Source of the DNA: an uncultured Formosa sp.
Lineage (GTDB): Bacteria; Bacteroidota; Bacteroidia; Flavobacteriales; Flavobacteriaceae
NCBI GenBank assembly: GCA_913052445.1
Contig: CAJXDP010000003.1
Coordinates: 59,744-123,743, forward strand
Length of the DNA: 64,000 nt
Reading direction: 5' to 3'
Shown here: in pieces, positions 1-64,000 of the stretch
How positions within the stretch are numbered: the stretch's first letter is position 1
How the letters are laid out: every line of letters begins with the position of its first letter
Program-made: the position numbers and the translations under genes
The notes under the pieces: generated by a model
What the model was told of the DNA's origin: nothing
The model's input: the letters and a program-made list of their open reading frames with translations, nothing else
Databases searched by the model: none

Positions 1-1
1 A

Positions 2-925
2 CATCACTCTAATTTTTTCTCTAGTATTGATCAGTTAATCACTCCTTTAGATGCGACTGATTTTGAAGCGCTCCAGCCTGAAATACTATTAACTTTTGGT
101 GGGATGGTGGTCTCCAAGAGAATTAAAACTTTTTTAAGATCCTATGCGCCTAAATATCATTGGCATATAGATCCGGTACAAGCTAATAATACTTTTTTTT
201 GCTTAACTAAGCACTATAAATGTACAGCAAACACCTTTTTAGAACATCTTTTAAATACGAATACTCTTTCAATTGATAGTGCATATTTCAAAACTTTGAA
301 TGAGATTAAGAAAAGACGGTTAGATAAGCATAAGGACTATATGAAATCGATTCCGTTTAGTGATTTTAAAGCTTTTGAAAGTATCTTGAAACACATTCCA
401 GCCAATTCGATGGTTCAGTCAAGCAACAGTTCTACTATACGTTACCTGCAGTTATTTGATCTAAAAACGTCTCTTACTATTTTTTGTAACCGTGGGACTA
501 GTGGGATAGATGGTTCAACAAGTACCGCTGTAGGTGCTTCTTGTGTTTCTGAAAAACCTACCGTACTTATTACTGGAGATTTGAGTTTTTTTTACGACAG
601 TAATGCCCTTTGGAATAACTACATTCCGTCCAGTTTTCGCATAATAATTATTAACAACAGAGGTGGTGGCATTTTCAGAATTCTTCCGGGAAATAAAAAT
701 TCTGAAAACTTTACAACCTTTTTTGAAACTAATCATTCACTTACGGCAAAATCAATTTCAGAACATTTTAATTTTGACTACATGTCTGCAAGTTCAACAG
801 AGGAATTAGATACAAAATGGAAAAAATTCTATAGCTTGAGTACTAGACCAAAGATTATAGAAGTTTTTACGCCATCTACAGAAAATGATAGAATACTGTT
901 ATCTTACTTTGACTTTATTAAATAA
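2..925 (+). CDS. menD: 2-succinyl-5-enolpyruvyl-6-hydroxy-3-cyclohexene-1-carboxylate synthase, C-terminal part (5' end outside window)
   Basis: Frame stays open to the window edge (HHSNFFSSIDQLITPLDATDF...). ThDP-domain motifs such as GTSGIDGSTSTAVGAS, LITGDLSFFYDSNALWN and IIINNRGGGIFRILPG; neighbours are men genes. Confidence 0.92.
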   Translation, partial: HHSNFFSSIDQLITPLDATDFEALQPEILLTFGGMVVSKRIKTFLRSYAPKYHWHIDPVQANNTFFCLTKHYKCTANTFLEHLLNTNTLSIDSAYFKTLNEIKKRRLDKHKDYMKSIPFSDFKAFESILKHIPANSMVQSSNSSTIRYLQLFDLKTSLTIFCNRGTSGIDGSTSTAVGASCVSEKPTVLITGDLSFFYDSNALWNNYIPSSFRIIIINNRGGGIFRILPGNKNSENFTTFFETNHSLTAKSISEHFNFDYMSASSTEELDTKWKKFYSLSTRPKIIEVFTPSTENDRILLSYFDFIK

Positions 926-1014
926 TATTTTTTTTCAATTATTCAATTCTTAAGCCTTGCAATTTGTTGTGTTGCTTTTTTATTTTCTCACTTGATTATC
1001 ATTATCTTTGTGAA

Positions 1015-1851
1015 ATGATACAAATAGGAGACTATAACAAATTAACTATCTTAAGAGATACAGAACCAGGGTTGTTTTTGGGTGATAACGAAGATCAAGA
1101 AGTTTTACTTCCTAACAGATATGTCCCAGATAGTTTTGAAATTGACGATCAGATAGATGTTTTTGTATATTTAGATAACGAAGAGCGTCTTGTTGCTGTA
1201 ACAGATCACCCTTATATAAAAAAAGGCGAGTTCGCATTACTTCGTTGTAATTCTGTAAATGAAATTGGTGCCTTTTTGGATTGGGGGTTAGTTAAAGAAT
1301 TATTTTGTCCATTTAGAGAACAATCTTACCCTATGAAAGCAGGGGGTTGGTACTTGGTATTCTGTTATCTTGACGAGACTTCTGAGCGTCTTGTAGCTTC
1401 AAGTAAAACTAATCGTTTTCTTGATAATAAAAAATTATCTGTTGAAGCTTTTGATGAAGTTGATCTAATTGTTTCTCACCCTTCTGACTTAGGAATGAAT
1501 GTCATTGTAAATAAAATTCATTTAGGCCTGATATTTAATCAAGATTTATTCAAAGATATTAGCGTAGGAGATAAGCTTAAAGGGATCATTAAGAAAATTA
1601 GACCAGGGAATAAACTTGATGTAACTTTAGAAAAAATTGGCTATAGAAATATTGAACCTAATGCACAATTAATTTTAGAGTATTTAGAAAATAATGAAAA
1701 CGGATTTATTAAACTAACTGATAAGTCTTCTCCAGAGGCTATTAAGTCAATGGTTCAAATGAGTAAGAAAAGTTTTAAAAAAGCTGTTGGAACTTTATAT
1801 AAACAAAGACAAATCCGAATAGAATTAGATGGGATTTATTTAACAAAATAA
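1015..1851 (+). CDS. S1-domain RNA-binding protein, CvfB/YitL-like (ORF track starts at 964; ATG at 1015 gives a more typical N-terminus MIQIGDYNKL)
   Basis: Repeated S1-like domains (GAFLDWGLVKELFCPFREQ, GNKLDVTLEKIGYRNIEP) and a C-terminal winged-helix-like tail. Confidence 0.85.
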   Translation: MIQIGDYNKLTILRDTEPGLFLGDNEDQEVLLPNRYVPDSFEIDDQIDVFVYLDNEERLVAVTDHPYIKKGEFALLRCNSVNEIGAFLDWGLVKELFCPFREQSYPMKAGGWYLVFCYLDETSERLVASSKTNRFLDNKKLSVEAFDEVDLIVSHPSDLGMNVIVNKIHLGLIFNQDLFKDISVGDKLKGIIKKIRPGNKLDVTLEKIGYRNIEPNAQLILEYLENNENGFIKLTDKSSPEAIKSMVQMSKKSFKKAVGTLYKQRQIRIELDGIYLTK

Positions 1852-1863
1852 TATTGTAATCCG

Positions 1864-2703
1864 ATGAGTAAAATACAATGGAAAACCGTTAAAGAATTTG
1901 AAGACATCACCTATAAGAAGTCTAATGGGGTGGCTCGAATAGCCTTTAATCGTCCAGATGTAAGAAATGCATTTAGACCAAAAACAACACTAGAATTATA
2001 CCAAGCATTATACGATGCAAATGAAGATACAAAAATTGGAGTGGTTTTATTAAGTGCAGAAGGTCCTTCCTCAAAAGATGGTATTTTTTCGTTTTGTAGT
2101 GGTGGGGATCAAAAAGCACGAGGCCATGAAGGCTACGTTGGTGATGACGGTTACCACCGATTAAATATATTAGAAGTACAACGTCTTATTAGATTTATGC
2201 CAAAAGCGGTTATAGCAGTCGTTCCCGGTTGGGCAGTTGGTGGGGGTCATAGCTTACATGTGGTATGTGATTTAACACTCGCTAGTAAAGAGCATGCCAT
2301 TTTCAAGCAAACAGATGCAGATGTGACTAGTTTTGATGGAGGTTATGGGTCTGCTTATTTAGCCAAGATGGTTGGACAGAAAAAAGCACGAGAGATTTTT
2401 TTTCTAGGTAGAAACTACTCCGCCCAAGAAGCATTTGATATGGGAATGGTTAATGCAGTTGTTACACATTCAGAGCTAGAATCAACAGCTTATGAATGGG
2501 CACAAGAAATTTTAGCTAAATCTCCAATCTCAATAAAAATGCTAAAGTTTGCTATGAATCTCACCGATGATGGTATGGTAGGCCAACAAGTTTTTGCTGG
2601 AGAAGCGACACGACTTGCTTACATGACCGACGAGGCTAAAGAAGGACGAGATGCTTTTTTAGAAAAAAGACCTCCAAACTTTGATAAAAAATGGATTCCA
2701 TAA
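1864..2703 (+). CDS. menB: 1,4-dihydroxy-2-naphthoyl-CoA synthase
   Basis: Crotonase fold: FNRPDVRNAFRPKT, FCSGGDQKARG, VVPGWAVGGGHSLHVVCDLTLAS, TDADVTSFDGGYGSAYLA; men cluster context. Confidence 0.95.
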   Translation: MSKIQWKTVKEFEDITYKKSNGVARIAFNRPDVRNAFRPKTTLELYQALYDANEDTKIGVVLLSAEGPSSKDGIFSFCSGGDQKARGHEGYVGDDGYHRLNILEVQRLIRFMPKAVIAVVPGWAVGGGHSLHVVCDLTLASKEHAIFKQTDADVTSFDGGYGSAYLAKMVGQKKAREIFFLGRNYSAQEAFDMGMVNAVVTHSELESTAYEWAQEILAKSPISIKMLKFAMNLTDDGMVGQQVFAGEATRLAYMTDEAKEGRDAFLEKRPPNFDKKWIP

Positions 2704-2704
2704 A

Positions 2705-3610
2705 ATGAAAAAGTTTCAAGCATGGATTTCTGCCTGTCGGCTTAGAACGTTGCCATTGTCAATTTCTGGGGCCATAGTAGGGTCAGGAGTAGCCTATTCA
2801 AAAGGTCTTTTAGACTTGTCAGTTTTTATGTTAACGGTCCTCACTACTTTAAGTTTTCAGATTTTATCAAACCTTGCTAATGATTATGGGGATGGTGTAA
2901 AAGGAACTGATAATGAAAATCGTATTGGTCCAGAGCGTGCTTTACAAAGTGGTATTATAAGTCCTAAACAAATGCGAAATGCCATTGTTGTCAATGTTGT
3001 TATTTGTCTTTTTTTAGTGGTAAGTCTAGTATACCAAGCCTTTGGTGCTGATCAGTTTTTCACCTCATTTATTTTTATTGTGCTAGGAGTTTTAGCAATT
3101 ACAGCAGCTATTAAATACACCGTAGGTGCTTCTGCTTATGGTTATAAAGCATTGGGAGATGTTATGGTATTTTTATTTTTTGGATGGCTGAGTGTTTTGG
3201 GAACCTATTTTTTGTACTCTAAACAAATTGATTTTTTAATGATCTTACCAGCAAGTACAATAGGGCTTTTGAGTACTGGGGTGCTCAACTTAAATAATAT
3301 GCGAGATTTTGAATCTGATAAATTATCTGATAAACACACACTTGTAGGCTATTTAGGCCTAAAAAATGCTAGAATTTACCATTTAACTTTGATATTTACA
3401 GCTATGTTATTGATGTTACTATATTTTGCGTTGTCTTCAGAAGACCTTTCAATTCCGCTAATTATGATCGGACTTACACCATTATTTATTCATCTAAATA
3501 TTTTTTACAAAGTACAGAACCCAAAGCATTATGATCCTCAGCTAAAAGTTTTAGCTCTGTCAACATTTTTACTTGCATTAATTTTTGGTACATGTCATAT
3601 CTTAATTTAA
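2705..3610 (+). CDS. menA: 1,4-dihydroxy-2-naphthoate octaprenyltransferase (likely start 2705 rather than 2681)
   Basis: UbiA-type prenyltransferase motif NLANDYGDGVKGTDNENRIGPERA and many TM helices. Confidence 0.93.
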   Translation: MKKFQAWISACRLRTLPLSISGAIVGSGVAYSKGLLDLSVFMLTVLTTLSFQILSNLANDYGDGVKGTDNENRIGPERALQSGIISPKQMRNAIVVNVVICLFLVVSLVYQAFGADQFFTSFIFIVLGVLAITAAIKYTVGASAYGYKALGDVMVFLFFGWLSVLGTYFLYSKQIDFLMILPASTIGLLSTGVLNLNNMRDFESDKLSDKHTLVGYLGLKNARIYHLTLIFTAMLLMLLYFALSSEDLSIPLIMIGLTPLFIHLNIFYKVQNPKHYDPQLKVLALSTFLLALIFGTCHILI

Positions 3611-3628
3611 AATTGTAATAAATCATTT

Positions 3629-4663
3629 ATGAATGCAACTTTTTTTAAGCACAGACTTATATTTAAACAGCCAAGTGGAACTTCTCGTGGTGTTTTAATT
3701 CACAAGGATACTTGGTTAATAGAATTAGAAGATAATGGCTTAAAAGGTGTAGGAGAGTGCGGTATGTTTAAGGGCTTAAGTATTGATCATCGAGATGACT
3801 TTGAGTTGAAGCTAAAATGGGCTTGTCAAAACATTCACTTAGGACTTGAAGCTTTGTTAGGTCAACTTATTGCGTTTCCATCTATTCAATTTGGATTGGA
3901 AATGGCCTTTACATCATTGAACCAAAAATCGCCTTTTGAGTTATTTCCTTCTGAGTTTACTAGGGGACAAGGCTCAATTCCTATTAATGGCCTTATTTGG
4001 ATGGGGGAATCTTCGTTCATGAAAAAACAAATTAAAGTTAAGCTAAAAGCAGGGTTTTCATGTATAAAACTTAAAATCGGAGCACTTCATTTTGATAAAG
4101 AATTGGCGCTATTAAAGTCCATTAGAGATGAGTTTAGTGCACAAACTATAGAAATCCGTGTAGATGCAAATGGCGCTTTTAATCCGATTGAAGCTTTAGA
4201 GAAATTAAAACGGCTTTCAGATTTTAATATTCATTCAATAGAACAGCCAATAAAACAAGGACAGCTTCAAGAGATGGCACAGTTATGTTTGGATACACCG
4301 CTTCCAATCGCATTGGATGAAGAATTAATCGGCGTCTTTAATGTAACAAACAAGCAGTTTTTGCTACAAACTATCAAACCTCAATATATTATCCTTAAGC
4401 CAACCTTATTGGGTGGTTTTAGAGGAAGTCAAGATTGGATTGATGTTGCTAAATCCAATAACATTGGATATTGGGTAACAAGTGCCTTAGAGAGTAATGT
4501 TGGGTTAAATGCTATTTCACAGTGGACATACACTCTTAAAAACTCATTGCCTCAGGGGTTAGGAACGGGTGGTTTATTTACGAATAATGTTCAATCCCCT
4601 TTATTGGTTAATTCAGGGCGCTTATTTTATGATTTAAAAACAAAGTGGAATTTAAAATTTTAA
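3629..4663 (+). CDS. menC: o-succinylbenzoate synthase
   Basis: Enolase-superfamily motifs CIKLKIG, IRVDANGAF, SIEQPIKQG, ALDEELIG, YIILKPTLLGG. Confidence 0.9.
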   Translation: MNATFFKHRLIFKQPSGTSRGVLIHKDTWLIELEDNGLKGVGECGMFKGLSIDHRDDFELKLKWACQNIHLGLEALLGQLIAFPSIQFGLEMAFTSLNQKSPFELFPSEFTRGQGSIPINGLIWMGESSFMKKQIKVKLKAGFSCIKLKIGALHFDKELALLKSIRDEFSAQTIEIRVDANGAFNPIEALEKLKRLSDFNIHSIEQPIKQGQLQEMAQLCLDTPLPIALDEELIGVFNVTNKQFLLQTIKPQYIILKPTLLGGFRGSQDWIDVAKSNNIGYWVTSALESNVGLNAISQWTYTLKNSLPQGLGTGGLFTNNVQSPLLVNSGRLFYDLKTKWNLKF

Positions 4664-4666
4664 TTT

Positions 4667-5596
4667 ATGTTTATTAAACAAGCATTTAAAATCAAACATG
4701 ATTGGTGGCTTTATGTTGCAGGACTAGCAATTATAGTAATTGCTGTTATTTTAGGACAAATACCTCATACCGTCGCTTTAATTGTCAAAGCATTTCAATT
4801 AGGTTCAGAGCTTGGGGAGTTAGATCCAATTAAAATGATGCAATTGTTAGAATCAAATTTAAATTTGTTTCTTATGCTTTTGTCTTTTGCAGTAGGCCTT
4901 GTGGGGATATTTATTGTTGCTAAGGTTTTACATAAACAATCGATTAAAAGTTTAACTACGTCAAGATCTAAAATAGATTGGAGACGTTTTTGGTTTGCAT
5001 TCTTATTTTGGGGATTTATATCTGTTATAATGATTATGATAGATTACCAGTCATCTCCAGAAAATTATGTATTTAATTTTGAGCTTAAACCTTTTTTAAT
5101 ATTGGTGGCTATTGCCATTATTTTAATCCCACTTCAAACCAGTTTTGAAGAGTATCTTTTTAGAGGCTATTTAATGCAAGGAATTGGAGTGGTTTGTAAA
5201 AATAAATGGGTCCCTTTGATTGTCACATCCGTTTTATTTGGAATGCTTCATATTGCCAATCCAGAAATTGACAAACTCGGTTATATATTATTAGTGCATT
5301 ATATTGGTACGGGTTTTTTTTTAGGTATCATTACATTGATGGATGAAGGGCTTGAATTGGCTCTTGGATTCCATGCGGCGAACAACTTATTCACAGCGCT
5401 TATAGTCACTGCCGACTGGACTGCTTTTCAAACAAATTCAATTTTCAGGGATGTATCAGACCCAGACATAGGAACTTTTGAAATATTCAGTTCAGTTTTA
5501 ATTATCTATCCGATCGTGATATTTATTTTCTCTAAGGTTTATAGATGGACAGATTGGAAAAATAGATTAACAGGGTCCATAACTAAAGATACTTAA
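4667..5596 (+). CDS. CPBP family intramembrane glutamic endopeptidase
   Basis: EEYLFRGYLMQG, FGMLHIANPE and LGFHAANN motifs in a multi-TM protein. Confidence 0.88.
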   Translation: MFIKQAFKIKHDWWLYVAGLAIIVIAVILGQIPHTVALIVKAFQLGSELGELDPIKMMQLLESNLNLFLMLLSFAVGLVGIFIVAKVLHKQSIKSLTTSRSKIDWRRFWFAFLFWGFISVIMIMIDYQSSPENYVFNFELKPFLILVAIAIILIPLQTSFEEYLFRGYLMQGIGVVCKNKWVPLIVTSVLFGMLHIANPEIDKLGYILLVHYIGTGFFLGIITLMDEGLELALGFHAANNLFTALIVTADWTAFQTNSIFRDVSDPDIGTFEIFSSVLIIYPIVIFIFSKVYRWTDWKNRLTGSITKDT

Positions 5597-5621
5597 TTCA
5601 TTCACAGTTAAACTAAACTAG

Positions 5622-6683
5622 TTGAAAGAAAACAGGACATATAAGCATCCGCACCATTCATTTAAAATGGAAGGAGTTTTTTATGATAACCCCGGATTAT
5701 TAAACCTAGCTGGAGTTTTTATTAAACAAAGTGATGACTATCTAGTCTCCTTGGGTATTTTTATTGAACAATGGGTTGATTCGTCTTCAGAAATTACATT
5801 GCAAACATCAGGCTCAACAGCAACTCCAAAATCTATTTTAATGTCCAAACAATCCATGGTCAATTCTGCTTTAGCTACCGGAAGCTATTTTAAATTAAGC
5901 CCTGGAGATTCTGCTTTGTCTTGTTTGCCATTCTCCTACATTGCTGCTAAAATGATGTTTGTAAGAGCCTATGTTTTAGGATTGGAATTAGATTGTGTAA
6001 TGCCAAGTTCATCTCCTTTAGAATCGCTTTCTAAATCCTATGACTTTTGTGCTATGGTGCCTTTACAAATTAAAAAATCAATCGCATATTTAAATCAAAT
6101 TAAAACCCTAATTGTAGGCGGTGCCCCGCTATCTTCTGTTTTAATTGATCAATTAAAAGAATCAACTTCAACTGTCTACGAAACCTTTGGAATGACCGAA
6201 ACGGTGAGTCATATTGCGGTAAAAAATATAAGTAAATCTTTTTGTTTTTTTGAAGTATTTCCATCTATTAATATTGCTGTAGATTCTCGAAGTTGCTTAC
6301 TTATTGAGGCACCGGAATTAGCCTCAAATACTATACATACAAACGACCTTGTCCGTTTACATTCTAAAACAACTTTTGAATGGTTAGGGCGCTATGATTC
6401 TATTATTAATTCTGGAGGGATTAAGATTTCTCCCGAAGAGATAGAGCAGCAACTAGAAGGGCTAATCCAGAATCGTTTTTTTATAGCGTCTCAAAAAGAC
6501 ACCTTTTTAGGATCAGTTGTTATTTTGGTAATAGAGAGTGCAAATGCTCATGAGTCGTTAGATTTTGAAACTATTGACCCACTAAAACGCCCAAAGCATA
6601 TTTATTATGTAGATAAATTTATTTATACGTTTTCTGGAAAGGTCAAGCGTCAAGAAACCCTAGAAAAACTTAAACTTGCATAA
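5622..6683 (+). CDS. menE: o-succinylbenzoate-CoA ligase, short form (TTG start in track; ATG alternative at 5667)
   Basis: AMP-binding motifs TSGSTATPKSI, YETFGMTETVSHIA, INSGGIKISPEEIE; end of men cluster. Confidence 0.88.
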   Translation: MKENRTYKHPHHSFKMEGVFYDNPGLLNLAGVFIKQSDDYLVSLGIFIEQWVDSSSEITLQTSGSTATPKSILMSKQSMVNSALATGSYFKLSPGDSALSCLPFSYIAAKMMFVRAYVLGLELDCVMPSSSPLESLSKSYDFCAMVPLQIKKSIAYLNQIKTLIVGGAPLSSVLIDQLKESTSTVYETFGMTETVSHIAVKNISKSFCFFEVFPSINIAVDSRSCLLIEAPELASNTIHTNDLVRLHSKTTFEWLGRYDSIINSGGIKISPEEIEQQLEGLIQNRFFIASQKDTFLGSVVILVIESANAHESLDFETIDPLKRPKHIYYVDKFIYTFSGKVKRQETLEKLKLA

Positions 6684-8298
6684 CTCCCATGTTAAAGGCT
6701 TTTTGTATTGGAGCATGATCAGCTGCTTCAATTCCCATACTAATCCAGTCACGAGTTTCTGTAGGCTCTATAACTGCATCTGTCCACATTCTAGCTGCAG
6801 AGTAATACGGAGATACTTGCTCGTCGTAGCGTGACTTGATTTGATCAAATAATTCCGTTTCCTTTTCAGTCGTAATCGTTTCACCTTTATTTTTTAAAGA
6901 GGCGGTCTCTATTTGTAGTAATACTTTTGCAGCACTATTACCACTCATCACCGCTAATTCTGCACTAGGCCAAGCGACGATTAATCGCGGGTCATAAGCT
7001 TTGCCACACATTGCATAATTTCCAGCTCCATAGCTGTTTCCAATAATAACAGTGAATTTAGGAACCACACTGTTACTTACTGCATTGACCATCTTTGCAC
7101 CATCTTTTATGATCCCACTGTGCTCACTTTTACTACCCACCATAAATCCAGTGACGTCTTGTAAAAAAACTAAGGGTATTTTTTTCTGATTACAATTTGC
7201 AATAAATCGGGTGGCTTTATCAGCACTGTCATTATAAATGACTCCACCAAATTGCATTTCTTTATTAGCACTTTTAACTAATTTACGTTGGTTTGCAACA
7301 ATCCCTATGGCCCAGCCATCAATACGTGCATAGGCTGTAATGATTGTTTTCCCATAGTCCGCTTTATATTCTTCAATTTCGGAATTATCAACCAATCGGT
7401 TTATTATTTCATACATGTCATATTGGTCTGCTCTTGACTTAGGTAGCAGCCCAAAAAGATCTTTAAGATTACCTTTGGGCTTTTTTGAAGGCTTTTTACT
7501 AAAGCCAGCTTTATCAAAATCTCCAATCTTATCCATGATTGATTTAATTTTGTCTAAAGCATCTCCATCGTCCTTGGCTTTGTAGTCAGTCACACCGCTT
7601 ATTTCGCAATGTGTTGTAGCCCCCCCAAGCGTTTCATTATCTATAGATTCTCCAATGGCGGCTTTTACTAAATAGCTACCAGCTAAAAAAATGCTAGCTG
7701 TTTTGTCAACTATTATGGCTTCGTCGCTCATAACGGGCAAGTATGCGCCTCCAGCAACACAGCTTCCCATCACGGCTGCTATCTGGGTAATACCCATACT
7801 GCTCATTTGTGCATTGTTTCTAAAAATTCGACCGAAGTGTTCTTTATCTGGGAATATTTCATCTTGTAATGGCAAATATACACCTGCAGAATCAACCAAA
7901 TAAATAATAGGTAATCTGTTTTCTATGGCAATTTCTTGTGCACGAAGATTCTTTTTTGCTGTAATAGGAAACCAAGCACCGGCTTTTACCGTCGCATCGT
8001 TAGCAACCACAATGCATTGCTTTCCTTTTACGTAGCCTATTTTGACTACCACTCCAGCTGAAGGACAGCCTCCATGTGATTCATACATACCATCACCGGC
8101 AAAAGCACCGACTTCAATTGATTTTGATTTTGGGTCTAGTAAATAATCAATCCGCTCACGTGCTGTTAGTTTTCCTTTGGCATGTTCTTTTTCAATTTTG
8201 GATTTACCACCCCCTAATTTAATTTGCACTAAACGTTTCTTTAAATCGGTAACAAGTAGTTTATTATAATCTTCGTTTTTATTGAAGTTTAAATCCAT
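6670..8298 (-). CDS. acyl-CoA carboxylase, carboxyltransferase (beta) subunit (propionyl-/methylcrotonyl-CoA carboxylase family)
   Basis: KGKLTARERIDYLLD, GGCPSAGVVVKIGYVKGKQC, PLVFLQDVTGFMVG, GNSYGAGNYAMCGKAYDPR. Confidence 0.93.
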   Translation of the reverse strand: MDLNFNKNEDYNKLLVTDLKKRLVQIKLGGGKSKIEKEHAKGKLTARERIDYLLDPKSKSIEVGAFAGDGMYESHGGCPSAGVVVKIGYVKGKQCIVVANDATVKAGAWFPITAKKNLRAQEIAIENRLPIIYLVDSAGVYLPLQDEIFPDKEHFGRIFRNNAQMSSMGITQIAAVMGSCVAGGAYLPVMSDEAIIVDKTASIFLAGSYLVKAAIGESIDNETLGGATTHCEISGVTDYKAKDDGDALDKIKSIMDKIGDFDKAGFSKKPSKKPKGNLKDLFGLLPKSRADQYDMYEIINRLVDNSEIEEYKADYGKTIITAYARIDGWAIGIVANQRKLVKSANKEMQFGGVIYNDSADKATRFIANCNQKKIPLVFLQDVTGFMVGSKSEHSGIIKDGAKMVNAVSNSVVPKFTVIIGNSYGAGNYAMCGKAYDPRLIVAWPSAELAVMSGNSAAKVLLQIETASLKNKGETITTEKETELFDQIKSRYDEQVSPYYSAARMWTDAVIEPTETRDWISMGIEAADHAPIQKAFNMGVMQV

Positions 8299-8381
8299 GG
8301 CGCTTATATTTGTTTTACAAAAATAACAATATTCTTGAGTTTCAAGTTTTTGTTAACTAACTATTATAAATATATCATTAT

Positions 8382-9104
8382 ATGAAATTAGTATATCACG
8401 CGGCCGCCTCAAGAGGATTTGCAAATCATGGCTGGTTACAAGCGAATCATTCCTTTAGTTTTGCTAATTTTTATAATGCTGAAAAAATGAATTTTGGTAC
8501 TTTAAGAGTTCTAAACGATGATTTAATTGCACCAGGAATGGGTTTTGGAACCCATCCACATGATAATATGGAAATTATTACAATCCCATTATCGGGTCTT
8601 TTAATGCACAAAGATTCAATGGGAAATACATGGGAGGAGGTCAAGTCAGGGGAAGTTCAAGTTATGTCAGCAGGTACTGGGATTCAACATTCAGAAATTA
8701 ATGGCTCTAAATCCGAACACTTAAGCTTGTTTCAAATATGGATTCTCCCAAATAAAGAAAACGTGACTCCTCGTTATGACCAAACCTATTTTGAGACACC
8801 TAATACTGGAGTGCTTCAGGTTTTGGTATCCTCGATTGACAGTTCTAACAGCTCTCATTTGAAAATCCATCAGGATGCACAGGTATCGAGAATAAATTTA
8901 AAACCAGGAACTACTTTTGAGTATTCGTTAAAATCGGAAATACATGGTGTTTATGTGATGCAAGTTTTAGGAGTTTCTGAAGTTGCTGGTCAACTTTTGA
9001 ATCAAAGGGATTCAGTTGGCATTTCAAAAGTGGATATGTTTTTAGTAAAAGCCCAAGAAGCCGCTCAATTACTATTTATTGAGGTGCCAATTTTGGATAG
9101 ATAA
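8382..9104 (+). CDS. pirin family protein
   Basis: MGFGTHPHDNMEIITIPLSG, GEVQVMSAGTGIQHSEIN and LFQIWILPN are pirin cupin motifs. Confidence 0.93.
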   Translation: MKLVYHAAASRGFANHGWLQANHSFSFANFYNAEKMNFGTLRVLNDDLIAPGMGFGTHPHDNMEIITIPLSGLLMHKDSMGNTWEEVKSGEVQVMSAGTGIQHSEINGSKSEHLSLFQIWILPNKENVTPRYDQTYFETPNTGVLQVLVSSIDSSNSSHLKIHQDAQVSRINLKPGTTFEYSLKSEIHGVYVMQVLGVSEVAGQLLNQRDSVGISKVDMFLVKAQEAAQLLFIEVPILDR

Positions 9105-9259
9105 TTTTAACTTTGACTAATATTCTATGTATGGTGTCATTCCATCAAGAAAATGACTGGCCTAAATGCATATATCTTTGATAATAAGAATTAAATTTTC
9201 CTTAAAACTTAAATTGGAAGTTTTAAAAATTAACGATATTTGTAATTAAATAATTAATC

Positions 9260-9442
9260 ATGGCAATGAATAAAAACACAGTACTGGCTTGGGCAACATA
9301 TATAATGATATTTATAGGATTATCTTTAATAGCTTTAGGCGCTTTCAGGTACAATGAGGTTGCTGGTTGGGGCTTTGCATCAGTAGGTATTGGTTTTTTA
9401 GCTAATGCTTGGGTATTTAATGCTTTAAAAGGACGTGTGTAA
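9260..9442 (+). CDS. small membrane protein, CAL67264-family-like
   Basis: 60 aa with two predicted TM segments; stop overlaps the ettA start by one base (TAATG). Confidence 0.72.
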   Translation: MAMNKNTVLAWATYIMIFIGLSLIALGAFRYNEVAGWGFASVGIGFLANAWVFNALKGRV

Positions 9443-11133
9443 TGAGTGACGATAAAAAGGTTATTTTTTCAATGTCAGGAGTAACAAAGTCGTATCAAAG
9501 CGCTAATACACCTGTTTTAAAAAATATTTATCTTAGTTTTTTTTATGGAGCTAAAATAGGTATTCTTGGATTGAACGGATCAGGTAAATCTACCTTACTT
9601 AAGATTATAGCAGGTGTTGATAAAAATTACCAAGGAGATGTGGTCTTTTCACAAGATTACTCAGTAGGATACTTGGAACAAGAACCAAAATTAGATGAAT
9701 CTAAAACAGTAATTGAAATTGTTCGTGAAGGTGCTGCAGAAACAGTTGCCATTTTAGATGAATACAACAAGATAAATGACATGTTTGGTCTAGAAGAGGT
9801 GTATTCTGACTCTGATAAGATGGAAAAACTAATGAACAGACAGGCTGAATTACAAGATCAAATTGATGCGGCCAATGCCTGGGAATTAGATACCAAATTA
9901 GAAATTGCAATGGATGCCTTAAGAACTCCCGAGGGTTCCAAAAAAATTGGAGTACTTTCTGGAGGAGAACGCAGACGAGTAGCGCTTTGCCGGTTATTGC
10001 TTCAAGAACCAGATGTATTATTATTAGATGAGCCAACAAACCACTTGGATGCTGAGTCTGTTCATTGGTTAGAACACCATTTAGCTCAGTACAAAGGAAC
10101 TGTAATTGCAGTTACACATGACCGTTATTTTTTAGATAATGTTGCAGGTTGGATATTAGAATTAGATAGAGGGGAAGGAATTCCTTGGAAAGGGAACTAT
10201 TCTTCTTGGCTAGATCAAAAGTCGAAACGTTTAGCTCAAGAAAGTAAAACAGCATCCAAACGTCAAAAAACACTAGAGCGTGAATTGGAGTGGGTGCGTC
10301 AGGGGGCTAAAGGCCGTCAAACTAAGCAAAAAGCACGTTTAAAGAGTTACGATAAGCTTATGAGTCAAGATCAAAAACAACTTGATGAAAAGCTAGAGAT
10401 TTATATACCAAATGGACCGCGTTTAGGGACCAATGTGATAGAATCAAAAGGAGTCAGTAAAGCTTATGATGATAAGCTCCTATATGATAATCTAAATTTT
10501 AATCTACCTCAAGCAGGAATCGTAGGAATTATTGGACCAAATGGCGCTGGTAAGACAACTATTTTTAGAATGATCATGGGTGAAGAGGTTTCTGATAAAG
10601 GAAGCTTTAAAGTCGGTGAAACTGCTAAAATTGCCTATGTAGATCAGAGTCACTCTAATATAGATCCAGAAAAATCAATTTGGCAAAACTTCAGTGATGA
10701 ACAGGAACTCGTCATGATGGGAGGGAAGCAAGTTAATTCAAGAGCCTATCTAAGTCGTTTTAATTTTTCCGGAAGTGAACAAAATAAAAAAGTAAATATG
10801 CTTTCGGGAGGAGAACGTAATCGTTTACATTTGGCGATGACGCTGAAAGAAGAAGGAAACGTATTGCTTTTAGATGAGCCAACTAATGATTTAGACGTTA
10901 ATACTTTACGAGCTTTGGAGGAAGGTTTAGAGAATTTTGCCGGTTGTGCTGTAGTAATTAGCCATGACCGTTGGTTTTTAGATCGTGTTTGTACACATAT
11001 ACTTGCTTTTGAGGGTAATTCTGAAGTTTATTTTTTTGAAGGAAGTTTTAGTGATTATGAGCAAAATAAAAAGCAACGTCTTGGAGGTGACTTAATGCCT
11101 AAACGAATTAAATACAAAAAATTAGTTAGATAA
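9442..11133 (+). CDS. ettA: energy-dependent translational throttle protein EttA (ABC-F)
   Basis: Two ABC domains (GLNGSGKST, GPNGAGKTT), LSGGERRRVALCRLLL, P-site tether region; no TM segments. Confidence 0.93.
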   Translation: MSDDKKVIFSMSGVTKSYQSANTPVLKNIYLSFFYGAKIGILGLNGSGKSTLLKIIAGVDKNYQGDVVFSQDYSVGYLEQEPKLDESKTVIEIVREGAAETVAILDEYNKINDMFGLEEVYSDSDKMEKLMNRQAELQDQIDAANAWELDTKLEIAMDALRTPEGSKKIGVLSGGERRRVALCRLLLQEPDVLLLDEPTNHLDAESVHWLEHHLAQYKGTVIAVTHDRYFLDNVAGWILELDRGEGIPWKGNYSSWLDQKSKRLAQESKTASKRQKTLERELEWVRQGAKGRQTKQKARLKSYDKLMSQDQKQLDEKLEIYIPNGPRLGTNVIESKGVSKAYDDKLLYDNLNFNLPQAGIVGIIGPNGAGKTTIFRMIMGEEVSDKGSFKVGETAKIAYVDQSHSNIDPEKSIWQNFSDEQELVMMGGKQVNSRAYLSRFNFSGSEQNKKVNMLSGGERNRLHLAMTLKEEGNVLLLDEPTNDLDVNTLRALEEGLENFAGCAVVISHDRWFLDRVCTHILAFEGNSEVYFFEGSFSDYEQNKKQRLGGDLMPKRIKYKKLVR

Positions 11134-11312
11134 ATTTACTAGGAATATTTCTCAAATTTGAGAATTATATCTTAATGCTGACAATTGATTGTTATGAGCC
11201 TTCGTTCTGTGCTAATAAAATCATGTTTTGCATTGGGGATAATTAAGAAGCTCTTAAAGATAATTTTCTTGACCTTGTGGTACTTTTAAAAAACTTATTT
11301 TTAAAATAAACT

Positions 11313-12035
11313 CTACCTACTTTTTTTATACAATGGAATTAGGTAGCTAATGTTATATCCAAAACCAACGCCAAATTTTCCACTATCATAGGTACGACCA
11401 ATGCCTGGTATGAAAATGTTCTCAAAATTATCAGGCTGTGTTTCAAATAGACGTCCTTTAATTTGTAGATTAAAACCCATAAAAAGATTAGTTAAAACCT
11501 CGGTCTTAAATCCTAATAATAATTCAATCCATCCCGAGGTAAGGCGAGAGAATTTTTCATTATCTAGAAATTCATTTTGTCCCCACGTCAAACTATTTAT
11601 ATCGTAAATTGTAAAGCTGTTTAAGGTTTGATTAAAATTTGAAAATCCAAAACGAAATCCTGAGTATATCAAATTTTCCATTCCAGCCCAATTTTCATAC
11701 ATATTATAATCTACTCCAAACTTTAGATAAGTTCCATTAGCGGTGCTAACTAGGTAGTCATTTGAAGTAGTCTTTTTTTCAGAACCTAGTTCACCAGCCA
11801 GGTATAAACGCTTTAATAGACGATAATCCCCATTGATTTCAAACCCCATATAGTCAGTTTCTAAAAAAGAGCGTCCTATTTTACTTAAATCTGCCCCTAA
11901 ACGTAGACCATACTTTTCTTGTACTACAATGCTATCTGAGGCTTCTGTATTTACTTCTTGGGCATGAATACTAATAAATAGCCCCAAATAGACTAAAAAG
12001 CTAATGAAGTATTTTGACATGGATTTCATTTTCAT
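11313..12035 (-). CDS. DUF6048-like outer-membrane beta-barrel-type protein
   Basis: Signal peptide (YFISFLVYLGLFISIHAQ) followed by alternating beta strands; adjacent to a DUF6452-like lipoprotein. Confidence 0.75.
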   Translation of the reverse strand: MKMKSMSKYFISFLVYLGLFISIHAQEVNTEASDSIVVQEKYGLRLGADLSKIGRSFLETDYMGFEINGDYRLLKRLYLAGELGSEKKTTSNDYLVSTANGTYLKFGVDYNMYENWAGMENLIYSGFRFGFSNFNQTLNSFTIYDINSLTWGQNEFLDNEKFSRLTSGWIELLLGFKTEVLTNLFMGFNLQIKGRLFETQPDNFENIFIPGIGRTYDSGKFGVGFGYNISYLIPLYKKSR

Positions 12036-12510
12036 TCGTTACTAGGGTCATTAAAATTTCAGAATTAATTATCCATTGATCATTATCTGTTGCAATGCTA
12101 AATGTTTGAATGGAATAATTATTTATATACCCACAAGCTCTTGAAACATACAGGGTTTCGATGTTGTATGTAATAGTTATTTCATCTGGATTACCATTAA
12201 TAACCGAATCAATTATATCATAGCTTTTGTATAACTTAAACTTTGTTTGATTGCTGTTATTTTGTAAGGGTAATTCAATTAAAGAACGTGTAGAAACAAG
12301 TTCGTTGTGAATAGCTACTTCATTATCTGTTGAATCAACTCCAACAGCAAATAAACCTGGTACTGCTTTAATTTCTTCGGGAGCATTAATGTTGTAAAAT
12401 TCAATAATAACTCTTGGCGTTGTTTGAGTTGTTTCTGGGCATACATCATCCTTTTCACAATTAAATACAAGCATATAAATTAGCAATAGAAATAAACAGT
12501 GTCTTTTCAT
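12001..12510 (-). CDS. DUF6452-like lipoprotein
   Basis: Lipobox ...LIYMLVFNC|EKDD; overlaps the next gene. Confidence 0.75.
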   Translation of the reverse strand: MKRHCLFLLLIYMLVFNCEKDDVCPETTQTTPRVIIEFYNINAPEEIKAVPGLFAVGVDSTDNEVAIHNELVSTRSLIELPLQNNSNQTKFKLYKSYDIIDSVINGNPDEITITYNIETLYVSRACGYINNYSIQTFSIATDNDQWIINSEILMTLVTNENEIHVKILH

Positions 12511-12535
12511 TAGTTACTTTTTGAGTATCTATAAT

Positions 12536-12823
12536 TTATTCAACTTCTACAATTTCTTCTATGGATTTAGCTAATTTGAAATCTAGTTCAGTTACTCCTC
12601 CAGCATCATGAGTAGAAAGTTTAATTTTTAGTAAGTTGTATACATTAGACCAATCCGGATGGTGGTTTAGTTTTTCACATTCAAAGGCTATTCTCATCAC
12701 AGCACTCATACAATTTTTGAAATTATCAAACTCAAATTCTGTGTATAAGGAATTGTCATGATAGTCCCAGTCAGGAAAATCTATCAATCGTTTTTTAATT
12801 TCTAAATTTGTAAGCAATTTCAT
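12536..12823 (-). CDS. 4a-hydroxytetrahydrobiopterin dehydratase
   Basis: EKLNHHPDWSNVYNLLKIKLSTHDAGGVTELDFKLAKSIE is the pterin-4a-carbinolamine dehydratase motif. Confidence 0.93.
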   Translation of the reverse strand: MKLLTNLEIKKRLIDFPDWDYHDNSLYTEFEFDNFKNCMSAVMRIAFECEKLNHHPDWSNVYNLLKIKLSTHDAGGVTELDFKLAKSIEEIVEVE

Positions 12824-12866
12824 ATTAGTTTTTGTTTAAATCAAAAGTACAACTTTTTTAAAAGCA

Positions 12867-14336
12867 TTAAATTGTTTCAACGTGTATTTTCTCGAACAGG
12901 ACAACTGTTTCTATGTGTGATGTATGAGGAAACTGATCTACCAAACTTATTTTTTTTAGTTCATATCCGTGATTTATCATGTTTTCAGTATCCCTTGCTT
13001 GAGTGGCAGGGTTACAAGAAACATAGACAATCCGATCTGCATTGATGTTAATGATTTTTAACAGTGTCTTAGGAGCTATACCGGCACGAGATGGGTCTAA
13101 GATAATAGTACGTATATTGTTTTTATACTCTGGGTGTTCTGTTAAAAACTTTCCAACATCAGCTGTATAAAACTGTAAACCATCTATGTTATTCCTTTCC
13201 GCATTTTTGATAGCATCTTTAATTGCAGAATCAACGATGTCGACTCCAATAATTTTTGCATTGGTACTTCGGGATGCTAGAATCTGACCTATAGTTCCGG
13301 TGCCACAAAATAAGTCCATGACTATAGTATTGTCTATGGCTTCTTTATTTTCTAGCGCATAATCAATCACTTTAGTGTAAAGTTTTTCAGCAGATTTAGG
13401 GTTGGTTTGGAAGAAACTTTTCATACTAATTTCAAAATTCAAGCCAAGGAGTTCTTCTATGATTTTATCGTCCCCAGCAATAAGTTGACTGCTACCAGCG
13501 GTTGCGAGTGTTCTGTCTCCCGTTTCATCATTAATTGAGTGTAAAAGTCCTGCGAATCTATCCTTAAATAGGTTTTGTATCATCAATGCAAAAGCAGTTA
13601 AATCAAACTTAGAAAGCTCGTAAGACGTTGTAACCAAATTAAACAATAGTTGATTGGTTTTATAAGACTTCCTAACCACAAAAAACCGGAAGAATCCTTC
13701 TTTTCTGGGTCCATGCCAAGGAGCTAATCCCGTTGATTCACAGTATTTCCTTATGGTACTAATATTATCTTCAACTAGTGTGTCAAACAATCCAGAGTCT
13801 TTTTCTAGGTTGTCTCCCATCCACCAGACTCCACGTCTTTTAAATCCTAAAGTGAAAATGTCAATATCAGTTTTATTTACGCGGTCGTATCCGATCGCAG
13901 AAAACCCATATTCCATTTTATTTCTGTAATGAAAAACATTTGGTGATGTCACCAATTCGTCAAAAAGAGATTCGATATTTGAGACCTTACCTATTCTTTT
14001 GAATAACGATAATGTGCTTTCTTTTTTGTATTTGTGCTGTAGTTCAATTGGTAGCTGTATGTATGGTGCCCCTGGGATATCTTGAAACGGTAACGCAACT
14101 TCATCAGGCGAACTTTCCATAACCTCAATTAAGCTACATTCTGCATATTTTTTGCTCGATTTTTTGACTTGAACTTTTACTTTTTGTCCTGGTATAGTGT
14201 TAGGAACAAATACTATAAATTCCCCATCTTCAGATCGAATTCTGGCAATCCCTTTTCCTCCAAAAGCATAATCTTCAATTATTAACTTTAATATCTGACC
14301 TCTTTTTACAAATTTATTTCGTTCTCTTTTTGGCAT
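12867..14336 (-). CDS. rlmD: 23S rRNA (uracil-5-)-methyltransferase RlmD-type
   Basis: TRAM-like N-terminus; VMDLFCGTGTIGQILA, ILDPSRAGI, IVYVSCNPATQARD. Confidence 0.9.
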   Translation of the reverse strand: MPKRERNKFVKRGQILKLIIEDYAFGGKGIARIRSEDGEFIVFVPNTIPGQKVKVQVKKSSKKYAECSLIEVMESSPDEVALPFQDIPGAPYIQLPIELQHKYKKESTLSLFKRIGKVSNIESLFDELVTSPNVFHYRNKMEYGFSAIGYDRVNKTDIDIFTLGFKRRGVWWMGDNLEKDSGLFDTLVEDNISTIRKYCESTGLAPWHGPRKEGFFRFFVVRKSYKTNQLLFNLVTTSYELSKFDLTAFALMIQNLFKDRFAGLLHSINDETGDRTLATAGSSQLIAGDDKIIEELLGLNFEISMKSFFQTNPKSAEKLYTKVIDYALENKEAIDNTIVMDLFCGTGTIGQILASRSTNAKIIGVDIVDSAIKDAIKNAERNNIDGLQFYTADVGKFLTEHPEYKNNIRTIILDPSRAGIAPKTLLKIININADRIVYVSCNPATQARDTENMINHGYELKKISLVDQFPHTSHIETVVLFEKIHVETI

Positions 14337-14547
14337 TTGTTCCTGTCCTAATTATAGTTTGCAATATTAACAAAAGATATGAACCTAGCCGAAGAATAGT
14401 AGTGAAATTGATGTGTTTGTTATGAATTATATTTACTAAATTGCAACTCTTAGGGATGATTTCTTTCCCATGCTGATTTTTCGAACTCTCGAAAGAACAA
14501 AGGTAGATAAGGAATAGTTATTTTATAAATTTATTAAATTATTAAAA

Positions 14548-15792
14548 ATGGCTGCTTTAAACCAATTAAATTCACAACAAGCAATCGAACTAGAAAATAA
14601 GTATGGTGCTCACAATTATCACCCTCTTCCAGTAGTATTATGTAAAGGCGAAGGAGTTTATGTGTGGGATGTAGAAGGAAAAAAATACTTTGATTTTTTA
14701 TCCGCTTATTCTGCCGTAAATCAAGGGCATTGTCACCCTAGAATTGTAGATGCTTTAAAAGAACAAGCGAGTATATTAACACTTACCTCTCGTGCTTTTC
14801 ATAACAACGTATTAGGAGAGTATGAAAAGTTTGTAACAGAGCTATTTGGATATGATAAAATCTTACCAATGAATACTGGTGTTGAAGGAGGAGAGACGGC
14901 TTTAAAGCTATGTAGAAAATGGGCATATAATGTAAAGGGAATTCAAGAGAATAAGGCTAAAATTTTATTTGCAGAAAATAATTTTTGGGGACGTACTTTA
15001 GCGGCTGTATCTTCTTCAACAGATCCTAGTGCATTTAAGGACTATGGTCCTTATCTACCTGGTTTTGAAATTGTAAAATATAATGATTTAAATGCATTAG
15101 AAAATGCATTAGAAGATCCTAATGTTGCAGGCTTTATGGTAGAGCCCATACAAGGAGAAGCTGGAGTTATGGTCCCCGATGTAGGGTATTTAAAAAAAGC
15201 ATATAATCTATGTAAATCTAAAAATGTATTATTTATAGCTGACGAAGTTCAAACGGGAATCTCTAGAACAGGTAAGTTATATTGCTGTCAACACGAAGGC
15301 GTAAAGCCAGATATATTAATTCTTGGTAAAGCACTTTCTGGTGGAGTTTTCCCTGTTTCAGCTGCTTTAGCAGATAATGAAATAATGATGACTATAAAGC
15401 CTGGGGAACATGGATCAACTTTCGGAGGGAATCCTTTAGGATGTAAAGTAGCCATGGCTGCTCTGCAAGTTGCTGTTGACGAAAATTTGGCCGAAAATGC
15501 AGAAAAACTAGGAAAAATTTTCAGATCAAAACTCACTGAATTTTCATTTAAAAGTAATTTATTAAGGACTGTTAGAGGTAAAGGTTTGCTAAATGCGATT
15601 ATTATTAATGACAATGAACAAAGTGACACCGCATGGAATATATGTTTAAAACTTAGAGATAATGGTTTGCTGGCTAAGCCAACCCATGGAAATATTATAC
15701 GTTTTGCTCCGCCATTAGTAATGAACGAAACTCAACTTTTAGAATGTGTAGATATTATCATTAAAACTTTAAAAGATTTCGAGGAAAGTTAA
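14548..15792 (+). CDS. rocD: ornithine--oxo-acid transaminase
   Basis: [77 protein letters not shown]. Confidence 0.95.
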
Positions 15793-15794
15793 TA

Positions 15795-15834
15795 CATTAA
15801 AAAAAACCATTCAACTGAATGGTTTTTTTTAATG
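15795..15834. terminator. bidirectional intrinsic terminator between rocD and the convergent SnoaL-like gene
   Basis: Near-perfect inverted repeat CATTAAAAAAAACCATTCA-AC-TGAATGGTTTTTTTTAATG with A/T tracts on both sides. Confidence 0.9.
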
Positions 15835-15848
15835 TAATATTTTAATAA

Positions 15849-16415
15849 TTATTGACCAGCAACATGTTCATTAATTTGAGTTTGCATCCCTGTTACATCC
15901 ATCCAGTCTGAAAACATTACCACTTTTCCATCTTCATTAAATGACACTACTGCATACCATTTGTTATTAATAGTTGCACCAGAAGCCGTATGTATTCCCG
16001 TCCAAGTTCCATAGATACGAACTCCGTTTGGTTTAGATGTTTGTTCTCCCAATTCCGAATAAAATGAACCTCCCCAATAAGCACTGTCACTATCAATTCC
16101 ACCATCACCAGCTAAAAAAGTAAGGTTGTCAAATTCAGAAAAGTACTGTTCTGCAGCTTTCATAAGGTCATCTTTTCCTAGTATCTTATTGTCATTCCAC
16201 ATAGGTGGGCTCCATTTAACAGAGTCAGCAAAGTATGATGATAGTAGTTCCAAATCTTCTGTTGCAAACCCCTTGACATGATAGTTTTCAAAAGCTTTTA
16301 TGTTGCGGGCAAACGTGGCTTTGTCAGCTTCTGATGGACCAGCAGATTCTGTATTTGTGTTTTTACAAGCTATAAAGGCTAAAATAATTGTAATCAATAG
16401 TATTACTTTTTTCAT
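15849..16415 (-). CDS. NTF2/SnoaL-like lipoprotein
   Basis: Lipobox LAFIAC|KN; NTF2-like fold pattern (AFENYHVKGFATEDLELLSSYFADSVKW). Confidence 0.75.
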   Translation of the reverse strand: MKKVILLITIILAFIACKNTNTESAGPSEADKATFARNIKAFENYHVKGFATEDLELLSSYFADSVKWSPPMWNDNKILGKDDLMKAAEQYFSEFDNLTFLAGDGGIDSDSAYWGGSFYSELGEQTSKPNGVRIYGTWTGIHTASGATINNKWYAVVSFNEDGKVVMFSDWMDVTGMQTQINEHVAGQ

Positions 16416-16505
16416 TTCTTTTTTTTTTGATTAATAAAATCTAATTTAAGATATTTTTTTTAATTTTAAAACACAACTTAAATTTAAACTCTTTTTTATG
16501 TCTAA

Positions 16506-16538
16506 AAAACAAAAAACCCTCTGCTTTTAGAGGGTTTT
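16506..16538 (-). terminator. intrinsic terminator downstream of gapN
   Basis: AAAACCCTCT-GCTTTT-AGAGGGTTTT; U-rich tail on the minus strand. Confidence 0.8.
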
Positions 16539-16560
16539 AGATAGTTAATGAAGAGGTTAC

Positions 16561-18147
16561 TTAAAGCAAGTACTCTGTGCTTATGAAGTTTGATTTTTTA
16601 GATTCTAAAAGATCTTTTAGAATAGAATTATTTGAACTATTCTCTTTAGTTGCTACAAAAGTTCTTATGGAGAAAGATCTTAACGCATCCCGAACACTCA
16701 AGGTGCTGAATGCTGAATCTTTTCTTCCTGTAAAAGGAAATACATCTGGTCCACGCTGGCAAGAACTATTTAAATTTACTCGACAGACTAGGTTTACTAA
16801 CACATCAATTAAAGGCGCTAATGTCTTTACATTTTCTCCAAACACACTCACTTGTTGTCCATAATTAGATTCTGCCATGTCATCCAATACTTGTTGCACG
16901 TCAGTAAATACAATTATTGGAATTACAGGTCCAAATTGTTCTTCAACATAAAGTTTCATTGTTTTATTTATATTTGACATTACAGCCGGATATATATAAT
17001 TATCAGAAATGTTTCCTCCTTTAGAATTTAATATTTTTGCTCCTTTATTCTGAGCATCTTTAATTAAACTTTTTATGTATGCTGGTTTGTTTGGTTCTGG
17101 AAGAGGGGTTAATTTTACACCATCTTCCCATGGGTTTCCAAATTTTAAGGCATCTACTTTTTCACAAAATCGCTTGTTGAATTCTTCTGAGATGCTTTCG
17201 TGAATATATAGTATTTTGAGAGCTGTACAACGTTGCCCGTTAAAGGACAATGTTCCAGCAATACACTCATCTATGGCAAGATCTAAATTCGCATCCGGCA
17301 GTACAATTCCGGGGTTTTTAGCTTCTAATCCTAAAACGGATCTCAAACGGTTGCTTTTTGGGTGGCTATTTTGTAATGCATTAGCTGAGCTGCTGTGTCC
17401 AATTAAAGCAAGCACATCAATTTTACCTGTTTCCATGATTGGAGTAGCAAGTACGCGCCCACGTCCATACAATATATTTACAACTCCTCTTGGAAAGCTA
17501 TTTTGAAACGCTTCTAAAAGTGGAGATAATAGTAATACACCAAGTTTAGCTGGTTTAAATACTGCAGTATTACCCATTATTAAGGCAGGGATTAGTAGTG
17601 CAAACGTTTCATTTAAAGGGTAATTGTAGGGTCCTAGGCACAAAACAACACCTATAGGGCCTCTTCTAATGTGTGCATGTACCCCTGAGTGTTTTTGAAA
17701 TTTAGCAGAATTACGATCCAATTGTTTGTAGTCGTCTATGGTGTCATAAATGTAATCAACAGTCCTATCAAATTCTTTTTCTGAATCTGCAAGGTTTTTA
17801 CCGATTTCCCACATAAGGTACTTAACAACGGTTGAACGCTTGGTTTTCATTTGCTCAGCAAAGGTTTCCATGCAAGAAATTCGGTCTGCTACCTTCATTG
17901 TTGGCCACAGGCCTTGTCCGTTGTTATAAGCGTCAGAAGCAGCATCTAAGGCCTCAAGAGCCTCATTTTTTGTTAGCTCAGGAACACTTCCTAGTAATGT
18001 AGGTCGATAATCTTCAGTTGAAGAAATCGTAGAATATACATCAGTCATTTTACCTGACCATTCTTTTAACTCTCCATTAACTAGATAGTTTGTTTGTTTT
18101 ATTAAATCATTAATTTTATAAGCATCGGGAACATTTTTGAAGGCCAT
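16561..18147 (-). CDS. gapN: NADP-dependent (non-phosphorylating) glyceraldehyde-3-phosphate dehydrogenase, aldehyde dehydrogenase superfamily
   Basis: ALDH motifs [58 protein letters not shown] (catalytic Cys). Confidence 0.82.
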
Positions 18148-18299
18148 TTAATCTGTTGTTAATTAGTCATATCGTAAAATTAATTAATGAACGTAATTGT
18201 ACTAACAAAACGTTAATCTTCTTTTATGACTTGAGAGTTAATTAAAAAAAAATAAATATAAAAAAATCTCCTCATACTTAAGCAGATTAGTAATAATAT

Positions 18300-18623
18300 T
18301 TAAGAGTTATTTTCAATTTCTTTCATTGCTTTTTGAAACTCTTGAAACACTTCTTCATAGCCTCCTGAATAATAAATATATATATTATAGATTAGGTACA
18401 AAACATTTACAATCAAAATGATTAATGCGATTATTTTTGCTGTATTCATAGCCTTAAAACTCCCTTCATAATCATCTGGATTTTGTGTGGCATCTTTCAG
18501 CTTGTTATTAGCAATAAGAAATGCAGGTCCTGAAAGCAGAAACCCCAGACCCCCAAAGCAGCAGCATAATAACCCAATAACACTTAGAATGTAAGTTAGG
18601 GTGGTATTTAATTGTTTTTTCAT
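18300..18623 (-). CDS. CCC-motif membrane protein (DUF4190-like)
   Basis: LSVIGLLCCCFGGLGFLLSGPAFLIAN; second TM helix. Confidence 0.75.
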   Translation of the reverse strand: MKKQLNTTLTYILSVIGLLCCCFGGLGFLLSGPAFLIANNKLKDATQNPDDYEGSFKAMNTAKIIALIILIVNVLYLIYNIYIYYSGGYEEVFQEFQKAMKEIENNS

Positions 18624-18634
18624 TTAATTTAAAT

Positions 18635-18997
18635 TTAGATAAATAATTGTTTGATAGTGTAACTTAATATTATGGTAGTAATTGATAGTATACTCAGTGC
18701 GTTAAAGCCTTTGTTATAATGTTTAAACTTATAAAATCGCGTAATTAACAGAAAGCAGAAAAGAATTGTAAGGGGGTAAATTGCAGCATACATATAAAAA
18801 GCTTCTAGAAATGAGCCATTCAATAACAATAATAGCGCACGTTGAAATCCACAACCCATACAATCATACCCAAAAAGAGCTTTACTAAGGCAAGGTATCA
18901 TCAAATCTTCTAATGGCATGCTATCGTTTTTGCATATATGTTCAAAAGAAAGAAAAATATTTTGAAATAAAAAATTGTATTTATTATTTAGCATCAA
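18635..18997 (-). CDS. DUF2752 domain-containing membrane protein (start may be downstream at 18922)
   Basis: CLSKALFGYDCMGCGFQRALLLLLNGSFLEAFYMYAAIYPL signature. Confidence 0.85.
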   Translation of the reverse strand: MMLNNKYNFLFQNIFLSFEHICKNDSMPLEDLMIPCLSKALFGYDCMGCGFQRALLLLLNGSFLEAFYMYAAIYPLTILFCFLLITRFYKFKHYNKGFNALSILSITTIILSYTIKQLFI

Positions 18998-19037
18998 TTC
19001 AAAATCTGTAGTTTTGAGTTCTAGTTTATACGTTATG

Positions 19038-19235
19038 TCGAATAGGTTTTTTTATTATTTGTGTTTGGGATTAGGAGTTTTCTTGGTTTTACTTCAAGAA
19101 TTTATGCAAGCACCAAATTTATTTACTCAAATTTCTGGTCTATTTTTACTAATGTTTGCTCTGTATAACATATCTAAAGGAATAGGGGATCGCCTACAAA
19201 ATGATTCATTTATAGAAAATGATGAGGAAGAATGA
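19038..19235 (+). CDS. hypothetical small membrane protein (ORF track starts at 18975; ATG at 19038 more likely)
   Basis: Two TM segments; 4-nt ATGA overlap with the Smr gene. Confidence 0.7.
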   Translation, partial: SNRFFYYLCLGLGVFLVLLQEFMQAPNLFTQISGLFLLMFALYNISKGIGDRLQNDSFIENDEEE

Positions 19236-19792
19236 AATTAAAAATTAATGATGCAGTTGCAGTTCTCGATGATGATTTATCGGGAACAATTATTAATATT
19301 AATGGCTCTGAAATAACAGTAGCTACAACTACCGGATTTGATTTGGTTTTTGATTCTAGTGAATTAGTGAAAATTAAAGATAATTTAATGGTTGTAAGTT
19401 CCTTGTTTTCTAACACATCTATTGACAGCGTATTAACAGAAAAGAAATCAAAGAAAAGACAAAATCCTTCTAAAATATATTCCAAAGATCATAACCAGCC
19501 AACAATGGAGGTCGACTTGCATATTAATCAACTTGTAAGGAACAAACGGGGGATGCAAAATCATGAAATGCTTAATTTACAATTAGAAACAGCAAAAAGA
19601 CGTTTAGAATTTGCTATTCAAAAGCGCATCCAAAGAATTATATTCATTCATGGAGTAGGTGAGGGCGTACTTAAAATTGAACTCCAATATTTATTTAAAC
19701 GCTATGATGGTATAAAATATTATGATGCTAATTACCAAAAGTATGGACAAGGAGCAACAGAAGTATATATCTTTCAGTCTAAAACAGGATAA
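19232..19792 (+). CDS. Smr domain (MutS2-like) protein with N-terminal DUF2027-like region
   Basis: VDLHINQL, IIFIHGVGEGVLKIEL, GATEVYI: Smr motifs. Confidence 0.88.
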   Translation: MKLKINDAVAVLDDDLSGTIININGSEITVATTTGFDLVFDSSELVKIKDNLMVVSSLFSNTSIDSVLTEKKSKKRQNPSKIYSKDHNQPTMEVDLHINQLVRNKRGMQNHEMLNLQLETAKRRLEFAIQKRIQRIIFIHGVGEGVLKIELQYLFKRYDGIKYYDANYQKYGQGATEVYIFQSKTG

Positions 19793-20646
19793 TCAATATT
19801 GTATTCATAAAAGCCAAGGAAGAAGCTATCTGTTGATAGAATTGAGATATCGATATTTTCTAAGGTAATATTAACTGTAAATTTTCTTCTAAATTCATTT
19901 GTTCTTACAAAGGTACTTTCAAAAGAAGTCATCACTGTATCATCTAAAAAACGCGCAACTGCAGCTCCAGTTGCTAGGTCATCAAATAAATTTCCATTAT
20001 TGTTTTCGTCTTCGAGATTAGTTAAAGTTCCATCACCATCATCGTCATTATCTAGATAATCAGGAATTAAATCCCCGTCAGTGTCTTGCATGTCAGCTAG
20101 ATCTCCGTCACCATTAGGGTCTGGCTTTTCATTTACAGTAGGAACATTATCTCCGTCATCGTCACTATCTTTGTAGTTAGGAATACCGTCATTGTCAGTA
20201 TCTCCATCATATTCTAATTCGTTGGGAACACCATCATTATCATCATCTATAAATGTAGTAGTAAATATAGCGTTCCCACTTGAGGCTTCATAATTATCAT
20301 TAACAGAAACATTAGCATCTGGAATATCTTGACAGATATATAAATTTGGATCTGCTGTATAGGTTCTGTAGTTAAATTTTACAGAGCTACCATTTATAGG
20401 AATTGTTACAATACTGCCAGAATCTTGAGAATTAAATATAGCTTCAGATTGATAGTTGTTAGTAAATAGTAGTGTTAATGATTCAAAAGGAGTTGTTTTT
20501 GTATCATATAAAATATAATTTGAAGTGGTTTCATCCCCGCAAAGAGTTAAGGTTTTATCAAAATCTAATTCAACCGAAATCACATCACCATCGTTACAAG
20601 AAACGAAAACAAAAAAAGTAAAAATGAGGATTAAAAAAAATCTCAT
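19774..20646 (-). CDS. lipoprotein with thrombospondin type-3-like Ca-binding repeats
   Basis: Lipobox FVFVSC|NDGD; DDDNDGVPNELEYDGDTDNDGIPNYKDSDDDGDNVPTVNEKPDPNGDGDLADMQDTDGDLIPDYLDNDDDGDG. Confidence 0.85.
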   Translation of the reverse strand: MRFFLILIFTFFVFVSCNDGDVISVELDFDKTLTLCGDETTSNYILYDTKTTPFESLTLLFTNNYQSEAIFNSQDSGSIVTIPINGSSVKFNYRTYTADPNLYICQDIPDANVSVNDNYEASSGNAIFTTTFIDDDNDGVPNELEYDGDTDNDGIPNYKDSDDDGDNVPTVNEKPDPNGDGDLADMQDTDGDLIPDYLDNDDDGDGTLTNLEDENNNGNLFDDLATGAAVARFLDDTVMTSFESTFVRTNEFRRKFTVNITLENIDISILSTDSFFLGFYEYNIDYPVLD

Positions 20647-20750
20647 ATCAAATATATATATTTATTACAAAAGTAACTGATTTGTTAAATAATTCGAATA
20701 ATTTTGAGTAAAATTTTATTTTATTAATTTTGTAAAAACCTCTGGATCCT

Positions 20751-21905
20751 ATGAATTCAATATACCTAGACAACGCTGCTACAACTCAAATTAGAGATGA
20801 AGTTATTTCAAAAATGTCAGAGGTCTTAAAATCTAACTATGGCAATGCCTCTTCCACCCATGGTTTTGGTCGTTCATCAAAGTCTATTATTGAAAGCTGT
20901 AGGAAGCGAATTGCGTCTCACATTAACGCACTTCCATCAGAAATAATTTTCACATCAGGAGGCACTGAAGCAGATAATTTAGTTCTTAGGTCTTCTGTAA
21001 AAGATCTAAAGGTTACCCATATAATTACTTCGAAAATTGAGCACCATGCTGTTCTTCACACTGTAGAACAATTGGTGTTAGACTACGAAGTTGAGGTGAG
21101 TTATGTGAATTTGTTAGAAAATGGGTGTATTGATTATTTGCACTTAGAAACACTTCTAAAATCTACCAAAAAAACCTTGGTTTCATTAATGCATATTAAT
21201 AATGAGATTGGTACTATTTTAGATATTCAAAAAGTAGCTGATTTATGTCAAGCCAACAACGTACTTTTTCATAGTGACACTGTTCAGTCTGTTGGACATT
21301 ATTATATTGATGTGAAGGAAACGCCAATAGACTTCCTTGTGGCAAGTGCTCATAAATTTCATGGCCCCAAAGGAATTGGTTTTGCTTTTATTAGAAAAAA
21401 TTCAGCTATTAAGTCTTTAATTATTGGAGGAACTCAAGAGCGAGGAATTCGTGCTGGAACAGAAAGTATTCATGATATTGTTGGTTTAGACGAAGCTTTG
21501 GCCTTGTCATATCAATTTCTGGAAGCAGAAAACACTCAAGTCAAAGATCTTAAATTATATTTTATCAATCAGTTAATGACCCATATTCCATGTATCAAAT
21601 TTAATGGAGTTTGTAGTGATTCTAAACAAAGCACCTATACGCTTATAAATGTGTGTCTACCTGTATCGTCGACTAGCGCACCGATGTTTTTATTCCAATT
21701 AGATTTAAAGGGTATTGCATGCTCCAAAGGAAGTGCGTGTCAGAGTGGAAGCGGGAAAGGGTCTCATGTATTAGCCGAAATCCTACAAGAAGAGGATGCA
21801 AAAAGACCATCTATCCGATTTTCTTTTAGTATTTACAACACCAAAAAGGAACTAAAATCTGTAGTTAGTATTCTAAAAGAGTTGGTAGAAGAAGCAAATT
21901 CTTAA
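20751..21905 (+). CDS. cysteine desulfurase (IscS/NifS-like)
   Basis: YLDNAATTQIRDEVI, IIFTSGGTEADNL, SAHKFHGPKGIGFAFIR, GTQERGIRAGT, SKGSACQSGSGKGSHVL. Confidence 0.93.
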   Translation: MNSIYLDNAATTQIRDEVISKMSEVLKSNYGNASSTHGFGRSSKSIIESCRKRIASHINALPSEIIFTSGGTEADNLVLRSSVKDLKVTHIITSKIEHHAVLHTVEQLVLDYEVEVSYVNLLENGCIDYLHLETLLKSTKKTLVSLMHINNEIGTILDIQKVADLCQANNVLFHSDTVQSVGHYYIDVKETPIDFLVASAHKFHGPKGIGFAFIRKNSAIKSLIIGGTQERGIRAGTESIHDIVGLDEALALSYQFLEAENTQVKDLKLYFINQLMTHIPCIKFNGVCSDSKQSTYTLINVCLPVSSTSAPMFLFQLDLKGIACSKGSACQSGSGKGSHVLAEILQEEDAKRPSIRFSFSIYNTKKELKSVVSILKELVEEANS

Positions 21906-24370
21906 AACCGTATTCCTAATCTTAAATTAAAAATTCGAGGAGTTAAGTAATTTGGTATTGAGTATTGTCGTTTTGAATATACATCTCTGACCCATGTATT
22001 AGTGATTGAATTTTGAACATTAAACATATTAAATATTTCGATACCTAGCGATAATTCTCTAAATCGTTTTTGCCATTTTTTTATACCTTTTTTATTTGAA
22101 TTAATGATCACGTAGGACATTCCTACATCTGCTCTTTTATAATCTGGTAAACGATTTTGATAACTATAAGGGCTTGCATAACTTGGCGAACCTCCCGGAA
22201 CACCTGTATTATACACTAAGTTTAGATACATTTTCATATTTGGAATTTGTGGGATATAATCTTGAAATAGAACACCAAATTTTAAACGTTGATCTGTTGG
22301 TCGTGCAATATATCCTTGTTTATTTATGTTTTCTTCTGTTTTTAAGTAACCAAATGAAAACCAAGACTCTGTTCCGGGAACAAATTCACCGTTCAAACGC
22401 ACATCAAGTCCATAGGAGTATGCTTTTGTGTTATTGTTAGCAGCATATCTAATTCTTACATTTTCGACTGTATAAGCGTTAATATCCGTTAAGTTCTTAT
22501 AGTATGCTTCCGATATCAGCTTAAAAGGACGATCCCACATTTTAAAACTATATTCGTTAGCAAAAACTAAATGAACTGATTTTTGTGCTTTCACATCGCT
22601 TTTAACCATTCCATTATTATCTCTAAGCTCACGATAAAACGGAGGTTGGTAGTAAACGCCTCCACTTAAACGGAATAACATGTCATTGTTCCAGTCAGGC
22701 TTGATTGCAAGTTGGATTCTTGGACTAATTACTCCTTGAGAAATACTTTCGACACCTTCGCCTTTAACAGACCAACCATGATATCGAACCCCTATATTAG
22801 CATATACTTCATGGTTTCCTAGTATTGAGCGTCGATTCCATTGTCCATAGGCTTGCAATCTATTTAGCTGCGTTCTGTTCGTAGCTCGGATGTTCTGAAA
22901 AGGGATTATAGGACCTTGATCCGAGCTATAGGGCTGGTTATGAAACTGATCTAAATTGGGAGGGTTTATTAAAAATCCTGCGGAGTCAATAACTTCCCAT
23001 TCAACAATTCGGTCTCGAATATCTTCGTTAGTATATTTAATAGACCATTCGAAATTATTGTCATCAGATTTTAAGTACCCTTTGTGCTCTATATTTGTTA
23101 TTAAAGCATCTAAATCATTTCTTGCATGATTGAGCTGCGAACCAATCCCTTCTGTAAACTCTACTTCTCCAAGATTTTCGTCTCCTATATTGCTGTTAAC
23201 TTCTCCAAGACGGTATTGAGCAAGAATATCGAAGTACTCTTGTTCAGTCGTATGAAATGTAGAAGTAATTAGTTTTAGTGTTAAATTTTCATTAACATAA
23301 TAACTTGCTTTAAATGCTCCAAAATAGGTTTGGTATTTATCATTTTCTTGCCCCTCATAAGAAACTAATAATGCAACTGGATTATCTAAAGTTCCAAAAT
23401 TTGTTTGACGAGTTTTAGGCGAATATTGGTAGTCATTGATTGCCAAATTCCCTAAAAAACTTAAATGAAATTTATCAGAAAATCGATAGGTTAAATAGCT
23501 TTGAGCATCTGCAAATATTGGGTTAAAATTAGTTTCAGTTTCTTTTGAGTTTACTAGAAGGCTATTATTTCTGTAACGTAGCCCCGTAATTACTGAGAAT
23601 TTAGAGTTTTTTGAAACTGTTTCTGTGGATATACTTCCACCTAATAAATTAATATCTGCTTGTAATCCAAAATTAATCGGAGTTCTATAAGTAATATCTA
23701 AAACTGAAGATAATTTATCTCCATATTTAGCTTGAAAACCCCCTGCTGAAAAGTTCAAGTTTTGTACCATCGCTGTATTTACAAAACTCAAGCCTTCTTG
23801 CTGTCCAGATCGAACTAAAAAAGGACGATAGACTTCTATCTCATTCACATACACAAGATTTTCATCAAAATTACCTCCTCTAACAGAGTATTGAGTACTT
23901 AATTCGTTAGTGATGTTTACTCCAGGAAGGGTTTTTAATAAATTTTCAACTCCAGGCTGAGCTCCCTTGATGGTTCTAATGATTTTAGGTGATATAGTGG
24001 TAATCCCTTCTAATTCTTTTCGTTTAGATCCTGTAATTACAACTGTTTCAATTTGCTCGAAACCGCCTTTTAAAACGGGGTTAAACTCCAGTTCTTCTCC
24101 ATTTTTCAAATTGAAAGTAGCTTCAACGAATTTATAATTTAGGTGAGATATTTTGATGCTAACATTTCTGTTCGCAAGAATTTTAATAGAGTAAAACCCG
24201 TTCAAATTTGTAGTTGTACCATTTTCACCTGAAGTGACGTTTGCTCCTTGTACTGGTTGGTTTTGCAAACTAAGAACAACCCCCTTAATTGTAGCTGTTT
24301 GTCCAATAACTAGTACTGGAATAAACATTACAAGTAGTATCAAAAACGGATACGAAAATTTTGTTTTCAA
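21902..24370 (-). CDS. TonB-dependent receptor with N-terminal carboxypeptidase-regulatory-like domain
   Basis: Signal peptide, CarboxypepD_reg-like (ATIKGVVLSLQNQPVQGANVTSGENGTTTNLNGFYSI), plug (GVENLLKTLPGVNITNELSTQYSVRGGNFDENLVYVN), C-terminal barrel ending RLGIRF. Confidence 0.95.
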   Translation of the reverse strand: MKTKFSYPFLILLVMFIPVLVIGQTATIKGVVLSLQNQPVQGANVTSGENGTTTNLNGFYSIKILANRNVSIKISHLNYKFVEATFNLKNGEELEFNPVLKGGFEQIETVVITGSKRKELEGITTISPKIIRTIKGAQPGVENLLKTLPGVNITNELSTQYSVRGGNFDENLVYVNEIEVYRPFLVRSGQQEGLSFVNTAMVQNLNFSAGGFQAKYGDKLSSVLDITYRTPINFGLQADINLLGGSISTETVSKNSKFSVITGLRYRNNSLLVNSKETETNFNPIFADAQSYLTYRFSDKFHLSFLGNLAINDYQYSPKTRQTNFGTLDNPVALLVSYEGQENDKYQTYFGAFKASYYVNENLTLKLITSTFHTTEQEYFDILAQYRLGEVNSNIGDENLGEVEFTEGIGSQLNHARNDLDALITNIEHKGYLKSDDNNFEWSIKYTNEDIRDRIVEWEVIDSAGFLINPPNLDQFHNQPYSSDQGPIIPFQNIRATNRTQLNRLQAYGQWNRRSILGNHEVYANIGVRYHGWSVKGEGVESISQGVISPRIQLAIKPDWNNDMLFRLSGGVYYQPPFYRELRDNNGMVKSDVKAQKSVHLVFANEYSFKMWDRPFKLISEAYYKNLTDINAYTVENVRIRYAANNNTKAYSYGLDVRLNGEFVPGTESWFSFGYLKTEENINKQGYIARPTDQRLKFGVLFQDYIPQIPNMKMYLNLVYNTGVPGGSPSYASPYSYQNRLPDYKRADVGMSYVIINSNKKGIKKWQKRFRELSLGIEIFNMFNVQNSITNTWVRDVYSKRQYSIPNYLTPRIFNLRLGIRF

Positions 24371-24379
24371 ATTTTTAAG

Positions 24380-26098
24380 TTATTTTCTATAAAAAACTGT
24401 TTCTAGTGTTGAACTATTACCAACATTGTCTGTTACAATTATTTTTAAATTGTTTTCAATTTCTATCGTACTATGATCTTCAAAATCATATGTGAGTAAT
24501 TTTGTTTTAGTGTCGTATTCCATAAGTATCCAGCGCTTATTTATAGAAGCTCTGTAATTTTTAATTCCCGAGATACTGTCACTAATTTTTACTTTTAAAA
24601 ACCTATGATTACTAATCCAACTTTTATTTTTAAAATTTATTGTCTTAATTTTAGGGTTTTCATTGTCAGTTCCTAGTGTGTAGATGCCTAAGTATTTAGT
24701 CCGTGTTGTTAAAGTATTGCCTTGTTTCTTGGTAGGGGCGTAGTGTAACTTCTTTCCATAGCGTGAGACACTTCCAATGAATAAATTAGTTTTATCTACG
24801 TCTTTATACTGACTTATATCAAAATCAATAGTCATAGATTTTTGCAACGGAATTAATGCTGTATGAAGCTTTAGAGTATCATTAGACACCTCAAATTGGA
24901 TATCGACATCTTCGTAAAATGTGTTTTTTAATATACGTACACTCACATTATCCTTTTGCAGTAATGTTTCCTCAGTCGCGCTTATGTGTTGTAGTTTTGT
25001 ATTCTTATTTATTAGACCAGGTAATTGTTTATAAACGCCTTTAATGGGTATGTTTAGTTCCGATTGATTACCCTTAAAATCGCTAACAATTATTTGATAT
25101 ATTGAAGTTGAATCGTTTTCTATTTCAAGTACACCCCTGTTGGTGAAAGCTTTGAGAATGGAAAGAGGGTTATTTTTCTCAATGAATAGCTTTTGAATTC
25201 TTTTATTGTTGTCATATAAAAATTCATAATCAATATATCGGTTAAGGTGCTTCGTTTCATCAAAAGAAAACTGATTTAAATTAACTTCTAAACTCTTTTG
25301 TCCATTATAGAAAGTTTGAATATTATTCACCCCATTTTTGTTAGAAGCCAAGTCTTGTCTGTCCGTACTGATAATCCCTAACCCAATTTTCCCATAAGCA
25401 TTGATAGGCTCAGATTTAAAAGTGCCATTTTCTTGTTTTACAATTTTAATCTTCACTCTTTTGATATCTCCTCCAATATGACTCTTTTCAGAAAGCGGAT
25501 ATCCAAATAATCCGTAGATTACAGGCGGGGTCGTGTCTTTAATATCAAAGCCAAACATTAGAGGGTTTAAAGGCCGTTCTTGCTGGTCTCTAATTTCAAA
25601 ATGTAGATGTGGTCCCCCAGACCCACCTGTGTTTCCAGTAAAGGCAATTAATTGCTTATTTAACACTTTAAGAGTTCCTGCTTTAGGGAACAGTTCTATC
25701 TCAAACGTCTCTCTTTCATACTGTTTTTTTTTGACGTATGATTCAATTGTAGGAGAGAATTTTTGTAAGTGTGCATATACGGTTGTGTAGCCATTAGGGT
25801 GTTTTATATATAAGGCTTTTCCGTAACCGTTTCTGGATATTTTTATTCGACTTACATACCCTTCAGCTGAAGCAAATGTTTCAAATCCTTCTTTCCCTTG
25901 TGTTTTTATGTCTAAACCTGAATGAAAATGATTAGTTCTTAATTCGGCAAAAGAGCCTGATAAAATTAAATTAATATCAAGAGGGTTAGAAAAATATGCT
26001 TTAGCATAAGGAGTTTGTCCATTACAAAAAAAAATAAAAAAAAATAAGCTAAAAATAAGGATCTTCATAAAAAAGGATAGAGTTGCTAAATTATGCAA
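24380..26098 (-). CDS. M23 family (LytM) metallopeptidase
   Basis: HSGLDIKTQGKEG ... GYTTVYAHL ... GGPHLHFEIRD catalytic motifs. Confidence 0.93.
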   Translation of the reverse strand: MHNLATLSFFMKILIFSLFFFIFFCNGQTPYAKAYFSNPLDINLILSGSFAELRTNHFHSGLDIKTQGKEGFETFASAEGYVSRIKISRNGYGKALYIKHPNGYTTVYAHLQKFSPTIESYVKKKQYERETFEIELFPKAGTLKVLNKQLIAFTGNTGGSGGPHLHFEIRDQQERPLNPLMFGFDIKDTTPPVIYGLFGYPLSEKSHIGGDIKRVKIKIVKQENGTFKSEPINAYGKIGLGIISTDRQDLASNKNGVNNIQTFYNGQKSLEVNLNQFSFDETKHLNRYIDYEFLYDNNKRIQKLFIEKNNPLSILKAFTNRGVLEIENDSTSIYQIIVSDFKGNQSELNIPIKGVYKQLPGLINKNTKLQHISATEETLLQKDNVSVRILKNTFYEDVDIQFEVSNDTLKLHTALIPLQKSMTIDFDISQYKDVDKTNLFIGSVSRYGKKLHYAPTKKQGNTLTTRTKYLGIYTLGTDNENPKIKTINFKNKSWISNHRFLKVKISDSISGIKNYRASINKRWILMEYDTKTKLLTYDFEDHSTIEIENNLKIIVTDNVGNSSTLETVFYRK

Positions 26099-26175
26099 TT
26101 ACCCACTAACAGAAAAATAAATTTAGAGCATCTGTCCAACGAGTTACAAATAAATTTAAATTTAGGCTAAAACAA

Positions 26176-26206
26176 TTGCGTTATTAATTTTGGAATGTTA
26201 AATTTG
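26176..26206 (+). promoter_or_regulatory. Bacteroidota-type promoter of the zapB-like/zapA/6S/rny locus
   Basis: TTG (26176-26178), 20-bp spacer, TAAATTTG (26199-26206); matches TTG-N17-23-TAnnTTTG. Confidence 0.7.
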
Positions 26207-26229
26207 TAGTATAGGTATTGAAAGTGTAA

Positions 26230-26520
26230 ATGAGTAAAATAGAGCTAATTGTTAATTCTTTAGATGAAAAAGTACAAAGAATCATGTACGAACTCGCCGA
26301 ATTAAAAAGTGACAATTTAGCATTAAAAGAGAGACTAGTTGATTTAAATACTAAGAACTCTAAGCTTTTATATTCGCTAAAAGAAAAAGAGAATGAATAT
26401 GAAACACTCAAAATTACAAATTCAATCCTTGGCAGTGACGAAAGTAAAACATTTACGAAACTTAAAATAAATACTTTAATCAAAGACATTGACGATTGTA
26501 TTTCTAAACTGTCTGATTAG
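26230..26520 (+). CDS. coiled-coil protein, ZapB-like
   Basis: 96 aa heptad-rich coiled coil, immediately upstream of zapA. Confidence 0.7.
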   Translation: MSKIELIVNSLDEKVQRIMYELAELKSDNLALKERLVDLNTKNSKLLYSLKEKENEYETLKITNSILGSDESKTFTKLKINTLIKDIDDCISKLSD

Positions 26521-26531
26521 AAAAAAAGCAA

Positions 26532-26834
26532 ATGAGTGAACAGTTAAAAATAAAATTATCGATAGCTAATCGAGTATATCCATTGACTATCACACCTGAT
26601 CAAGAACAAGGGCTTAGGTCAGCGGCTCAAAAAATTGATTCAACTATTAAGCAATTTGAGAAAAGTTATTCTGTCCAAGATAAGCAAGATGTTTTGGCAA
26701 TGTGTGCACTTCAATTTGCTACTCAAAACGAACAAAAAACAATTGATAATTCGAGTTTAAATGAAGATTTAGAATCCCGCCTAATTGCGATAGATAAATT
26801 ATTAGATTCACATTTAATCAATAACGTTCTTTAA
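26532..26834 (+). CDS. zapA: cell division protein ZapA
   Basis: LKIKLSIANRVYPLTITPDQEQGLRSAAQKIDSTIKQFEKSYSVQDKQDVLAMCALQFA. Confidence 0.9.
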   Translation: MSEQLKIKLSIANRVYPLTITPDQEQGLRSAAQKIDSTIKQFEKSYSVQDKQDVLAMCALQFATQNEQKTIDNSSLNEDLESRLIAIDKLLDSHLINNVL

Positions 26835-26849
26835 ATAAAATAAAGGTTA

Positions 26850-27017
26850 CTGCCTATATTGGTCACTTTTTGATAAACTCAACGGAAATTCTTTAAAATA
26901 GAGTACGTTTAAGTTGTAAAAGCATGCTGTCTTGCAACAGATCCTTGATCAGCTTTCCAGCTCTAAATCTTGTATTTATGGAGTTTATACAAAATCAGAT
27001 TGATGTAGGCTTTTTTT
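26850..27017 (+). ncRNA. ssrS: 6S RNA candidate (6S-Flavo-type)
   Basis: Not coding. Closing stem GCCTATATTGGTC (26852-26864) with GATTGATGTAGGC (26998-27010), 13 bp including G-U pairs; second stem ATAAACTC (26873-26880) with GAGTTTAT (26981-26988); large internal loop and apical hairpins; T7 tail 27011-27017; sits between zapA and rny. Confidence 0.82.
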
Positions 27018-27034
27018 AAATTAAATAATTATAT

Positions 27035-28609
27035 ATGGAAAATAATATTGTATTAATCGCTGTTGCAGCTCTTTTAGGACTTGTTTTAGGGTTAGTAATA
27101 TCAAAAGTCCGCGAAAAAAATAATGCATCGCAAGTAACTAAAAATGCAAAACGTGATGCTAATTCTATTATTTCAAAAGCCAGATCAGATGGAGAGGCGA
27201 TTAAAAAGGATAAAATATTTCAAGCTAAAGAACGGTTTTTGGAACTCAAATCAGAACATGAACAAGTTATTAATTCTAGAGAAAATAAAATAAGTGATGC
27301 TGAAAAGCGAACCCGAGATAAAGAATCACAAATATCTTCTGAACTTTCAAAAAATAAAAAACAATCATCTGATCTTGAATTAAAAATGAAAGATTATGAC
27401 CATCGCTCAGAATTATTAACTAAACGTAAAGATGAAGTTGAAAAAGCTCATAAAAGCCAAATTAAACAACTTGAAGTGATATCTGGATTATCTGCAGATG
27501 ATGCAAAGTATCAGTTGATTGAGTCTTTAAAATCTGAAGCAAAAGATGATGCCATGGTGTATGTTCAAGACATCATGGAGGAAGCCAAATTAACAGCTGA
27601 ACAAGATGCTAAAAAAATCATAATCAATACAATTCAGCGCATAGGAACAGAAGAAGCTGTTGATAATTGTGTATCAGTATTTAATATAGAATCTGATGAC
27701 GTAAAAGGACGTATTATTGGTCGTGAGGGTAGAAACATTAGAGCAATTGAAGCGGCTACTGGTGTAGAGATTATAGTTGATGATACGCCAGAGGCTATTA
27801 TATTATCTTGTTTTGATTCAGTTCGACGAGAGGTTGCGCGTTTATCTCTTCATAAATTAGTAACTGATGGGCGTATTCATCCAGCACGAATTGAGGAAAT
27901 TGTTAAAAAAACTCAAAAGCAAATTGAACAAGAAATCATTGAAGTTGGTAAGCGAACCGTTATTGATCTAGGTATCCATGGATTACATCCTGAATTAATA
28001 AAAACAGTGGGACGTATGAAGTACCGCTCGTCTTATGGCCAAAATTTATTACAACATTCAAGGGAAGTTGCTAAATTATGTGGAGTGATGGCTGCAGAAT
28101 TAGGAATTAACCCAAAGCTAGCCAAGCGTGCAGGACTTCTGCATGATATTGGAAAAGTACCAGATTCAGAAGCGGATATGGAAACTCCTCATGCAATTTT
28201 AGGAATGCAATGGGCTGAAAAATATGGAGAAAATATTGAAGTATGTAATGCTATTGGAGCCCACCACGATGAAATTGAAATGAAGTTTCTAATGTCTCCC
28301 ATCGTTCAAGTATGTGATGCTATCTCTGGCGCACGCCCTGGAGCAAGAAGGCAAGTTTTGGATTCATATATCCAACGATTAAAAGATTTAGAAGATATTG
28401 CTCTTGGATTTGGAGGTGTTCAAAAGGCTTATGCAATTCAAGCTGGCCGTGAATTGCGTGTTATTGTTGAAAGTGAAAAAGTAACTGACGATAAAGCAGG
28501 AAGTTTATCATTTGAAATTTCTCAGAAAATTCAAACAGATATGACTTATCCTGGCCAAGTTAAAGTTACGGTTATACGTGAAACACGTGCTGTTAACATT
28601 GCTAAATAA
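27035..28609 (+). CDS. rny: ribonuclease Y
   Basis: N-terminal TM and coiled coil, KH ([34 protein letters not shown]), HD domain ([10 protein letters not shown]). Confidence 0.96.
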
Positions 28610-28622
28610 AATCATTTAATGT

Positions 28623-29519
28623 TTATTTTCTTGGATGAAATTGTCTCATGACGTTATTTAAATGTGTTTTATCAACATGCATGTAAATTTCTGTTGTAGT
28701 TATGCTTTCATGGCCTAGCATCATCTGTATAGATCTTAAATCGGCTCCATTTTCAAGAAGGTGTGTCGCAAACGAATGTCTAAAAGAGTGAGGAGAAATC
28801 TTTTTTTGAATCTTGGCTTTTTCTCCTAAGGACTTTACAATTGTAAAAATCATTGCTCTACTAAGCTGTCTGCCTCGTCGGTTTAAAAATAAAATATCTT
28901 TAAAAGCGGCTTCAATCTTCATATAATCCCGAACATGATCTTTGTAAAGGTTTATATATTTTTGCGTCAATGGTCCAATTGGAACAAAACGTTGTTTGTC
29001 ACCCTTTCCGGTAACTTTTATAAATCCTTCATCAAAAAATAAATCAGAAATCTTTAGGGTTGTTAACTCACTTACTCTAAGTCCACAACTATATAATGTT
29101 TCGATTATTGCACGGTTTCGTTCGCCATTGGATTGGCTAAGGTCTATAGCACTTATGACAAGATCAATTTCATTAACTGATATTGTTTCCGGTAACTTAC
29201 GTCCTATTTTAGGGGCCTCTATTTCTTCTAGGGGGCTTGAGTTTAGATAATTTTCAAAAATTAAATAATCAAAAAAACTTCGTAATCCCGAAATCAATCT
29301 AGATTGGGTCCTTGGGTTTAAGTCTTTTGATATTTCATAAATAAACCTTTGAATTTGTAGACTAGTTATTTGAAGTGGACCCAGGGACATATTATGAATT
29401 TTTAAGTACATAATTAGTTTCTGTACGTCAAGGGTGTAGCTTTGTACGGTATGTTTTGACATGCCGCGCTCTATTTTTAAGTATAAAGAAAAATCATTTA
29501 TAGCTTCTTGCCATTTCAT
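28623..29519 (-). CDS. xerD: tyrosine recombinase XerC/XerD-type
   Basis: RNRAIIETLYSCGLRVSELTTL, ISPHSFRHSFATHLLENGADLRSIQMMLGHESITTTEIYMHV; full R-H-R-H-Y set. Confidence 0.88.
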   Translation of the reverse strand: MKWQEAINDFSLYLKIERGMSKHTVQSYTLDVQKLIMYLKIHNMSLGPLQITSLQIQRFIYEISKDLNPRTQSRLISGLRSFFDYLIFENYLNSSPLEEIEAPKIGRKLPETISVNEIDLVISAIDLSQSNGERNRAIIETLYSCGLRVSELTTLKISDLFFDEGFIKVTGKGDKQRFVPIGPLTQKYINLYKDHVRDYMKIEAAFKDILFLNRRGRQLSRAMIFTIVKSLGEKAKIQKKISPHSFRHSFATHLLENGADLRSIQMMLGHESITTTEIYMHVDKTHLNNVMRQFHPRK

Positions 29520-29610
29520 CTTTGTTAGTTTACTTAATATGTCAAGTTACAAATATAATAAGTATCTATTTTAATGCTGGTTTTATTTTTTAAAATAATT
29601 AATAAAAGTA

Positions 29611-29640
29611 TTTGAATGATATAAAAAGCTATTATATTTG
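29611..29640 (+). promoter_or_regulatory. promoter of tRNA-Ser
   Basis: TTTG (29611-29614), 18-bp spacer, TATATTTG (29633-29640): full consensus match, 9 bp before the tRNA. Confidence 0.8.
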
Positions 29641-29649
29641 CAGCTTAAA

Positions 29650-29734
29650 GGAGAGTTGGCAGAGTGGTCGAATGCGGCAGTCTTGAAAACTGTTGAGGGT
29701 CACACCTCCAGGGGTTCGAATCCCTTACTCTCCG
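29650..29734 (+). tRNA. tRNA-Ser (anticodon UGA)
   Basis: Acceptor GGAGAGT/ACTCTCC fully paired, long class II variable arm, loop CTTGAAA with anticodon TGA, T-loop GGTTCGAATCC; CCA not encoded. Confidence 0.95.
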
Positions 29735-29737
29735 CAC

Positions 29738-29770
29738 AAAAAACCCATAACAAATGTTATGGGTTTTTTC
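29738..29770 (+). terminator. intrinsic terminator of tRNA-Ser
   Basis: AACCCATAACA-AA-TGTTATGGGTT followed by a T-run. Confidence 0.92.
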
Positions 29771-29947
29771 TTAGACTTTTTATTAGAAGTTCAATTTAAG
29801 ATATAATCTATCAACTTAATGAAGTTGTTAATTAAATTGCTGGCACACTTTTCAGTTTTCTATATTGTACCGAATTAACAAAACAGTTTTTTAGGACCAT
29901 CGGTCTTTATTTTCAGCCTTATATTTGTATCATAAATATCAATCCTT

Positions 29948-31717
29948 ATGCAAGATCTAAAAAAATCCACAATAAAAGATAATAGAAAACCAAAAGTCAC
30001 CTTAAAGCAAGCTTTTAAAACAATTATATGGCCCAGACGAAACTTGGTGTTGATAGGGCTCTTACTTATAGTCATTCGAAGCTTATCTGGGTTTGTCTTG
30101 CCATTACAAAGTAAGGTCTTGTTAGATGAAGTGGTGCCAAATAATGATTACAAACTGTTGTATTCTTTGATCTTTATTGTTATAGGTTCTATAGTAGTTC
30201 AAGCGGTAACTTCTTTTTTACTTACGAAAGTATTAAGTATTCAAGCGCAGTATTTAATTAGTGAATTGAGAGCTCAAGTCCAAAAGAAAGTATTGTCATT
30301 GCCAATTAGTTTTTTCGATAATACTAAGTCGGGTGCTTTAGTGTCAAGGATCATGAGTGATGTTGAAGGTGTGAGGAACCTAATTGGAACTGGATTAGTT
30401 CAATTGGTAGGCGGCTCTTTTACCGCTATTTTGACCTTAATTATTCTATTAAAAATGAATGTATGGATGACGCTTTTTACCTTTATTCCACTGTCTGTTT
30501 TTGCAGTAATTGCTCTCAAAGCGTTTAAATATATACGTCCGATTTTTAGGGCTAGAGGAAAAATTAATGCCGACGTAAAAGGAAGATTAACAGAGACTTT
30601 ATCGGGTGTTCGTGTTATTAAAGCATTTAATGCGGAGGCACAGGAAAGTGAAACTTTTGCAAAAGGCGTGGATGCTATTTTTAACAATGTAAAAAAGAGC
30701 TTAACAGCTACAGCAATAATGACGAGTTCTTCAACCTTTTTAATTGGTTTAGCCACTACTGGAATTATGGGCATTGGAGGTCATTATATGATTCTAGGAG
30801 AAATAACGCCAGGAGATTTTTTACAATTTACTTTTCTGTTAGCATTTATGGTTGCCCCTATAGTTCAAATGAGTAATATTGGTAGTCAACTAACAGAAGC
30901 ATTGGCAGGTTTAGATCGAACAGAAGAGTTGATGAGAATGAAAGCTGAAGAAGATGATATTAATCGAAATATTGAACTTGAAGATTTTAAAGGTGAGCTT
31001 ATATTTAACGACGTGTCATTTGCGTACGAAAAAAACAAAGATGTTCTCCATAATATTGATTTTAAGGCTCCCTCTGGATCTGTAATTGCGTTGGTTGGTA
31101 GCTCAGGCTCAGGAAAATCTACTATTGCTGGTCTTTCTGCAACTTTTTTAAACCCTCAGTCTGGTACCATTACTATTGATGGAGAAGATTTGTCGAAAGT
31201 TAAACTTCAAAGTTTTAGAAAGCATTTAGGTGTAGTTTTGCAAGAAGAGTTTTTATTTGAAGGTACCGTACGAGAAAATATAATGTTCCCAAGACCCGAT
31301 GCTACAGAAATGCAAGTACAAGCATCTGTAAAAGCAGCTTATGTCAATGAATTTACGGATCGTTTTGAAGACGGTTTAGACACATTGATTGGGGAAAGAG
31401 GGGTGAAGTTGTCAGGAGGGCAAAGACAACGTATAGCTATTGCCAGAGCTATTTTAGCTGATCCAAAAATTATCATTTTAGATGAAGCTACTTCTAGTTT
31501 AGATACAGAAAGCGAAGCTTTAATTCAAAAAAGTTTTGGAGAATTAACTAAAAATAGAACAACCATAGTAATAGCTCACCGTTTAAGTACTATTCGTAAA
31601 GCTGATCAGATTTTAGTTATAGAAAACGGTCGTATTTGTGAAAGAGGAAATCATGATGATTTAATAAGCAAAAAAGGTAGGTACTTCGATTTATTCACCT
31701 ATCAGGCTAAGATTTAA
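29948..31717 (+). CDS. ABC exporter, fused permease/ATPase (MsbA-like)
   Basis: TM domain then VGSSGSGKSTIAG, KLSGGQRQRIAIARAIL, IILDEATSSLD. Confidence 0.93.
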   Translation: MQDLKKSTIKDNRKPKVTLKQAFKTIIWPRRNLVLIGLLLIVIRSLSGFVLPLQSKVLLDEVVPNNDYKLLYSLIFIVIGSIVVQAVTSFLLTKVLSIQAQYLISELRAQVQKKVLSLPISFFDNTKSGALVSRIMSDVEGVRNLIGTGLVQLVGGSFTAILTLIILLKMNVWMTLFTFIPLSVFAVIALKAFKYIRPIFRARGKINADVKGRLTETLSGVRVIKAFNAEAQESETFAKGVDAIFNNVKKSLTATAIMTSSSTFLIGLATTGIMGIGGHYMILGEITPGDFLQFTFLLAFMVAPIVQMSNIGSQLTEALAGLDRTEELMRMKAEEDDINRNIELEDFKGELIFNDVSFAYEKNKDVLHNIDFKAPSGSVIALVGSSGSGKSTIAGLSATFLNPQSGTITIDGEDLSKVKLQSFRKHLGVVLQEEFLFEGTVRENIMFPRPDATEMQVQASVKAAYVNEFTDRFEDGLDTLIGERGVKLSGGQRQRIAIARAILADPKIIILDEATSSLDTESEALIQKSFGELTKNRTTIVIAHRLSTIRKADQILVIENGRICERGNHDDLISKKGRYFDLFTYQAKI

Positions 31718-31763
31718 TTTGGTTGCAATTTTTATTTAATAGTCAATGTTGGATAGGAATAAA

Positions 31764-32510
31764 CTAAATACTAAGCTGCTTTTTAGCAAAAATTGCAGCA
31801 CCAATTATACCAGCATTATTTTTTAATTCAGCTGCTTTTATCGGAGTATTTATGTTAATAAATGCTTCAAATTTATCCATTTTTTTGCTAATTCCTCCAC
31901 CTATTATTAACAGGTCAGGATTGAATGTGTTTTCAATATGCTTTAAGAAGAAATTAACGCGTTTACCCCAAGACTTAAAGCTCCAGTCTTCTCTTTTTCT
32001 TGCAGAGTCTGCTGCGAAATACTCCATAATATCCCCTTTTCGACCATACATCCTTCCAAGTTCAAAATTAGAAAGCAGTTGTCCATTAAAAAATACTCCT
32101 GAACCAATTCCGGTTCCTAAAGTAATGGTAATAACTAGTCCCATTTTATTTTTACCAACCCCAAACTCCATAACACCCATGGCTGCAGCGTCAGCATCAT
32201 TTACAACATAATAGTTATTGTTTGTTATACTTTTAAAAAGTGTATCTATTTGAGTAAGTTCCCACGATGGATCTAAATTGCCGAAGTGCATTGCCTTACC
32301 ATTTTTTATTATAGTAGGGAAAGAAACGCCCACAGGTCCTTTCCATTCAAAACTTTTCATAAATACTTTCATCGTATTAGAGACATTTTCTGGGGTTGCT
32401 GGTTGTGGAGTGGGGACACGAAGCCGTTCGCTAATCAACTCACCTGTTTCGGAGTCTACTATAGCTCCTTTTATTCCAGTTCCTCCAATATCTATTCCTA
32501 ATATGTTCAT
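31764..32510 (-). CDS. polyphosphate--glucose phosphotransferase (ROK family)
   Basis: [51 protein letters not shown]. Confidence 0.85.
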
Positions 32511-32526
32511 TTATATTATTTTAATT

Positions 32527-33003
32527 TTATTCATTGAGTTGCTCAAGTTTTTCTCTGAAATCGAATTGTAAATCTTCATGTAGCTTTATTATTTTCTTTT
32601 CTATATTTTCAATTTGTTTCAGGAAAATATTAGTAAGTGTAATGTTGTTATTTATTGAAGGATTAAGCTTTTTAAGCTTGATACAATAATAGATCAGGAG
32701 CTCAACTTCAGTTTCTTTACTATTTGAATAGCGTGCATACTTTTTTAAGAGACGTAAAATCTTACGAACACTTTTTTTAATGTAAAAATAACTTTTAGTA
32801 TTAATCTCTTCAAATAATTGATTTGTGTGTTCTTTTATTCCAGCGATATAAAAGGTTTCATCTTCAGATTCAAATAGTAAATAGGTTAGTAGTTCCTTAT
32901 TTTCAATTTTAAAACGCGCAAGTCGTAGACATAGTTGTCTTAAATGTTCTTCATCTAAAGTTTCAAGTTCTTTCTTAAGCTGTATGACTGTTGCCGCTTT
33001 CAT
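32527..33003 (-). CDS. hypothetical helical protein (track starts at 33042; likely start MKAATVIQLKKEL at 33003)
   Basis: Long helical/Leu-Lys-rich sequence; no family recognised. Confidence 0.7.
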   Translation of the reverse strand: MKAATVIQLKKELETLDEEHLRQLCLRLARFKIENKELLTYLLFESEDETFYIAGIKEHTNQLFEEINTKSYFYIKKSVRKILRLLKKYARYSNSKETEVELLIYYCIKLKKLNPSINNNITLTNIFLKQIENIEKKIIKLHEDLQFDFREKLEQLNE

Positions 33004-33173
33004 AATCCTTGTAATATTACAATTTTTAAGGAAACAACGCAAATAGAAAAGTTATCTATGCATGGCTATTAAATCTTTGTTTAATATCTATTTTTTTTAA
33101 TATTGACCAATCGTTAATTCATGGTATTTTTTAGATTCTATTGCTTCAATAATTGTATTTTTGAAAATTCATT

Positions 33174-34196
33174 ATGGATTCAATTACACAAATAGTATTA
33201 GGTGCGGCTTGCGGAGAAGCCATTCTTGGAAAAAAGATAGGGAATCGTGCATTGCTTTTTGGAGCTATTGGTGGTACTGTTCCAGACTTAGATGTGTTTA
33301 TTGGTAGAGTAATTTACAACAATGAAATAGATTCGATGGCATTTCACCGAGGATTCATGCATTCCTTTTTATTTGCAATTTTAGGGGCTATTGCATTCGG
33401 AGTGTTTGTTTTTTGGCTTTACAATCGAGGAAAACGATACGGAATGACAACTCAAAGGGAATGGGTTTGGTTGTTTTTTGCTTCTATTTTTACTCATCCA
33501 ATTTTAGATTCCTTCACAGCTTACGGCACCCAGTTATTTGCACCTTTTTCTAATTATAGAGTAGCTTTTAATAATATTTCAGTTGCTGACCCTTTATATA
33601 CGCTCCCTTTTTTAGTTTCATTAATTATTGTCATGTTTTTAAGGAGAAATTCATCAAAACGTCGGCTATTTTTAAAGCTAGGGCTGGGGGTTAGTTCTTT
33701 GTATATGATTCTGACACTGGTCAACAAATACCATGTTAATTTAGTTTACAAAAAGGCTTTAGCGAAAGAGCATATAAATTATCTACGCTTCCAAACTCAA
33801 CCTACTATTTTAAATAATTTTCTATGGTATGGAATTGCAGAAACAACTGACGCCTATTTTGTTGGTTTTTATTCCATTCTAGATACTAATCCGGTTGTAA
33901 GTAAGTGGCACAAGTTGCCAAAGAATCATGATTTAATTGGAGATATGCCTAAGGATTTAGAAACGCTTTCCTGGTTTAGTGGAGGCTACTATAGTTTGAG
34001 CGAAACCTCTGATCCTAAAACTTATTTATTTAAAGATCTAAGGTATCCATTGATGGATGAAAATGACCCAAACTCTACGATATTTAAATTTACGATTACA
34101 AAAAAAGAAGAGCGTTGGGAAGCTGCTCCATTTTACGCTTCTGATGTGAATAGAGGTTCTTTAAACTCTTTTTGGACTCGACTTAAAGGAATCTAA
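33174..34196 (+). CDS. YdjM/LexA-binding-type inner membrane metal-dependent hydrolase
   Basis: MDSITQIVLGAACGEAILGKKIGNRALLFGAIGGTVPDLDV, FHRGFMHS, THPILDSFTAYGTQLFAPF. Confidence 0.9.
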   Translation: MDSITQIVLGAACGEAILGKKIGNRALLFGAIGGTVPDLDVFIGRVIYNNEIDSMAFHRGFMHSFLFAILGAIAFGVFVFWLYNRGKRYGMTTQREWVWLFFASIFTHPILDSFTAYGTQLFAPFSNYRVAFNNISVADPLYTLPFLVSLIIVMFLRRNSSKRRLFLKLGLGVSSLYMILTLVNKYHVNLVYKKALAKEHINYLRFQTQPTILNNFLWYGIAETTDAYFVGFYSILDTNPVVSKWHKLPKNHDLIGDMPKDLETLSWFSGGYYSLSETSDPKTYLFKDLRYPLMDENDPNSTIFKFTITKKEERWEAAPFYASDVNRGSLNSFWTRLKGI

Positions 34197-35395
34197 GAAA
34201 TTACACCAATTATTTTCATACAGGCTTTCATTTTATCGTAGGTGCGTTTAATGTCATTATCTAGACCTATTGAAAACCGAATAAGTCCATCTGTTAGCCC
34301 CATTTCTTTTTGTTCTTCTTCTGGAATCTCAGATGATGTAGAGCTACCAGGTGCGCTAAATAATGTTTTATAAAATCCTAAGCTTACCGCCAGATACCCC
34401 AAGTTTTCTTTTTGCATTAGTTCCATTAAAGCATTCGCTTTTTCTAAGCTTCCAGCGTCGATGGTCATCATCCCTCCAAACCCATACTCAGCATTCATCA
34501 TGTTTTTGAATATTTTATGTGACGGGTGTGATTGTAATCCAGGATAGACTGTTTTAACTCCATCTTTTTCAAACTTTTCAGCTAAATATAATGCATTTGA
34601 ACTATGTTGTTTGATTCTTATATGAAGGGTCCTAAGGTTTTTTAATATTGATGAAGCACGAAGGCTATCCATTGTTGCGCCAAATAACATAGCCGCCCCA
34701 TCTATTACACTCTTTAAGTTATCTATCATATCTTGTGTTCCACAAACAACACCTCCGACAGTATCACTAGAGCCATTAATAAACTTCGTTAAACTATGAA
34801 TTACAATATCTGCCCCTAGCTCTTTAGGACATATGGACAACGGGGAAAACGTGTTGTCTACAACAAGACTTAGGTTGTACTTTTTAGCGAGTCTTGCTAA
34901 GCCCGGAATATCAGCCACTTCAAGTAATGGATTACTAATAGATTCACAGTAGAGCACTTTGGTCTTAGAAGTAATTTTAGCTTCTACAGTCTTTAGACAT
35001 GTGATATCTACAAAGCTCGTATTAATATTTAGTCTTGGAGCAAAGTTTTTTAAAAAGGCGTAGGTTCCTCCGTAAATTGTACGGCTAGATACAACATGAT
35101 CATTTGCTTTACATAATTGCATAAGAACTGAAGTTATTGATCCCATTCCAGAAGCAGAAACGTTAGCAGTTTCTGTGCCTTCCATTGCCGCAAGGGCTTC
35201 TCCTAGGTACATACTTGATGGAGTGGTGTGTCTTGCATATAAATAGCAGCCATCTGCATTACCTTCAAATGTATCAAACATTGTTTTTGCAGAAAGAAAA
35301 GTGAAAGTTGAAGAATCAGATATAGACGGGTTAACCCCTCCAAATTCTCCAAAATATTTTAAGTCTTGTATGTTATTTGCAGGTTTAATAGCCAT
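34193..35395 (-). CDS. PLP-dependent trans-sulfuration-family enzyme (methionine gamma-lyase-like)
   Basis: YLYARHTTPSSMYLGEALAAMEGTE, SLVVDNTFSPL, DIVIHSLTKFINGSSDTVGG (PLP Lys). Confidence 0.85.
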   Translation of the reverse strand: MAIKPANNIQDLKYFGEFGGVNPSISDSSTFTFLSAKTMFDTFEGNADGCYLYARHTTPSSMYLGEALAAMEGTETANVSASGMGSITSVLMQLCKANDHVVSSRTIYGGTYAFLKNFAPRLNINTSFVDITCLKTVEAKITSKTKVLYCESISNPLLEVADIPGLARLAKKYNLSLVVDNTFSPLSICPKELGADIVIHSLTKFINGSSDTVGGVVCGTQDMIDNLKSVIDGAAMLFGATMDSLRASSILKNLRTLHIRIKQHSSNALYLAEKFEKDGVKTVYPGLQSHPSHKIFKNMMNAEYGFGGMMTIDAGSLEKANALMELMQKENLGYLAVSLGFYKTLFSAPGSSTSSEIPEEEQKEMGLTDGLIRFSIGLDNDIKRTYDKMKACMKIIGVIS

Positions 35396-35556
35396 GTTAT
35401 TTAGTTTTAAATAAATTATTAATAAATTTCGTAAATTTTAGAATCAAATACAACTACTATATTGTTTTGTAATAAATAAAACTAAGTATTAGGTTATATA
35501 TAGATAATTAATTTATATTTTTACTATACACTTTAATATTAAGAAATTTTTTCAAA

Positions 35557-36015
35557 ATGAAACTCGATGCAATTGACACTAAGCTTTTAAATCTTCTACA
35601 AGAGGATTCAAAACAAACCAATAAAGAACTATCTTCAAAACTTCATATGTCAGTAACAGCGATTTACGAACGTATCAAAAAACTTGAAAAAGCAGGAACT
35701 ATTGATAAATATGTTGCCTTAGTGAATAAACAGAGTATTGGAAGAGCTTTTGTTGCTTTTTGTCATATTAAGTTAGTAAAACATTCTCAGGAACTTGTTA
35801 GTAGATTTGAAAAAGAAGTCGTTATTATTGACGAAATACTTGAAGTTTATCATCTTAGTGGTGACTATGATTACTTGCTCAAAGTTCATGTTGAAGATAT
35901 GGAGTCTTTCCGTAAATTTATGGTTTCTAAACTTACAAATATCGATCATATTGGTAGTACACATAGTATGTTTGTAATATCAGAGGTTAAACATACGACC
36001 GCCGTTAATATTTAG
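35557..36015 (+). CDS. Lrp/AsnC family transcriptional regulator
   Basis: LDAIDTKLLNLLQEDSKQTNKELSSKLHMSVTAIYERIKKLEKAGTI HTH plus RAM domain. Confidence 0.93.
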   Translation: MKLDAIDTKLLNLLQEDSKQTNKELSSKLHMSVTAIYERIKKLEKAGTIDKYVALVNKQSIGRAFVAFCHIKLVKHSQELVSRFEKEVVIIDEILEVYHLSGDYDYLLKVHVEDMESFRKFMVSKLTNIDHIGSTHSMFVISEVKHTTAVNI

Positions 36016-36082
36016 ATCCAAAATTATTCTTCCATTGAATATATGTTTGTACTTTTGTTATTAATTAAAAAATCATACCATT

Positions 36083-37483
36083 ATGAAATCATATGATGTT
36101 GCTATCATAGGGTCAGGACCAGGAGGATACGTTGCTGCTATACGTTGCGCACAGTTAGGAATGAAAACAGCTATTATAGAAAAGTATTCAACTTTAGGCG
36201 GTACTTGTCTAAATGTTGGATGTATTCCAAGTAAAGCATTATTAGACTCTTCACATCATTACGACGATGCTGTAAAGCATTTTGAAACTCATGGAATTGA
36301 AATTCCAGGTGAAATAAAAGTCAATTTAGAAAAAATGATTGCTCGTAAACAAGCTGTTGTTGATCAAACAACTGGAGGTATTGATTTCTTAATGTCTAAA
36401 AATAAAATTGATGTTTATCATGGCACGGGAGCTTTTAAAGATGCTACTCATATCGCTATCACTGGAGATACAATTAAGGAAATAGAAGCTAAATATAGCA
36501 TCATAGCAACCGGAAGTAAACCATCAACTTTGACTTTTGCTACTGTAGATAAAGAACGTATTATTACTTCTACTGAAGCATTGAAATTAAAGGAAATTCC
36601 TAAACATTTAATAATTATAGGTGGAGGAGTTATAGGACTAGAATTAGGACAAGTTTACAAACGCTTAGGTTCTGAAGTTACAGTAATAGAATACATGGAT
36701 CGAATTATTCCAACGATGGACTCAAGTTTGTCAAAGGAACTAAATAAAGTATTTAGAAAACAAAAGTTTAAAGTAAACCTATCTCACAAAGTAACTTCAG
36801 TTGAAAGAAATGGAAATGAGATTTTAGTTACTGCTGAAAATAAAAAAGGAGAACTTGTTGATTTTAAAGGAGACTATTGTCTAGTTTCAGTTGGACGAAG
36901 TCCTTATACTTCAGGCCTAAATACCGAATCTGCTGGAGTCAAGTTATCCGACCGTGGCCAGGTAGAGGTTAACGATAAATTACAGACTTCAACTTCAAAT
37001 ATTTATGCAATCGGTGATGTTGTAAAAGGAGCTATGTTGGCTCATAAAGCTGAAGAAGAAGGTATTTTTGTTGCTGAAACTATAGCAGGGCAAAAACCTC
37101 ACATCAATTATAACCTAATTCCAGGGGTTGTTTATACTTGGCCTGAAGTTGCTTCTGTTGGTAAAACTGAAGATCAATTAAAGGAAGATGGTGTTGATTA
37201 CAAATCTGGTCAATTCCCAATGAGGGCTTTAGGAAGAAGTCGTGCGAGTATGGATTTAGATGGTTTTGTCAAAATCCTTGCGGATAAGACTACAGATGAG
37301 ATTTTAGGAGTTCACATGATCGGGGCACGTTGTGCTGATTTAATTTCTGAAGCTGTAGTGGCCATGGAATTTAGAGCTTCTGCTGAAGATATTTCAAGAA
37401 TGTCTCATGCACATCCAACATATTCAGAAGCAATTAAAGAAGCCGCTTTGGCTGCTACTGAAGATCGTGCATTGCATATATAA
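36083..37483 (+). CDS. lpdA: dihydrolipoyl dehydrogenase (paralogue 1)
   Basis: GSGPGGYVAAIRCAQLG, LGGTCLNVGCIPSKALL, HAHPTYSEAIKEAALA. Confidence 0.95.
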   Translation: MKSYDVAIIGSGPGGYVAAIRCAQLGMKTAIIEKYSTLGGTCLNVGCIPSKALLDSSHHYDDAVKHFETHGIEIPGEIKVNLEKMIARKQAVVDQTTGGIDFLMSKNKIDVYHGTGAFKDATHIAITGDTIKEIEAKYSIIATGSKPSTLTFATVDKERIITSTEALKLKEIPKHLIIIGGGVIGLELGQVYKRLGSEVTVIEYMDRIIPTMDSSLSKELNKVFRKQKFKVNLSHKVTSVERNGNEILVTAENKKGELVDFKGDYCLVSVGRSPYTSGLNTESAGVKLSDRGQVEVNDKLQTSTSNIYAIGDVVKGAMLAHKAEEEGIFVAETIAGQKPHINYNLIPGVVYTWPEVASVGKTEDQLKEDGVDYKSGQFPMRALGRSRASMDLDGFVKILADKTTDEILGVHMIGARCADLISEAVVAMEFRASAEDISRMSHAHPTYSEAIKEAALAATEDRALHI

Positions 37484-37489
37484 TTTTTT

Positions 37490-38842
37490 TTATTTTTTAT
37501 TTCGTCTGTTGTAGTTTTTATCTCCTCTAGTTTGAGGCTTTTTATATTTTTTAGCAATAATACGTTGGTAAGATCCACCTAAGTTTTCCTTTTTATTTTT
37601 TTCGCTTTTTTCGTGAAATGCTGGACCTCTAGTATCGGCTTCTGTTCTTTTATGTGGATTGTAATGTTCTTTTAATTGTGGGCGTTCTTCTTCAATAAGT
37701 TCCTTAGAAATTTCTATTTGTTCAGGAATTTCTATATTTTCAATTTTCATTTTCATTAAGCCCTCAATAGCATCCTTGGCGTCTGATTCATCTACTTTAC
37801 ACAAAAGTAAACTTATTCCTTTTCTTTTTGCTCTTCCAGTTCGACCAATTCGATGCATATAATTTTCTGGATATTCAGGAGTATCAAAATTGATAACATG
37901 AGATACACCTTCAATGTCTAATCCTCTGGCCATTACATCAGTTGATACTAAAATTCGATTGACCCCATTTCTAAACTGCTCGACACTTCTTAAACGATAA
38001 TTTTGTGTCTTATTTGAATGAATCACACAACATTCTTCATGGAATACTTCCTCTAAAGAGTTGAATAGTCTATCAGCCATTCTTTTATTTGATACAAAAA
38101 TAAGTACTCGATAATAAGCTTCAATATCACTCATTAAAAATCTGATCAAATTTATTTTTGTGTAGTAATTAGGAACTTCATACATAAATTGTCGTATGTT
38201 TTCAAGAGGTGTTCCTGAAAGAGCGACGGAAATACGTTCTGGATTTATAAAAAAATCAGTTATTAAAACATCTACATCATAAGTCATCGTTGCAGAAAAC
38301 ATAATATTTTGACGTCGTTGAGGAAGAAGGTCAAAAATATTTATAAGTTGGTGTCTAAATCCTAAATCAAGCATTACATCTACTTCATCAATGACTAGTT
38401 TTTGAATGTTTTTAAGTTGTAAGACCCTGCTTAAGGCAAGATCGTAAAGTCTTCCGGGAGTCGCAACAAGAATATCAATTCCTTCTGATATTTGTTGTTT
38501 TTGTGAGTTAATGTTTGTTCCACCATAGACCCCCAAGGCTCTATTATTTGTGTAAACACTTAGAGCTTCTAACGAATCTATAACCTGGACGACAAGCTCA
38601 CGAGTAGGTACCATTATTAGAATTCTCGGGTTTTCTTGTGTAGAATACTCTAAGTTTTTAACAATAGGAAGCAAATAGGCTAATGTTTTACCTGTCCCAG
38701 TTTGAGCTATTCCTACCACGTCTTTTCCTGCGCAAATCACATTAAATGCAGCTTGCTGAATAGGAGTCGGTTCGGAATATCCAAAATCATCAAGAGCATT
38801 GATTAAGGGTTGAGTTAATTTAAAGTTTTCGAAAGATAACAT
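37490..38842 (-). CDS. DEAD/DEAH-box RNA helicase (track starts at 38878; likely start MLSFENF at 38842)
   Basis: PIQQAAFNVICAGKDVVGIAQTGTGKTLAY, DEVDVMLDLGF, FSATM, HRIGRTGRAKRKG, basic C-tail. Motif II reads DEVD. Confidence 0.93.
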   Translation of the reverse strand: MLSFENFKLTQPLINALDDFGYSEPTPIQQAAFNVICAGKDVVGIAQTGTGKTLAYLLPIVKNLEYSTQENPRILIMVPTRELVVQVIDSLEALSVYTNNRALGVYGGTNINSQKQQISEGIDILVATPGRLYDLALSRVLQLKNIQKLVIDEVDVMLDLGFRHQLINIFDLLPQRRQNIMFSATMTYDVDVLITDFFINPERISVALSGTPLENIRQFMYEVPNYYTKINLIRFLMSDIEAYYRVLIFVSNKRMADRLFNSLEEVFHEECCVIHSNKTQNYRLRSVEQFRNGVNRILVSTDVMARGLDIEGVSHVINFDTPEYPENYMHRIGRTGRAKRKGISLLLCKVDESDAKDAIEGLMKMKIENIEIPEQIEISKELIEEERPQLKEHYNPHKRTEADTRGPAFHEKSEKNKKENLGGSYQRIIAKKYKKPQTRGDKNYNRRNKK

Positions 38843-38933
38843 TAATAATAATTTGCCACAAAGGTAAGGTATTCTCATAAAGTGATGATTTATTATTTAT
38901 AAGTGATTAACTTCGTCTTCTTAAATTAATTCA

Positions 38934-40223
38934 GTGAGGCGAGAAAAAACAATAATACTTCTTTCGGTTGAAGAGTTTAAAGCCCAAATACTGTCTTGGT
39001 CTCAACAATTTGAAGAAGTTGTTTGGCTAGATTCTAACAAGTGTTTACATTCTAATTCTAGCTATGACACCATTTTAGCAGTGAATGCCTTCACTGGAAT
39101 TCAAACAGATACTTTGAATGGCTTTAATAAATTAAAGGAATATCAAGAAACAACTAAAGATTGGGTTTTTGGATATCTTTCCTATGATTTAAAAAATGAT
39201 ATTGAATCACTTAGTTCACAAAATTTTGATGGGCTAAATTTTCCAGACCTTTACTTCTTTCAGCCGCAGAAACTATTTTTATTTAAAGATAATAATTTAA
39301 CAGTAAAATATTTAAATTGTGTTTCTGATGAAATTGAGTCTGATTTGGAAGATATAAGCTCATTCTCTGAAATTCCTCAATACAATATTTCTAATAAGAT
39401 TAAGATTGAATCTCGTTTATCTAAAGCCACGTACATAGAAAAGGTAAAATCAATGCTGTCTCATATCCAAAGAGGCGATATTTATGAGGCTAATTTTTGT
39501 CAAGAATTTTATGCGACTGCACAGCTAAATCCATTGCAGACTTATTTTAGTCTTAATTCAATAACTAAAACACCATTTGCATCATTCGTTAAAAATAAAA
39601 ATCATTTTTTACTATCTTCTTCACCAGAGCGATATATTAAAAATGAGGCCAGTTTTATTACCTCTCAACCGATTAAAGGAACGACTAGACGCTCTAAAAA
39701 TAGTAATGAAGATGAGAAACTTAAATATGCATTAGAAAATGATCAAAAAGAACGAAGTGAAAACATTATGATTGTTGATTTAGTTCGGAATGATTTATCT
39801 AAAATAGCTAAAAAAGGGACCGTTAAAGTTACAAATCTTTGTGAGATTCATAGTTTTAAACAAGTTCATCATATGATATCTACAATTGTAGCTGAAGCTT
39901 TACCAACGGTTTCTCCTGTGGACGTTATTGCTGCAACTTTCCCAATGGGTAGTATGACAGGTGCTCCTAAAATATCAGCGATGAAAATCATTGAAGCGCT
40001 TGAAGAGACTAAAAGAGGTGTCTACTCTGGAGCTGTAGGCTATTTTTCTCCAGATGGTGATTTTGATTTTAATGTCGTCATTAGAAGTATTTTATATAAT
40101 GCGGCTAATTCGTATATTTCTTTTTCTGTCGGCAGTGCTATTACTTCTAAGAGTATTCCTGAAAAAGAGTACGAAGAATGCCTAGTGAAAGCTAAAGCTA
40201 TGCGTAGTGTTTTGGAGAATTAA
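38934..40223 (+). CDS. pabB: aminodeoxychorismate synthase component I / chorismate-binding protein (GTG start)
   Basis: PIKGTTRR (PabB-type Lys), RSENIMIVDLVRNDLSK, PMGSMTGAPKISAMKIIEALE. Confidence 0.87.
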   Translation: MRREKTIILLSVEEFKAQILSWSQQFEEVVWLDSNKCLHSNSSYDTILAVNAFTGIQTDTLNGFNKLKEYQETTKDWVFGYLSYDLKNDIESLSSQNFDGLNFPDLYFFQPQKLFLFKDNNLTVKYLNCVSDEIESDLEDISSFSEIPQYNISNKIKIESRLSKATYIEKVKSMLSHIQRGDIYEANFCQEFYATAQLNPLQTYFSLNSITKTPFASFVKNKNHFLLSSSPERYIKNEASFITSQPIKGTTRRSKNSNEDEKLKYALENDQKERSENIMIVDLVRNDLSKIAKKGTVKVTNLCEIHSFKQVHHMISTIVAEALPTVSPVDVIAATFPMGSMTGAPKISAMKIIEALEETKRGVYSGAVGYFSPDGDFDFNVVIRSILYNAANSYISFSVGSAITSKSIPEKEYEECLVKAKAMRSVLEN

Positions 40224-40239
40224 TTTGTAATTTTGTTAA

Positions 40240-41571
40240 ATGCTTAAAACATTCCAAAGTCTTTTACAAGGAAAGTTATCTTTTTTAGAAGAATCTAGCT
40301 TATTAGTGGCTGTTTCTGGTGGATTAGATAGCATGGTTTTGGTCGACTTATGCAAGAAGACAGGATTAAATATTTCTTTAGCGCATTGTAACTTTAAGAT
40401 GAGAGGTCTTGAAAGTAATAAGGATGTAGATTTTATTAAATCTTATGCTGAAATTCACAACATAGAGTTTTTTAGTACTGCTTTTGATACCGATACTTAT
40501 GCTAAGTCCTCTAAACAATCTATTCAAATGGCTGCACGACAGCTAAGATATCAGTGGTTTGAATCATTGCAGGAACAACATCGTTTTGATTTCGTTTTAA
40601 CAGCCCACCATGCAGACGATAACTTAGAGACATTTTTAATTAATCTATCTCGTGGAACAGGTTTAGGGGGACTTACTGGAATTCCGGAAATAAATGGATC
40701 TATAGTTCGACCAATTCTAGATTTTTCTAGAGATGAGATTTTAGATTATGCAATCTCAGAAAAATTAAAATGGCGTGAAGACAGCTCCAATAAAAACAAG
40801 ATGTATTTGCGTAATAACTTACGTCACTCAATAATTCCTTTATTAAAAGAAATCAACCCATCTTTTATCGATAGTTTTAAGAAAACTCAAGATCATTTAA
40901 AAGGATCACAATCCATAATAGAAGATTATCTTTTAGATATTGAAGATTTGGTAATTGAATCTGTAAGTGAAAATAAGATATTATACAAAATCAATTTGAT
41001 AGAAAGCTTAAATAATCCCAAAGCATATCTTTATCAACTTTTTAAGCCTTATGGCTTTACAGATTGGAATAAAATCACAGATCTTTTAAAAGCACAAACA
41101 GGGAAACAAATATCATCTCCATCACACCGTCTTATTAAAAACAGAAATCATTTACTTTTATGCAAGTTGGAAGCTCCATTTGAATTAGACATTTCTATTG
41201 AAAGTTTACAGTCATTAGTTAAAATCCCTAGTCACAACATCGTTTTAAAAATGGAATCAACTAATTCTAATTTAATTATGTCTGGCGAATCATTGCTTTT
41301 AGATTCAGATTCTCTAATATTCCCGCTTAAAGTACGTACTTGGCAAGAAGGTGATTACTTTTATCCAAGCGGTATGAGGGGTAAGAAAAAGTTGAGCAAG
41401 TTTTTTAAAGACGAAAAGATTTCTTTAATTGATAAAGAAAACGCCTTAATTTTGTGTAGTGATGATCAAGTTGTGTGGATTTTAGGTTCGCGTTCTGATA
41501 AACGATTTATAGTAACCAAAAAGACAACTAATTTTTTGAAAATTTCAATAGAATATAATGCCCATAGTTGA
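40240..41571 (+). CDS. tilS: tRNA(Ile)-lysidine synthetase
   Basis: VAVSGGLDSMVLVDL PP-loop, AHHADDNLETFLINLSRGTGLGGL, C-terminal KLSKFFKDEKIS. Confidence 0.95.
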   Translation: MLKTFQSLLQGKLSFLEESSLLVAVSGGLDSMVLVDLCKKTGLNISLAHCNFKMRGLESNKDVDFIKSYAEIHNIEFFSTAFDTDTYAKSSKQSIQMAARQLRYQWFESLQEQHRFDFVLTAHHADDNLETFLINLSRGTGLGGLTGIPEINGSIVRPILDFSRDEILDYAISEKLKWREDSSNKNKMYLRNNLRHSIIPLLKEINPSFIDSFKKTQDHLKGSQSIIEDYLLDIEDLVIESVSENKILYKINLIESLNNPKAYLYQLFKPYGFTDWNKITDLLKAQTGKQISSPSHRLIKNRNHLLLCKLEAPFELDISIESLQSLVKIPSHNIVLKMESTNSNLIMSGESLLLDSDSLIFPLKVRTWQEGDYFYPSGMRGKKKLSKFFKDEKISLIDKENALILCSDDQVVWILGSRSDKRFIVTKKTTNFLKISIEYNAHS

Positions 41572-42517
41572 TAGCTCTTATAAGTCTTCTTTTCTTTTTA
41601 GAAACGCGTTCATAGCTACTGTTTACTCAGGACTAATTAGACGAATAAAAATAAATCAATTTAGAGAACGAATTTCCCTCAGAGATGACGATTTTATTGA
41701 TTTAGATTGGAGTTATGGAGACAACCCAACGAAATCTGTTGTCATATTATTACATGGAATGGAGGGTCATGGTCAGCGTCCATATATTACAGGCCCAGCA
41801 CTATTATTTAATAAAAATCACATTGATGCTATTTGTGTAAATTTTCGCTGCTGTAGTGGAGAACTAAATCGAAAGTATTCTTCCTACCACTCTGGAATGA
41901 CAGAAGATTTGGAAGACATTGTGAAGCATGTTATTTCAATGAATAAGTACGATTCAATTTTTATAAAAGGCATTAGCCTTGGTGCAAATATGCTTTTAAA
42001 ATACTTTGGAGAATGCAATAACATTCCTTCGCAAGTAAAAGGAGCAATGGCCGTTTCTGCTCCCTGTGATTTATCTGGATCTGCAAAAGCACTTCATGAA
42101 GTCAGAAACCTGCCTTATCAAATCAATTTTTTATGGGGGCTTCTAAAACGTTTAAAGTTAAAACAAAAACAGTACCCCAATTTAATTACAAAGACTCAAG
42201 TGAGATCTATTTGGACTCTTAATGATTTTGACGAAGTTTACACATCCCGTGCTCATGGATTTAAAAATGCACAAGAGTACTATAAAAAAGCGAGTAGTCT
42301 TCACTTTTTGAACAATATTAAAACCCCCGTACTTATTTTAAACGCACTGAACGATTCTTTTTTATCCAAAGGCTGTTTCCCTTATAAGGAAGCTAAAGAA
42401 AATCCGTTTCTGTATTTAGAAACTCCTCTCAAAGGTGGACATGTTGGATTTGTCTGTCGGAATGATTTTTATTACAATGAAAAACGAGCTCTTGAGTTTT
42501 TCCTAGAATGTAAGTAA
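41558..42517 (+). CDS. YheT-family alpha/beta hydrolase
   Basis: ILLHGMEGHGQRPYI, VNFRCCSGELNR, IKGISLGANMLLKYFGE, GGHVGFV. Confidence 0.88.
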   Translation: MPIVDSSYKSSFLFRNAFIATVYSGLIRRIKINQFRERISLRDDDFIDLDWSYGDNPTKSVVILLHGMEGHGQRPYITGPALLFNKNHIDAICVNFRCCSGELNRKYSSYHSGMTEDLEDIVKHVISMNKYDSIFIKGISLGANMLLKYFGECNNIPSQVKGAMAVSAPCDLSGSAKALHEVRNLPYQINFLWGLLKRLKLKQKQYPNLITKTQVRSIWTLNDFDEVYTSRAHGFKNAQEYYKKASSLHFLNNIKTPVLILNALNDSFLSKGCFPYKEAKENPFLYLETPLKGGHVGFVCRNDFYYNEKRALEFFLECK

Positions 42518-43084
42518 AGTTTTATATATTTTGTCTATTGGAAACCCCATAACATTAAAATAAGAGCCTTCTATTTTCGTTACAGCAACTTGTCCAATCC
42601 AATCTTGAATACCGTAAGCCCCAGCTTTGTCCAGCACCTTAAAATTTTTGATATAGTAGTAAATTTCTGATTTACTCAGTTGTTTAAAAGTTACTTTGGT
42701 AATGGAGTTAATGATTTTTTCTTTACCTATTGATTTGAAACATACTGATGTAATTACTTCATGCGTGTGGCCACTTAAGGATTTTAGAATTTTGTAGGCA
42801 TCTTTTTCGTCTTTTGGCTTACCTAAAGCAGTATTTTTAAACCAAACAATAGTGTCACTAGTAATAAGAATATCATCAGGAGCGAGTGTATCTTCAAAAG
42901 GCAAGGATTTAAGTTGTGCTAAATAATCAGATATTTCAAAATGTCTTAACTGATCTGGGTATTCCTCTTTGACTTGCTTAATTCGTATCTCGACTTCTAA
43001 TCCTAATCCTTTAATGAGCTCCTGCCTTCTTGGAGATGAAGACGCCAAAATTAAGTGCTTGTTTTTTAAAACCTCTGCTAGCAT
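42503..43084 (-). CDS. Maf family nucleotide pyrophosphatase
   Basis: LILASSSPRRQELIKGLGL, ITSDTIVWF, GLD/AGAYGIQDWIG, GSYFNVMGFPI. Confidence 0.95.
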   Translation of the reverse strand: MLAEVLKNKHLILASSSPRRQELIKGLGLEVEIRIKQVKEEYPDQLRHFEISDYLAQLKSLPFEDTLAPDDILITSDTIVWFKNTALGKPKDEKDAYKILKSLSGHTHEVITSVCFKSIGKEKIINSITKVTFKQLSKSEIYYYIKNFKVLDKAGAYGIQDWIGQVAVTKIEGSYFNVMGFPIDKIYKTLLTF

Positions 43085-43093
43085 AATTATAGT

Positions 43094-43624
43094 TTAATCA
43101 TATTTTGCATCGAATACTTTCAACCAATGACCTTGTACTTTTAAAACTTGTTCAATAATATCACGAACAGCTCCATCGCCTCCGTTCTTATGTGAAATGT
43201 ATTTCGAAACGGCTTTGACTTCAGGAACAGCGTCTTGAGGACAGCAGGGGAGTCCTACAAGTTTCATAGGTGGTGTGTCTGGAATATCATCTCCCATATA
43301 TACCACATTTTCAGGATTTATTTGGTGCTTTGCAAAAAGAGCATTCAGATTACTGACTTTGTCATGTGCACCTAAACTAATTTCTTGAACTCCTAATCCT
43401 TTCAGCCGTTTTCTGACTCCTTCGTTTTTTCCTCCAGAAATAATACAAATTAAAAAACCAGTATCTACAGCCGTTTTAAGAGCAAATCCATCCCTAGTGC
43501 TCATTTTTCTTAGCATTTCACCTTCGCTAGTGACTAAAACCGAACTGTCAGTTAATACGCCGTCAACATCAAAAATAAATGCTGTAATGTCTTTTAGATA
43601 TTCTTTATAGCTTTTTGAGTCCAT
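43094..43624 (-). CDS. kdsC: 3-deoxy-D-manno-octulosonate 8-phosphate phosphatase-like HAD protein
   Basis: AFIFDVDGVLTDSSV, STRDGFALKTAVDTGF, YMGDDIPDTPPM. Confidence 0.88.
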   Translation of the reverse strand: MDSKSYKEYLKDITAFIFDVDGVLTDSSVLVTSEGEMLRKMSTRDGFALKTAVDTGFLICIISGGKNEGVRKRLKGLGVQEISLGAHDKVSNLNALFAKHQINPENVVYMGDDIPDTPPMKLVGLPCCPQDAVPEVKAVSKYISHKNGGDGAVRDIIEQVLKVQGHWLKVFDAKYD

Positions 43625-44375
43625 GTGTCGTTTTTATTGAATTTGTAAGTTGTTTGTATAATGATTGATATTCGGGGTGGCTTTCTAGGTTTCTTAAATG
43701 GTGATTAATGGTTACATAGTCATTTCGTTTAGCAGGTCCTGTTTGTGCATTGTATGGAGACATAAGCTGCACTTTTCTTGCAGTTTCTAGAATTAAGGGC
43801 TTTAATACATCGAAGTTAACACTTTTATAATCAGTAAGTTCATGGGCAATACGATACAGTTGATTCGAAAAGTTATTGATAAACACGGCAGATAAGTGTA
43901 AGGCTTGCCGTTGCTCTGTATTAATCATGTATGATGGACTTCCCATGTAGGTTGCAAGAGTTTTAAGCTGATCAGAATCTTCCTTGTCCATTGTTTCAAT
44001 ACAAAAGGGAATTTCTGAAAACTTAAGATCAGAGTTCTTAGAAAAGGTTTGAAGCGGATAAAAAACACCTCTTTTGTGCTTCATGTCTAGTTTTTTAAGT
44101 GCTACGCTACCAGAAGTATGGACTACTAATCGATTTTCGAAAGGTAATTGTTTAGAAAGCTCTTCAATTGCTTTATCATTTATAGCAATAATATAGATAT
44201 CTGCAAGTTTTAGATTATTTAAGTTATTACATAACTCAATTTCTTTGGTTGGTCCAACAATTGACTTTTTGTCTCGAATGTACCATTGAATTAAGTTAAT
44301 CTTTTCTGAAGATTCAAAGGCCTTCACTAAATGAGATCCTACATTTCCTGCTCCTATAACTATAACTGATATCAT
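43605..44375 (-). CDS. Rossmann-like and DUF2520 domain-containing protein
   Basis: VIVIGAGNVGSHLVKAFE; HTSGSVALKKL; HLSAVFINNFSNQLYRIAHEL. Confidence 0.88.
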   Translation of the reverse strand: MISVIVIGAGNVGSHLVKAFESSEKINLIQWYIRDKKSIVGPTKEIELCNNLNNLKLADIYIIAINDKAIEELSKQLPFENRLVVHTSGSVALKKLDMKHKRGVFYPLQTFSKNSDLKFSEIPFCIETMDKEDSDQLKTLATYMGSPSYMINTEQRQALHLSAVFINNFSNQLYRIAHELTDYKSVNFDVLKPLILETARKVQLMSPYNAQTGPAKRNDYVTINHHLRNLESHPEYQSLYKQLTNSIKTTHGLKKL

Positions 44376-44528
44376 TTAGCTAAAATAAACAAGTAATCTG
44401 TCTTTTGAAAGTTTAACCAAAGCAATGCCCTTATTTTATTTAAATATCTGTTAAATCCGATTAATATAAATAACTTTTCTTATTTAAATAAGTACATTTG
44501 CAACTTAATAAAAAGAGTCTTTTTTGAG

Positions 44529-47500
44529 ATGCTAAAAAAATTTACAAATCTTCTTTTTTCAACTCGTTTAACAGGAACACTTTTCATTGTTTTTGCAATT
44601 GCAATGGCTGTAGGAACTTTTATGGATCAAGGCCAAAGCACATCACCAACTCCATATTCGAGAACACTTATTTATAACGCTTGGTGGTTTGAAGCAATTA
44701 TGGGTGTTTTCATTATTAATTTTACGGGAAATATTTTTAGATATCGATTATTAAGAAAAGAAAAATGGGCCACATTAACACTGCATCTTTCTTTTATATT
44801 TATTCTTTTGGGTGCGTTTATTACACGATATTATGGTTTTGAAGGTATGATGGCGATTCGTGAAGGCGCCACTGAAAATACTTTTTTATCTCAGAAGACA
44901 TACTTAACAACTTATATTGATGGCGATTTTGAAATTAATGGGCAGCTTCAACGCCGTGTAGAAGAAGATGAAGTTGATTTTTCGCCACGACTCTTAAATA
45001 AATACTTACTTAACACTTCCTACAGTAGCTCCGAAGTTTCTGTTGAATTAGTTGATTTTATTGCAGGTGCTGAAGAAGACATTATTCCATCTGATGACGG
45101 TGAGTATTATTTAAAAATTGTAGAAGCAGCAGACGGAGCTCCTCATAATCACTTCTTAAAATTAGGCCAGGTTAGCAGTATTCATAATGTACTATATGCG
45201 CTTAACAAACCAACTGATGGAGCTATTAATATTACCTATACTGAAAATGATTTAACAATTCAGTCTCCATACGAAGGCGAATATATGACTATGGCTACTC
45301 GTTTTCAAGGCCGTTTGAAAAAAGACAGTATTCAAACCTTAGTTTTACGCTCGCGTTACATTATTGGAAATCAAGCTATAGTTTTTCCAAAACCAGTAAT
45401 CAAAGGTGGATTTGATATTGTTAAAAAATCTAAATTACTAAAAGGTGACGAAGACGGAATTGCCTTAAAAGTTTCCGCTAATGGTGATACAAAAATAGTT
45501 AAGTTACTAGGGGGTAAGGGTACTAAAAACCCATTTAAACAAATTGAAGTTGGTGGGTTAGAATTTGCCTTTAAATATGGTTCTAAGCTCATGGAACTTC
45601 CCTTTGAAGTTAAACTAAACAATTTTATAGCAGAGCGCTACCCAGGGACAGAGAAAAGCTATGCCTCATTTGAAAGTAAAGTGAGTGTGTTAGATGCTGA
45701 AAAAGGGGATTTTGATTTTCACATTTATATGAATAATATATTAAACCATCGTGGATATAAATTTTTTCAATCTTCTTTTGATCCTGATGAAGAAGGGACG
45801 ATTTTATCTGTAAATCATGACTATTGGGGTACATGGTTTACATATTTGGGTTATTATCTATTGTATTTTGGGTTAATGGCTGTTTTATTATCAAAGCATG
45901 CGCGTATGGAATCTTTAAGACGTCAGCTTGATAAGATTAAGATTAAGAAATCTAAGCTGGTGATGATAGTTTTATTTTTGATTTCTTTTAATGGATATTC
46001 ACAAACATCTCATGGCTCTGATCATACTAACTTACGTCCAACAGAAACACAGTTAGATTCAATTTTAAAACTCAACATCACCCCACCATTACAAGCTGAT
46101 CTTTTTGGTCATTTAGTTATACAAGACACCGATGGGCGGATGAAGCCAATAAATACTTATGCGTCGGAATTACTTCGTAAGCTAAGTAAAAAAGATATCT
46201 ATAAGGGTTTTGATGCAAACCAAGTATTCCTCTCCATGCAGGAGAGTCCACAACTATGGTATAATGTTCCTTTAATCTATCTAAAAGCTAAAAAAGCAGA
46301 CACGATTCGAACCTTATTAGGGCTAAATAAATCTGCCAAATATGCTGCTTTGGTAGACTTTTTAGATCCAAATTTAGATTACAAACTTGGACCTTATTTA
46401 GAGGATGCTTACAGTGCTCAAGTACCCACTGCTATTCAAAAGATTTTCAAAGAGACTGATCAACGAGTAAGTTTATTGTTTAATACTTTAGAAGGAAGTG
46501 CTTTGCGTTTATATCCAATTCCTGATGATGAAAACAATACTTGGGTTTCTTCAAAAGGATTTAGAGAAGGTGGGTATGTATTAAAAGATTCACTTTATGG
46601 GAATTTTATTAAGACTGGTTTTATTGCTTACATGGCTACCCTTCAAAATGATAAAATTTTAAAGACAGATTTCTCAAAAAGTCAACAATTGTTAGAGGCG
46701 ATAAAAGCTACTCAAACAAAGTATGGTGGTGATACAACAATAAGTGAAGATAAAATTGAGACTGAAATTTTGTATAATCGCTATGATATTTTTAAGAAAC
46801 TATTTGAGTATTATATGTATGCTAGTAGTTTAATGTTCTTACTGCTTATTGTTCAAATCTTCAAAGATCGTAGCAGAGTTTTGTATTATTCAATTCAAAC
46901 GTTTAAGTATTTAATTTGGTTTTGTTTTGGACTTCACACGCTTGGTCTGATAGCACGCTGGTATATTTCAGGTCATGCGCCTTGGAGTGATGCTTACGAG
47001 TCCATGATTTATGTAGCTTGGGCTACGATGGCTTTTGGTGTAATGTTAGGGAAGAAAAGCGATTTAACGTTTGCGTCTACTGCTTTTGTAACCGCTATGA
47101 TATTGATGATCGCTCACTGGAATTGGATGGATCCTTCAATTGGAAACTTGCAGCCGGTTCTAAATAGTTATTGGTTAATGATTCATGTAGCTATTATTGT
47201 TGGTAGCTATGGGCCATTTACATTAGGAATGATATTAGGCCTTATTACATTGCTGCTAATGATATTAACAAGTGAAAAGAATAAGGAAAAAATGGCTCTA
47301 AATATCAAAGAGCTTACTATTATTAATGAAATGGCCTTAACTGTCGGTTTAGTAATGCTGACAATAGGGAATTTCCTTGGAGGTATGTGGGCTAACGAAA
47401 GCTGGGGGCGTTATTGGGGGTGGGATCCCAAAGAAACATGGGCTTTGATAAGTATTATGATTTATGCTTTTGTTATTCACATGCGACTCATTCCTGGGTT

Positions 47501-47714
47501 AAGGTCTCGATTTGGCTTTAGTGTTGCTTCTGTGGTAGCATTTGGAAGTATAATGATGACTTACTTTGGGGTGAATTTTTACCTAGCTGGATTACACTCA
47601 TATGCAAAAGATGACCAAGAAATTAGCATTACTTACATTGTAGTTGCCCTAGTTTCATTGACTTTTATATCCATCTTAGCATATCGAAAGTATAAAAAAT
47701 ATTTTCTGAATTAA
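44529..47714 (+). CDS. ccsA: fused cytochrome c biogenesis protein CcsB(ResB)-CcsA
   Basis: ResB-like N-half and CcsA C-half with WGRYWGWDPKETWALISIMIYAFVIHMRL heme-handling motif; 1061 aa. Confidence 0.92.
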   Translation: MLKKFTNLLFSTRLTGTLFIVFAIAMAVGTFMDQGQSTSPTPYSRTLIYNAWWFEAIMGVFIINFTGNIFRYRLLRKEKWATLTLHLSFIFILLGAFITRYYGFEGMMAIREGATENTFLSQKTYLTTYIDGDFEINGQLQRRVEEDEVDFSPRLLNKYLLNTSYSSSEVSVELVDFIAGAEEDIIPSDDGEYYLKIVEAADGAPHNHFLKLGQVSSIHNVLYALNKPTDGAINITYTENDLTIQSPYEGEYMTMATRFQGRLKKDSIQTLVLRSRYIIGNQAIVFPKPVIKGGFDIVKKSKLLKGDEDGIALKVSANGDTKIVKLLGGKGTKNPFKQIEVGGLEFAFKYGSKLMELPFEVKLNNFIAERYPGTEKSYASFESKVSVLDAEKGDFDFHIYMNNILNHRGYKFFQSSFDPDEEGTILSVNHDYWGTWFTYLGYYLLYFGLMAVLLSKHARMESLRRQLDKIKIKKSKLVMIVLFLISFNGYSQTSHGSDHTNLRPTETQLDSILKLNITPPLQADLFGHLVIQDTDGRMKPINTYASELLRKLSKKDIYKGFDANQVFLSMQESPQLWYNVPLIYLKAKKADTIRTLLGLNKSAKYAALVDFLDPNLDYKLGPYLEDAYSAQVPTAIQKIFKETDQRVSLLFNTLEGSALRLYPIPDDENNTWVSSKGFREGGYVLKDSLYGNFIKTGFIAYMATLQNDKILKTDFSKSQQLLEAIKATQTKYGGDTTISEDKIETEILYNRYDIFKKLFEYYMYASSLMFLLLIVQIFKDRSRVLYYSIQTFKYLIWFCFGLHTLGLIARWYISGHAPWSDAYESMIYVAWATMAFGVMLGKKSDLTFASTAFVTAMILMIAHWNWMDPSIGNLQPVLNSYWLMIHVAIIVGSYGPFTLGMILGLITLLLMILTSEKNKEKMALNIKELTIINEMALTVGLVMLTIGNFLGGMWANESWGRYWGWDPKETWALISIMIYAFVIHMRLIPGLRSRFGFSVASVVAFGSIMMTYFGVNFYLAGLHSYAKDDQEISITYIVVALVSLTFISILAYRKYKKYFLN

Positions 47715-48376
47715 GTCGAAGTAAATAGGTCTTTAACTTTATCGTATTTAATAGTATTATAGTCAGAGATCAGTAAATCTGCTCTTGAGTAATCTTGATC
47801 TTTTGAGTTTTTACTTTTATAGGCGACACAAAAGAAATTGCCTTCTTTTGCTGCTATAATTCCATTGGTAGAATCTTCTATTACAAAACATTCATCAGTG
47901 GAGACCCCAGCTGCTTTTGCTGCATTTATAAATATTTCTGGATGTGGTTTTGAGGCTTTCAAATCTGCACCACTTAGTTTGTCCTTAAAATAAGGGTCTA
48001 ATTTAAAACGTTTCATCACATTGTTAATGGTCAATATAGATGCTGAAGATGCAAGAACTAGCTTGAGTCCATTGGCATGATAATTTTTAATAAGGTCTTT
48101 TACGCCATCAAGCAATTGAAGGTCAGGATCTTCAAAAAATAACTTAGTGAAATGTGCTCGCTTAGTATTCTCTAAATCAAGAGGTTTAACTTTCAACATA
48201 AACTGCTCACACAGGAATTCACAGATACTCCGAGTTGATTGGCCCGTAAAGCTACGATACATTGAATCGGATATCTGAATGTTGTAATCGTGAAACATCA
48301 TTAGGTAGGCTTTGTGGTGCAACGGCTCGGTGTCGACAATGACCCCATCCATATCAAAAAGTACTGCTTTTAACAT
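47711..48376 (-). CDS. HAD phosphatase, beta-phosphoglucomutase-like
   Basis: AVLFDMDGVIVDTEPLH, LVLASSAS, KASKPHPEIFINAAK, VIEDSTNGIIAAK. Confidence 0.9.
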   Translation of the reverse strand: MLKAVLFDMDGVIVDTEPLHHKAYLMMFHDYNIQISDSMYRSFTGQSTRSICEFLCEQFMLKVKPLDLENTKRAHFTKLFFEDPDLQLLDGVKDLIKNYHANGLKLVLASSASILTINNVMKRFKLDPYFKDKLSGADLKASKPHPEIFINAAKAAGVSTDECFVIEDSTNGIIAAKEGNFFCVAYKSKNSKDQDYSRADLLISDYNTIKYDKVKDLFTST

Positions 48377-48480
48377 CGTTTATTTTTTTACGAAGATAAT
48401 AAATACCAAGGGGTAGATTTTAGAAATAAACTAATAATAAACAACATTTTTTTTATACTTTGGACTTAAATTAAACTGAT

Positions 48481-48666
48481 ATGAAATTTATAAAAAAACT
48501 AGGGGTTACTAATATATTGCTGTTATGCTTGTGTGCAGTTATTATAGGGGTCTCCGAATATTTGTTTTTTTCTGGAGACAAGTTACACGGTATTTTTGTA
48601 GGGATCTGGGCACCAATGCTTTTAGGTCTAATGATATTTTTTAAACTCTTTCGCCTTGACCGCTAA
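48481..48666 (+). CDS. hypothetical small membrane protein
   Basis: 61 aa with two hydrophobic segments (NILLLCLCAVIIGVSEYLFF; IFVGIWAPMLLGLMIFF). Confidence 0.65.
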   Translation: MKFIKKLGVTNILLLCLCAVIIGVSEYLFFSGDKLHGIFVGIWAPMLLGLMIFFKLFRLDR

Positions 48667-48673
48667 TAATATA

Positions 48674-48763
48674 GTGATATCTTTTTCTGTATTTGTGTCG
48701 GTATGTGTCGTCATATGGGCCATTGTATTAATTAAACAGTTTAATGACATCGGAAAAAGCTAG
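48674..48763 (+). CDS. candidate 29-aa single-TM mini-protein (GTG start), not in ORF track
   Basis: VISFSVFVSVCVVIWAIVLIKQFNDIGKS*: hydrophobic helix and short charged tail; 7 nt after the preceding small membrane gene. Confidence 0.35.
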   Translation: MISFSVFVSVCVVIWAIVLIKQFNDIGKS

Positions 48764-48785
48764 ATTGATCTTATAATCCACCACC

Positions 48786-49946
48786 ATGAGTTCAAATATG
48801 AAAGGAATTAATACAATTTGTACCCACGCAGGTGCTTTAGAAGATACCAAATTTAAAGGCGCTGTTTCCCCTTTATACATGTCGACTTCTTATGACTTTT
48901 TAGATGTTGATACCAAGCGTTATCCTCGTTATTTCAATACTCCCAACCAAGAAAGTCTTTCTAGGAAAATTGCAGCTCTAGAACATGCGGAGGCGGCTAT
49001 GATCTTTGGATCTGGAATGGCAGCGATATCATCAACTTTGTTAACTTTTTTGAAATCTGGTGATCATGCAGTAATTCAAAATGATATTTATGGGGGAACA
49101 CGTAGTTTTATTGAGTCACATTTCAAGAGTTATGGCATAGATTACAGTTTTACTAAAGACCTTTCTTCAGAAGCTTTTGAACATTGTATTCAAGAAAATA
49201 CGAAATTAATATATATAGAAACCCCTTCAAATCCACTATTAAAACTGGTGGATCTTTTCGCAATTGCTAAATTAGCTAAAAGTCATAGTATCATTACAGC
49301 TGCTGATAATACTTTTGCATCTCCTATTGTTCAAAACCCTCTTGTTTTGGGAGTTGATATTGTCATGCACAGTGCTACTAAATATTTTGGAGGTCATAGT
49401 GATATAAGTGCAGGCGCTGTAGCATCTTCCAAAGAAATCATGAATAAAATATGGGATCTGTCAAAAGACTTTGGCGGTAATCTTAGCGATTATACAGTTT
49501 GGTTACTTGAAAGAAGTATGAAAACGTTGGGTATTAGAGTGAAAGCACAACAACGTAATGCAAAACGACTGGCTAAATTTTTAAATAAACATACTGGAGT
49601 CAAATCCGTTTATTATCCTGGTTTAAAAACAAATGAGTACCATAGTCTAGCTAAGATTCAAATGAAAGGATTTGGTGCCATGATGTCATTTGAGTTAACT
49701 GATGATCATAATGTTGTAGCCTTTTTAAAAGCGCTTCAACTTATCAAGCCATCAATGAGCTTGGCAGGGGTAGAGAGCACCATGTTATTACCCTCTAAAA
49801 CCTCCCATGCCTTACTTTCTCAGACTGACCGACTTTTACAAGGAATTTCAGATCAATTGATTCGTTTTTCGATAGGTATCGAATCTAAATCAGATTTAAT
49901 TAAAGATATTGAGCAGGCTATTTCTGTTAGTAAATATAAATCATAA
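48786..49946 (+). CDS. PLP-dependent trans-sulfuration enzyme (cystathionine gamma-synthase/beta-lyase family)
   Basis: YPRYFNTPNQESLSRKIAALEHAEAAMIFGSGMAA, IYIETPSNPLLKLVDL, IVMHSATKYFGGHSDISAG. Confidence 0.9.
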   Translation: MSSNMKGINTICTHAGALEDTKFKGAVSPLYMSTSYDFLDVDTKRYPRYFNTPNQESLSRKIAALEHAEAAMIFGSGMAAISSTLLTFLKSGDHAVIQNDIYGGTRSFIESHFKSYGIDYSFTKDLSSEAFEHCIQENTKLIYIETPSNPLLKLVDLFAIAKLAKSHSIITAADNTFASPIVQNPLVLGVDIVMHSATKYFGGHSDISAGAVASSKEIMNKIWDLSKDFGGNLSDYTVWLLERSMKTLGIRVKAQQRNAKRLAKFLNKHTGVKSVYYPGLKTNEYHSLAKIQMKGFGAMMSFELTDDHNVVAFLKALQLIKPSMSLAGVESTMLLPSKTSHALLSQTDRLLQGISDQLIRFSIGIESKSDLIKDIEQAISVSKYKS

Positions 49947-49949
49947 GTT

Positions 49950-50672
49950 ATGAAAATTGATATTCTAGCATTTGGTGCACATCCCGACGACGTAGAATTG
50001 AGTTGTGGTGGCACGATTCTTAAAGAAATTCACAATGGTAAAACTGTTGGAATTATTGATTTAACTAAAGGTGAATTAGGGACTAGAGGCACAGCTAATA
50101 CAAGAGCAACTGAAGCCAGTAACGCTGCATCTATATTAGGGGTTTCTTTTCGAAAGAACATGAGTTTTTCAGACGGTTTTATAGTTAATGATAAAGCACA
50201 CCAATTAGAAGTGATTGAATTAATAAGACATTACCAACCAGATATAGTACTATGTAATGCTATTGACGACCGCCATATTGATCATGGGGCTGCCAGTAAG
50301 TTGGTTAGTGATGCTTGTTTTTTAAGTGGATTGATTAAAATAAAGACTAAATCTATATCTTCTGAAGTTATACAGACGCCATGGCGACCAAAATCAATAT
50401 ATCACTACATTCAATGGAAACCTCTTACTCCTGATTTTGTTGTTGATGTAAGTGAATATATGGATAAAAAAATGGAAGCAGTAATGGCTTATTCAACACA
50501 GTTCTATAACTCTAAAAGTAAGGATCCTGAAACTCCAATATCCTCAAAGAATTTTGTGGATAGTATTCGTTACAGAGCAGCAGATTTAGGACGATTAACA
50601 GGAGTTGCATATGCTGAGGGGTTTAATGCAGAAAGACTGCCTGCTATTGATTCTTTGTTTGACCTTAAATAA
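49950..50672 (+). CDS. bshB1: bacillithiol biosynthesis deacetylase BshB1
   Basis: DILAFGAHPDDVELSCGGTI, GELGTRGTANTRATEASNAASILGV, DDRHIDHGAASKLV. Confidence 0.93.
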   Translation: MKIDILAFGAHPDDVELSCGGTILKEIHNGKTVGIIDLTKGELGTRGTANTRATEASNAASILGVSFRKNMSFSDGFIVNDKAHQLEVIELIRHYQPDIVLCNAIDDRHIDHGAASKLVSDACFLSGLIKIKTKSISSEVIQTPWRPKSIYHYIQWKPLTPDFVVDVSEYMDKKMEAVMAYSTQFYNSKSKDPETPISSKNFVDSIRYRAADLGRLTGVAYAEGFNAERLPAIDSLFDLK

Positions 50673-50684
50673 AATAAAAAAATC

Positions 50685-50715
50685 TTTGTATAAAATCTTA
50701 AATACTATACATTTG
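50685..50715 (+). promoter_or_regulatory. promoter of tRNA-His
   Basis: TTTG (50685-50688), 19-bp spacer, TACATTTG (50708-50715): full consensus match. Confidence 0.8.
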
Positions 50716-50738
50716 CACACGCATTAAAAATGCCAAAT

Positions 50739-50813
50739 GGTGGTTGTAGCTCAGTTGGTTAGAGCATTGGTTTGTGGTACCAAGGGTCGCCGGTTCGAAC
50801 CCGGTCTTCCACC
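50739..50813 (+). tRNA. tRNA-His (anticodon GUG, bases 50774-50776; includes G-1)
   Basis: Cloverleaf with D stem GCTC/GAGC, anticodon stem TTGGT/ACCAA, T arm GCCGG-TTCGAAC-CCGGT, G-1 opposite C73. Confidence 0.93.
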
Positions 50814-50823
50814 CAAAAAGCAA

Positions 50824-50852
50824 AAGCTTCTCTTAAAAGAGAAGCTTTTTTT
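50824..50852 (+). terminator. intrinsic terminator after tRNA-His
   Basis: AAGCTTCTCTT-AA-AAGAGAAGCTT followed by a T-run. Confidence 0.9.
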
Positions 50853-50885
50853 GTTTAAACAACTATTTTTTGATTATTTATCGGT

Positions 50886-52379
50886 TTAGTCAACTCGTAC
50901 AGCTTCTTCTCTATTTGCTAATTCCCATGCAGTATGAAATACTAATCTAGTTCTGTTTTCTAATAAATCGTATTGAATTTTATCTGGCGTATCAGATGCT
51001 TGATGATAATCATCGTGAGTACCATTAAAATAGAATATAACTGGAATATTGTTCTTTGCAAAGTTATAATGATCAGAACGGTAGTAATAACGATTTGGAT
51101 CGTTTTCATCATTAAAGGTATAGTCTAATTCAATATTAGTGTACTTAGAATTAACATCTTCAGAAAGTTCGTGTAAGTCAGAACTTAACTTATCACTACC
51201 AATTAGGTATATATAATTACGTTTTCCTTTTTTTCGTTTAGGATCCGTACGTCCGATCATATCTATATTTAAATTAGCAATTGTTTTTGATAATGGTACT
51301 ATAGGATCATAATCAGTGTAGTACTGAGATCCTAAAAGCCCTTTTTCCTCACCTGTTACATGAAGAAATATAATGGAACGTTTTGGACCATTCCCGTCCA
51401 TTGAGGCTGATTTAAATGCTTCAGCAATTTCTAGTATGGCAACTGTTCCAGAGCCGTCGTCATCTGCTCCGTTAAAAACCTCACCATCATGCATGCCCAC
51501 GTGATCTAAATGTGCTGAAATAACGATGTATTCATCTGGTTTTTCAGACCCTTTAATCATTGCAACAACATTGTCCGATAAAATAGACTCGCTTTTTTGA
51601 TTATAATTAATTTTGATTTGATTCCCAAGTAGTAAAGCTTCTTCCATAGATTTTCCTACTAAAAAACTATACATAGGCTTTTCGTTTATATCTAGGATTA
51701 AATTACTTTCTCCTCCACGTTCGTCCCTTGATTTGTAGTAAGGGGCATAAAATTTAAATAATGAACTATTAATTAAAAAGAAAGCTTTAGCGCCTAACTT
51801 TTTTGCTACAGCTTGTTTTGAAGTTAATTCTTGCCGACCGTTAGACCATTTAGATAATTTGGTACTACCACTAACTAAATAGTTGTTATTTTCGTCTTTT
51901 GGTTCACCTCCAATAGCAACAACTACCTTTCCAGAGACTTCAACACCCTTATAATCATTGTATTTGTCATCGCTAATTCCATAACCAACAACAATAATAT
52001 CTTTAGAGTCTATTTCTGTAGATTCTCCTCCTGACAAACTTATAAAATCTTTATAGTATTTAAACTCTTGATTTTCTACGTTTATAGAAACTTCAGGAGC
52101 TTTAATTAATTTCAAAGGGACATTTTGAAAATAGCTTCCATTAGCTTTGGCAGATGAAACTTCTAAATTCACATACTGTTCTTTCAAATAATTAATTGCT
52201 ATTGTTAAGCCTTTAGTGCCTGTTTCACGTCCTTCAAACTCATCAGATGCATACGTATATAGTTTTTCCTTTAATTCTTCTGCTGTTATACTTTTAGCAT
52301 ATAGCTCTTGGTTTTGCGTTTGTCCAAAAGCTTGTGAGAATGTTGTAGTAAATAACAATAATAATAATAAGTGTTTCAT
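50886..52379 (-). CDS. M28 family peptidase with PA-domain insertion
   Basis: ISAHLDHVGMHDGEVFNGADDDGSGTVAILEIAEAF, HVTGEEKGLLGSQYY, RSDHYNFA. Confidence 0.93.
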   Translation of the reverse strand: MKHLLLLLLFTTTFSQAFGQTQNQELYAKSITAEELKEKLYTYASDEFEGRETGTKGLTIAINYLKEQYVNLEVSSAKANGSYFQNVPLKLIKAPEVSINVENQEFKYYKDFISLSGGESTEIDSKDIIVVGYGISDDKYNDYKGVEVSGKVVVAIGGEPKDENNNYLVSGSTKLSKWSNGRQELTSKQAVAKKLGAKAFFLINSSLFKFYAPYYKSRDERGGESNLILDINEKPMYSFLVGKSMEEALLLGNQIKINYNQKSESILSDNVVAMIKGSEKPDEYIVISAHLDHVGMHDGEVFNGADDDGSGTVAILEIAEAFKSASMDGNGPKRSIIFLHVTGEEKGLLGSQYYTDYDPIVPLSKTIANLNIDMIGRTDPKRKKGKRNYIYLIGSDKLSSDLHELSEDVNSKYTNIELDYTFNDENDPNRYYYRSDHYNFAKNNIPVIFYFNGTHDDYHQASDTPDKIQYDLLENRTRLVFHTAWELANREEAVRVD

Positions 52380-52505
52380 AGTTATTTTTTGAGGGATTAA
52401 ATGGAGTCAAATATATTATAAATTATAAATAAATAGTCTTTAAATAGGGGGTATTATTTCTAAATATAAATAAAAAACCACTTTTGTTTTACTACTATTC
52501 AATCT

Positions 52506-52545
52506 ATTAAATGTGTTTTTTATCGATTAAATGCATGTTTTATTG
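52506..52545. repeat. imperfect 20-bp tandem repeat (two units) at the porin promoter
   Basis: ATTAAATGTGTTTTTTATCG / ATTAAATGCATGTTTTATTG, 16 of 20 identical. Confidence 0.6.
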
Positions 52546-52574
52546 GTTCATTTACATTTTTTGTTTTAAATTTG
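52543..52574 (+). promoter_or_regulatory. promoter of the porin gene
   Basis: TTG (52543-52545), 21-bp spacer, TAAATTTG (52567-52574). Confidence 0.7.
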
Positions 52575-52605
52575 CATAAATTAATCATAAACTAAAAAAA
52601 TTATT

Positions 52606-53658
52606 ATGAAAAAATTAATTACTATTTTATCTCTTGCAGTTGTAGGTTTTACCTTTGCTCAGGAGGAAGAACCTGCTTTTAAAGTATCTGGTTCTGTTGA
52701 TGCTTATTTTAGAGCTAATTTAACATCTTCAAATGATGGAGGTGCTAATACAATTCTAGGAGAACAAGGAGATTTCAGTGCATTTAATAATGATTCTGGT
52801 TTTTCTTTAGGCTTAGCTAATGTAAATTTCTCTTATGAAGGAGAAAAAGTTGGTTTTGTACTAGACGTGGCAATGGGAGAGAGAGCTGATGAATATAATG
52901 GAGCTGGAAATCTTGTTAATGAAGCCTACATGTATTGGAATGCTTCAGATAAGATGACACTTCAAATGGGTCGTTTTAACAACTGGATGGGTTTTGAAGA
53001 ACTTTCAGCTGCTAAAAATTTCCATTACAGTATGTCACACATGTATTCATTTACTGCAAGAAACTTTAACGGTTTGGTTGCTAGATTTATGCTTGCTAAT
53101 GACTGGGGATTAGGCGTAGGACTAATGAATCCAGTAAATGTTATCCAGGGTAACCAAAATAGTAGTGGTGCTTATTCAATAGGTGCTGGTGTTTGGAAAG
53201 GAAAAACTGGTTTATCATTTTTAGCTAGCCAAGAAACTTCATACATAGATTTTAAAACTGCATTTGATGTATCTGATTCATTTAGTGTTGCTTTAAACGC
53301 GCACATGGCTGATTTTAAAGTAGGTGGAGACGCTTACCAAACTATTCCATTAGGCGGAGACGTTTACCTTCATGAAGGATTCACATCTATTTCTGCTTAT
53401 CCACAATACAAGACTTCTGATAATTTGTCTTGGGGAATGCGTTTAGAGTACATGATGTTTGATATGGGTGCATTTTATGTAGAAGACGGCTTAAATGTAT
53501 TTAGCCCTACTCTGACAGCTAACTATACTGTTGGTGCACTTACAATCAAGCCAGAATTAAGATTAGATGCTGCAAGCGAAGACGTATTTTATGATAATGA
53601 TGCTGCTGCTGCGGGTGGATTAACTGCTTTTAATTTAGCTGCTGTATATAGCTTCTAA
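52606..53658 (+). CDS. outer-membrane beta-barrel porin
   Basis: Signal peptide MKKLITILSLAVVGFTFAQ, amphipathic strands, terminal aromatic (AVYSF). Confidence 0.85.
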   Translation: MKKLITILSLAVVGFTFAQEEEPAFKVSGSVDAYFRANLTSSNDGGANTILGEQGDFSAFNNDSGFSLGLANVNFSYEGEKVGFVLDVAMGERADEYNGAGNLVNEAYMYWNASDKMTLQMGRFNNWMGFEELSAAKNFHYSMSHMYSFTARNFNGLVARFMLANDWGLGVGLMNPVNVIQGNQNSSGAYSIGAGVWKGKTGLSFLASQETSYIDFKTAFDVSDSFSVALNAHMADFKVGGDAYQTIPLGGDVYLHEGFTSISAYPQYKTSDNLSWGMRLEYMMFDMGAFYVEDGLNVFSPTLTANYTVGALTIKPELRLDAASEDVFYDNDAAAAGGLTAFNLAAVYSF

Positions 53659-53682
53659 ACATTAAGTTTATTAAATTTTTAA

Positions 53683-53710
53683 AAAGGAGCCAATTGGCTC
53701 CTTTTTTTTT
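53683..53710 (+). terminator. intrinsic terminator after porin
   Basis: Palindrome AAAGGAGCCAATTGGCTCCTTT followed by a T-run. Confidence 0.93.
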
Positions 53711-53736
53711 ATCATAGACTTTCGTATTTTTGAAAA

Positions 53737-54156
53737 ATGAAAAAAATTATCATTATTAACGGTCCAAATTTAAATCTTTTAGGAAAACGTGAGACTGATA
53801 TTTATGGTTCTAAATCTTTTCAGGATTTTTATACAGGCCTAAAAGATAAATATGATTCTATTGACTTAAATTACTTTCAGTCAAATATTGAAGGCGAATT
53901 AATTGATAAAATTCAAGAAGTTGGCTTTTCGTACGATGGTATTATTTTAAATGCTGCCGCTTATACGCATACATCGGTTGGAATTGGTGATGCTATTAAA
54001 GCAATTCAAACACCTGTTATTGAAGTTCATATTTCTAATACTTATTCTAGAGAAGAATTTAGACATCAATCGTATATATCTGCCAATGCTAAAGGAGTTA
54101 TTCTCGGATTTGGACTGCAAAGTTATGAGTTGGCTTTAAATAGTTTTATTTCATAA
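53737..54156 (+). CDS. aroQ: type II 3-dehydroquinate dehydratase
   Basis: IINGPNLNLLGKRETDIYGS, FQSNIEGELIDKIQE, LNAAAYTHTSVGIGDAI, EVHISNTYSREEFRHQS. Confidence 0.97.
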   Translation: MKKIIIINGPNLNLLGKRETDIYGSKSFQDFYTGLKDKYDSIDLNYFQSNIEGELIDKIQEVGFSYDGIILNAAAYTHTSVGIGDAIKAIQTPVIEVHISNTYSREEFRHQSYISANAKGVILGFGLQSYELALNSFIS

Positions 54157-54183
54157 AAAAAGGCTGTCATTTCTGACAACCTC
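54155..54183 (-). terminator. intrinsic terminator of lpdA paralogue 2 (aroQ is convergent)
   Basis: Minus strand AGGTTGTCA-GAAA-TGACAGCCTTTTTTT (one internal mismatch). Confidence 0.75.
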
Positions 54184-54202
54184 TCTACATAAATTATAAA
54201 TA

Positions 54203-55579
54203 TTAAATATGTATTACTTCGTCGTATGCATCTGCGACTGCCTCCATGACTGCTTCACTCATTGTAGGGTGTGGATGAATTGTTTTTAGAACTTCATGTC
54301 CAGTTGTTTCAAGCTTGCGACCTAAAACAGCTTCTGCAATCATATCCGTAACACCTGTTCCAATCATATGACACCCTAGCCATTCTCCATATTTGGCATC
54401 AAATATAACTTTTACAAAACCATCTTTGTGTCCACCTGCACTAGCCTTCCCTGAAGCTGAAAATGGAAATTTGCCAACTTTAATATCAATTCCTTTTTCT
54501 TTTGCTTGAGTTTCTGTGAGTCCGACACTTGCTATTTCGGGAGTGCAATATGTACAACCAGGAATATTTCCATAATCAATAGCTTCGACATTTTGTCCAG
54601 CAATTTTTTCTACGCACAAAATTCCTTCTGCTGAAGCCACATGGGCCAGAGCTGGACCAGCAGTTACATCCCCAATTGCATAATAACCAGGAATATTTGT
54701 TTGGTAATAGTCATTAACTAATATTTTATCTCTATCAGTTACAATCCCAACGTCTTCCAAGCCTATGTTTTCAATATTAGTTTTAATTCCTACAGCAGAT
54801 AAAACCATATCAGCTTGTAAAATATCTTCTCCTTTTTTAGATTTAATCATAGCTTTTACTCCTTCTCCAGAAGTATCTACTGCGGTCACTTCTGTAGATG
54901 TTAATATTTTAATACCACTTTTTTTAAATGATCGTTCTAATTGTTTTGAAACATCTTCATCTTCAACAGGAACTATCCGTGGCATGTATTCAACTATAGT
55001 TACATCTGTACCCATAGAGTTGTAGAAATAAGCAAACTCAACTCCAATGGCTCCAGACCCAACAATTACTATTTTATTAGGCTGTTCTTCTAAAGTCATT
55101 GCTTTTCTGTATCCAATTACTTTTTTACCATCTTGAGGTAAATTAGGTAATTCTCTGGACCTTGCACCAGTAGCTATGATGATGTGGTCTGCACTATATT
55201 CTGTTCCATCAACATCAATTTTCTTCCCTGTTTTTAAGGTACCAAAACCTGTAATGACATCTATTTTATTTTTTTTCATTAAAAACTGAACTCCTTTACT
55301 CATCCCATCTGCTATGCTTCTGCTTCGTTTAACTACGGCATCAAAATCTTTGTCAAATTCTTTGATGGAGAGTCCATAATCATCAGCATGCTTCAAGTAT
55401 TCAAAGACTTGAGCAGATTTTAAAAGTGCTTTTGTAGGGATGCAGCCCCAGTTAAGACAAACTCCACCTAGGCTTTCCTTTTCAATAACAGCGGTCTTTA
55501 GACCTAATTGTGAAGCTCTAATCGCAGTCACGTAACCTCCAGGGCCACTTCCTAAAACGATAACATCGTATTTACTCAT
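54203..55579 (-). CDS. lpdA: dihydrolipoyl dehydrogenase (paralogue 2)
   Basis: GSGPGGYVTAIRASQLG, LGGVCLNWGCIPTKALL, HPHPTMSEAVMEAV. Confidence 0.95.
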   Translation of the reverse strand: MSKYDVIVLGSGPGGYVTAIRASQLGLKTAVIEKESLGGVCLNWGCIPTKALLKSAQVFEYLKHADDYGLSIKEFDKDFDAVVKRSRSIADGMSKGVQFLMKKNKIDVITGFGTLKTGKKIDVDGTEYSADHIIIATGARSRELPNLPQDGKKVIGYRKAMTLEEQPNKIVIVGSGAIGVEFAYFYNSMGTDVTIVEYMPRIVPVEDEDVSKQLERSFKKSGIKILTSTEVTAVDTSGEGVKAMIKSKKGEDILQADMVLSAVGIKTNIENIGLEDVGIVTDRDKILVNDYYQTNIPGYYAIGDVTAGPALAHVASAEGILCVEKIAGQNVEAIDYGNIPGCTYCTPEIASVGLTETQAKEKGIDIKVGKFPFSASGKASAGGHKDGFVKVIFDAKYGEWLGCHMIGTGVTDMIAEAVLGRKLETTGHEVLKTIHPHPTMSEAVMEAVADAYDEVIHI

Positions 55580-55646
55580 AAAATCAGTTTTGAATTAGTT
55601 ATATCTACAAATTTACAAAACCTCTGCGTAAATATTTAAATTTTAA

Positions 55647-56042
55647 TTATGATTTTTCAAACTTCAAACTAATAGAATTGACACAATACCTTGTACCTGT
55701 TTTAGTAGGGCCATCATTAAATACGTGCCCAAGGTGACCTCCACATGAATTACAGACAATTTCTGTACGTAACATTCCGTGTGTTTTATCCAATACATAT
55801 GCTACCTTTCCTTTAATAGATTCATCAAAACTAGGCCAACCGCAATGGGCATCAAATTTAGTATGACTTTCAAATAGTTTTTCATTACAACCTGAACAAC
55901 AGTAAATTCCGTTTTCAAAGTGCAAGTTGAGTTTACCTGAATGAGCTAATTCAGTACCTTTTTCTCGAAGAATTCTATATTCTTCGTCTGTAAGTACTTC
56001 TTTCCAGTGCGATTCTGGTTGTTGAGGTTTTTTATTATTCAT
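55647..56042 (-). CDS. msrB: peptide-methionine (R)-S-oxide reductase, cytosolic
   Basis: CSGCNEKLF, GWPSFDESIKG, CNSCGGHLGHVFNDGPTKTGTRYCVNS. Confidence 0.95.
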   Translation of the reverse strand: MNNKKPQQPESHWKEVLTDEEYRILREKGTELAHSGKLNLHFENGIYCCSGCNEKLFESHTKFDAHCGWPSFDESIKGKVAYVLDKTHGMLRTEIVCNSCGGHLGHVFNDGPTKTGTRYCVNSISLKFEKS

Positions 56043-56514
56043 TTTTAGTAGGTGTAAATTTCAGGGCTGCCCCATTAATACAATGTCGTAGACCGGTTGT
56101 CTTTCTGGGGCCATCATTAAAAACATGTCCAAGATGTCCTCCGCATACCGCACAATGCTCTTCATTTCGAGCCATTCCAATATTATAGTCTACAGAAAAG
56201 GCCACATTACCTTTAATCTCTCTGTCAAAACTTGGCCATCCAGATCCAGAATCAAATTTATGTTTGCCTTCAAATAAAGGAGTATTGCAAGCTGCACAAC
56301 TATAAATACCTGGTTTGTAAACTTTATTTAGTGGACTTGAAAAGGCACGTTCCGTCCCTGATTTTATTAAAACGTTGTATTGCAGATCGTTAAGTTGATT
56401 TTTCCATTCTTGGTCTGATTTGGTGACTTCAAACGCTTCATCTTTTTGCGCTGCAGTTTGACAAGACATAGAAAGTGTAATTGTAAAAAAAAAGATAACT
56501 CTAATAATTTTCAT
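56035..56514 (-). CDS. msrB: peptide-methionine (R)-S-oxide reductase, exported lipoprotein form
   Basis: Lipobox TLSMSC|QT; CAACNTPLF, GWPSFDREIKG, CAVCGGHLGHVFNDGPRKTTGLRHCINGAAL. Confidence 0.94.
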   Translation of the reverse strand: MKIIRVIFFFTITLSMSCQTAAQKDEAFEVTKSDQEWKNQLNDLQYNVLIKSGTERAFSSPLNKVYKPGIYSCAACNTPLFEGKHKFDSGSGWPSFDREIKGNVAFSVDYNIGMARNEEHCAVCGGHLGHVFNDGPRKTTGLRHCINGAALKFTPTKNE

Positions 56515-56654
56515 ATTGGTATACTAAAATTTACGTTAAAATTAAGTAATTTCATTATATATAAATTTGATTTTCACATAAGTTTGTGACTGCATAATTA
56601 ATCAACGAATTTAAATTTGGAAAGTTTTTCCCATTTTACTATAATAACAACTAA

Positions 56655-57470
56655 ATGAAGAATATATCTTACATTATTATGTTTTGTTTACTTGGTAGTT
56701 CCTGTGCTACTAATCCATTCACTGGAAAAAAGACTATGGCATTGATGCCAAACTCTCAATTAATCCCCATGGCTTTCACTCAATACGATCAGTTTTTAAA
56801 TGAGAATAAGGTTATAATGGGTACTACAGATTCAGATATGATTACTAGAGTGGGTGAGCGTATTGCTGTTGCTGCTGAACGTTGGTTAGATGCTAACAAC
56901 TACCATGGATATTTAAAAGATTATAAATGGGAATATAATTTAATCGATAACGAATCCGTCAATGCTTGGTGTATGCCAGGAGGTAAGATTGTTTTTTATA
57001 CTGGAATTCTTCCAATTACAGATGGTGAAGTTGGAGTAGCTGCCGTTATGGGGCATGAAGTAGCTCATGCATTGGCTAATCATGGTCAGCAACGAATGAG
57101 TGCGGGAATAATTCAACAAGCTGGTGCTTCAGGAGTAGCTGCTTTGACTGGAGATAAAAGTAGTACGGAACAAGATATTTGGATGAAGGCTTACGGCGCA
57201 GGCACATCAATTGGGGGTATGTTGCCTTTTAGTAGAAGTCATGAAACAGAAGCAGATAAAATTGGTCTATACCTTATGGCTATAGCGGGCTATAACCCTG
57301 ATGAAGCATCTCAGCTTTGGGAGCGTATGAAAGCGGATAGCGTTGACAAAGCACCTAAAGAATTTTTAAGTACCCACCCTTCAAATGATTCTAGAATTTC
57401 AAATTTAAAGGATTTAGCAAGTGATGCAAAATTAGAAGCACGTAAATTTGGAGTGACATCTTTTAAATAA
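56655..57470 (+). CDS. M48 family metallopeptidase, lipoprotein
   Basis: Lipobox LLGSSC|AT; VMGHEVAHALANHGQQR; RSHETEADKIGLYLMAIAGYNP. Confidence 0.94.
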   Translation: MKNISYIIMFCLLGSSCATNPFTGKKTMALMPNSQLIPMAFTQYDQFLNENKVIMGTTDSDMITRVGERIAVAAERWLDANNYHGYLKDYKWEYNLIDNESVNAWCMPGGKIVFYTGILPITDGEVGVAAVMGHEVAHALANHGQQRMSAGIIQQAGASGVAALTGDKSSTEQDIWMKAYGAGTSIGGMLPFSRSHETEADKIGLYLMAIAGYNPDEASQLWERMKADSVDKAPKEFLSTHPSNDSRISNLKDLASDAKLEARKFGVTSFK

Positions 57471-57532
57471 ACCTCTAATTAGTTTGAATTAAATTCTTAC
57501 TTTACAGCTGCTAAAATACTAAACCTGTTTTC

Positions 57533-58849
57533 ATGGAGATATTTGTTAAAGGAAGTAAGAAACTCACTAAAGCATGGGCTTTTTATGATTGGGCAAACTC
57601 TGTTTATCCCCTTGTAATTGGTACCGCTGTCTTCCCAATTTACTATAGCAGCATTACTAGTTCATTTGCTAATCAAGCAGGTGAAGTGTCCTTTTTAGGT
57701 GTTATGTGGAATCCAACAACATTATATGACTACACCTTATCATTATCCTTTCTAATTGTTGCTTTTTGCTCACCTATACTTTCTGCTATTGCTGATTACA
57801 TAGGTAATAAGCTCAAGTTTATGAAATTTTTTTGTTTGTTAGGTTCACTTTCGGTCATGTGTCTATTTTTTTTCAAAGGCTTTGAAACATTATGGGTTGC
57901 ACTTACCTTCACGATTCTTGCTAGCATTGGGTTTTGGGGGAGTATGGTGTTTTACAACGCTTATTTACCGGAAGTCGCATTTCCTGATCAGCAAGATGAA
58001 GTAAGTGCTAAGGGATTTATTTATGGCTACAGCGGTTCTGTATTACTATTAGTGTTTAGTCTAGTCATGGTTCAGAAACCAGAATGGTTTGGCATATCAG
58101 ACCCTACACTAGCGCCTCGAATCACATTTCTTTTAGCGGGTGTTTGGTGGTTAGGATTTGCGCAAATTACTTATCGTCGTTTACCAAATAATATTTTTAA
58201 TCATAAACCTGAAAAGGATTATATATGGAAAGGTCTTAGAGAATTAAGAATAGTACTTAAAGAGCTAGCAGACTTGCCTCAACTAAAATATTTTTTAATC
58301 TCTTTTTTCTTTTTTAGTGTTGGTGTGCAGACGATGGTTCTTATGGCTGGCATTTTTGGGAGTCAGGAACTTGGATTGCCTACATCTAATTTAATTTTAA
58401 CCATAATATTAGTGCAAGTCGTCGCTATTTTTGGAGCTTACTTATTTTCTAAATTATCTAAAAAAATTGGAAACATTAAAACATTGAAAATAACTTTAAT
58501 TATTTGGGGTGGGGTTTGTTTTACAGCCTTTTCTTTAGATGTTAACCAAGCTAATGTTGACTATTATTTTTACGGATTAGGGATTATATTAGGGTTTGTA
58601 TTGGGAGCTACCCAATCTATTGGTCGTTCTACCTATTCTAAACTTCTTCCTGAAACTCATGATCATGCTACCTATTTTAGCTTCTATGACGTGACTGAAA
58701 AAATAGCCATAGTTTTAGGAATGTTTATTTTTGGTTTGTTAATTTCATTGACAGGATCAATGCAGTATTCAGTACTATCTCTAGCCTTATTTTTTGCACT
58801 TGCCTACGTGGTTTTAAGTCGAGTTAAAAACTCAGCGCTATATCACTAG
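57533..58849 (+). CDS. MFS transporter, UMF1/Atg22-like
   Basis: KKLTKAWAFYDWANSVYPLVIGTAVFPIYY; 12-TM pattern; LGATQSIGRSTYSKLLPE. Confidence 0.9.
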   Translation: MEIFVKGSKKLTKAWAFYDWANSVYPLVIGTAVFPIYYSSITSSFANQAGEVSFLGVMWNPTTLYDYTLSLSFLIVAFCSPILSAIADYIGNKLKFMKFFCLLGSLSVMCLFFFKGFETLWVALTFTILASIGFWGSMVFYNAYLPEVAFPDQQDEVSAKGFIYGYSGSVLLLVFSLVMVQKPEWFGISDPTLAPRITFLLAGVWWLGFAQITYRRLPNNIFNHKPEKDYIWKGLRELRIVLKELADLPQLKYFLISFFFFSVGVQTMVLMAGIFGSQELGLPTSNLILTIILVQVVAIFGAYLFSKLSKKIGNIKTLKITLIIWGGVCFTAFSLDVNQANVDYYFYGLGIILGFVLGATQSIGRSTYSKLLPETHDHATYFSFYDVTEKIAIVLGMFIFGLLISLTGSMQYSVLSLALFFALAYVVLSRVKNSALYH

Positions 58850-58976
58850 AACGATTATTATCAATCTCATTTAATACAATGGCATAACAATTGAACTTTA
58901 TAGTTGTAATTATATGATCTACTCTGTTAATTCACATTTTGTATAATTATAATATCGATCACTAATATGAAACTAT

Positions 58977-58994
58977 TTCTGTTTTATGACAGAA
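58977..58994. promoter_or_regulatory. inverted repeat in the lon upstream region
   Basis: TTCTGT-TTTATG-ACAGAA, 15 bp before the lon ATG. Confidence 0.4.
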
Positions 58995-59009
58995 TGACCT
59001 AATATACTT

Positions 59010-61457
59010 ATGAGTAACTCAAAATTTACAATGCTTGACAGTTTGTCATTACAAGACTTTGATGAAAATTCAGAGCTGATTCCTTTAATGACTACTGAGG
59101 ATGAAGAGGCCATAAAAAATGAATCTCTTCCAGAGTCGCTACCTATACTTTCACTTAGAAATACTGTATTATTTCCTGGTGTGGTTATCCCTATAACAGC
59201 GGGACGCGATAAGTCGATCCAATTGATTAAAGATGCCAATTCTGGTTCTAAAGTAATAGGAGTAGTGTCTCAAATTGATGAAACAATTGAAGATCCCTCA
59301 ATTGAAGACATTTATTCCATAGGGACAGTTGCAAGAATTTTAAAAGTACTTAAAATGCCTGATGGAAATACTACTGTCATCATTCAAGGAAAGAAACGTT
59401 TCAAAATTTCTGAGGTCACTTCTAAAAGTCCTTACATGGTCGCTAATATACAGAGCGTTCCAGAAATTAATCCTTTAAATAAGACTGAGTTTCCAGCTAT
59501 AATTGAATCTATTAAAGAATTAGCCCTCCAAATAATCAAACAAAGTCCAACAATACCAAGTGAGGCTTCGTTTGCAATTAAGAATATTGAAAGTAATTCT
59601 TTTTTAATCAATTTTGTCTCTTCTAACATGAATCTTTCTGTTGTTGAGAAACAAAAATTACTAGAAATAAATGACTTGCAAGAACGTGCTTTGTTAACCT
59701 TAAAACACATGAATGTTGAGTTTCAACGTCTAGAGTTAAAAAATGACATTCAGTCTAAGGTTCAAAACGATATGAGCCAGCAACAACGAGAGTATTTCTT
59801 ACAACAACAAATCAAAACAATTCAAGAAGAATTGGGAGGTGTTAGTTATGAAGAAGAAATTGAGGACATGAAGGGGCGTGCAACTGTTAAGAAATGGGAT
59901 GATAAAGTAAAGGCTCATTTTAATAAAGAGATTGGTAAATTAAACAGAATGAACCCCCAAGTTGCCGAGTATTCAATCCAAAGAAATTACTTAGATTTAT
60001 TTTTAGACTTGCCTTGGAATTGTTTCAGTAAGGATAATTTTGACCTTAAACGAGCTCAAAAAATATTAGATCGAGATCATTTTGGTTTAGAAGAAGTTAA
60101 AAGACGGATTATTGAATACTTAGCTGTTTTAAAACTTAGGAACGATATGAAATCTCCTATTCTTTGTTTGTATGGGCCTCCAGGAGTTGGTAAAACTTCT
60201 CTTGGTAAATCTATAGCAGAGGCTTTGGGAAGAGAATATGTTAGAGTTTCTTTGGGAGGACTTAGAGATGAAGCTGAAATTAGAGGTCATCGAAAGACTT
60301 ATATTGGTGCTATGCCAGGTCGAATTTTACAGAGTTTGAAAAAAGCAGGAACATCTAATCCTGTTTTTGTGTTGGATGAAATTGATAAATTATCAAATTC
60401 TAACCAAGGAGATCCATCATCAGCCATGTTAGAAGTTTTAGATCCTGAACAGAATTCTGAATTTTATGACAACTTTTTGGAAATGGGATATGATCTTTCT
60501 AAAGTCATGTTTGTAGCAACCTCTAATAGTTTAAATACCATTCAGCCAGCACTTTTAGACAGAATGGAAATTATTAATGTCACTGGATATACAATTGAAG
60601 AAAAGGTTCAAATAGGAAAAAAATATTTATTACCTAAACAAATTAAAGAGCATGGAATGAAGCCTTCTGATTTAAAAATTGCTCAACCTCAGTTAGAGAA
60701 AATTGTTGAAGGTTATACTAGAGAATCAGGAGTTAGGGGCCTAGAAAAGCAAATCGCAAAAATGGTAAGATTTGCTGCCAAGAATATTGCCATGGAAGAA
60801 AATTATGATACTAAAGTCAATAATGATATTATTATTGATGTTTTAGGGAGTCCTAAGCTTGAGAGAGATAAATATGAAAACAATGATGTAGCCGGAGTAG
60901 TTACAGGCTTAGCTTGGACACGTGTCGGAGGGGATATTTTGTTCATTGAGTCGATCTTGTCAAAAGGAAAAGGAAATCTGAATATCACCGGAAATTTAGG
61001 TAAAGTTATGAAAGAGTCAGCGACTATAGCCATGGAGTATATCAAAGCAAATACAGATTTATATGACCTAGATGTTTCCGTGTTTGAAAAGTATAATGTA
61101 CATATTCATGTTCCAGAAGGAGCTACCCCTAAAGATGGCCCAAGTGCAGGTATTACAATGCTCACCTCTTTAGTTTCTTTATTCACTCAAAAAAAAATTA
61201 AAAAGAGTTTAGCAATGACAGGTGAAATTACTTTAAGAGGTAAGGTATTGCCAGTAGGAGGGATCAAGGAAAAGATTTTGGCTGCTAAACGAGCAAGAAT
61301 AAAAGAAATAATTCTTTCCAAAGAAAACAAAAGTGATATTGATGAGATTAATTCAACATATTTGAAGGGCTTGAAGTTCCATTTTGTTTCTGAGATGAGT
61401 GAGGTAATTGACATAGCTATAACAAATCAAAAAGTAAAACATCCTAAATCATTGTAA
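59010..61457 (+). CDS. lon: endopeptidase La (ATP-dependent protease Lon)
   Basis: [42 protein letters not shown] catalytic Ser; [13 protein letters not shown]. Confidence 0.98.
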
Positions 61458-61535
61458 TAATAACTCTTTGACTAGTTATGTAATAAACCATTCTTATATT
61501 CGTTTTAGAATTGATTTATTTACTTTTACAATCAA

Positions 61536-62555
61536 ATGAGAATAGTTTTCACATTTATTATAGTTTTTTCTAGTATTTCTATAGTTCAAGCTCAGCTGGG
61601 TGGAGAATCAACTTACCAGTTTTTAAACTTGATGTCCTCACCCAGACAAGCCGCTCTTGGCGGTAAAGTACTTACAAACGTTGATTATGATGTTACTCAA
61701 GCTATATATAACCCTGCCACTATAAATATTGAGATGGACAATCAATTGGCTATTAATTACTCAAGTTATTTAGGTGATATTCGTTATGGAACTGCAGCTT
61801 ATGCTTATACTGTTGATCGTAGAACTCAGACTTTTCACGTAGGAATGACATACGTCGATTATGGAAGTTTTGATGGGTATGATGAAAACGGGGTTAGTAC
61901 TGGTACTTTCACAGGAAATGAAGCGGCCCTCTCAGTTGGTTATGCTAGACAGATAGGTTATTCAGATTTTTATTTTGGGGCTAATCTGAAATTTATAACA
62001 TCTAAATTAGAGCAATATAGTTCGTTTGGAATTGCTACTGATATAGGGTTTATATATATAAATGAGTATTTAGATTTTAATGCTGCCTTAGTAGTTCGTA
62101 ATTTTGGAACTCAGTTATCAACCTATGCTGGAATGAAAGAGTCGTTGCCATTAGAGATTGACCTTGGACTTTCTCAAATGCTTGAAAACGTACCGATTAG
62201 ATGGCATCTTACATTCGAAAATTTGCAAAAGTGGCCAATTAGTTATCCTAACCCAGCAAGAAGTATAACTGATTTGAATGGGAATCAAACAGAAGAAAAG
62301 GTAAGCTTTATTAGCAACTTGTTTAGACATACAATCTTAGGAGTTGAGCTGTTTCCAGAAAAAGGCTTTAACTTAAGATTAGGATATAGTTTTAGAAGAT
62401 CACAAGAGCTTAAAATACTGGAACAACGAAATTTTTCAGGCCTATCCTTCGGAATTGGTTTAAAATTTAATAATATTAGATTTAGTTATACGCATGCACG
62501 CTACTCATCAGCAGCAAACACAAGTTTTATAGGTTTACAAATAAATTTAAAATAG
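61536..62555 (+). CDS. porQ: type IX secretion system protein PorQ
   Basis: STYQFLNLMSSPRQAALGGKVLTNVDYDVTQAIYNPATI; barrel pattern; lon-porQ-cmk order. Confidence 0.9.
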   Translation: MRIVFTFIIVFSSISIVQAQLGGESTYQFLNLMSSPRQAALGGKVLTNVDYDVTQAIYNPATINIEMDNQLAINYSSYLGDIRYGTAAYAYTVDRRTQTFHVGMTYVDYGSFDGYDENGVSTGTFTGNEAALSVGYARQIGYSDFYFGANLKFITSKLEQYSSFGIATDIGFIYINEYLDFNAALVVRNFGTQLSTYAGMKESLPLEIDLGLSQMLENVPIRWHLTFENLQKWPISYPNPARSITDLNGNQTEEKVSFISNLFRHTILGVELFPEKGFNLRLGYSFRRSQELKILEQRNFSGLSFGIGLKFNNIRFSYTHARYSSAANTSFIGLQINLK

Positions 62556-63244
62556 TGAAAAAAATTACAATAGCCATTGATGGATTTTCATCAACAGGAA
62601 AAAGCACACTTGCTAAGCAGTTAGCTCAATACTTACGCTATATTTATGTCGACTCTGGTGCAATGTACCGTGCAGTTGCCTTGTTTGTATTACAAAATGA
62701 ACTTATTAATGGATATGAGTTAAAGACTTTCAATTTAATAGGCAAATTACATCTCATTAAGGTCACTTTTAAATATAATGAAGCATTAGAAATTTCAGAA
62801 GTTTATTTAAACGATATTAACGTAAATGAGGCCGTTCGTTCTATGGAAGTTTCAAATGTAGTGAGTATAATATCTACTGTCCCTGAAGTACGTCAACAAA
62901 TGGTAAGTATTCAACAACAAATGGGAAGTGAAAAAGGAATTGTGATGGACGGTAGGGATATTGGAACAGTTGTTTTTCCAAATGCAGAATTAAAGCTATT
63001 CATGACGGCATCAGTAGACACTCGTGCGAAAAGACGGTATGACGAACTCGTTTTAAAAGATTCTAAACTTTCTATTCACTCTGTTTTAGATAACATCAAA
63101 TCAAGAGATTTTCTTGATTCTACAAGAAAAGAATCTCCTCTTTTTAAGGCTGATGATGCTATAGAAATTGATAATTCAAATTTATCTAAAAAAGAGCAGT
63201 TTGATTTAGTTGTGAAATTAGTCAACACCAAACTAAATGCATAG
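62555..63244 (+). CDS. cmk: (d)CMP kinase (GTG start, TAGTG overlap with porQ)
   Basis: ITIAIDGFSSTGKSTLAKQLA, YVDSGAMYRAV, VMDGRDIGTVVFPNAELKLFMTAS. Confidence 0.96.
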   Translation: MKKITIAIDGFSSTGKSTLAKQLAQYLRYIYVDSGAMYRAVALFVLQNELINGYELKTFNLIGKLHLIKVTFKYNEALEISEVYLNDINVNEAVRSMEVSNVVSIISTVPEVRQQMVSIQQQMGSEKGIVMDGRDIGTVVFPNAELKLFMTASVDTRAKRRYDELVLKDSKLSIHSVLDNIKSRDFLDSTRKESPLFKADDAIEIDNSNLSKKEQFDLVVKLVNTKLNA

Positions 63245-63474
63245 CTCAATCAATAAACTCTTAAATTTTAGTCAAATTTATAATAATATCTGTATTAGAC
63301 TTTTCATTACCTAAAACAGCTTAAAAAACATTAGGTAAAATTGTAAATAAATCGTAAAATTGCACTCCTTTAGCAATTAATAGGTTCAGTAAAGGAAATT
63401 AAACAAATTAATAACGCTTTTGTAGAAGTGCTTAATCGAATCTAACTTTTATGAAATACAAATTTTAAACAGCC

Positions 63475-64000
63475 ATGGCTGAAGAAAAAAACACAAATGT
63501 GGAAGAAGTTGCTGCAGAAACTACAGCAGTTGAAGTACCACAACCAAACGAAGCTCAAGAAAACCCTGAGCAATTCCTTAAAGATTTTAATTGGCATAAC
63601 TACGAAGAAGGCATCGACCCTGTCGATGATGAGAAACTTGTGGAGTTCGAGAAATTAGTGGCTGGCAATTTTGTTGATACTCTTGATGATCAAGTTGTTG
63701 ATGGAGTTGTTATTCATATTTCTGATCGTGATGCTATTATAGATATTAATGCAAAATCTGAAGGAGTTATCTCATTAAATGAGTTTCGCTATAATCCTAA
63801 TTTAGCAGTTGGTGACAAAGTTGAAGTATTAATAGATGTTCGTGAGGACGCTACGGGACAGTTGATATTATCACACCGTAAAGCAAGAGTTATAAAAGCA
63901 TGGGATCGTGTGATCGCTGCTAATGAAACTGGAGAAATTGTAAATGGTTTTGTTAAATGTCGTACTAAAGGTGGTATGATTGTCGATGTATTTGGTATTG
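63475..64000 (+). CDS. rpsA: 30S ribosomal protein S1, N-terminal part (runs off window; absent from ORF track)
   Basis: ATG at 63475: MAEEKNTNVEEVAAETTAVEVPQ...FNWHNYEEGIDPVDDEKLVEFEKLVAGNFVDTLDDQVVDGVVIHISDRDAIIDINAKSEGVISLNEF; downstream of cmk. Confidence 0.95.
   Translation, partial: MAEEKNTNVEEVAAETTAVEVPQPNEAQENPEQFLKDFNWHNYEEGIDPVDDEKLVEFEKLVAGNFVDTLDDQVVDGVVIHISDRDAIIDINAKSEGVISLNEFRYNPNLAVGDKVEVLIDVREDATGQLILSHRKARVIKAWDRVIAANETGEIVNGFVKCRTKGGMIVDVFGI

Follow-up and report, generated by a model that had tools for sequence, protein, structure and literature searches.

How is a 6S RNA gene expressed when it lies directly behind a protein-coding gene, on the same strand and with no promoter of its own in evidence? 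Of the RNAs that regulate bacterial RNA polymerase, 6S RNA is the best known, but to our knowledge the expression of its gene in the Bacteroidota has been little described. The question is raised by the gap between zapA and rny in an uncultured Formosa sp. (Flavobacteriaceae), contained in a 64,000-nucleotide stretch of DNA referred to below as the window, for which an initial annotation had proposed a structured RNA of the 6S-Flavo type, possibly processed from a zapA read-through transcript. The reading favored here, to which we assign a probability of roughly 0.7 on the basis of sequence comparisons, is that of a 6S-Flavo RNA without a promoter of its own, produced by boxA-assisted read-through of the zapA operon.

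The features of the locus are collected in Table 1. Pfam profiles identify the flanking genes as zapA and rny, as had been proposed, and the gap itself (26850-27017) overlaps no open reading frame of at least 60 aa on either strand, in keeping with its description as non-coding. The start of rny lies 17 nt past the T-run that closes the RNA. The order zapA-6S-rny, on a single strand, was found in 91/91 loci with both flanks on the contig. The small open reading frame ahead of zapA is kept in most Flavobacteriaceae loci, and its position hints at a ZapA partner (ZapB- or ZauP-like).

Table 1. Features of the zapA-6S-rny locus, in window coordinates.
Feature	Position	Strand	Details
Predicted operon promoter, Bacteroidota sigma-A type	26176-26206	+	TTG-N17-22-TAnnTTTG pattern: TTG 26176-26178, 20-nt spacer, TAAATTTG 26199-26206
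Small open reading frame (96 aa), first operon gene	26230-26520	+	without Pfam match
zapA, cell division protein	26532-26834	+	PF05164, 3e-18
boxA-like element CGTTCTTTAAATA	26825-26837	+	overlaps the zapA stop codon in the genus; conserved in relatives
6S RNA (6S-Flavo), full predicted extent	26850-27017	+	fold, alignment, covariation
P1 closing stem, 5' arm GCCTATATTGGTC	26852-26864	+	pairs with 26998-27010
P2, 5' arm ATAAACTC	26873-26880	+	pairs with 26981-26988
Rfam 6S-Flavo core (RF01685)	26877-26986	+	86 bits, cut-off 85, E 3.8e-13
Central bubble, 5' strand	26881-26899	+	unpaired between P2 and upper stem in the tested structure; candidate pRNA template
Upper stem	26900-26964	+	Rfam consensus helices, covariation in each: 26900-26904/26960-26964, 26911-26915/26951-26955, 26920-26922/26944-26946, 26927-26930/26937-26940
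Central bubble, 3' strand	26965-26980	+	unpaired in the tested structure
P2, 3' arm GAGTTTAT	26981-26988	+	pairs with 26873-26880
P1 closing stem, 3' arm GATTGATGTAGGC	26998-27010	+	pairs with 26852-26864
T7 run, candidate intrinsic terminator with P1	27011-27017	+	directly after P1
rny, RNase Y	27035-28609	+	PF12072, KH_1, HD (Pfam)

The identity of the RNA was assessed by searching the whole window with Rfam models. The 6S-Flavo model RF01685 matched within the gap, barely above its curated cut-off, and this was the single match to the model in the genome assembly (1.73 Mb, 51 contigs). Two families, 6S and 6S-Flavo, had been put forward for comparison, and only the latter held, the general 6S model RF00013 remaining below cut-off at the locus (12.8 bits vs 46.4). 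No match to RF01693 (6S-Bacteroidales) was obtained in the window at gathering score; the only other Rfam matches in the window at that score were two tRNA genes, at 29650-29734 and 50740-50813 (+ strand). The score margin is thin at this locus; copies of the same genus score 87-92 bits, and the highest score among other family members is 116 bits. The assignment is nonetheless firm, since relatives score higher and, as described below, covariation is strong. Matches to RF01685 were found in 70/100 close relatives, comprising most genomes of the genus (those without a match are incomplete assemblies), all those of the family that belong to other genera, and some from other families of the order. 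A sample of the phylum gave matches only in the same family and in one other family of the order, apart from a single weak match with neither zapA nor rny nearby. The locus is intergenic and non-coding and belongs to the Bacteroidota, and the taxa with matches agree with those of the original description of 6S-Flavo RNA (Weinberg et al. 2010, PMC2864571). The RNA in the zapA-rny gap is thus confirmed as an ordinary new member of this known family, and by virtue of this membership it would be expected to bind RNA polymerase holoenzyme and to template pRNAs.

The initial annotation had described a long irregular rod with a large internal bulge, closed by a 13-bp stem and followed by a T7 run, and its stems, coordinates and T-run all proved exact. 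The predicted fold of positions 26840-27025 has an energy of -43.8 kcal/mol (z = -3.26), which none of 200 shuffles equaled. Covariation was evaluated on an alignment of 69 distinct loci, against the stems named earlier (P1 and P2) together with the Rfam core helices. Standard pairs are formed by 95.4% of the alignment cells, and changes on both sides of the pair were detected in 24 of 38 pairs, with every helix covarying, so that the rod and its central bubble are conserved; none of 500 shuffles reached any of the pairing or covariation measures, and pairing fell to 36-44% when the 3' partner was slid. The closing stem P1, which spans 13 bp including G-U pairs, is 95.7% paired in this alignment and P2 98.9%, percentages that lean toward the structure because P1 and P2 were named from the window sequence, which is itself among the aligned loci. 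The double changes are free of this bias, and they occur in 9 of the 13 P1 pairs (e.g. UA to CG, AU to GC or CG to UA). RNAalifold, given no structure, recovered P1, P2 and most of the upper helices. P1 and P2 are left unpaired in the Rfam model, yet both are supported by covariation, which implies a full RNA of about 165 nt with a predicted 5' end and a 3' end predicted at the T-run, a feature present behind P1 in nearly all relatives. An extended covariance model including P1 and P2 (R1) scores 162 bits at the locus, which is itself part of the training set. Applied across the phylum, R1 strengthened the known matches and retrieved the 6S copies of family f22 and a weak copy in family f17, with nothing convincing beyond these. 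In the genus, the 5' strand of the bubble contains ATTCTTTAAAATA (26888-26900, + strand), one mismatch away from the boxA-like motif discussed below; it is not kept in all relatives, and the resemblance may be due to chance.

Primary-sigma promoters of the Bacteroidota present a TAnnTTTG element near -7 and a further box near -33 (PMC9723704, PMC7366714). The corresponding pattern, TTG-N17-22-TAnnTTTG, was identified before the small open reading frame upstream of zapA in 69/69 Flavobacteriaceae loci, where shuffled sequences predict 0.7, and in none of 72 Flavobacteriaceae relatives within the 150 nt preceding 6S. Likewise, none of 66 loci carries the pattern between 6S and rny, a gap of mostly 17-26 nt. 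A dedicated 6S promoter was therefore rejected as a conserved feature, TAnnTTTG with or without an upstream TTG not being in excess among the 72 relatives, as was an rny promoter inside or after the 6S gene, for which no excess over shuffles was observed. The remark that no clear dedicated promoter precedes the RNA consequently extends to the family, and the suggestion of read-through from a zapA transcript gains comparative support from the conserved promoter at the head of the operon and its absence before 6S. The 6S gene of the Flavobacteriaceae thus seems, as judged from promoter patterns, to have no promoter of its own.

In the consensus of 72 Flavobacteriaceae loci, the region between zapA and 6S has CGTTCTTTAAAATA as its longest conserved block, located at the zapA stop and about 26 nt ahead of P1; the initial annotation had not mentioned it. 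The core of this element, GTTC[T/A]TT, occurs in the 60 nt preceding P1 in 63/72 of these loci, as opposed to 1.0% of shuffles and 1.4% of background windows, and most of the loci without the strict core differ from it by one base. The distance between the element and P1 is 25-27 nt in 53 of 69 loci (range 19-39 nt). In 55/72 loci the element starts no earlier than the end of the zapA stop codon, which excludes a by-product of zapA coding; in the remaining 17, including the genus of the window, it starts earlier. The boxA consensus GYTCTTTAANA, the NusB/NusE site, derives from a survey of gamma-proteobacteria in which non-coding RNAs were not considered (PMC5725501). The 72-locus consensus agrees with this gamma-proteobacterial consensus at every position, and the copy in the window, GTTCTTTAAAT, matches 10 of its 11 positions, the last being the exception. 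On this sequence likeness we infer that the element is boxA-like and a putative NusB/NusE site. boxA acts single-stranded, whereas the element is predicted to be paired to an intermediate degree (mean 0.40), which counts against this reading. The genome encodes nusB. A bare motif scan of the whole genome was uninformative, returning 29 sites with at most one mismatch against 20 for a reversed control, and the four sites inspected had no evident stable-RNA context.

The 16S rRNA gene is absent from the assembly of the window genome, and the 16S leaders compared here come from related genomes. Leaders of the order carry related motifs, among them CGTTCTTTAAAATATT (L094, identical to the 6S-leader consensus), GTTCTTTGAAAATATTGG (L113) and GTTCTTTGAACATATTGG (L116). 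Within the genus of the window, 16S leaders carry GTTCATTAAACATA, some of them also GTTCTTTGATTAAT further up, and GTTCATTAAACATATTGA has a TATATTTG box some 50 nt upstream (L103, L105, L108, L120); leaders of other families contain GTTCTTTAAAATA or GTTCTTTGAAAATA. The T-to-A variant GTTCATT, present in 16S leaders, also occurs in some 6S leaders (L038, L039, L045).

Family f22 has zapA and rny near each other, 6S being located elsewhere in 7/7 genomes (E 1e-7 to 7e-3); the element is absent from all seven relocated genes, four of which adjoin a TATATTTG box, with no clear promoter box at the other three. That the element belongs intrinsically to 6S RNA is hence rejected. Another family of the class, f17, has the same element behind zapA in 4/4 genomes, and a 6S-like sequence is weakly detected (34 bits in one genome). 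Families f5 and f2 of the order retain zapA-6S-rny without the element, which is therefore not essential to this arrangement; in f5 (L083, L084, L086, L087, L091, L092), a GGGAA...ATTTTTTTTCCC hairpin-like sequence replaces it between zapA and 6S. Nearly all the loci compared in this work are related, and the counts are accordingly not independent. The 6S-like RNAs of f22 and f17 (L251-L257) fall under Rfam cut-offs, one f22 copy weakly matching RF01693 (30.8 bits, cut-off 60), the 6S-Bacteroidales family suggested in Rfam; Rfam coverage of Bacteroidota 6S RNAs looks incomplete.

Leaders of other structured RNAs were inspected for the same motif. In the control set, 26/30 RNase P RNA genes have a promoter of their own; the motif appears in 2/30, both without a promoter. 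In these two (L259 and L268, the 60 nt ahead of the RNase P RNA), the gene is apparently directly behind a coding sequence and lacks a TAnnTTTG box. Among tmRNA leaders of the order (60 nt before tmRNA), the motif is present in 9/29 under a strict definition (L155, L157, L160, L163, L168, L170, L172, L178, L179) and in 14/29 under a relaxed one, with the promoter present or absent. tmRNA weakens the proposal that the motif strictly marks promoterless RNAs, since its genes can have motif and promoter at once or one without the other.

The conserved GTTCTTTAAA block could alternatively be the site at which an RNase, RNase Y or another, releases the 5' end of an ordinary read-through 6S-Flavo RNA. 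Its usual position 25-27 nt before P1 is a plausible processing distance, and its loss where 6S occupies a separate site with its own promoter would be understandable, no release from an mRNA being needed there. The element nevertheless matches the bases of the published boxA consensus, and the related motifs in 16S leaders lie far from the mature end, so that we hold a cleavage site to be rather unlikely. We know of nothing specific to RNase Y in the GTTCTTTAAA sequence. The fairly constant spacing to P1 (25-27 nt in most loci) would also suit part of an unrecognized promoter, read by an alternative sigma factor and driving 6S directly; the TTACTG right before P1 is likewise conserved, and alternative promoter motifs exist in the Bacteroidota (PMC9723704, PMC7366714). 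Against a promoter stand the extremes of that spacing, the lack of a conserved companion box upstream of the element, the use of the TATATTTG box instead by relocated f22 6S genes, and the location of the related motifs downstream of promoters in 16S leaders. We consider this explanation quite unlikely.

The structure might also function mainly in cis, attenuating rny or serving as its leader, rather than in trans. With rny starting so close to the T-run and no promoter in between, the stem and T-run can limit rny expression. The RNA of the locus belongs, however, to a family of trans-acting small RNAs, the f22 6S gene stands apart from rny, and 6S transcripts have been reported in Flavobacterium psychrophilum (PMC9723704) and in Bacteroides thetaiotaomicron, there together with pRNAs (PMC7366714). 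A primarily cis-acting role is hence highly improbable.

The boxA-assisted read-through is inferred from the combination of a promoterless 6S gene, a conserved boxA-like leader and the contrast with f22. Transcription would start before the small open reading frame upstream of zapA, run through zapA and meet the boxA-like signal where zapA translation ends. Binding of NusB and ribosomal protein S10 (NusE) to boxA may then bring the polymerase into a Rho-resistant, rRNA-type antitermination state in which it could make the untranslated 6S RNA; in E. coli, NusB-S10 binds boxA in nascent rRNA, with protection from Rho (PMC10931766). The T-run after P1 would end part of the transcripts, some read-through supplying rny, and an RNase acting near P1, possibly RNase Y, would generate the 5' end of 6S. 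By analogy with known 6S RNAs, the central bubble is expected to mimic an open promoter and to occupy the housekeeping RNA polymerase until released by pRNA synthesis.

The E. coli 6S gene ssrS (RF00013), which resembles the present RNA in forming a rod with a central bubble, adjoins zapA as well, but it has its own promoters, and none is seen here. Among known systems, 6S-Flavo RNA (RF01685) is of the same phylum and shares core helices and conserved loops with the locus, to which P1, P2 and the T-run are added, whereas the Rfam model comprises 108 positions with unpaired ends; the boxA-like leader does not figure in the family description consulted (PMC2864571). The 6S RNA of Bacteroides thetaiotaomicron, for which pRNAs have been reported, shares phylum and general role with the RNA described here (PMC7366714). 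The boxA elements of rRNA and suhB leaders share GYTCTTTAANA and, for rRNA, a leader position preceding a structured RNA that is not translated (PMC5725501); the element at this locus differs in sitting between an mRNA and 6S RNA. In the literature searched (an open-access subset), neither the promoterless operon setting of 6S combined with a boxA-like leader nor any paper bringing together boxA, NusB and 6S RNA was found.

The inclusion of P1 and P2 provides a fuller 6S-Flavo model, of about 165 nt compared to the 108-nt Rfam core. In a broader form, which we advance tentatively and at slightly less than even odds, 6S would be carried along by the zapA operon without a promoter of its own throughout the Flavobacteriales and in one or more further families of the class, its synthesis depending on the rRNA-type Nus complex via a leader boxA. 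A conserved boxA would make 6S a non-ribosomal RNA target of this complex and would account for the escape from Rho of an untranslated RNA that follows an mRNA. If this is true, leader boxA elements may be wider among structured RNAs of the Bacteroidota (tmRNA and some RNase P RNAs), and the production of an RNA polymerase inhibitor would be coupled to the machinery of ribosome synthesis.
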